This document shows positions 1 to 32,483 of a DNA stretch of 32,483 bases, piece by piece. The DNA comes from Allobrachymonas sp. GTDB lineage: Bacteria; Pseudomonadota; Gammaproteobacteria; Burkholderiales; Burkholderiaceae_C. Position 1 is the first letter of the stretch. Each line of letters opens with the position of its first letter. The notes beneath the pieces were generated by a model. It saw only the letters and a program-made list of their open reading frames with translations. It was not told the DNA's origin and did not search any database. Location of the stretch: NCBI GenBank assembly GCA_030529505.1, contig JAUMWT010000026.1:1-32483 (forward strand). Direction: 5' to 3'. The translations under genes were made by a program, and so were the position numbers.

Positions 1-524
1 CTTGGCGCGGCCCGAGACAGACAGGGGCGCAACGCATGCAGCACCTTCTTGATCGGGACGCGCAGAGCGTGAAGAACACGGACACGGCCTCTCAAAAGGG
101 CTATGACGCCGGCAAGAAAGTTTCTGGCATCAAGCGTCACATCGCGGTGGATACTCAGGGCTTGCCGCATGCCATTGCGGTGAGCACGGCCAACGTCACC
201 GACCGTAAGGGAGCGCTACAGGCACTGCAGCGCTGCAAACACCGATTGAAGCGGGTACAAAGCCTGCTGTGTGACAGTGGCTATGTGGGCAAGCCCTTTG
301 CACAGGGCGTACAGGACATTCTGGGCGAGCACGTCAAGGTGCAGATAGCCAAGCGCAGTGAGTTGCACACGTTCAAGGTGATGCCCAAGCGCTGGATTGT
401 TGAGCGCAGCTTTGCCTGGCTGGAGAAGAACAGAAGGCTGTGGAAGAACTGCGAGAGGCTGCTGAACACCAGCTTGCAGTTCATCCACCTCGCTTTTCTG
501 GCTCTTGTCCTCAAAAGATCGTGA
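1..524 (+). pseudogene. IS5-family DDE transposase, C-terminal part, probably frameshifted
   Basis: The open frame from 36 to 524 gives 162 residues typical of the C-terminal half of IS427-group transposases. Blocks visible are DAQSVKNTDTAS with the first catalytic Asp, the GYDAGKKVSGIKRHIAVDT stretch, LLCDSGYVGKPF with a second Asp, and WIVERSFAWLEKNRRLWKNCER with the catalytic Glu. Just upstream the family normally reads PSL(I/L)VDAQSVKN. Here the matching peptide (...HAAPS) is in frame 2 up to position 49 and DAQSVKN is in frame 3, as if two bases were lost between about 47 and 57. The ATG at 36 is therefore probably not a true start. The gene is cut by the window edge, so it cannot be shown whether other full copies are active. 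Confidence 0.7.
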
Positions 525-533
525 ACAGGTTTT
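1..533 (+). mobile_element. IS5-family (IS427-like) insertion sequence, 3' portion
   Basis: The window opens inside an insertion sequence whose transposase is read on the plus strand. The right end lies just after the transposase stop: the stop codon at 522-524 falls inside the terminal sequence GATCGTGAACAGGT (517-530). The same 14-mer ends the small repeat element at 29965-29978. The left end lies outside the window. Family placement rests on the transposase sequence. The exact right boundary and target duplication cannot be fixed from one end. Confidence 0.75.
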
Positions 534-731
534 AAGGGCTCACTGCGATTGATTGCAGCCAGATGGAAGCAGGCAGGGCATGTGCGGGGTGGGAAATGGG
601 GCATTGCGCCCCATAGCCCATGAACCTCGTGCCCTGGGGGTCGGACAAAGCGAGTCAAGGCAGTGGCTGCATCGCTTTTGAACCTTGAACTTTGTCCATC
701 TGAAAAGCGATTGAACGTTGCCAATTAAGTA

Positions 732-1361
732 TCAAGCCGGTTTGTCGGCTTGTTGGGCCAGCAGGTCATCGTCAATGGCATCTGCCCGCTGCCGGGCGGG
801 GCGTGCGGTGTGGCGTTCGGCAAAGGCGACGAAGGCCGGGCGCGGTTCCAGCAACTTGAATTGCAGATACCAGCCGACATAAGCGGCCACCATCAGGTCG
901 GCGGCGGTGAAGGTGTTGCCGGCCAAGTGCTCGCGGTCTTTGAGCACTGCTTCCAGCGTGTCGAGCAGGTCTTGTTCAGTGCCAAAACCGGCCATTTCGG
1001 GTGTGGGCAGGGCGGTGCCTTTGGCTTTGGCCACCATCAGTTGCTCCAGCGGCGCCATGAAGCTGATCCAGCGGTAATAGCTGCCGCGCTCCGGGCTGAG
1101 CACTGGCGGGGCGAGCTTTTTCTCGGGCAGCAGATCGGCCAGATACATACAGATGGCGGCCACTTCCGTCACCACCATATCGCCATGCTTGAGGGCTGGC
1201 ACCTTGCCCATGGGGTTGATGGCCAGGTAGTCGGGCGCTTTCATCGTGGTGCCGTAAACGAGCAGAACGGTGTCGTAGGGCAGGCCGGTTTCTTCCAGCA
1301 TCCAGCGCGCCACGCGGCCGCGCGACATGGGGTGGGTGTAGAGGGTGAGGGGTGCGTTCAT
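732..1361 (-). CDS. glutathione S-transferase family protein
   Basis: This 209-residue protein has the two-domain GST layout. The thioredoxin-like part (about residues 1-80) opens with LTLYTHPMSRGRVARW and contains NPMGKVPAL at 49-57, the cis-Pro glutathione-binding loop, followed by TEVAAICMYLAD. The helical part carries the N-capping box motif FTAADLMVAAYV at 151-162. GSTs conjugate glutathione to electrophiles in the cytoplasm; the subclass and substrate are unknown. The start ATG (1361-1359) overlaps the stop of the upstream EVE-domain gene as ATGA, so translation is probably coupled. It is the last gene of the run that starts at the TfoX-like gene. Confidence 0.9.
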   Translation of the reverse strand: MNAPLTLYTHPMSRGRVARWMLEETGLPYDTVLLVYGTTMKAPDYLAINPMGKVPALKHGDMVVTEVAAICMYLADLLPEKKLAPPVLSPERGSYYRWISFMAPLEQLMVAKAKGTALPTPEMAGFGTEQDLLDTLEAVLKDREHLAGNTFTAADLMVAAYVGWYLQFKLLEPRPAFVAFAERHTARPARQRADAIDDDLLAQQADKPA

Positions 1362-1890
1362 GGTGATGCTCCTGTGCAGTTAAAGAAAGGGGGAGCGCAA
1401 TGCATGGCTGTGGCAATGCGGCTGAAATCGTCTTTGGCAATAGCCAAAAGGCCGAAGCGGAACTTGCAGCCCCAGCGTTTTGGGTCATCGGTAAAGGCCA
1501 GATGGGGAATGAGCGGACGAATGGGGGCGGGGCGGGTGTAAGGCACAAAGTGCATATTACGCCGCCAGGGGTGAAAGTCTGCGCTCATGTGCACCTGATA
1601 AACCGCGCCGGGAGCACTTCGCTCAAGGCGGTAAAGGCTTGCAGCGGCGTTTTGCTGCCAAAGCTTTGTGTCGGTGAGTAGTCAATCGCGCCATCGCCGG
1701 GGTGGAGGCGGCGCAGGGGTGCGGCCTTGCCGTGGCACACCTGCATGAAGCCGTCGGCTACGCCCAGCGCCACATGATCGGCACTGGCAACGGCAATCCA
1801 GTATCTGCGGCTTGCCGCTGGGGCAAAAACCGGAGCAAAAAGCGGGGTGGATTCAGGCATGGCGCGGTCTGTGCGGTCTGTGGGCTTCAT
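1358..1890 (-). pseudogene. EVE-domain protein gene, interrupted by a frameshift
   Basis: Two reading frames together make one EVE (PUA-like) domain. The first, from ATG 1890, contains [31 protein letters not shown] and [15 protein letters not shown], then runs out of frame after [11 protein letters not shown]. The second frame resumes with [33 protein letters not shown] and KFRFGLLAI down to the stop at 1358. One base appears to be missing in the G-run at 1610-1612 (CCC on the coding strand), where L-P-G-A-V-Y would otherwise read through. EVE domains bind modified bases in nucleic acids. The start overlaps the tag stop as ATGA, and the stop overlaps the GST start. A sequencing error is an alternative to a real mutation. 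Confidence 0.8.
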
Positions 1891-2617
1891 GCCCTGCTTG
1901 TGCCCGCCGCAGTGGCTAGCCACTGCGGCTTGCTGGCCAGCACGCGGGCGTACACGGGGCAGTCGGGCGCATGTGCGCCGGGCAGGTAGCCGCAGCTCAT
2001 CAAAAATTCCTTGATGATTTCACCGCCGATGAATTTGAACGGCTGTTGCTTGAAGGCCTTGATCCACGCCGCTAAGTCGCGCGGGTGCTGCGCATCCAGC
2101 CAGGCTTTGAAGCTGCCGTACTCGTTTTGCAGGCGGCGGATTTGCCGGGCGTTGTGAATGGCGGCGTTGATTTTCAGGCGGTTGCGCACAATGCCTGCGT
2201 CGGCCAGCAGGCGGGCGCGGTCGGCCTCGCCATAGGCGGCCACCTGGGCGATGTCAAAGCCGCTGTACGCGATGCGGAAGTTGTCTTGCTTTTTCAACAT
2301 CAATGTCCAGTTCAGAACCTGATCTCAACGTGAGGCGATGGGAAATGGAGCGGGATGGGATGCAAGGCGCAAATCGCAGTGCATAGCCCGTGCTATGGAC
2401 AAGATTTGCAACGAAGCAGACCGCCCGCCTCCATTTGCAAGCGCCCGTGAGGAGATTTCGAACAGGTTCTTGGGCCCGCCTGATTGATCTCGAGCAGCAG
2501 GCGGCCAAACAGGGCGTTGTTGTCAGCCAGCGCAAAGCCGTACACGTGGTCGTGGTAATGCTTGTTTGGGTCGGCCGTGTCGGGCGGCAGGGCGTTGGCA
2601 AAGGTGCAGTAGTTCAT
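1887..2617 (-). pseudogene. tag: DNA-3-methyladenine glycosylase I (Tag), split by a repeat element
   Basis: The N-terminal piece starts at ATG 2617 and reads MNYCTFANALPP...HYHDHVYG...LLLEINQAG. The C-terminal piece begins L-N-W-T-L-M-L-K-K-Q-D-N and continues to HAPDCPVY near the end. Joining them restores the family core ...LEINQAG/LNWTLMLKKQDNFR... with the Cys near residue 4, His 22 and the C-terminal H-x3-C as zinc ligands, and the Glu of LEINQAG at the catalytic position. Tag excises 3-methyladenine from alkylated DNA. Between the halves lies a roughly 160-bp inverted-repeat element (2313-2473) with stops in the reading frame, so no full enzyme can be made. The start overlaps the TfoX-like gene stop (ATGA). 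Confidence 0.88.
2313..2473 (-). mobile_element. MITE-like element inserted in tag
   Basis: Read on the minus strand this begins AAGAACCTGTTCGAAATCTCC and ends near CTCAACGTTGAGATCAGGTTCT-like sequence; it aligns along its whole length with the copy at 29814-29981. The shared core includes GGGCGGTCTGCT, the hairpin arms GCAAATC/GATTTGC and CATAGC/GCTATG, and CGCCTTGCATCCCATCCC. The end at 2313-2330 lacks about six bases (GTTCAC) of the terminal repeat. It carries no gene of its own. A target duplication could not be defined. Confidence 0.85.
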
Positions 2618-3033
2618 CGCTGGCGTGTTGGCTGCTTCATGGTTTTTGTTTGGAGTGGGCGCTTGGCAGCCCGGGCTTTTGGGGCTGCATCCGGCAGCGT
2701 CCGGTTGTGCTTCAGGGCCAGTTCAATCCAGTGGCCAAGCCGGGGCAGGGCGGTTTCGTCCAGATCGACGTAGCCGCGGTATTCCCGGCCCTTCATCACC
2801 GTGGCGCGCACGCCCTCGTGTTTGAGGGCTTCGTCGTGTGCAGCTTGGCCGATGCGCAGCATCACCTCGCAGCCATCGCGCCCACTGATGGCGGCGCACA
2901 TCTTGCCGCGCACCATGAAGGCCAGGCCGCCAAACATCTTTTTCTCGCTGATCTCGCTCACGGCCACGCCATCGGGCAGGTGCTGCATCAGCAAGCGGCG
3001 CACCTGGGCGGCCAAATCTTTGTTGTAGGGCAT
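2614..3033 (-). CDS. TfoX N-terminal domain protein
   Basis: This 139-residue protein starts MPYNKDLAAQVRRLL at ATG 3033, with AGGAG seven bases upstream. Features of the TfoX-N fold are EKKMFGGLAFMVRGKMCAAI, then RDGCEVMLRIG and the C-terminal REYRGYVDLDETAL. Full-length TfoX (Sxy) proteins act in competence regulation, but single-domain proteins like this one have no firmly assigned role. A basic tail (KARAAKRPLQTKTMKQPTRQR region) follows the domain. Its stop overlaps the tag start as ATGA, so it heads the coupled run tfoX-like, tag, EVE, GST. An upstream in-frame extension to 3243 has no supporting homology and was not used. Confidence 0.85.
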   Translation of the reverse strand: MPYNKDLAAQVRRLLMQHLPDGVAVSEISEKKMFGGLAFMVRGKMCAAISGRDGCEVMLRIGQAAHDEALKHEGVRATVMKGREYRGYVDLDETALPRLGHWIELALKHNRTLPDAAPKARAAKRPLQTKTMKQPTRQR

Positions 3034-3146
3034 GTGCTTCTCCTGCTTTCGGGCATGGCCTCGTGTCAAGGTCTCGGTACGGTGCACAGGGTGTGGAAAG
3101 GGCGTGAAAAGGGAGGCGGCCGCCTGTGCCTGCATGGAGGCGCACC

Positions 3147-3581
3147 TTACCAATCCACGGTTTCGTCGTTGCCACCGGCCATCGGCGGCCAGCCTTTGTA
3201 GTGTGGCAAATCGTCTTTGACTGGCAGCACGGCGTGCTGGCACTGGATGTGCATCTGCGGTTGAAAGTGCCCGGGCGGCAATAAAAAAGCGTTGACGCTG
3301 CGCAGGCCCATATCGGCCAGTTCAGAAAACAGATGCGTGCCGCAAGCCGCGCAAGCCATGCGCGGGGTGGTTTTGAGGATACGTGCATGCAGCTGGCCGT
3401 GCGTGACGGTGACGGCTGCAGCGGGGTAAACCGCCGAGGCCACATAGGCCGCGGCGTGCGCGCTGCGGCAGTCGTCGCAATGGCAATACAGCTGGGCGAT
3501 GGGCGTGCCGCCCAGTTCAATGCGCACTTGGCCGCAAGGGCAGCGCAGCGGCAAAACAGCAGGGGTGTTGGTGTGTGGCAT
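3147..3581 (-). CDS. GFA / CENP-V domain protein (glutathione-dependent formaldehyde-activating-like)
   Basis: This 144-residue protein carries the zinc-binding Cys pattern of the GFA fold: RCPCGQVRIEL near the start, YCHCDDCRSAHAAAY, and MACAACGTHLFSELADMGLRSVNAFLL in the second half. The family is named after formaldehyde-glutathione adduct formation, but most members have no proven activity. The start is uncertain: ATG 3581 is used here, while a TTG at 3608 would overlap the azoreductase stop as TTGA and add nine residues. It lies directly downstream of the azoreductase gene and 113 bases upstream of the TfoX-like gene on the same strand. Confidence 0.85.
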   Translation of the reverse strand: MPHTNTPAVLPLRCPCGQVRIELGGTPIAQLYCHCDDCRSAHAAAYVASAVYPAAAVTVTHGQLHARILKTTPRMACAACGTHLFSELADMGLRSVNAFLLPPGHFQPQMHIQCQHAVLPVKDDLPHYKGWPPMAGGNDETVDW

Positions 3582-3604
3582 CGGTTTGGGCAGACCCGGG
3601 GCTT

Positions 3605-4237
3605 TCAATTCGCCAAAAAATCCGGCAGCTTGGCGCTCAGTTCGGCAAAGGCTTCGTTCAGTGCGGCCTGCATGCCAATGGCTGGCGCATTCGTGCCTTC
3701 GGTGCGCACCACGTCCACACGGTCAAAACCGAGGAAGCTGCCCAGCAGGGCTTGCAGATAGGGCGCCGTAAAGTCCATATGGGCAAAGCCGCCTTGGCTG
3801 AAAACGCTGCCGCTGGTAATCAGAATTAACGCTTTGTGACCGCCCATCAGTCCTTGCGGTTGGCCGTTTTCACCGTAGCGAAAGGTTTGCCCAGGCACCA
3901 CGATGTTGTCCACCCAGTCTTTCAACCGTGCGGGGATGCCGAAGTTGTACATGGGCATGGCAATGATCAAACGAGAGGCGGATGTGAACTGTGCGACCAG
4001 CTCGTGCATGCGCTCGGCCAGTGTTTCTTCGGCTGCGTTAAGCAGGGCTTGTTTGAATACGGTTTTGATGTGTATGTCGCGCATGGTCTTATCCAGCGGG
4101 GGAATGGTGGCTTCGGCCAGATTCAGCACATCGACGCTGTCTTCTGGTAATTGCTTTAACAGATGTTGCACCATCTGGTGCGTGGCGGAATCGGCCGCAT
4201 GCGGGGCGGGGTGAGCGTTGATCAGCAGGGTTTTCAT
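3605..4237 (-). CDS. azoR: FMN-dependent NADH-azoreductase
   Basis: The 210-residue sequence is a flavodoxin-fold quinone/azo reductase. MKTLLINAHPAP opens the phosphate-binding first strand and loop; PMYNFG at 95-100 followed by IPARLKDWVDNIV is the AzoR FMN-binding signature; LILITSGSVFSQGG is the next conserved loop. AzoR reduces quinones and azo compounds with NADH in the cytoplasm and is linked to thiol and electrophile stress. A good ribosome site (GGAGTGAG) lies just before the ATG. It is downstream of a same-strand WYL regulator, and an imperfect inverted repeat at 4270-4307 lies in its upstream region. Confidence 0.92.
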   Translation of the reverse strand: MKTLLINAHPAPHAADSATHQMVQHLLKQLPEDSVDVLNLAEATIPPLDKTMRDIHIKTVFKQALLNAAEETLAERMHELVAQFTSASRLIIAMPMYNFGIPARLKDWVDNIVVPGQTFRYGENGQPQGLMGGHKALILITSGSVFSQGGFAHMDFTAPYLQALLGSFLGFDRVDVVRTEGTNAPAIGMQAALNEAFAELSAKLPDFLAN

Positions 4238-4269
4238 CGCTTCTCACTCCTTGATCGAGGAAACAGACC

Positions 4270-4307
4270 CTACTGTATGAAAAGGCGCTGCCAGTTTCTG
4301 TCAGTAG
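4270..4307. promoter_or_regulatory. inverted repeat upstream of azoR, candidate operator
   Basis: CTACTG at 4270-4275 is repeated inverted as CAGTAG at 4302-4307. Extended to 13 bases per arm (CTACTGTATGAAA / TTTCTGTCAGTAG), ten positions are complementary. The repeat starts 33 bases upstream of the azoR start, where a promoter would be expected. Binding by the neighbouring WYL regulator is an inference only. Confidence 0.4.
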
Positions 4308-4451
4308 TGTGTGCTTGACGGTGCTGCGATTCGCCGTGCAAGTTGGCGAAGCAGGGGCCAGATCCAACAAACCCGAAAGTTGAAGAAAAGCAGGCTGCAA
4401 GTGGCTGTCAGGCGATGCAGCCAGCCTGCGTCAACTGGAACCAGTTTTGCC

Positions 4452-5153
4452 TCAAATCTCGTCGGCATCGAAGCCCATGTGTGCCCGCCATTGGCGCAGC
4501 AGGATGGGGCGGCGCTGGGGGTAGCGCTGGCCCGTATCGGCCAGGGCCAGCACGCGGTCGGCGCGAAAGTGGCGAAAGTCTTGCCGCAGTTCGCACCAGG
4601 CGGCGATCAAGCGCGCCTGATCGAAAAAGGCCATGGCAAAGGGCCAGATGCGCCGCTGGGTGGGCGCGCCGTCGGCAGCGCGGTAATCCATGAGCAGGGC
4701 GTGTTCGTCGCGAATGGCGCGGCGCAGCGTGGGCAGCCAAGGCGCAGGCGGCGGATCGATGAAGCGCTTGGGCACGAACAGGCCGCTGGTTTCAACCGCA
4801 AGCCGCAAATTGGCGGGCAGCACGTTGGCGATGCGCTGCATGGCGTGCCGGGCGGCGTGCGCCAGTTCGGGGTCTGCCGCTTGGCTGGCCACCCAGCGGG
4901 CGCCCAGCACCAGCGACTCCAGCTCCTCGGCGCTGAACATGAGCGGCGGCAGCGTGAAGCCGGGGCGCAGCACATAACCGATGCCTGTGTCGCCCTCAAT
5001 CTGCGCGCCTTGCTCGCGCAGGGTGGCGATGTCGCGATAGAGCGTGCGCAGGCTTACGCCCAGTTCATTGGCCAGTGCGCTGCCTGCCACGGGTTGGCGT
5101 TGGCGGCGCAGGGCTTCGAGCAGTTGCAGCAGGCGGGCAGCGCGGGATGACAT
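4452..5153 (-). CDS. YafY-type transcriptional regulator (HTH + WYL domain)
   Basis: The protein has 233 residues. Residues 1-60 form a DeoR-like winged helix with SALANELGVSLRTLYRDIATL as the recognition part. IEGDTGIGYVLRPGFTLPPLMFSAEEL is the wing and linker typical of YafY proteins. The WYL region follows around HALLMDYRAADG...RRIWPFAMAFFDQARLIAAWCELRQDFRHFRADRV. WYL regulators usually respond to a small ligand and often control an adjacent gene. It is transcribed towards azoR, from which it is separated by 214 bases containing an inverted repeat. Its ligand is unknown. Confidence 0.88.
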   Translation of the reverse strand: MSSRAARLLQLLEALRRQRQPVAGSALANELGVSLRTLYRDIATLREQGAQIEGDTGIGYVLRPGFTLPPLMFSAEELESLVLGARWVASQAADPELAHAARHAMQRIANVLPANLRLAVETSGLFVPKRFIDPPPAPWLPTLRRAIRDEHALLMDYRAADGAPTQRRIWPFAMAFFDQARLIAAWCELRQDFRHFRADRVLALADTGQRYPQRRPILLRQWRAHMGFDADEI

Positions 5154-5208
5154 GGCAAGAAGCGTAGCAGGAGCGGCCGGTCTGCCCCTACCTAACTGCT
5201 GGTGTGGC

Positions 5209-6114
5209 TTACAGGTTCTGCAAGCGCTCGACCGACGGGGCGTAGTAATAGGCGCCCGAAACGGCTGCAGTCAAGTGCTTGAGCAGCAAGTCGTGCTTGC
5301 CATCGGCGTGGCCGAACATGCTCAGCAGCTGCTTTTCGATGTTGTAGAGCGTGCCACAGTAGGCGATGAACATCAGGCCGTGCTCGCCCGACGCGGTGCC
5401 GTAGGGCAGGCTGCGGCGCACGATTTTCAGGCCCACGCCATCTTCCTTGAGGTTGACGCGATCCACGTGCGAATCGGGCCGCCGCACTTCTTTGTCGAGC
5501 TTGACGTTGGTCTGTTTGGTGCGGCCAATGGCGGCCTCTTGCTCGGCCAGGGGCAGGCGGTTCCACTTCTTCAAATCGTGGCGGTATTTTTGCAGCAGCA
5601 CGTAGCTGCCGCCCGCATCGGGCTGGCCGGCCGCGATGGTGCCGAATTGCGTGATTTTTTCGCCTTGCGGGTTGTCCGATCCGTCCACAAAACCGTCCAG
5701 CCCGCGCTCTTCGATCCAGCGAAAGCCGTGGGTCTCGTTTTTGACGGCAATGCTTTCGCCAAAGGCATTGAGCACGTCCATCGCCAGCGAAAAGTTCACG
5801 TCTGGCCGCATCGATTGGATGTGAAACATCAAGTCGTGCTGGGTGGCTGGTGCCAGCCCGTTGCCCAGCGGGGCAAAGGGTTTGATTTCGCGGCCTTCTG
5901 CCGTGTGGCCAAAGCCTGCCCAATAGGCGCTGCCAAAAGCGATGGTGAGGCCCAGTGTGGCTTCGGGGTACTGCGCTTGCAGGCGCGTAACAGCCTCCAC
6001 GCTTTGGCGGCAGGCGTGGGCAATGCTGGCGCGGTCGCTGGTGGCGATGCCGGCTTCGATGAAGACACCGGCCTTGCAATGGTCGGGCACGATGGCGGAT
6101 TGGGGTTGGCTCAT
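5209..6114 (-). CDS. Dyp-type peroxidase (YfeX-like)
   Basis: This 301-residue protein matches the length of YfeX-type dye-decolourising peroxidases. GFVDGSDNP at 141-149 is the GxxDG motif with the distal Asp144. His216 in RPDSHVDRVN fits the proximal haem ligand, and Arg233 in IVRRSLPYGT the distal Arg. The family oxidises varied substrates with hydrogen peroxide, and YfeX members also act on porphyrins. No signal peptide is seen, so it is probably cytoplasmic. The chosen ATG (6114) follows AAAGAAAGGAAAC; a longer frame to 6225 has no homology. The gene follows hom on the same strand, where thrC would usually be expected. A tandem 13-bp duplication lies about 80 bases upstream. Confidence 0.9.
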   Translation of the reverse strand: MSQPQSAIVPDHCKAGVFIEAGIATSDRASIAHACRQSVEAVTRLQAQYPEATLGLTIAFGSAYWAGFGHTAEGREIKPFAPLGNGLAPATQHDLMFHIQSMRPDVNFSLAMDVLNAFGESIAVKNETHGFRWIEERGLDGFVDGSDNPQGEKITQFGTIAAGQPDAGGSYVLLQKYRHDLKKWNRLPLAEQEAAIGRTKQTNVKLDKEVRRPDSHVDRVNLKEDGVGLKIVRRSLPYGTASGEHGLMFIAYCGTLYNIEKQLLSMFGHADGKHDLLLKHLTAAVSGAYYYAPSVERLQNL

Positions 6115-6191
6115 GGCGGATGTTTCCTTTCTTTTGTTCTTCAGTGGCGGATTCGACAAAGGCTGCCAGCGCGTGGTCTGGGCAGCCTTGT

Positions 6192-6217
6192 TCGTATGGC
6201 AATCTCGTATGGCAATC
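6192..6217. repeat. tandem duplication of a 13-mer upstream of the Dyp peroxidase
   Basis: TCGTATGGCAATC occurs twice with no gap (6192-6204 and 6205-6217). It lies between hom and the peroxidase start. It could be an operator pair or a simple duplication. Confidence 0.8.
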
Positions 6218-6295
6218 CCGCCCACTAAGCAGCGGGCGGTTTTCTGGATCCAGCGCTCAGATCTGGTGTTTGCAACCGGCGTTCAAAATCGCTTA

Positions 6296-7636
6296 TCAGG
6301 CCAGCTCCTCTTTGCGGATGCGCACGATGGGCGCGAGCACGCTGGGCAGGGCTTGCAATTGGGCCAGGGCGGCGTTCATGGCGCCTTCACGCGCATCGTG
6401 GGTGAGGATGATCAGGTCGGTCTGCTCGCAGCCCTCGCCGCCGATCTCATCTGCCTCGCGCTGCAGCACGGCGTCGATGCTGATGCCGCTGTTGGACAAG
6501 ATGCTGGCCACACGCGCCAGCACGCCGGTTTCATCGGCCACGCGCAGGCGCAGGTAATAGCTGGTGATGATTTGATCCATGGGCAGCACGCCCACGTTCT
6601 GCCGCACGCCAGGCTGAAAGGCCAGGGGCGGCACGCGGTGCTGCGGATCGCTGGCGGCCAGGCGGGCCACGTCCACCAGGTCGGCAATCACGGCGCTGGC
6701 GGTGGGCTCGCTGCCCGCGCCCTTGCCGTAATACAGCGTAGTGCCCACGGCATCGCCGTGCACCACAACGGCGTTCATCGCGCCTTCCACATTGGCGATC
6801 AGGCGCTTGGCGGGCACCAGCGTGGGGTGCACGCGCAGCTCCACGCCCTGGGTGTTGCCCTTGGCGTCTTCGCGCCGCTTGGCCATGCCCAGCAGCTTGA
6901 TGCGGTAGCCCAGCTGCTCGGCGTATTTGATGTCGGTTGCGGCCAGTTGGGTGATGCCTTCGATATGGGCTTTGTCGAACTGCACGGGTATGCCGTAGGC
7001 GATGGCGCTCATCAGCGTGGCTTTGTGCGCGGCGTCCACGCCTTCGATGTCGAAGGTTGGGTCGGCTTCTGCATAGCCCAGGCGTTGGGCCTCCTTCAGC
7101 ACCACGTCAAAGTCCAAGCCCTTGTCGCGCATTTCGCTCAGGATGAAATTGGTGGTGCCATTGATGATGCCGGCCAGCCACTGGATGCGGTTGGCCGTGA
7201 GCCCTTCGCGCAGCGCCTTGATGATGGGGATGCCACCGGCCACGGCCGCCTCAAACGCCACCATCACGCCCTGTTTTTGCGCGACCTCGAAAATCTCTGT
7301 GCCATGCAGGGCCAGCAGGGCCTTGTTGGCCGTGACCACATGCTTGCCGTTGGCAATGGCGGCCAGCACCAGGTCTTTGGCGAAGGTGTAGCCGCCAATC
7401 AGTTCCACCACCACGTCGATGTCGGGGCGGGCGGCTGCGGCCAGGGCATCGGTCATGATCTCGACGCCATCGCCAACGATGCCGCGCGCGCGCTCCACCG
7501 AGCGATCGACCACGACCCTGATTTCAATGCCACGGCCCGCGCGGGCCTTGATTTCGGCCTGATTGCGTTGCAGGACCTTGAAAACACCGCTGCCAACGGT
7601 ACCGATGCCTACGAGAGCTACTTTGAGAGATTCCAT
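6296..7636 (-). CDS. hom: homoserine dehydrogenase
   Basis: This 446-residue enzyme reduces aspartate semialdehyde to homoserine in the threonine and methionine pathways. The NAD(P)-binding loop is VGIGTVGSGVF at 9-19. The catalytic domain includes VTANKALLALHG, AGGIPIIKALREGLTANRIQ, GIINGTTNFILSEM and EAQRLGYAEADPTFDIEGVDAAHK. The C-terminal ACT domain (YYLRLRVADETGVLARVASILS onward) is the usual site of threonine feedback. No strong ribosome site precedes the ATG, but an upstream gene overlaps its start by 19 bases, so coupling is likely. thrC, the usual next gene in this group of bacteria, is absent downstream. Confidence 0.96.
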   Translation of the reverse strand: MESLKVALVGIGTVGSGVFKVLQRNQAEIKARAGRGIEIRVVVDRSVERARGIVGDGVEIMTDALAAAARPDIDVVVELIGGYTFAKDLVLAAIANGKHVVTANKALLALHGTEIFEVAQKQGVMVAFEAAVAGGIPIIKALREGLTANRIQWLAGIINGTTNFILSEMRDKGLDFDVVLKEAQRLGYAEADPTFDIEGVDAAHKATLMSAIAYGIPVQFDKAHIEGITQLAATDIKYAEQLGYRIKLLGMAKRREDAKGNTQGVELRVHPTLVPAKRLIANVEGAMNAVVVHGDAVGTTLYYGKGAGSEPTASAVIADLVDVARLAASDPQHRVPPLAFQPGVRQNVGVLPMDQIITSYYLRLRVADETGVLARVASILSNSGISIDAVLQREADEIGGEGCEQTDLIILTHDAREGAMNAALAQLQALPSVLAPIVRIRKEELA

Positions 7637-8067
7637 GTTTGGGTTTCGTTCAGTTTGAGGGTGTTTGAAAGAGGGGTAGATGATGCGTGTGGGCCTTGCA
7701 TCAGCCGTTGGACGATGGCGGCCGTGGTGGGTTTGAGCAAAGCGGGCGCATCGTTTCTGTAGCGGAACCAGAGGTACTCGCCTTCACGGTCTTGCAGGAT
7801 GACGATCAGTTCATAAACCAAATCTTTCCGGAGGGTGAAATTTTCCTGTTCCCAGATTTTGCGAGAACCGTCCAATTGCAGCGATTCGTGAAAGCACTCT
7901 TTGTAGAGCCGATTCAACTCTGCTTCGGCCAGGGGGCGGTGCGTTTCGTGAATCGTTTGTTTTTGCCGGGCCATGGCAGATGGGCACAGGGGCCATAGAA
8001 ACACCAGCACCATCAGGGCGGACAGCGGCAAGAAGGTCAGCAGATCCAGCCAAAAAGAAAGTGTCAT
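7618..8067 (-). CDS. small protein with one N-terminal membrane segment, unknown function
   Basis: I do not recognise this 149-residue protein. It opens with a hydrophobic stretch (LSFWLDLLTFLPLSALMVLVFLWPL) that would be one membrane anchor. A charged region follows, containing AEAELNRLYKECFHESLQLDGSRKIWEQ and LVYELIVILQDREGEYLWFRYRNDAP. Its 3' end overlaps the hom start by 19 bases, and it lies 69 bases downstream of the aminotransferase gene, so it sits inside an alaA-hom operon. No clear ribosome site is seen at ATG 8067; an upstream TTG at 8115 is possible. The coding call rests on length, coherent composition and overlap with hom. Confidence 0.6.
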   Translation of the reverse strand: MTLSFWLDLLTFLPLSALMVLVFLWPLCPSAMARQKQTIHETHRPLAEAELNRLYKECFHESLQLDGSRKIWEQENFTLRKDLVYELIVILQDREGEYLWFRYRNDAPALLKPTTAAIVQRLMQGPHASSTPLSNTLKLNETQTWNLSK

Positions 8068-8136
8068 GCGATGAGTGGGTGCCGTGTGGCTTGTGGGGTG
8101 GGGCAAGTAGGGCAAAGCCTGGGCTGCCTGCAGGAT

Positions 8137-9366
8137 TCAATCGGTTCCATGCTTTTTGCGCCATTGCGCCAGAAATTCTGCCAGGCGGCAGATGGCTTCG
8201 CGCAGCTCGTCTTCGTGCGGCAAGAAGACGATGCGAAAGTGCTGGTTGTCGGGGTAGTTGAAGCCCGAGCCTTGCACCAGCATCACGCGCGTGGCGCGCA
8301 GCACGTCCAGAAAGAACTGGCGGTCGTCTTCAATGGGGTAGATGGCGGGGTCCAGCCGCGGGAACATGTACAAGGCGGCCTGCGGCTTCACGCAGCTCAC
8401 GCCCGGAATCGCGGTGATCAGCTCGTAGGCCAAATCGCGCTGGCGGCGCAGGCGCCCGCCTTCGCAGATCAATTCGTTGATGCTTTGGTAGCCGCCCAGA
8501 GCCGTTTGCACGGCCCATTGGCCTGGCACATTGGCGCACAGGCGCATATTGGCGAGCATGTCCAACCCTTCGATGTAGTCGCGCGCAGGCTCCTTGTTGC
8601 CCGATACCACCATCCAGCCTGCGCGGTAGCCGCAGGAGCGGTAGGCCTTGGAAAGCGAATTGAAGGTGAGCGTGAGCACATCGGTGGAAAGCGAAGCCAG
8701 CGCCGTGTGGCTTAGGCCGTCGTACAGCACCTTGTCGTACACCTCGTCGGCCAGCACGATCAGCTCGTGCTCGCGCGCCAGATCGACAATGGCCTGAAGC
8801 AGTTCATCGCTGTACAGCGCGCCCGTGGGGTTGTTGGGGTTGATGACGACAATGCCCTTGGTGCGCGGCGTGATCTTGCTGCGAATGTCTTGCAGATCGG
8901 GCATCCAGCCGTTGGCTTCGTCGCACAAATAGTGCACGGGCGTACCGCCCGAAAGCGAGGTGGCCGCCGTCCACAGCGGGTAATCGGGCGCGGGCAGCAG
9001 CAGTTCGTCACCTTCGTCCAGCAAGGCGTTGAGCGCCATCACGATCAGGTCGCTGGCGCCATTGCCCAGATAGATGTCATCCAGCGTCACGCCTTTGATG
9101 CCCTGCTGCTGGGTGTAGTGCATCACCGCCTTGCGCGCGGCGAAAATGCCCTTGCTGTCAGAGTAACCCGCCGAATTGGGCAGGTTGCGGATCATGTCTT
9201 GCTGGATTTCTTCGGGCGCATCAAAGCCGAAGGGGGCCAGGTTGCCGATGTTGAGCTTGATGATCTTTTGCCCTTCTTCTTCCATCTGGCGCGCGGCGTC
9301 CATGATCGGGCCACGGATGTCGTACAGCACGTTATCCAGCTTGCTTGATTTGCGGGTCAGTTTCAC
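8137..9366 (-). CDS. alaA: AlaA-type PLP-dependent alanine/glutamate aminotransferase
   Basis: The protein closely follows E. coli AlaA (YfbQ) along its length: KSSKLDNVLYDIRGPI at the start, KLNIGNLAPFGFDAPEEI, DDIYLGNGASDLIVMALNALL, APDYPLWTAATSLSGG, VVINPNNPTGALYS and SLSKAYRSCGYRAGWMV, in which the Lys binds pyridoxal phosphate. AlaA makes alanine from pyruvate and glutamate. GTG 9366 is preferred because it is preceded by GGAG at a good distance and gives a family-like N-terminus; a TTG at 9387 would add seven residues. It is the first gene of the aminotransferase, small protein, hom run and is divergent from the Mth938-like gene. Confidence 0.92.
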   Translation of the reverse strand: MKLTRKSSKLDNVLYDIRGPIMDAARQMEEEGQKIIKLNIGNLAPFGFDAPEEIQQDMIRNLPNSAGYSDSKGIFAARKAVMHYTQQQGIKGVTLDDIYLGNGASDLIVMALNALLDEGDELLLPAPDYPLWTAATSLSGGTPVHYLCDEANGWMPDLQDIRSKITPRTKGIVVINPNNPTGALYSDELLQAIVDLAREHELIVLADEVYDKVLYDGLSHTALASLSTDVLTLTFNSLSKAYRSCGYRAGWMVVSGNKEPARDYIEGLDMLANMRLCANVPGQWAVQTALGGYQSINELICEGGRLRRQRDLAYELITAIPGVSCVKPQAALYMFPRLDPAIYPIEDDRQFFLDVLRATRVMLVQGSGFNYPDNQHFRIVFLPHEDELREAICRLAEFLAQWRKKHGTD

Positions 9367-9444
9367 CGTGGGCTCCAGATAAGGCAAAGGTGCAAAGCAT
9401 ACAATCTTTAACCATATTTATTCCCGCTAACGCACTGATTTTTC

Positions 9445-9852
9445 ATGCAATTCGATGCCGAACCGCCCTTTGCCCACGCCATCACCGGCCACGGTGCCGA
9501 GGGCATTGCCATTGCAGGCCAGTGGCACCGCCACAGCCTGCTGGTGGGGGCTGATGGCTTGCTGTTGCCTTGGCCTGTGCAGCAGATGAATCAGCAGACG
9601 GACGGGGCTTTGAGGGCGTTAAGCGAGGCCGATCTGGCCCCTGTGCTTGCCCAGGCACAAGAGCGTGCCTACGAACTGCTGATTGTGGGCACCGGCCAGC
9701 GCCAAAACTTTTTGCCGTTGGCCTTGCTGCGGCCTTTCATGCAGCACGGCCTGCCCGTGGAATGCATGAGCACGCCTGCGGCCTGCCGCACCTACAACAT
9801 CGTGGCGGCAGAAGGCCGCCGGGTGCTGGCGGCCTTGCGGATTGACGCTTGA
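9445..9852 (+). CDS. Mth938-like domain protein (DUF498)
   Basis: This 135-residue protein has the short alpha/beta Mth938 fold. Typical parts are the opening FDAEPPFAHAITGHGAEGIAIAGQWHRHSLLV, the middle YELLIVGTGQRQNFLP, and the end GLPVECMSTPAACRTYNIVAAEGRRVLAAL. Relatives include the mitochondrial complex I assembly factor NDUFAF3, but the bacterial role is not established. It is divergent from alaA with about 80 bases between starts. Confidence 0.88.
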   Translation: MQFDAEPPFAHAITGHGAEGIAIAGQWHRHSLLVGADGLLLPWPVQQMNQQTDGALRALSEADLAPVLAQAQERAYELLIVGTGQRQNFLPLALLRPFMQHGLPVECMSTPAACRTYNIVAAEGRRVLAALRIDA

Positions 9853-10032
9853 GCGGGGGTCGCCTGTTGCCTCTTTTGCCTGTTCCTCCTTTTGACAGGC
9901 GCTGGTCGGCGCGATGGGGCGGCCAGTTGGCGTTGCACAGCTATCCTTTCAAGCGGCAGAGCACAAATCTATGGTTCTTTTGATCTAAAAATGACGAAGC
10001 GCTCTGCGCTTATGAGCGAAATGGTTATAAGG

Positions 10033-10064
10033 TAAAATACTGCAGTTTTTGCATGCACATGCAA
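10033..10064 (+). promoter_or_regulatory. candidate bcp promoter with an adjacent inverted repeat
   Basis: TAAAAT at 10033-10038 is a plausible -10 box; the matching -35 (TTATGA, 10010-10015) is poor. Just downstream, TTGCAT (10049-10054) and ATGCAA (10059-10064) form a perfect 6-bp inverted repeat, close to the expected transcription start. A second small palindrome, AGCGC-TCT-GCGCT, lies at 9998-10010. The regulator is not known. Confidence 0.4.
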
Positions 10065-10108
10065 GGCAAGCTCTTCATTCAGCAATACGGAAGTCAGAGA
10101 ACATCACC

Positions 10109-10600
10109 ATGGCGCTAGTTGTAGACAAATTGATCCCAGAATTCGAAGCAGAAGCCACCGGCGGTATCAAGGTCAGCAACACCACGCACCTGGGCGAAAT
10201 GCTTGTTCTGTTCTTCTACCCCAAAGACAACACGCCCGGCTGCAGCACCGAGGCGCTGGAGTTTCGCGACAAGTACAAGGACTTCGTCAAGGCCGGCGCC
10301 GTGGTCTATGGTGTTTCGCGCGACAACATGGCCTCGCACGACGCCTTCAAGGAAAAACTGGGCCTGCCTTACGAGCTGATTGCCGACACCGAAGAAAAAA
10401 TGTGCCACATGTTCGGCGTGGTTAAAAACAAGATCATGTACGGCAAAAAGGTCAAGGGCATCTCGCGCAGCACCTTCCTGGTTGGCCCCGATGGCGTGCT
10501 GCGCAAGGAGTGGCGCGGCGTCAAGGTCGAAAACCACGTGTCCGACGTGCTCAAGGCCGTCAAGGCGCTCAAGAAGGCCAGCGCGGCAGAAGGCAAATAA
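10109..10600 (+). CDS. bcp: thioredoxin-dependent thiol peroxidase (Bcp/PrxQ family)
   Basis: This 163-residue peroxiredoxin has FFYPKDNTPGCSTEALEFRD with the peroxidatic Cys45. The usual second Cys of the E. coli type, five residues later, is replaced by Leu50. Cys99 in EEKMCHMFGV is the remaining candidate for a resolving Cys. ISRSTFLVGPDGVLRKEWRGVKVENH is the conserved C-terminal region. The enzyme reduces peroxides in the cytoplasm. ATG 10109 gives the family N-terminus MALVVDKLIPEF. It is followed by a strong terminator, so it is probably monocistronic. Confidence 0.93.
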   Translation: MALVVDKLIPEFEAEATGGIKVSNTTHLGEMLVLFFYPKDNTPGCSTEALEFRDKYKDFVKAGAVVYGVSRDNMASHDAFKEKLGLPYELIADTEEKMCHMFGVVKNKIMYGKKVKGISRSTFLVGPDGVLRKEWRGVKVENHVSDVLKAVKALKKASAAEGK

Positions 10601-10642
10601 GCGGCTTTCGATTCAGGCAGGGCTTCAAGCAAGCTTCATGAA

Positions 10643-10679
10643 AAACGGCAGAGGTTTTTTCCTCTGCCGTTTGTTTTTT
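10643..10679 (+). terminator. intrinsic terminator after bcp
   Basis: AAACGGCAGAGG (10643-10654) pairs perfectly with CCTCTGCCGTTT (10661-10672), with a T-rich loop and a following run TTGTTTTTT. Confidence 0.92.
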
Positions 10680-10887
10680 GATGCCTGTGATGGCGATAGG
10701 GCGTCCAGACTGGCTGGTGGATGCAGGGCGCTGGGTGTGGGGGCAAGGGTGGCATGCGGTACTTCGGCACACGCCGCAGAAAAAACGCGGAAGTCACGCA
10801 AAGGGCACTGAATTTTCAAAGAAGGCACGGCATTGCTTCATCAAGAACGGCTGCTCCCGTGCCTCATTTGTTTGCCATGCTGTGATT

Positions 10888-10988
10888 GTTCACCACATCA
10901 CGCAGAGATATCAAAAGAACTCTGCGCCTCTGCGGTGAAAACGACTTGAAAAACTTCTGCGGCTTTGGCGAAATCTCTGCGTCTTCTG
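10888..10988. repeat. cluster of CGCAGAG/CTCTGCG motifs in a gene-free stretch
   Basis: The 380 bases between the bcp terminator and leuA contain no convincing gene. ACGCAGAGATATC, CTCTGCGCCTCTGCGG, TTCTGCGGC and CTCTGCGTCTTCTG occur within 100 bases, in both orientations, so part of it can fold back. Some lie a helical turn or less apart. Its nature is unknown. Confidence 0.45.
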
Positions 10989-11017
10989 TGTCCTGATTCA
11001 AACCTTGTCATGTTCGA

Positions 11018-11052
11018 GCGCCTCGCGTTGAGGTCGTGAACAGGTTCTTGGG
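11018..11052 (+). mobile_element. end fragment of the MITE-like element
   Basis: The sequence CGCCTCGCGTTGAGGTCGTG followed by AACAGGTTCTTGG matches the last 29 bases of the copy at 29814-29981 with one mismatch. The rest of the element is missing. It lies ten bases downstream of the leuA stop codon. Confidence 0.75.
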
Positions 11053-11062
11053 GTGCCTGCGC

Positions 11063-12613
11063 TCAAATCGTCATCATGCCCTGGGCCGGTGCGCGCAGAT
11101 CGCGCGTTTGCAGCTTGTTGAGCGCGTTCAAATAAGCCTTGGCCGATGCCACGATGATGTCGGGATCGGCGCCCACACCGTTGACGATGCGCCCGCCCAG
11201 TTGCAGGCGCACGCTGACTTCGCCCTGCGCATCGGTCGAGCCGCTGATGGCGTTGACCGAGTACAGCACCATTTCGGCTCCGCTGTTGACGTGCGCTTCA
11301 ATCGCCTTGAATGAGGCGTCCACCGGGCCGTTGCCGTCGCACTGGCTGCGCACCTCTTGCCCGTCCACCGTGAAAGTGAGCGTGGCTTGCGGGCGCTGGC
11401 CCGTTTCGCTGTGCTGGGCCAGGGCAAGGAAGCCGTATTTTTCCTTCTCGGGCGTGACGCTTTCGTCGCTCATCAGGGCGATGATGTCTTCATCGAAAAT
11501 TTCGCTCTTGCGGTCGGCCAGGTCTTTGAACAAGGCAAAGGCGGCGTTGAGCTCGGCGTCGGTGTCGGGCAGCAAGCCCAATTCTTCCAGGCGCTGCTTG
11601 AAAGCGTTGCGGCCCGAAAGTTTGCCCAGCACGATCTTGTTGGCGCTCCAGCCCACGTCTTCGGCGCGCATGATCTCGTAGGTGTCGCGCGCCTTGAGCA
11701 CGCCGTCCTGATGGATGCCGCTGGCGTGCGCAAAGGCGTTGGCGCCCACGATGGCCTTGTTGGGCTGCACGACGAAGCCCGTGATCTGGCTGACCATGCG
11801 GCTGGTGGCCACGATGTGCTGAATGTCGATGCCCACGTCCAGATTGAAATAGTCTTTGCGGGTTTTGAGCGCCATCGCCACTTCTTCGAGCGAGCAGTTG
11901 CCCGCACGCTCGCCCAGGCCGTTGATGGTGCACTCGATCTGGCGCGCGCCGCCAATCGTGACGCCAGCCAGCGAGTTGGCCACGGCCATGCCCAGGTCGT
12001 TGTGGCAGTGCACGCTCCAGATGGCTTTGTCGCTGTTGGGGATTTTTTCGCGCAGGGTTTTGATGAAGTGGCCATACAGCTCGGGCACGGCATAGCCCAC
12101 CGTGTCGGGGATGTTGAGCGTGGTCGCGCCTTCATCAATCACGGCTTCGAGCACGCGGCAGAGGAAGTCGATTTCGCTGCGGTAGCCATCCTCGGGGCTG
12201 AACTCCACGTCGGCGCACAGGCCGCGCGCCTGGCGCACGGCCGCTTTGGCCTGCTCCAGCACCTGCTCGGGCGACATGCGCAATTTCTTTTCCATGTGCA
12301 GCGGGCTGGTGGCGATGAAGGTGTGGATGCGGCCGCGTGCGGCGTTCTTCAAAGCCTCGCCCGCACGGGCAATGTCGCGCTCGTTGGCGCGCGCCAGCGA
12401 GCAGACCGAAGCCTCCTTGATCGTGTTGGCAATGGCTTGTACGCATTCGAAGTCGCCGTTGGAACTGGCGGCAAAACCGGCTTCGATTACGTCCACCTTC
12501 AGGCGCTCCAACTGGCGGGCGATGCGGATTTTTTCATCGCGCGTCATGCTCGCGCCGGGCGACTGTTCGCCGTCGCGCAAGGTGGTGTCGAAAATGATGA
12601 TTTTGTCGCTCAT
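11063..12613 (-). CDS. leuA: 2-isopropylmalate synthase
   Basis: This 516-residue enzyme condenses acetyl-CoA with 2-ketoisovalerate, the first committed step of leucine synthesis. The N-terminal TIM barrel begins [19 protein letters not shown] and includes [13 protein letters not shown] (metal-binding HxH) and [24 protein letters not shown] follows in the linker. The C-terminal LeuA regulatory domain (about residues 390-510) is present and is the family's leucine feedback site. The ATG has a strong ribosome site (AGGAGG). Upstream lies a leader peptide and terminator arranged as a leucine attenuator. No other leu gene is adjacent, and remnants of the small repeat element lie on both sides. 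Confidence 0.97.
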
Positions 12614-12670
12614 GATGGTTTCCTCCTTGATTCATCAGGATTTGCCGCTGCCGCCTGCCGAAAAGCCAAC

Positions 12671-12703
12671 AAAAAAGCCCGCTGCAGGAGTGCAAACGGG
12701 CTT
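12671..12703 (-). terminator. leuA attenuator terminator
   Basis: On the minus strand AAGCCCG (12703-12697) pairs with CGGGCTT (in CAGCGGGCTTTTTT, 12684-12671), followed by a U-run. It lies 58 bases upstream of the leuA start and 33 bases after the leader peptide stop. The upstream arm GCCCGTT (12701-12695) can instead pair perfectly with AACGGGC (12750-12744), which would prevent the terminator. Confidence 0.88.
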
Positions 12704-12735
12704 GGATGCATGAAAAAGGTTTTTTGCGCGCGCTA

Positions 12736-12789
12736 TCAACCCCGCCCGTTGGACGTGTGGCCTAGTAGGTTCAGGGCAAGCGTTTGCAT
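12736..12789 (-). CDS. leucine attenuation leader peptide
   Basis: A 17-codon frame encodes MQTLALNLLGHTSNGRG. Four of residues 4-9 are leucine, read by CTT, CTG, CTA and CTA; paired CTA codons are unusual in this GC-rich sequence. Its end overlaps the strand AACGGGC (12750-12744) that can form an antiterminator. By analogy with known Leu attenuators, ribosome stalling at the Leu codons when charged tRNA-Leu is scarce would favour the antiterminator and leuA expression. No Shine-Dalgarno sequence precedes the ATG. Confidence 0.85.
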   Translation of the reverse strand: MQTLALNLLGHTSNGRG

Positions 12790-12796
12790 GGCGCGC

Positions 12797-12804
12797 AATT
12801 TAGC
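12797..12804 (-). promoter_or_regulatory. candidate extended -10 box of leuA leader
   Basis: On the minus strand TGCTAAATT has an extended -10 form and ends seven bases before the leader ATG, so the transcript could start at or near the ATG. No good -35 box is seen. Confidence 0.4.
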
Positions 12805-13059
12805 ACAAAAAAATCAGGGGATGAGGGAGGTTTTTGCCTGCCAACAAAAAATTTTGCCAGCCGGAGTGCTGCCTTGCTACCGGACCGTGTGCGGACCTGG
12901 GGTGCATGGCTTTTTGACGCAAATGAGGGGCTTTGAGCAAGGCGCTGTTGGCTCGATAGGGCAGGGCGGCTGTTGGCCCTTGCCGAATGGGCGTTTGCTT
13001 GCAGCACACCCAAAGTTTTTTGAATGAGGCGCCAGCAAAAAAGCGATGCGGCAAGGAGC

Positions 13060-13196
13060 GAGGGGGCGTTCTGCGGCGTTGCCAATCTTGTTCATAGCAC
13101 AGGCCATGCACTTCGCTCATGTATTCGATGTGCGCCTCGCATCCCATCTGGTTCCTTGTCCATGCGCATCACGATGAGATGGCGAACAGCTTCTGA
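13060..13196 (+). mobile_element. degenerate copy of the MITE-like element
   Basis: The segment reads GGCGTT...GCCAATCTTGTTCATAGCAC, AGGCCATGCACTTCGCTCAT, TGCGCCTCGCATCCCATCTGG and ends ATGGCGAACAGCTTCTGA. These follow the order of the intact element, with many changes. It shares CAGGCCATGCACTTCG with the copy at 28145-28337, marking an older subfamily. It fills most of the gene-free stretch between the leuA leader and rsmB; I see nothing else there. Confidence 0.65.
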
Positions 13197-13262
13197 AGCG
13201 GCTGGCGGCTTGCTGCTTCGCTTGATTCAATGGATGCGATGGATGGGCGGCAGGCTTTCATG

Positions 13263-14576
13263 TCATGGCTTCTTTTGCCAAACGGCGGCAAAGAAACCGT
13301 CGGTGCCGTGCAGATGCGGCCACAGGCGCAGGTATTGGCCAGCGGGCGCATCGGCCGTTGCCTGAAGCGGCGCGCAAAGCTCGGCCGCGTGGGCGACCTT
13401 GAGGCTGTGCAGCAATTGCGCCGCATTCAGCGGGGTGAAGGTGGCTTTTTGCTCGGCGCTGAAGGCTTGGGCAATGGCCTCGTTTTCTTCTGCCAGCAAG
13501 CTGCAGGTGGCATAAACCAGGCGCCCGCCGGGCTTGAGCAGGCGTGCCGCACTGCGCAAGATGGCGGCCTGCGTTTGGGAAAAGGCGGCAATGGCTTTCG
13601 GGCTTTGCCGCCATTTGGCATCGGGCTTGCGCCGCAGGGTGCCCAGGCCGGAGCAGGGCGCATCCACCAGCACGCGGCCGGCCTTGCCCGCCAGGCGTTG
13701 CAGGCGCGGGTCGGCCTCGTCGTTGATGGCCATGAGGTACACATTGCCCAAGCCGCTGCGGGCCAGGCGGGGCTTGAGTTGTTCGAGCCGATGCGCCGAC
13801 ACATCCAGCGCATACAGGCGGCCGGTGTTGCGCATGGCCGCGCCCAGCGCCAGGGTTTTGCCGCCCGCACCCGCGCAAAAGTCCACCACGATCTCGTTGC
13901 GCTTGGCATCCAGCAACAGCGCAAGCAGTTGCGAGCCTTCGTCTTGCACCTCGATCTGCCCTTGGCGGTAGGCATCCAGCTGGCCGATGTGGAGCTTGCC
14001 CTGCAGGCGGATGCCCCAGGGGGAATGGGGCGTGGCGCTGGCTGCAATGCCTTGTTGCGCCAAGGCTTTGAGCACGGCGTTGCGCTTGGCGGCCAAAGTG
14101 TTCACGCGCAAGTCCAGCGGGGCGGTTTGCAGCAAGGCGGCTGCCGCAGCGTTGAATTGGCTGCCCAGCTGCGCTTGCAGCTTGTCGGCCAGCCAGTCGG
14201 GCAGGTTGTGGGCGATGTCGGGGGCGCTTGTGGCCTGTTGGCAAGAGCTTGGCCATTGCGCCTCTGCGGGCGAAAGGACGGCTTGCAGGGTTTGCGCGTC
14301 GTCAGCAAAGGCGAGCAGGGCCAGGCGGCGTGCCAAAGTGCTGCTGCCGTTGGCTGTCTTGCTGGATGTTTGTTCGGCTGCCAGCGCCTGCGCTTCCAAT
14401 TCGCGCTTGCGGCGCAAAATGGCGTAAACTGTGTCGCTGACGATGGCGCGATCGCGCGGCCCCAGACTGCGCTGTTCGCGAAAATAACGGGCCACCACTT
14501 GGTCGGCCGGGTGCTCGAAGCGCAGCAATTGTGCGGTCAAGGCCGCGCAGTGCTCTAATAAATCCTTGGCTTGCAT
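13263..14576 (-). CDS. rsmB: 16S rRNA m5C methyltransferase, RsmB/NOL1/NOP2/Sun family
   Basis: The protein of about 437 residues has an N-terminal NusB-like RNA-binding part (LLRFEHPADQVVARYFREQRSLGPRDR...) and a Rossmann methyltransferase. VVDFCAGAGGKTLALG is the SAM-binding motif, DAPCSGLGTLRRKPDAKW holds the motif IV Cys, and YATCSLLAEENE holds the catalytic Cys of motif VI. RsmB methylates a cytosine in 16S rRNA (C967 in E. coli); the assignment within the family is by similarity. The start is either ATG 14576, used here, or ATG 14594. A much longer frame to 15347 overlaps cutA and is not credible. Confidence 0.88.
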   Translation of the reverse strand: MQAKDLLEHCAALTAQLLRFEHPADQVVARYFREQRSLGPRDRAIVSDTVYAILRRKRELEAQALAAEQTSSKTANGSSTLARRLALLAFADDAQTLQAVLSPAEAQWPSSCQQATSAPDIAHNLPDWLADKLQAQLGSQFNAAAAALLQTAPLDLRVNTLAAKRNAVLKALAQQGIAASATPHSPWGIRLQGKLHIGQLDAYRQGQIEVQDEGSQLLALLLDAKRNEIVVDFCAGAGGKTLALGAAMRNTGRLYALDVSAHRLEQLKPRLARSGLGNVYLMAINDEADPRLQRLAGKAGRVLVDAPCSGLGTLRRKPDAKWRQSPKAIAAFSQTQAAILRSAARLLKPGGRLVYATCSLLAEENEAIAQAFSAEQKATFTPLNAAQLLHSLKVAHAAELCAPLQATADAPAGQYLRLWPHLHGTDGFFAAVWQKKP

Positions 14577-14750
14577 GGGGCGGTATTGTCCCATTTGCTC
14601 CGTTGGCCGCTTGATTTCGAGCAAGTTCGGGCTGGCTTGGGCAGCGAACTCGGCCATGTTTGCGGGAACTGAATCAGTTTGAAAGAAAGGCGCAGCCGCA
14701 ATCGGCGGGCAGAAGGGCTGCCTGCGCCATGCCATAGAGAAGGAGTTGCC

Positions 14751-15110
14751 ATGCCAGAAACGAAGCAATCGACCGAACTGCTGCTGCTCGTCACCACGGT
14801 GGACGATGAAGTGCAAGCCAGAAACATGGCGCGCAGCGTGGTGGAGCAGGGCCTGGCCGCCTGCGTGCAGATTGCGCGTATCGACAGCGTTTACCGCTGG
14901 GAAGGCGTTGTGCAAGAGGCGGCTGAATGGCAGCTTTCTTGCAAAGTGGCGCCTGCGCATGCCCAAATCCTGTGGCAGGCCTTGCTGGCCATGCATCCCT
15001 ATGAGGTGCCCATGCTGTATGCGCTGCCTGTTGCGCAGGTGCATCAAGCGTATGCGCAGTGGGTGGCAATGAGTGGCGCAGGCGAGGCAACAAGCGGCCC
15101 TGTCAGGTGA
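14751..15110 (+). CDS. cutA: divalent-cation tolerance protein CutA
   Basis: This 119-residue protein has the ferredoxin-like CutA1 fold: LLLLVTTVDDEVQARNMARSVVEQGLAACVQI, then SVYRWEGVVQEAAEWQLSCKV, and LLAMHPYEVPMLYALPV, where HPYEVP is the family signature. CutA forms very stable trimers and has been linked to copper tolerance, though its mechanism is debated. ATG 14751 is preceded by AGAAGGAG. It is divergent from rsmB and lies 130 bases upstream of rpsP. Confidence 0.93.
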   Translation: MPETKQSTELLLLVTTVDDEVQARNMARSVVEQGLAACVQIARIDSVYRWEGVVQEAAEWQLSCKVAPAHAQILWQALLAMHPYEVPMLYALPVAQVHQAYAQWVAMSGAGEATSGPVR

Positions 15111-15125
15111 AATGGGCCGCAAGTG

Positions 15126-15154
15126 TGCACGGCGCTTGTGCTTATACGTATAAT
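15126..15154 (+). promoter_or_regulatory. candidate promoter of rpsP operon
   Basis: TATAAT at 15149-15154 is a perfect -10 box, inside the palindrome TATACGTATA. The -35 region (TGTGCAC) is a poor match. The expected start would leave a leader of about 80 bases before rpsP. Confidence 0.55.
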
Positions 15155-15240
15155 CCAGCGCTACTCCAGTGTGTCGCTGGCCGGGTGGCCAGTCGCGTGT
15201 CTCGAACGCTGGTGAACTTTTCCACCCGAAGGATTGCAAC

Positions 15241-15501
15241 ATGGTCGTGATTCGACTCTCTCGCGGCGGCTCCAAGGGCCGTCCGTTTTTCAATGTGGTT
15301 GTAGCTGACAAGCGCGTGCGCCGCGATGGCCGCTTCATCGAACGCATCGGTTTCTACAACCCCGGTGCAGCTGCCACTGAAGAAGGCTTGCGCATTGCGC
15401 AAGACCGTCTGACTTACTGGACGGGCGTGGGCGCGCAGGTGTCTCCTACCGTCGAGCGCTTGGTCAAACAGCTCAAGAAAAAGGCCAAGGCCGCTGCTTG
15501 A
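15241..15501 (+). CDS. rpsP: 30S ribosomal protein S16
   Basis: The 86-residue product reads [41 protein letters not shown] and ends in a Lys/Ala-rich tail, as expected for S16. It binds 16S rRNA and is needed for small-subunit assembly. A ribosome site (GAAGGA) precedes the ATG. It heads the conserved rpsP-rimM-trmD order, and a strong terminator separates it from rimM. Confidence 0.98.
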
Positions 15502-15526
15502 TGGCTGCCTGATGCCGATTCGTTTG

Positions 15527-15559
15527 CAAGGCCCGGTTCGTTGCCGGGCCTTGTTTTTT
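15527..15559 (+). terminator. intrinsic terminator between rpsP and rimM
   Basis: CAAGGCCCGG (15527-15536) pairs perfectly with CCGGGCCTTG (15544-15553), followed by TTTTTT. It would end many rpsP transcripts before rimM. Confidence 0.9.
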
Positions 15560-15618
15560 GCTGGACCGTGGCCAGTTGGCTGTGCTTGCATCCCCCATCC
15601 CGTTTTCTTTTCACGACC

Positions 15619-16233
15619 ATGAACGCCGCTGCGCCTGTGCTTGAACTTTTGGAACCGGCCACCTTGCCGGATGACGCCGTTGAAGTGGCACGCGTGGGCG
15701 AGGCGTGGGGCGTGAAAGGTTGGTTCAAGGTGCTGCCGTACAGCGCCAGCCCCGAAGCCATCCGCGCCAGCAAGCGTTGGTATGTGCAGCCGCCCGAGCG
15801 TGGCGCACGCTATTTCTCGGGCACGCGCCTGCTGCGCATCAGTCAGGTCAAGCCGCATGGCGATGGCTTGACGGCGCATTCGCTGGACATCACCGATCGC
15901 AATCTGGCCGAATGCCTGCGCGGCGCGCGCGTGTTCGTGCCGCGTTCTTCCTTCCCCAGCACGCAGGCCGATGAATACTACTGGGTGGATTTGATCGGCT
16001 GCGAAGTTGTCAACCGCGAAGGGGGCTTGCTGGGCACGGTCAAGGAACTGCTGGCCACCGGCCCGCAAACAACGCTGGTGCTGGCCGCACCTGATGCAGC
16101 AGCAGAAGCGGCAACAAATAAAAAAGCAGCCCATGCCCAGCGCATGATCCCTTTCGTCAGCGCCATTGTGGATACGGTGGACGTGGCCGCCAAGCGCATC
16201 GTGGCGGATTGGCAGACCGACTACTGGGATTGA
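15619..16233 (+). CDS. rimM: ribosome maturation factor RimM
   Basis: The 204-residue protein has the N-terminal RimM domain (VEVARVGEAWGVKGWFKVLPYS) and a C-terminal PRC-barrel (YYWVDLIGCEVVNREGGLLGTVKELLATGPQTTLVL ... MIPFVSAIVDTVDVAAKRIVADW). RimM binds S19 and helps 30S head maturation. It carries an Ala/Glu-rich insertion (DAAAEAATNKKAAHAQR) in the barrel. It lies between rpsP and trmD, behind a terminator. Confidence 0.95.
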   Translation: MNAAAPVLELLEPATLPDDAVEVARVGEAWGVKGWFKVLPYSASPEAIRASKRWYVQPPERGARYFSGTRLLRISQVKPHGDGLTAHSLDITDRNLAECLRGARVFVPRSSFPSTQADEYYWVDLIGCEVVNREGGLLGTVKELLATGPQTTLVLAAPDAAAEAATNKKAAHAQRMIPFVSAIVDTVDVAAKRIVADWQTDYWD

Positions 16234-16420
16234 TGCCAGGCTGATGGGTGGGCCTGGATCGCGGCCCGGCTTGATGACGAGTGCAGCCGCTTGTTGCAGC
16301 CTGCCGTGGCATCTTTTGTGGCATTTTTTCCCCAAGCACTCACGCAAAGAGTGCCAACAGCCTTTGACGTGCAGCCCGCCTTGCTTGTTTTTCATGCCTT
16401 TCAAACGCTTCAGCCATTCC

Positions 16421-17146
16421 ATGCGATTCGACATCATCACCCTCTTCCCCGAGCTGTTCGGCCCCATGCTCAAAGTGGGCGTTACGCGCCGCGCCTTTGC
16501 CACGGGGCAGGTGGCGGTCAAGCTCTGGCAGTTGCGCGACTTTGCCGAAGGGCCCTACCGCCGCGTGGACGATCGCCCCTTTGGTGGCGGGCCGGGCATG
16601 GTCATGCAGGCGCAGCCGCTTTGGCAATGCCTGCAAGCCATTCGCGCCGACCGGGCCGAGCCAGCCGGGCAGCAAGCGCCGGTGGTGCTGTTCTCGCCCG
16701 CCGGTGTGCCGCTTACGCATGCACAAGTGCAAGGCTGGGCCGATGCGCAGCGCCCCGGCGCCATCCTGGTGTGCGGCCGTTATGAAGGGGTGGATCAGCG
16801 TTTCATCGATACCTGTGTGGACGCCCAAATCAGCTTGGGCGATTTTGTGCTTTCGGGCGGTGAAATCCCGGCCATGGCCTTGCTCGACGCCGTGGCCCGC
16901 TTGCAACCCGGCGTGCTGCAAGACGCCGACAGCCATGCGCAGGACAGCTTCAACCCGACCGTGGGCGGCTTGCTCGATTGCTCGCACTACACGCGGCCCG
17001 AAGTGTGGCAGGGCCAGCGCGTGCCCGAGGTACTGCTCAGCGGCAACCATGCGGCCATTGCCCGATGGCGCCAGGCGCAACGCCTGCACCTGACGCAGGC
17101 CAAGCGCCCCGATTTGTTCGAATCCGCCCAGCACGAGCAACCGTAG
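16421..17146 (+). CDS. trmD: tRNA (guanine-N1)-methyltransferase TrmD
   Basis: The 241-residue SPOUT enzyme makes m1G37 in tRNA. It opens MRFDIITLFPELF; DRPFGGGPGMVM is the conserved early loop; LVCGRYEGVDQRF and SLGDFVLSGGEIPAM form the trefoil knot that binds SAM; and HYTRPEVWQGQRVPEVLLSGNH is the C-terminal signature. ATG 16421 gives the family start, though no clear ribosome site is seen. The stop is followed at once by three copies of GCCGCA. rplS, the usual next gene, is missing: the 243 bases to 17389 hold no gene. Confidence 0.96.
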   Translation: MRFDIITLFPELFGPMLKVGVTRRAFATGQVAVKLWQLRDFAEGPYRRVDDRPFGGGPGMVMQAQPLWQCLQAIRADRAEPAGQQAPVVLFSPAGVPLTHAQVQGWADAQRPGAILVCGRYEGVDQRFIDTCVDAQISLGDFVLSGGEIPAMALLDAVARLQPGVLQDADSHAQDSFNPTVGGLLDCSHYTRPEVWQGQRVPEVLLSGNHAAIARWRQAQRLHLTQAKRPDLFESAQHEQP

Positions 17147-17165
17147 CCGCAGCCGCAGCCGCAGC
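17146..17165. repeat. hexamer repeat after trmD
   Basis: GCCGCA occurs three times in tandem directly after the trmD stop codon, followed by GC. It is a short simple repeat with no known role here. Confidence 0.8.
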
Positions 17166-17389
17166 TTGCTCGCCAACCGCCTGCTCGAGCGGCTGATGCC
17201 TGTGGGCTGAATGGGTGCTTGCTCATTCACTTGGGTCGATCAACCCGCGCATGCTGCTCTTGCGAACGGATGCGGGGCATGCGCGCTGGGGCCTGGCACT
17301 GCAGGATCGCAGCAGGCGAGCGGCTTGCCATCTGGGGCGCGGGCAGGCGCAGCTTGGGCGGCTTTGGCCGTGGCTATGCACAAGGGTAG

Positions 17390-18154
17390 CTAGTCGGCAC
17401 CGATCAAATCGGCGCGCATCAGGCTTTGGGTATACGGGTGCCGGGGCTGGGTGATGATGCTTTCCACCTCTCCCGTTTCGACGATGCGGCCCTGGTGCAG
17501 AACGGCCACGCGCTGGCACATGCGGCGCACCACGTGGATGTCGTGCGAGATCAGTACGCAGGGAATTTGCAGGCGCTGCTGCACCTCTTTGAGCAGGTGC
17601 AGCACCTGCGCCTGTACCGACATGTCGAGGTTGGAGGTGGGCTCATCGGCCACCAGCACGGCGGGATTGAGCGAGAGGGCGCGCGCGATGACGATGCGCT
17701 GGATTTCGCCGCCGCTGACTTCGTGGGGGTAGCGCCTGAGGATTTCGGCCCGCACGCTGACCTGGTCGGCCAGTTCCTTGGCTGCTTGTGGCAGATTGTC
17801 CGTTCGTCCGGCCAGTCTGAGCCCTTCCAGCAGCGAATCGCCCACGCGCATGCGCGGGTTGAGCGAGGAGCGCGGGTCTTGAAAAATCATTTGCAGGCGC
17901 GGCCAATAGGCGCGCAATTGGCGTCCTTGCAGTTGCGTGACATCCGTATCGCCCACGCGGATGCGGCCCGCCGTGGGGCGCAGCAAGCGCACGATCATTT
18001 TGCCGATGGTGGTTTTGCCGCAGCCGCTTTCGCCCAGCAGGCCGAATATTTCATGCTTGCCGACGGAGAAGCTGACGTCTTTCACCACCTGCATGCTTTG
18101 GCGCGCCAACAGGCCCGTGCGGTATTGCTTGCTCAAGCCTTCAACGATCAGCAT
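17390..18154 (-). CDS. ABC transporter ATPase, NikE/OppF type
   Basis: The 254-residue ATPase has Walker A GESGCGKTT at 41-49, the Q-loop MIFQDPRSSLNPRM, signature VSGGEIQR, Walker B VLVADEPTSNLD and switch His in LISHDIHVV. It lacks the Cys-rich tail of oligopeptide ATPases, as in NikE. It powers uptake by the five-gene importer upstream. Its start overlaps the preceding ATPase gene by seven bases, and it is the last gene of that operon. Confidence 0.92.
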   Translation of the reverse strand: MLIVEGLSKQYRTGLLARQSMQVVKDVSFSVGKHEIFGLLGESGCGKTTIGKMIVRLLRPTAGRIRVGDTDVTQLQGRQLRAYWPRLQMIFQDPRSSLNPRMRVGDSLLEGLRLAGRTDNLPQAAKELADQVSVRAEILRRYPHEVSGGEIQRIVIARALSLNPAVLVADEPTSNLDMSVQAQVLHLLKEVQQRLQIPCVLISHDIHVVRRMCQRVAVLHQGRIVETGEVESIITQPRHPYTQSLMRADLIGAD

Positions 18155-19230
18155 GAAAGGCTTTCTGCATGGTGGCAGCGCACCAGCACGCCGGCCTGTG
18201 CGGCGCTGGCGCTCAGGCCGGGGCATTGGCTGCGGCAACGTTCTGTGGCGTGCGGGCAGCGCGGGTGGAACGTGCAGCCCTGTGGCAGATCGATCAGGCT
18301 GGGGCTCAGGCCCGCAATCGCTTGCATGCCGCGGCTGGGCATGGAGGCCAGCAGCCCCCGCGTGTAGGGATGCTGCGGTTGCGCCAGAACGGTGGCCGTT
18401 GGGCCTTGCTCGATGATCCGGCCGGCATACATCACGGCCAGGGTGTCGCAGAAATGGGCCACTTCGATGTCGTGCGTGATCAGCAGCAGGGTTTTGCCAG
18501 CGGTGAGCTGATCGAGCAGGCGCACGATGCGGGCGCGCAAAATGCGATCCAGCCCGGTGGTGGGCTCGTCGGCCACCAAAAAGCCGGGGTTGCGCGCCGT
18601 GCCGCTGGCAATCAGCACGCGCCGGCACATGCCGCCGGACAGCTCGTGCGGAAAACGCGCCGCCGTGGAGGCAGGCAGGGCGACTTGCTGCAACTTCTCG
18701 GCTACCTGATGGCGCAAGTGGCGCAGCCCCCAAAGCGAAAGCGCAGGGTTGATTGCCTCGGCCAGTTGCACGCCGATGCGCAGCAAGGGGTTGAGGGCCG
18801 ACAAGTGCTGTGGGATCAGGCCGATGGCACGGCCGCGCAGGGCGCTGATGGCGGCTTCGGGCAGATGCAGCACATCTTGCCCGTTCAGCAGAATGCGGCC
18901 GCTGCTGTGGGCGTTGGCGGGCAGCAGGCGAAACAGGGTTTGCGCCAGAACCGATTTGCCGCAGCCCGATTCGCCGATGATGGCCAGGCGTTGCCCCGCG
19001 CGGAGCTGCAAGTCCACCCCGTTGACGGCATGCACGCGGCCTGCGGGTGTGGCAAACCAGGTGTGCAAGTCGCTGATGTCGAGCAAGACGGGTGCGGGGG
19101 CTGGCACAGCCGGCTGGTGGCCTGGTTGGGTTTCTGCCTTTGCGATAGGGGCTGCCGCAGGCCCGGCATTGGTTGGGCATGGGCCGCCATCAGCCGTGGC
19201 GCAGGGCAGGGAATTGGCCGCGTGGTTCAT
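18148..19230 (-). CDS. ABC transporter ATPase, NikD/OppD type
   Basis: The protein of 360 residues has an Ala/Pro-rich extension of about 45 residues before the ABC domain. Walker A is GESGCGKS at 86-93, the Q-loop region reads LIPQHLSALNPLL, the signature LSGGMCRR, and Walker B FLVADEPTTGLD. The C-terminus has the Cys-containing tail CTFHPRCPHATERC typical of the Opp/Nik family. The start overlaps the permease stop as ATGA. The long N-terminal extension is unusual; an internal start is possible, but no better one was found. Confidence 0.9.
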   Translation of the reverse strand: MNHAANSLPCATADGGPCPTNAGPAAAPIAKAETQPGHQPAVPAPAPVLLDISDLHTWFATPAGRVHAVNGVDLQLRAGQRLAIIGESGCGKSVLAQTLFRLLPANAHSSGRILLNGQDVLHLPEAAISALRGRAIGLIPQHLSALNPLLRIGVQLAEAINPALSLWGLRHLRHQVAEKLQQVALPASTAARFPHELSGGMCRRVLIASGTARNPGFLVADEPTTGLDRILRARIVRLLDQLTAGKTLLLITHDIEVAHFCDTLAVMYAGRIIEQGPTATVLAQPQHPYTRGLLASMPSRGMQAIAGLSPSLIDLPQGCTFHPRCPHATERCRSQCPGLSASAAQAGVLVRCHHAESLSC

Positions 19231-20189
19231 TGCACCATCCCTTGCAGGCGGATCGGGTCGCTGACTTCCTTGAGCCAGGAACCCACGGTGTTGAAAGCGA
19301 CCACGCTCAGGGCGATGGCCAGGCCTGGAAACAGCATGGTTTGCGGGGCCTGCTCCATGAAAGAGATGCTCGACTGGATCATCGCACCCCATTCGGCCGT
19401 GGGCGGCTGTGCGGCCAGGCCCAGAAAGCTCAGGCTGGTGATGTGCAGAATGGCCGAGCCAATATCCAGCGTGGCCAGCGCAAACACCGGCGTGATGACG
19501 TTGGGCAGCACGTGCTTGCGCATGATGTAGAGGGGGCCGCCGCCCATGAGCCTGGCGCCCTGAATGTAGGTTTGCTCTTTGACTTGCAGCGCCAGGCCGC
19601 GAATCATGCGGGCATAGCTCACCCACCAGCTCAGGCTCAGGGCGATGACCACGCTCATGGATGAAGGCCCCAGCACGCCGACCAGGGCGATGGCAAAAAT
19701 CGTGCCCGGCAGGGCCAGCAGCAAGTCCACCACGCGCATGATGCATTGATCCACCATGCCGCCCAGAAAGCCCGCCAGCAGGCCGATGAACGTGCCCAGG
19801 CCAGCGCCGATGCACACGACCGCCACGGCCGTGATCAGCGAAGTGCGCGTGCCAAACACCACCCGCGAAAAAATGTCGCGCCCGTGGTTGTCGGTGCCGA
19901 ACCAGTGGTTGCGGCTAAGCGGCGCCAGGCGTTGGCTCAAGTCCATGTGGTTGGGGTCTGCCGTGGCAAACACGCCGGGCAGCAGCGCCATGCATGCCAG
20001 CAACAGCAAAAACAGGCCGGCCAGGACCACGCCGGGGCGCAACGCAGCGGGCCGCCAGGCCGCAGGCCCAGCAGGCAGGGGCTGAGCGCCCGGCAGCTGC
20101 ATGGCCGCGCCATGCCTCGGCTGGGTGGATGCAGGCGTTGGTGATGACTGATGCGATGGCAGGGGGGATGGGAGCACAGGGTCACTCAT
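19227..20189 (-). CDS. ABC transporter permease, NikC/DppC type
   Basis: This 320-residue membrane protein begins with a soluble Ser/Pro-rich segment of about 50 residues. The hydrophobic stretch VVLAGLFLLLLACMALLPGVF follows, then the DppC-type motif HWFGTDNHGRDIFSRVVFGTRTSL. Several further hydrophobic segments follow, with the coupling loop EQTYIQGARLMGGGPLYIMRKHVLPN. It forms the channel with the neighbouring NikB-type permease, whose gene overlaps its start by eight bases. Confidence 0.92.
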   Translation of the reverse strand: MSDPVLPSPLPSHQSSPTPASTQPRHGAAMQLPGAQPLPAGPAAWRPAALRPGVVLAGLFLLLLACMALLPGVFATADPNHMDLSQRLAPLSRNHWFGTDNHGRDIFSRVVFGTRTSLITAVAVVCIGAGLGTFIGLLAGFLGGMVDQCIMRVVDLLLALPGTIFAIALVGVLGPSSMSVVIALSLSWWVSYARMIRGLALQVKEQTYIQGARLMGGGPLYIMRKHVLPNVITPVFALATLDIGSAILHITSLSFLGLAAQPPTAEWGAMIQSSISFMEQAPQTMLFPGLAIALSVVAFNTVGSWLKEVSDPIRLQGMVQ

Positions 20190-21141
20190 GGCTGGCCACT
20201 CCTGGCTTGATGCGCGGGTCGAGCAGCACGTAGAGCGTATCGACCGCGAAATTGACGGCCACGAAAAGGGTCGAGACGATCAGCACGAAACCGGCAATGA
20301 CCGTGTAATCGCGGCTCAGCACCGAAGACATCATGAAGCTGCCAATGCCGGGCCAGCCAAAGATGTTTTCCACAATCACGGCGCCGCCCAGCAACGCGCC
20401 CAGATCCAGGCCCAGCTGCGTCAGAATGGGCAGCGAGGCATTGCGCAGGGCATGCCGCCAGACCACGGTGCGCGTGCCAACCCCGCGGGCATAGGCGGCG
20501 TTGATGTAGTCCTGCCCCAGGGCGTCGAGCATGGATTCGCGCGAAACGCGCAGCAGGCGGGCCACTTGGTGCAGGCCCAGTGCCAGCGTGGGCAGCACCA
20601 GGTTTTTGGCTTGCCCGTAGCCGTAGGAGGGCAGCCAGCCCAGGTGGATGCTGAACAACAGCACCAGCAGCAAGGCCAGCCAGAACGAGGGCACGGAGGC
20701 GCCAATGGCCGCCAGGGTGTTGCCCAGGCGATCCAGCCAGCTGTTTTTTTTCACTGCCGCCGCAATGCCCAGGGCCACGCCCACGCAAGCAGAAAAAGCC
20801 AGTGCGCTCAAGGCCAGCAGCACGGTGGCGGGGAAGCGGTCGATGAACTCTTCCCACACCGGATTGCCCGTGCGCAGCGAGGTGCCCAAGTCGCCCGCGA
20901 GCATATTGCTGATCCAGGCGCTGTATTGCTGCACGAAGGGCTGATCCAGCCCCTTGTCTGCCAGAAAAGCCAGCACCGCCTCGCGGCTGGGCTCATTGCC
21001 GGTTTCCGCAGTCAGGATGCGCTCGGCCGGGCTGCCGGGCGCAAAAAACATGATGGAAAAGGCAATGAGCGATGCCGCCAGCACCGTGAGCAAGGCCCAC
21101 GGCGCACGGCGCAGCAGCATGGTGGGAAGCGCACCCAGCAT
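20182..21141 (-). CDS. ABC transporter permease, NikB/DppB type
   Basis: The protein of about 319 residues has the N-terminal membrane segment (WALLTVLAASLIAFSIMFFAPG), the family motif GDLGTSLRTGNPVWEEF, and the coupling loop GQDYINAAYARGVGTRTVVWRHALRN with ENIFGWPGIG near the C-terminus. It pairs with the NikC-type permease. ATG 21141 is used; TTG 21147 and ATG 21120 are alternatives. It overlaps the end of the binding-protein gene region closely (start 20 bases past that stop). Confidence 0.9.
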   Translation of the reverse strand: MLGALPTMLLRRAPWALLTVLAASLIAFSIMFFAPGSPAERILTAETGNEPSREAVLAFLADKGLDQPFVQQYSAWISNMLAGDLGTSLRTGNPVWEEFIDRFPATVLLALSALAFSACVGVALGIAAAVKKNSWLDRLGNTLAAIGASVPSFWLALLLVLLFSIHLGWLPSYGYGQAKNLVLPTLALGLHQVARLLRVSRESMLDALGQDYINAAYARGVGTRTVVWRHALRNASLPILTQLGLDLGALLGGAVIVENIFGWPGIGSFMMSSVLSRDYTVIAGFVLIVSTLFVAVNFAVDTLYVLLDPRIKPGVASHE

Positions 21142-21160
21142 GAGCAAATGCCCGGAAGGA

Positions 21161-22771
21161 TCAGGGCTCGATGGCGATCATGCTCATGTCGATGGCATAG
21201 ACCGAGGCCGGGAAGGTGAAGTTCTTGACCTTCTTGTTGTAGGCCACGATTTTTTCGATGTCGTACAGCGGGATCATGGCGTGCTCGCTTTGCAGCAGGG
21301 CATAGACCTTGGCGTAGTCTTCATCGGCATGGGTTTTGAGCGCGGCGTCGATCAGCCGATCCAGCTCGGCGCTGTGCAGCGATGCCACCCAGGATGACTT
21401 GGAATGGTATTTGCCAGTGAGCAACCATTCGGGCAGGCCCGGCACGCCATAACTGTGGTGCAGGTAGATGTCGTAGTTGCCCTTCTTGCCCTCTTCCCAG
21501 GCGGCGCCGCTTTCCATGGTCAGGATATTGACGTCCACGCCAATCTGCTTGTAGGCGTTTTGCAGATAAACGGCAATCGGCTCGGAATTGGCTTCGAAGC
21601 GCGGCACCAGGTATTTGAGACTGAGTTTCTTGCCGTCTTTTTCGCGTATGCCGTCGGCCCCCATTTTCCAGCCAGCCTCATCCAGCAGCTTCTTGGCCAG
21701 TTCCGGGTCGTATTTGTATTCCATGCCGGCCAGGCCCTTGGCGAAGGGGTAATGGGGCGGAATGATGGCCCAGGCGGGCGCTGCGGCATTGGCCAGCAGG
21801 CCCTTGACCATGGCAGTGCGATCCAGTGCGGCATTGAGGGCCTGGCGCACGCGGATATCGGCCGTGGGGCCTTGCTTGGTGTTCATCTCCACTACCTGGT
21901 AGCGGCCGTAGGAGCGTTTTTCCACGGTGAGTTTGGGGTCGTTCTGCATGGTGGGAACAGCCTCAAACGGAATGGTGGAGTGGTGATCGGCCGCGCCGAT
22001 GATGTCCACGTCGCCTGCGCGCAGCGCCGCGACCGATGCCTGATCGTCGGGAATCACCTTGTAAACGATGCGGTCGATCAAGGGGCCTTGGCCTTCCTGG
22101 GCGTTGACGCGTTCCAGCTCGGCACTCAGCGCTTTGGCATAGGCCGTTACCTTGAACTTGCCAGTGCCTATCCAGGTTTGGGGCTTGATCTTGTCGGTTT
22201 CTGACCAGGCTGTTTCAAGCGATTGGGGGGAGGGCACAATGGCTTTGGAGTCAGAGGCCAGCGTTTTGGTGAACAAGGCGTCTGCAGCGTTCAGTTTGAC
22301 CTCAATGGTTTTGCCATCAATCTCTTTGACAGAGGCAATCGCTTGGAAAGAGCTTTTTTGCGGGCCTTTTTGCAGCCAGTTAAAGAACCAGGCAGCCGTT
22401 TTGGCATCCCACTTGACGCCATCGTGGAACTCAATGCCATCGGCCAGGGTGAATGTGTAGGTGGTCTTGTCGGCAGACACATCCACTTTGCTCACAAGCC
22501 GACCCGGATGGGCGCTGCCTTGATCGTCCATTTGCAGGAAAGTGTCGAACACATTGCGCTTCATCTCCGAGCGGGAGTTGAAGTCTGCCGGGCCGCCAAC
22601 AACCAGCGTTTGAATATCGCTGTTGGCTGTTTGGGCCGCGGCAGCAGAAGCGCCCGATGTGGCCTTGGATGCGTCTGGGCGCGAGCAGCCTGCCGCCAAA
22701 GTCAGGGCTGCGCATGCGCACAAAGTTGCCAACGAACGTTGTGCCAAAGGCGAACGGAGTGCTTGCTTCAT
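21161..22771 (-). CDS. ABC transporter substrate-binding lipoprotein, NikA-like (SBP family 5)
   Basis: The 536-residue precursor has a lipoprotein signal, ending in lipobox LAAGC with Cys29, so it should be anchored in the periplasm. The mature protein shows the family 5 pattern: TYTFTLADGIEFHDGVKWDA, GTGKFKV, RQALNAALDRTAMVKGLL, and the C-terminal lobe with REKDGKKLSLKYLVPRF and HHSYGVPGLPEWLL. By eye it is nearer NikA than DppA or OppA, but nickel, metal-chelate or peptide substrates cannot be told apart. A strong ribosome site (AAAGGAG) precedes the ATG. It is the first gene of the operon. Confidence 0.9.
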   Translation of the reverse strand: MKQALRSPLAQRSLATLCACAALTLAAGCSRPDASKATSGASAAAAQTANSDIQTLVVGGPADFNSRSEMKRNVFDTFLQMDDQGSAHPGRLVSKVDVSADKTTYTFTLADGIEFHDGVKWDAKTAAWFFNWLQKGPQKSSFQAIASVKEIDGKTIEVKLNAADALFTKTLASDSKAIVPSPQSLETAWSETDKIKPQTWIGTGKFKVTAYAKALSAELERVNAQEGQGPLIDRIVYKVIPDDQASVAALRAGDVDIIGAADHHSTIPFEAVPTMQNDPKLTVEKRSYGRYQVVEMNTKQGPTADIRVRQALNAALDRTAMVKGLLANAAAPAWAIIPPHYPFAKGLAGMEYKYDPELAKKLLDEAGWKMGADGIREKDGKKLSLKYLVPRFEANSEPIAVYLQNAYKQIGVDVNILTMESGAAWEEGKKGNYDIYLHHSYGVPGLPEWLLTGKYHSKSSWVASLHSAELDRLIDAALKTHADEDYAKVYALLQSEHAMIPLYDIEKIVAYNKKVKNFTFPASVYAIDMSMIAIEP

Positions 22772-22926
22772 GATTGATAGCTCCTTTGAAAAATCAAGGT
22801 TTTTGTTTGCGAGAGAACTACTTGCGATGCCGCCAGAAAACAGTGCCTGAAAGCAGCAAATCGGGCGGTTGCCTCAAAGTCATAGCGCGTTGCTTTGCCA
22901 TGAAATGGCTGCTTCAAAAGCGCTTT

Positions 22927-22960
22927 GCCGGGCAGCCAAGCCGATTCAGGCGTGCCCGGC
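22927..22960 (-). promoter_or_regulatory. hairpin in the 5' leader of the ABC importer operon
   Basis: GCCGGGCA (22960-22953, minus strand) pairs perfectly with TGCCCGGC (22934-22927), with an 18-base loop that can itself pair GCC with GGC. There is no U-run, so it is not a terminator. It lies about 160 bases upstream of the first gene, within the presumed leader. Confidence 0.45.
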
Positions 22961-22995
22961 TGGTGCGTAAACCGGCGGCATGCTATCACATGAAA

Positions 22996-23023
22996 ATTAT
23001 CTTTTTTATGAATTAGATTGAAA
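22996..23023 (-). promoter_or_regulatory. candidate promoter of the ABC importer operon
   Basis: In the only AT-rich part of the 366-base gap between the importer and glnS, the minus strand has TTTCAA (23023-23018) and GATAAT (23001-22996), 16 bases apart. If used, it leaves a leader of more than 200 bases. The GATAAT also resembles half a Fur site, but no matching second half is present. Confidence 0.35.
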
Positions 23024-23137
23024 CTTGTTTTCAGTTTTGCTCGGCCAACAGCATCGTCTTTCATCGGTGAATGCAAAGACAATGCGCAATTCAGATAGCG
23101 CCTCATTTTCGAGGAGTGTGCTTCTACAATCGGCGGC

Positions 23138-24964
<1,827 letters not shown>

Positions 24965-25105
24965 TGCATGGCCCTTTTGTTCGCGCTGCCAATGCCAATG
25001 CCGTTTGGGGATGAGCGTCGTTTGGCAGTCAGGTGCTGAAAAGTATCTTTGACCTTTCAGCGGGCGAGCACGCCGCCCAGCGCCTATTGCCTCGGCCACA
25101 AAACA

Positions 25106-25133
25106 AAAGCCCCTGAATCATCTCAGGGGCTTT
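25106..25133. terminator. terminator between glnS and the minus-strand genes
   Basis: AAAGCCCCTGA (25106-25116) pairs perfectly with TCAGGGGCTTT (25123-25133) around a 6-base loop. The A and T ends make it usable in both directions. The 140 bases between glnS and this hairpin hold nothing else I can see. Confidence 0.85.
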
Positions 25134-25134
25134 C

Positions 25135-25392
25135 TCATGGGGCGTGTTTCGCGTAGTAGCGGGCTTGCACTTGCACTTGCCGCAGACCTTGCAGATTGGT
25201 GCTGCGGCTTGTTGCCCGGCAGATGAAATTTGCAGCCATCTGCTCTTGCAATGGCTGCAACTGCCGCCACAGCCAATCGCCGTTCTTATCCGCAGTGCCG
25301 ATCACAGCGCCAATTGTTGCCCAATCGCAGCACCAGCGCGGCCCATCGCAAAGCCAGTCAGCCGTGCGGAGGGGGTAAACGTGCAGGCGCAC
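25135..25392 (-). CDS. possible small protein of unknown function
   Basis: A frame of 85 codons starts at a GTG (25392), 33 bases after the D,D-peptidase gene, and stops two bases before the bidirectional terminator. The placement suits a last gene of that transcript. The sequence (for example DKNGDWLWRQLQPLQEQMAANF) is not of low complexity, but I recognise no family. An in-frame stop lies six codons above the GTG and no good ribosome site is seen. It may be only a chance frame. Confidence 0.3.
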   Translation of the reverse strand: MRLHVYPLRTADWLCDGPRWCCDWATIGAVIGTADKNGDWLWRQLQPLQEQMAANFICRATSRSTNLQGLRQVQVQARYYAKHAP

Positions 25393-25424
25393 GGGGCGTG
25401 TGCGCCATTACCTTTCCAGCAGCA

Positions 25425-27500
25425 TCAATACACACTGCCTGCACTGGCCCGCGCGATGATGCTGGAGGCATCACGCATCGGCTGGCGGCCACCGTTTTGC
25501 ACCCAGTAGCGAATGGCTTCGGCGTCTTGCGCGCGGCGGTTGGTGGCAGACGAGTCGAGTAGCACGATGATGACGTTGCGCCCATCGATATTGCTTTGCA
25601 TCACCACGCAGCGGCCCGCCTCGGAAATGAAGCCCGTTTTTTGCAGGCCGATGTTCCAGTCGGGGCTGTGGATGAGGCGGTTGGTATTGTTGAAGCGCAT
25701 CATCTGCCCCTGCACGGCAAACTCCGCGCCGGGGTAGGTGGTGTAGTTGCGAATCAGCGGATAGCGGTAGGCGGCTTTCACCAGCATGGCCAGATCGTGC
25801 GCGCTGGACTGGTTGGCGCTGGACAGGCCAGTGGGCTCCACATAGCGCGTTTCGCGCATGCCCAGCATCAGGGCACGGCGGTTCATGGCGCGAATGGCCT
25901 CGCTCAAGCCGCCAGGGTAGGTGCGGCCCAGTGCATGGGCGGCACGGTTTTCGCTCGACATCAAGGCCAAGTGCAACAGTTCTTGCCGCGACAGGGTGGT
26001 GCCCACAGCCAAGCGCGAGCGGCTGCCTTTAAGGCGATCCACATCGTCTTCGGTGATGGTGATCATTTCGTCCATGGGCAGATTGGCGTCCATGGTGATG
26101 ACGGCCGTCATCAGCTTGGTGATGGAGGCAATGGGCGAAACAAAATGCCCGTTTTTATTCACCAGCACCTGGCCCGTTTTCTGATCCATGGCAAAAGCCA
26201 CGCTCGAATACAAATCAGGCCCGAAATTGCCGCGTGGCGTGCTCAGGCCTTGAATCTGCCCCAGGCTGCTGCGCGAAGGCACCGAAACGCGGATGATGGG
26301 CGAGGTGTTTTCGGGCTTGTGCGTGGGCGCTGCGTTTGCTGTTGGCGTGCTGGGCGCAGCAAGAGCTGTGGCAGCAGCCACATTGGTGGCTCGGCTGGCA
26401 ACAGTTGAGATGGCATGCGGCGCGGGGTTGCTGGGCGCGGCAGTTGGTTGGTGTGCCGATGTTGTTGCCGCAGCCAACTCGGCTTGCTTGGCATCCAGCA
26501 GGGCTTGCAGCGGATCAGGCTGTGTGGGCGCAGCAATTGTGGGGGCTGCCAGCGCAGGGTTGCTGGATGAGCTGCTTGCATGGATGACGGCGGGCACTGC
26601 GGGGGCTTGGGCCATCTGAATGGGCGGTGCTGCCATGCCCGCGTTTGTGGCAGAGGCAGCCACGGACGGCGAGACAAGCGTTGCAGCATGCGCTGCTGTT
26701 GTGGATGCAAGCGTGCTGGCGGTGTTGACGACGGGCGCTTGCAAGGCCAGCAGGTCTTCTTGCTGGGTGGGACTGATGGCGGCTTGCGTTGTTGCAGCAG
26801 GGCTGCGGTGTGCCAGCTTCGCTTCGCCAGAAGCGGCTTGGGGGGCAGGGCGCTGCGCAGCTTTTGGGGTAGTGGCCAAGCGCAGGGCGCGTGCCTGTTC
26901 TTGTTTTTCTTGCCGTTCGGCTTTTGCAGCCAATTGGGCCTGGGCGGTGAGCCGGGCCAGTTGCTGCTTTTGGATTTTGCTCAACTGGCGGCCTTTGCCC
27001 TTGGCTTGCAGGGCGGCGATTTGCTGGCGCAAGTCTCTGGCCGAAGGCGTTGGGTTTGCTGCAGCCCCTTTGCCATGCTTTTTGCCGTGGGTGGCTGCGA
27101 CGGTGCTTTCGGCTGCCAGTTTGTCTGCCAGCTTGTGCTTGCGGCCTGCTTTGCCAGCGGCAACGGCTTTGGCTGTGCGGGTGTCGTTGCGTTTGCTTGA
27201 GGCGACAGCCGGGCTTTTGCTGCCGGTTTTTTTGTCGGCCGCTTTGGCGGTGGTTTTGCTGCCGCTACTTTTGCCGGTATTTTTAATGGCTTGCGGCTTG
27301 GCGGCTTTGTTGGCCGGGGTTTTGGCTGCGGACTTGCCCGCTGCGCTGTTTTTGGCGGGTTTGGCCCAAGTGGGAGTTGCCATGCCCGCTGCCACCAGGG
27401 CACACACCAAAGCAATCTGCCCGGATGTGCGGCGCATTTTCTGCATCAGGGAAGCGGGCGCTGCCGCATGCGATGGGGTGTGAAAGATGCTGGAAAACAT
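25425..27500 (-). CDS. pbpG: D-alanyl-D-alanine endopeptidase/carboxypeptidase, PBP7 type (peptidase S11)
   Basis: The 691-residue protein has a signal peptide ending near TPTWA/KPA. A stretch of about 370 residues rich in Ala, Lys, Thr and Pro follows, with a charged helical part around RDLRQQIAALQAKGKGRQLSKIQKQQL. The S11 domain occupies the last 270 residues: SITK (Ser459, Lys462), SEN (516-518) and KTG (621-623) form the three active-site motifs. PBP7 enzymes cut peptidoglycan cross-links in the periplasm. Usual family members are near 300-400 residues, so the low-complexity part is an unusual addition. ATG 27500 has AAAGGG upstream. Confidence 0.88.
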   Translation of the reverse strand: MFSSIFHTPSHAAAPASLMQKMRRTSGQIALVCALVAAGMATPTWAKPAKNSAAGKSAAKTPANKAAKPQAIKNTGKSSGSKTTAKAADKKTGSKSPAVASSKRNDTRTAKAVAAGKAGRKHKLADKLAAESTVAATHGKKHGKGAAANPTPSARDLRQQIAALQAKGKGRQLSKIQKQQLARLTAQAQLAAKAERQEKQEQARALRLATTPKAAQRPAPQAASGEAKLAHRSPAATTQAAISPTQQEDLLALQAPVVNTASTLASTTAAHAATLVSPSVAASATNAGMAAPPIQMAQAPAVPAVIHASSSSSNPALAAPTIAAPTQPDPLQALLDAKQAELAAATTSAHQPTAAPSNPAPHAISTVASRATNVAAATALAAPSTPTANAAPTHKPENTSPIIRVSVPSRSSLGQIQGLSTPRGNFGPDLYSSVAFAMDQKTGQVLVNKNGHFVSPIASITKLMTAVITMDANLPMDEMITITEDDVDRLKGSRSRLAVGTTLSRQELLHLALMSSENRAAHALGRTYPGGLSEAIRAMNRRALMLGMRETRYVEPTGLSSANQSSAHDLAMLVKAAYRYPLIRNYTTYPGAEFAVQGQMMRFNNTNRLIHSPDWNIGLQKTGFISEAGRCVVMQSNIDGRNVIIVLLDSSATNRRAQDAEAIRYWVQNGGRQPMRDASSIIARASAGSVY

Positions 27501-27530
27501 GATGAAGCCCTTTGATACAAATCGCCACAA

Positions 27531-28144
27531 GTCACTGTAAGAGAGTTTAACCCGATTAAAAACTTATTGGTATATCAAACACTTGGATTCGATACTTCAA
27601 TTGCCCACTAAATTGTAAAAAAGCGAGAACAGGAGCTTGCACAAATCTGAATCGGGTCGAAATCCAGTGCAAACAGTGATTTTGTAACTTTCAAGAAACA
27701 GGTGTTGGGGCAACTTTTTGCCGTTCTTCCATTTCACGAAGCATGCTTTGGGCGGGGCAAGGCATGTGTTGCGCGGCAGGTTGTGATCGGCATGGCACGA
27801 TCCGTTCATTCATATGCTGCTGTGGCGCTGCCGTGCTTGGGCCGAAAGCAGAAAAAGCAAAAACCGTACCAAGGCTGCCAAAAGAATGTGTCTGGAATGA
27901 GCATGTGCCATGCCAATGGCCTGTTGCACATGGGGGCGGCAACAGGCTGGTGGCTGAATCTTTGTGTACGGCGTGTGGGGCGTGTTCGTGGCGCTGGTGC
28001 AAACCACTGGCGCTGTACCGCTTGTGTTGCGCGTGTTTATTCAAAGGCGCAAGCTTGCGGCGTTGCAAGCAGCCATTGAATGCTTGTAGAAAATGTGTGT
28101 CAGGCCGTCGTGCTTGCGCTTTGTATGCGGTCTTCAACCCTTTG
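27531..28144. other. gene-free stretch upstream of pbpG
   Basis: About 600 bases without a convincing gene. The first 80 bases are AT-rich and probably hold the pbpG promoter on the minus strand, but no clear box pair stands out. The remainder has only short frames of unnatural composition, one of them rich in Cys. A repeat element follows at 28145. Confidence 0.5.
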
Positions 28145-28337
28145 GAGCCTGTGTTCAATACCTTCTCACGGGCGTTTGAACGACGGAGGCGGGCAGTCTG
28201 CTTTGTTGCAGATCTTGTCAATCATCTTGCACATGTCGCACAGGCCATGCACTTCGCCATGCACAAAGATGGGTGCCTTGTTATCCCGTCCCTCTCCATC
28301 TCTTATCACCTTGCGTTGAGATTTTGAACAGGTTCTT
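28145..28337 (+). mobile_element. divergent full-length copy of the MITE-like element
   Basis: It begins GAGCCTGTGTTCAATACC and ends GAGATTTTGAACAGGTTCTT, with the internal order CTCACGGGCGTTTGAACG, GGCGGGCAGTCTGCTTTGTTG, CAGGCCATGCACTTCG, ATCCCGTCCC and CACCTTGCGTTGAG. At about 193 bases it is longer than the intact copies, with extra bases in the middle hairpin. It lies about 125 bases downstream of the etfA stop. Confidence 0.75.
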
Positions 28338-28462
28338 CGCGATCACAGGTTTGAATCAATGGCTTGGCACCCTCTTCGTACCTGTCGCCCAAAGTGCAAT
28401 CAATGGCGATGAAGGGGAGTGCAAGAAGGGCGTAACAAGGGCACTACAAGGCCGCAGCAGCG

Positions 28463-29395
28463 TCACAGCGCCTGGGTCAGCTCGGGCAGGGCGCTTTCCA
28501 GGTCGGCCTCCAGGAAGTAATCGGCCACGCTGGCAATGGGGGCTTCGGGGTCTTTGTTGATGGCGACGATGACTTTGCTGTCTTTCATGCCGGCCAGATG
28601 CTGAATGGCGCCGCTGATGCCGCAGGCGATGTACAGATCGGGGGCCACGACCTTGCCCGTTTGCCCCACCTGCAAGGCGTTGGGGGCGTAGCCCGCATCC
28701 ACGGCGGCACGGCTTGCGCCGATGGCGGCATTGAGCTTGTCAGCCAGCGGCGTGATCAGTGCATGGAAGGCTTCGGCGCTGCCCAGGCCGCGGCCGCCAG
28801 ATACCACCACGCGCGCGGCGGTGAGCTCCGGCCGGTCGGATTTGGCTTCTTCTCGGCTGACGAAGGCCGAGCAACCCGCATCGGCCACTGCCGCCACGTT
28901 TTCGATGGCAGCGGCGCCACTCGTGGCGGCCGCGGCATCGAAACTGGTGGTGCGCACGGTCAGCACCAGGATGGCGTCGCTGCTTTGCACGGTGGCAAAG
29001 GCATTGCCAGCATAGATGGGACGCTCGAAGGTGTTGGGGTTGACGATGCGCGTGATTTCGCTGATCTGCGCCACGTCCAGCTTGGCGGCAACGCGGGGCG
29101 CGGTGTTTTTGCCGCAAGCCGTGGCAGCAAACACGATGTGGCTGTAAGCGGGCGCCAGGGCCAGCACCTGGGCGGCCAGATTTTCGGCCAGTGCTTCGGC
29201 CAGCGCCGGGCCATCGGCGTGCAGCACTTTCGCCACGCCAGCCACTTGGGCGGCGGCTTGGGCCACGGCTGCGGCCTGGTGGCCTGCCACCAGCACGTGC
29301 ACCTCCCCCCCGCATTGCGCAGCGGCCGTGATGGCATGGCGTGTGGCGGGCAGCAGCTGCTGGTTGTCGTGTTCGGCAATGAGCAAAGCCGTCAT
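28463..29395 (-). CDS. etfA: electron transfer flavoprotein alpha subunit
   Basis: The 310-residue protein has the usual EtfA layout. The N-terminal part reads MTALLIAEHDNQQLLPATRHAI. The C-terminal FAD domain has VVSGGRGLGSAEAF, GYAPNALQVGQTGKVVAPDLYIACGISGAIQHLAGMKDSKVIVAINKDPEAPI. With EtfB it passes electrons from acyl-CoA and other dehydrogenases to ETF-quinone oxidoreductase. A ribosome site (TTGGAGAA) precedes ATG 29395. etfB, normally directly upstream, is not in this window, and the gene is bracketed by two same-orientation repeat elements. Confidence 0.95.
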   Translation of the reverse strand: MTALLIAEHDNQQLLPATRHAITAAAQCGGEVHVLVAGHQAAAVAQAAAQVAGVAKVLHADGPALAEALAENLAAQVLALAPAYSHIVFAATACGKNTAPRVAAKLDVAQISEITRIVNPNTFERPIYAGNAFATVQSSDAILVLTVRTTSFDAAAATSGAAAIENVAAVADAGCSAFVSREEAKSDRPELTAARVVVSGGRGLGSAEAFHALITPLADKLNAAIGASRAAVDAGYAPNALQVGQTGKVVAPDLYIACGISGAIQHLAGMKDSKVIVAINKDPEAPIASVADYFLEADLESALPELTQAL

Positions 29396-29709
29396 GGCGG
29401 TTCTCCAAAACAATGCGGTGCAAGTGGCTGGGGCAAGGCCCTGCCGCCCGTGGGTGGTTCAGGTACGGGCGATGTCGTCATGTGTGAGGCGGCGGCTGTG
29501 CCTGCGGGTGCGAGGCATGCGCTGTGCGCCTCTTTCAATGCGAGTCGGCTCCAAGCGGTGCGGGCCGGGCGTAAACCGAGCGTAAAGGCAAACGGCGATT
29601 ATGGCTGATGTGTGGCTCCTTGCCAGAGCCCATGCTGGCTGGATGGGGCCCCTTGGCGGGTACGGACTTGGCTTGAAGCCGGACGCTGATCAGGCTGCCA
29701 GCAGGCCGA

Positions 29710-29737
29710 TTGCCCCCGATAGGCCGTTTGTTAAAAT
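29710..29737 (+). promoter_or_regulatory. candidate promoter of the BCCT transporter gene
   Basis: TTGCCC (29710-29715) and TAAAAT (29732-29737) are spaced by 16 bases. A transcript from here would cross the whole repeat element before reaching the transporter start. The 315 bases before it, down to etfA, hold no gene. Confidence 0.5.
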
Positions 29738-29813
29738 GAAAATCTGGCAAGCATTTCACAAGTCATGACATAACGGCATGGCCGTGAATTGATTTGATTC
29801 AACGAGGACTCTC

Positions 29814-29981
29814 AGAGCCTGTTCACAATCTCCTCACGGGCGCTTGAATACGGAGTCCGGGCGGTCTGCTGCGTTGCAAATCTCGTCCATAGCACGGGCT
29901 ATGCCTTATGCCCTTCGATTTGCGCCTTGCATCCCATCCCCCCTATCCAATCGCCTCGCGTTGAGATCGTGAACAGGTCCT
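29814..29981 (+). mobile_element. intact MITE-like element upstream of the BCCT gene
   Basis: The ends AGAGCCTGTTCACAATCTC (29814-29832) and GAGATCGTGAACAGGTCCT (29963-29981) are inverted repeats matching at 17 of 19 positions. The middle can fold through GCAAATC/GATTTGC and CATAGC/GCTATG. The right end holds GATCGTGAACAGGT, identical to the end of the insertion sequence at 517-530. It has no gene of its own. It is inserted 17 bases before the BCCT start codon. Confidence 0.88.
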
Positions 29982-29998
29982 TAAAGAAAGGAAAGCAT

Positions 29999-31990
29999 TT
30001 GTCTGAGCAAAAAAACCAATCGCAACGTGCTGGTCATCTCAATACAGCGGTCTTTTATGCCTCGTCTGCACTGATTTTTTCAATCATCCTGTTTGCGGTG
30101 ATTGCGCCTGAAATGGCCGATCGCTCGTTCAAGGCCGTTCAGGCGCAAATCGTGGCGAATGGCAGCTGGTATTACGTTTTAACGGTTGCCATTATTTTGC
30201 TGACGGTTATTTATCTGGGTATTTCCCGCTATGGAAATATTCGCCTGGGGCCGGATCACTCCAAGCCTGATTACAGCGATGTGTCCTGGTTTGCCATGCT
30301 TTTTTCGGCGGGCATGGGCATTGGCCTGATGTTTTTCGGCGTGGCGGAGCCTGTCATGCATTTTCTTTCGCCGCCCGTGGGCGAGGGTGGCACCACCCAG
30401 GCCGCACGCGAGGCGATGAAGCTGACCTTTTTCCACTGGGGCCTGCACGCCTGGGCGGTTTATGCCATTGTGGCTTTGATTCTGGCTTTTTTCAGCTATC
30501 GGCACAATCTGCCTTTGACTTTGCGTTCCGCGCTTTATCCCCTGATCGGCAATAAAATCAACGGCCCCATCGGGCATGCCGTGGATGTATTTGCCGTGGT
30601 GGGCACCCTGTTTGGCGTGGCCACCTCTTTAGGCTATGGCGTATTGCAGGTCAATGCCGGCTTGAATCATCTGTTTCCGGCCATTTCCGTGTCCACCACA
30701 ACACAAATCATCTTGATTGTGGCGATCACGGCGCTGGCAACGCTTTCCGTGGCGTCTGGTCTGGATAAAGGGGTGAAACTCCTGTCGGAATTGAATCTGG
30801 GTTTGGCGGCGATTTTGCTGGTATTTGTTTTGCTGGCAGGCTCAACGGTATTTCTGCTGCAGGCCTTTGTGCAAAACATCGGTTTTTATGCTTCCAATAT
30901 CGTCAATATGACGTTCAATCTGTTTGCCTACCAAAAAACGGATTGGATTGGCGGCTGGACCATTCTTTACTGGGGCTGGTGGCTGAGCTGGGCGCCTTTC
31001 GTGGGCCTGTTCATTGCACGCGTATCGCGTGGCCGCACGATTCGGCAATTCGTGATTGGTGTTTTGCTGGTGCCTACCGGTTTTACCTTCATGTGGATGA
31101 CGTTTTTCGGCAATTCGGCCATCGACATGATTCTGGGGCAGGGCATCGCGTCCTTGGGTGAAATCGTTTCAAAAGACGTTTCGTTGGCCCTGTTTGCCTT
31201 TTTGGAGCATTTGCCATTCTCCGGCCTGTTTACCTATGTGGCCTTGTTCATGGTGGTGGTGTTTTTCGTCACCTCGGCCGATTCGGGGGCTCTGGTGATG
31301 GACATGCTGTGCTCGCATGGCGAAACCAATAAACATACGGGCTTTCGCATTTACTGGGCCGTGGGCTCGGGCATTGTGGCGATCGTGCTGCTGCTGGCCG
31401 GCGGCCTGGGGGCCTTGCAAACCATGGCCATTGCCAGCGCCTTGCCGTTCGTGACTGTGCTGATGGTGGCGATGTATGGCTTGTTCAAGGCCCTGAATGT
31501 GGACATGCAAAAGCAACTGGTGCAGCAAGTGGCCACGCCCACCCCTGCGCCCATGCTGCGCAGCAAGGGGGCATGGCGCGAGCGTTTGCAGGTCATCATG
31601 GACTTTCCCGATCAGAAAACCGTTTACCGCTTTGTGGACACGGTGGTGCTGGAAGCCTGCACGGAAGTGGTGGAAGAACTGCGCAGCCTGGGCGTTGGCG
31701 CGAACGTGAGCCAGCCCGAGCCGGGCCAGGTCATCTTCAGCACCAACCACGAGGACGAAATCGACTTCACCTACCAGGTGGTGGCGTCGGCCCACGTGCA
31801 GCCCGCCTTTGTGCAGGGAGGCAGCGAGCCGCAGGCCAGCAGCCAAGAACAGACCTACTACCGCGCCGAAGTGCATCTGAGCGAAGGCGGGCAGGATTAC
31901 GACATCATGGGCTGGAGCAAAGAGGGCGTGATCAACGACATCATCGACCAGTACCACAAGCACATGCACTTCTTGCATCGCTTGCGTTGA
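29999..31990 (+). CDS. betT: BCCT-family transporter, BetT-like (choline/betaine)
   Basis: The 663-residue protein has about 12 membrane segments. The BCCT signature GMGIGLMFFGVAEPVMHF lies at 105-122, and WTILYWGWWLSWAPFVGLFIARVSRGRT is the conserved TM8 tryptophan box. A long hydrophilic C-terminus (about 160 residues) ending YDIMGWSKEGVINDIIDQYHKH is typical of BetT. BetT imports choline with protons, for making the osmoprotectant glycine betaine; choline specificity is inferred from the C-terminus. The start is TTG 29999 with AAAGGAAA upstream. An ATG at 29927 would lie in the repeat element and is rejected. Confidence 0.9.
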   Translation: MSEQKNQSQRAGHLNTAVFYASSALIFSIILFAVIAPEMADRSFKAVQAQIVANGSWYYVLTVAIILLTVIYLGISRYGNIRLGPDHSKPDYSDVSWFAMLFSAGMGIGLMFFGVAEPVMHFLSPPVGEGGTTQAAREAMKLTFFHWGLHAWAVYAIVALILAFFSYRHNLPLTLRSALYPLIGNKINGPIGHAVDVFAVVGTLFGVATSLGYGVLQVNAGLNHLFPAISVSTTTQIILIVAITALATLSVASGLDKGVKLLSELNLGLAAILLVFVLLAGSTVFLLQAFVQNIGFYASNIVNMTFNLFAYQKTDWIGGWTILYWGWWLSWAPFVGLFIARVSRGRTIRQFVIGVLLVPTGFTFMWMTFFGNSAIDMILGQGIASLGEIVSKDVSLALFAFLEHLPFSGLFTYVALFMVVVFFVTSADSGALVMDMLCSHGETNKHTGFRIYWAVGSGIVAIVLLLAGGLGALQTMAIASALPFVTVLMVAMYGLFKALNVDMQKQLVQQVATPTPAPMLRSKGAWRERLQVIMDFPDQKTVYRFVDTVVLEACTEVVEELRSLGVGANVSQPEPGQVIFSTNHEDEIDFTYQVVASAHVQPAFVQGGSEPQASSQEQTYYRAEVHLSEGGQDYDIMGWSKEGVINDIIDQYHKHMHFLHRLR

Positions 31991-32032
31991 GCTCGGCCAT
32001 AGGCAGCTTGTTTTCTCAAGCAAGCCGAAACG

Positions 32033-32065
32033 AAAGAGGGAGCGTGCTTGGCTCCCTCTTTTTTT
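32033..32065 (+). terminator. intrinsic terminator after the BCCT gene
   Basis: AAAGAGGGAGC (32033-32043) pairs with GCTCCCTCTTT (32051-32061), followed by more T residues. Confidence 0.92.
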
Positions 32066-32098
32066 GAAATGTGCTGCCCAAGCCAGTGTCAATTCTGG

Positions 32099-32140
32099 GA
32101 ACCTGTTCAACGCTCCCCTGCGGGCGCTTTGAACAGGTTC
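32099..32140. mobile_element. 45-bp derivative of the MITE-like element
   Basis: GAACCTGTTCAA (32099-32110) and TTGAACAGGTTC (32129-32140) form a perfect 12-bp inverted repeat. Between them lies CGCTCCCCTGCGGGCGCT, which matches the left part of the element, so the left 30 or so bases are joined straight to the right end. The next 290 bases, up to the terminator at 32432, hold no gene I can support. Confidence 0.75.
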
Positions 32141-32431
32141 TGAGAGATGGGCTGTGAAGGAGATGGCCTGGGCGTCACTGTGGGCGGTTGAAAATCGCTG
32201 CAAATGCCGACGATCAGGGAGCTCGTGCCCAGGACTTCCGCCAGACATTGGTACGTGGCGCACGGTGCGAACTGTGCTCAAGATGATCGGGTGGTTGCAG
32301 AGCAAGTGCGCAATGGGCATGCCGTGTTTGATGGCATCGGAGGCTCGAGGCGAGCCCAACAACTATGTTCGCCCGTGTGCACTTTGAGAGTCTGTGGGCT
32401 GCGCGGATTGGCTGCAAAACCGTGATCCAAA

Positions 32432-32461
32432 CAAAAAAGCCCTTGCCAAAAGACAAGGGCT
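32432..32461 (-). terminator. intrinsic terminator after the tRNA gene
   Basis: On the minus strand AGCCCTTG (32461-32454) pairs with CAAGGGCT (32445-32438), followed by TTTTTT. It lies 11 bases after the tRNA 3' end. Confidence 0.85.
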
Positions 32462-32472
32462 GATCGCCTGTG

Positions 32473-32483
32473 TGGCGGAGAGG
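32473..32483 (-). tRNA. 3' end of a tRNA, probably tRNA-Ser (cut by the window end)
   Basis: The minus strand reads CCTCTCCGCCA: a seven-base acceptor arm, discriminator G and an encoded CCA end. CTCTCC-G-CCA is typical of bacterial tRNA-Ser. Only 11 bases are visible, so the amino acid is an inference. A terminator directly downstream supports the call. Confidence 0.7.

Follow-up and report, generated by a model that had tools for sequence, protein, structure and literature searches.

Copies of a short element recur along the 32,483-nucleotide window (the whole stretch of DNA that we analysed, contig C81 of a 2.39-Mb draft Allobrachymonas genome in 100 contigs, 83.5% complete). These elements are MITEs, a known kind; what is new is a common core, a frequently fixed length and changing ends. 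Our explanation, which we consider probable, is that they are non-autonomous MITEs mobilised by an IS5-family insertion sequence, with an old shared core, swapped ends and a fold selected as a single strand. Under this explanation the segments in the window would be copies of a non-autonomous element of about 161 bp, moved in trans by the transposase of a resident IS and belonging to one old superfamily whose ends would have been replaced in register on changing transposase partners. Selection would favour folding of the minus strand by itself, whether RNA or ssDNA, and within that fold the conserved internal loop would act as a recognition site. A bolder version, which we put forward only tentatively, is that of a categorically new mobile unit: a folded RNA or ssDNA, specific to one strand and constant in length, which would persist by refitting its ends to whichever IS5-like transposase is available and whose conserved internal loop would be read by a widespread partner.

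The original prediction had named six related segments in the window with common ends and a common middle hairpin. All six hold related sequence, but they are not equivalent, since two are near-complete, two are decayed, one is an end and one a remnant, and the hairpin is absent from 11018-11052 and 32099-32140. The proposed ends, AG(A/G)(A/G)CCTGTTC...GAACAGG(T/C)(T/C)CT, are real except that the outer A...T is part of the target duplication; the corrected element reads GRRCCTGTTC...GAACAGGYYC with TNA on either side. CCTGTTC occurs 16 times on both strands of the window, against 2.9 expected from a first-order resampled sequence. We define the plus strand of the elements as the one reading GCGTTG...CGCCTTGCA. 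The features are as follows.

1..532, plus strand: IS5-family IS, cut by the contig edge, with its right end GAACAGGTTT at 523-532
36..524, plus strand: C-terminal part of the IS transposase (DDE_Tnp_1, 3e-30; NF033580 IS5 family transposase, 149 bits against a cut-off of 110)
2315..2469, minus strand: second near-complete copy, 155 bp, flanks TCA/TTG, one end damaged (core model 76.2 bits)
11018..11052, plus strand: solitary right end, about 31 bp, without core
13060..13196, plus strand: decayed copy, left end unrecognised (core model 32.6 bits at 13054-13163)
28145..28337, plus strand: decayed copy, missed by the core model
29812..29814, no strand: left target site TCA of the best copy
29815..29980, plus strand: best element copy, 166 bp, ends GAGCCTGTTC / GAACAGGTCC (core model 56.4 bits)
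29815..29831, plus strand: left terminal inverted repeat of the best copy, common to the IS end
29863..29882, plus strand: conserved core, left side GGTCTGCTGCGTTGCAAATC (column conservation and sequence)
29887..29903, no strand: inner hairpin CCATAGC...GCTATG, whose stem covaries in relatives
29919..29940, plus strand: conserved core, right side TTTGCGCCTTGCATCCCATCCC (column conservation and sequence)
29964..29980, minus strand: right terminal inverted repeat of the best copy
29981..29983, no strand: right target site TTA of the best copy
32099..32140, no strand: end-to-end remnant, 42 bp, without core

In the window, matches to the core's covariance model lie at 2339-2436 (76 bits), 29849-29953 (56 bits) and 13054-13163 (33 bits); the model has no match in segment 28145-28337, which a weak one at 28038-28147 (16 bits) merely touches. 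The target flanks of the best copy, TCA and TTA, form an imperfect duplication, and its middle, taken as the plus strand, folds no better than shuffled sequences. This copy stops 18 bp before an in-frame, likely TTG start (29999) of a BCCT transporter gene, and it may sit in the leader of that gene. Remnants of 44 bp resembling 32099-32140 lie elsewhere in the same genome (L055:276-319 and L062:485-528).

A search of the window's own genome with the 29814-29981 copy, which the original prediction had proposed as its check, gave at least 44 matches, itself included (40 of 245 candidates scored). The end motif AGNNCCTGTTC matches 363 times genome-wide, as against 10 times for a control pattern (the motif read backwards); because the 363 include IS ends and solitary ends, the corresponding figure of about 180 elements in 2.39 Mb is an upper bound. 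From among 100 of the 363 end-motif places and the 44 similarity matches we collected own-genome copies, and the stretches fetched, together with the window, yielded a sample of 56 TIR-delimited elements of 140-200 bp. They end sharply at the inverted repeats, as had been foreseen. Identical 3-bp flanks surround 38 of the 56, 37 of them of TNA form (mean 10.0 and maximum 19 in 2000 shuffles), and the other 18 are without identical duplication. Short, mostly 155-188 bp, and delimited by terminal inverted repeats, the elements have the build of MITEs; short open frames run through the copies, and a length of about 161 bp suggests that the element carries no transposase or gene of its own.

In the IS copy L024, from the same genome, an element is nested with TCA on either side, and once the element and one TCA are removed the remainder aligns without gaps to an uninterrupted IS, with substitutions present (compared by eye). 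As to the 29815 locus, of eight genomes from the genus seven align with the adjoining gene 28463-29413 and two, on other contigs, with parts of the transporter gene; none of the eight aligns over the intergenic site. The end motifs, the TNA flanks, the resident IS end and the copy nested in an IS identify the elements as MITEs. The earlier reading of a MITE family is thus upheld by sharp ends, TNA duplications, many copies and a resident IS5-family IS that carries this end too.

At least 26 pieces of the genome match that IS, its copy in the window among them (with 40 of 86 candidates scored). It has ends in common with the element copies over about 17 bp, e.g. GAACCTGTTCACGATCT, so that in this genome the element ends match those of an autonomous-type element. 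IS5-family members use YTAR/CTAG or TNA targets depending on the subgroup. We saw no intact full-length IS copy in the own genome, where several are cut by contig ends; contigs C81, C71, C14, C60, C45, C96 and others start or end within IS5-family IS copies, and assembly breaks therefore probably hide full copies. When the element consensus was compared by blastn with two IS copies, the ends matched over 14-17 bp and the rest gave only chance matches of 7-8 bp, so the interior is probably not derived from the resident IS. An origin by internal deletion from this IS is accordingly disfavoured, the interior being unmatched in both copies. At the level of sequence comparison, the core interior has no counterpart in the resident IS.

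Outside this genome, the core travels with other ends. A search of 40 genomes, the own one included, gave zero to one match in each of eight same-genus genomes, and matches in other genera mostly span only the middle of the query, about 46-127, where other ends surround the core. Scanning named genomes for two core motifs returned at least 116 stretches with 120 matches, mostly from Burkholderiales among the 80 listed. Seven end classes accommodate 94 of the 120 matches; 26 are unclassified, 16 of these lying 70 bp or less from a stretch end, and they include the Kosakonia match L142, which we rejected by eye as a coding coincidence.

End class A: GARC(C/G)TGTT, 38 elements
End class B: GGCAACGCTGAACAAG, 23 elements
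End class C: GGGANCCTCTGCAC, 22 elements
End class F: GGAAGCTCTGAACAA, 6 elements
End classes D, E and G: 2, 2 and 1 elements

Classes B, C and F are mutually alike, and A, D, E and G are unlike. Judged by sequence, the core hairpin is thus present in at least six end classes besides the window's, three of these alike. Target duplications accompany 15 of 38 class A elements (shuffle maximum 10), 16 of 22 in class C (mean 8.6, maximum 13, with the ends moved in one base) and four of six in class F (maximum 3); the six of 23 in class B equal the shuffle maximum (mean 1.8, maximum 6), and classes D, E and G are too small for such statistics. The target sites of elements with other ends are mostly TA-centred. 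Several end types coexist in the complete genomes G012 and G023 (by eye), and an element of class A and another of class C from a single uncultured Comamonas genome (the pair L132/L174) have interiors 92% identical and ends 55% identical. Across all pairs, interior identity is 82% within classes and 77% between them.

Length is held as well. Among the 94 classified elements, 83 measure 140-200 bp and 79 measure 155-166 bp, and 53 of the 83 are exactly 161 bp long; in classes A, B, C, E and F the most frequent layout is 56+53+52. Compensation between the parts was not seen (variance of the total 23.7, sum of the parts 25.2), and we therefore read the constant length as a common layout. No IS copies with ends of classes B-F appeared in a scan of the sampled loci, for which the class A pattern is too loose to be informative, and no transposase came to light for the other end classes. 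In G012, G013 and G021 all ten exact class B end matches form 161-bp pairs, with no IS-size pair seen, so a partner in trans can be named for the window's own genome only; in G548, 162-bp pairs (counted with the pattern's ends) account for six of the seven matches to class C ends.

Larger relatives and particular insertion sites accompany these elements. A type with two opposed cores between one pair of ends occurs at L300:17500-17950 and L331:15350-15750, and elements of about 260 bp at L135, L141 and L183 are comparable to it. Another type, of about 280 bp, has the same ends, variant core motifs and a larger interior (L033:468-748 and L080:527-806). In G023, a class B-like element lies within an apparent tRNA sequence of a tRNA array (L082:1440-1660; 13 tRNAs in 3 kb). 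Core copies at L256, L260 and L265, from genomes of group f51, have similar sequence on one side in several genomes, as if one core copy had been kept at one place in this group; the frame near L265 is presumably FabH-like.

The core itself is a bulged hairpin; in the consensus, TGC N GCGTTG leads from the outer to the inner stem on the left side, and CGCCTTGCA leads from the inner stem back to the outer one on the right. Its alignment, A1, holds 36 of 113 cores (37 were picked at 80% identity or less, and L196, with a short core, was left out, as was L142). In this diverse set of 36, standard pairs fill 90.4% of the pair cells, and covariation of the stems reaches 0.410; shuffling gives 0.133 (0 of 500), and sliding yields no more than 0.128. 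Both stems vary, and TGC N GCGTTG and CGCCTTGCA stay constant, an invariance that partly reflects the scan itself, in which GCGTTGCAAA and TTTGCGCCTTGCA were required. Exact motifs are not required by R1, the model made from the A1 cores; in the loci it found that we inspected (five contig-edge loci excluded), AAA/TTT may covary, e.g. as CATGG/CCATG, and CGTT and GCCT are kept in most but not all. Within the own genome, 55 copies of 200 bp or less (misjoined pairs and the 280-bp type dropped) show core columns at 1.69-1.73 bits, as against a mean of 1.51 and 1.82 at the ends; the ends were used for selection, and the core entered only via the similarity search behind many of the copies.

The elements show a strand preference. 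The minus strand (5'-GGGATGCAAGGCGC...GCAACGCNGCAGACC-3') has the lower RNA folding energy in 78 of the 79 elements of 155-166 bp, compared with 74 of 173 flank controls, and in 52 of 55 own-genome copies; with DNA folding parameters it is favoured in all 79. Among 61 loci from the model search, some of the same classes (short-flank, odd-length and unclear-orientation loci excluded), it is favoured in 53 with RNA and 51 with DNA parameters. Elements within a class are related, so these counts are not independent. The preference stems from the ends and arms, which by themselves give 76 of 79, and the arms show it best (74 of 79); there is no such asymmetry in the inner stem (45 vs 32), the conserved loop (30 vs 49) or the class A ends (10 vs 9). 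Deviations from the paired consensus, read on the plus strand, point the same way in all five groups, with 228 A.C against 96 G.T. Isolated mismatches number 140 A.C and 16 G.T in ends and arms and run the opposite way in the inner part (51 G.T, 7 A.C), where the G.T excess is possibly one conserved site. At unpaired sites the mutation skew is opposite to that of the paired deviations, which leads us to reject mutation bias as the sole cause of the asymmetry. These folding models suggest that one single strand, ends included, is perhaps selected to fold, and as G.U keeps an RNA fold and breaks a DNA palindrome, we lean towards RNA.

Orientation in the genome showed no significant bias. The plus strand is leading in 21 and lagging in 14 elements (p 0.31; four genomes). 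This test covered 36 elements, one unassigned, with manually placed arm limits based on ten samples of skew in each genome; its element lists stopped at 10 for G030 and G386 and contained five of six for G143, and G023 and G548 were left out for unclear skew. Gene context, from home-made gene calls, was obtained for 110 of 167 elements, as 59 tandem, 33 convergent and 18 divergent pairs; the remainder had no gene called on one side (25), genes too far away (18) or a position inside a called gene (14). Within the tandem pairs, 35 elements lie sense and 24 antisense (p 0.19). With neither bias significant, these tests lend no support to a strand-specific role, which would predict one.

Searches with R1 place the core in 101 of 150 genomes of the family and in 72 of 398 of the phylum (own genome included in both). 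Strict filters were applied and only part of the candidates scored, so the counts per genome are lower bounds. At E <= 0.01, matches number 60 in a Desulfovibrionaceae MAG, 22 in a Nitrospira MAG and 7 in a Desulfuromonas MAG, where wrong binning is possible, 3 in Alteromonas, 3 in a Pseudomonadales MAG (with the same caveat) and 1 on one Martelella plasmid. Run on 1.2 Mb sampled at even spacing across six genomes, R1 gave nine matches at E < 0.001, none at 0.001-0.05 and seven at 0.05-0.81. Two queries of 72,556 plasmid records matched four and two of them.

The common view of MITEs is that they are dead derivatives of a single IS, and an ordinary MITE of this sort, an internal-deletion derivative of the resident IS with meaningless filler inside, would explain the ends common to the IS, the TNA duplications and the high copy number. 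Against this, the interior resembles neither of the two IS copies it was compared with, it turns up in other genera between other ends, frequently at an identical length, and its core columns in the own copies are nearly as conserved as the ends, so we regard this origin as quite improbable. The conserved core could alternatively be a double-stranded site for an IHF-like protein, as in Correia elements, that aids transposition or expression, the hairpin being just a side effect of the inverted arms. The short conserved sequence that flanks a variable stem on either side is in keeping with such a site, and an IHF site is reported for Neisseria MITEs (PMC2229807); the covariation of both inner and outer stems speaks against it, as does the strand preference of ends and arms, which duplex binding does not predict, and we judge it unlikely.

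Old common descent presents a different challenge, since asymmetry and loop might simply be inherited from one ancestor and slow to drift in a core without present function, with cores homogenised within each genome by gene conversion. Interiors in the same genome are indeed alike across end classes, and the direction of the asymmetry does not change from class to class. Yet the changes in the stems are compensatory, with few broken pairs, the arms of classes D, E and G (five elements) differ while keeping the strand preference, and most of the model-search loci, some of the same classes, agree too; we doubt that descent by itself is the answer. As to an ssDNA element like REP/RAYT or IS200/IS605, in which an HUH transposase reads the bulged hairpin, both the hairpin and the strand preference would suit it, and a comparable GGCG/CGCC stem next to a TT bulge is part of the E. 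coli REP hairpin. The elements' target duplications and DDE-type terminal inverted repeats, together with the lack of a significant replication-strand bias, make it highly improbable. Elements mobilised by an IS5-family transposase, with a shared core selected to fold, remain our preferred reading.

If they hold true, the common core, often at one length and across many end types, the covariation and the strand preference would together mean that there are MITEs with a structure under selection, which last longer than the transposases they pair with. This makes it testable what keeps short non-autonomous elements alive in the long term, and it would add a family that we did not find described to the repeat and RNA annotation of Pseudomonadota. 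Rfam gave no match in the window and only tRNAs in 14 loci; in lax mode, three elements returned matches far below the cut-off, mostly miRNA-like. A literature search with exact 10-base core strings returned one unrelated plant paper, and in the literature within our reach (subscription papers and preprints were mostly outside) we found no published account of a core that MITEs of different ends have in common.

Among known systems, the IS5 family (NF033580 group) has a resident member whose ends the window elements match; they differ from it in having no transposase and an interior without counterpart in the IS. REP elements are likewise palindromes lying mostly between genes, and they are 20-40 bp long with GTAG or CGTC tags (PMC3733652). 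The window elements fall outside the REP/RAYT group, being about 161 bp long with DDE-type ends, whereas REPs are without DDE-type terminal inverted repeats. The R0 and R2 repeats of Pseudomonas fluorescens are similarly intergenic and MITE-like, with inverted repeats that also flank resident ISs, and, comparing by description, the portion of that account available to us reports no common core with other ends (PMC2718517). Bacterial MITEs such as Correia/NEMIS, RUP, ERIC and Nezha are short, with terminal inverted repeats, target duplications, long hairpins and proposed mobilisation in trans (PMC2229807, PMC3733652), and our elements resemble them in these traits. What sets them apart, as far as those descriptions go, is that each such family has its own ends, whereas here one core, often at one length, is found with many ends across genera and phyla.
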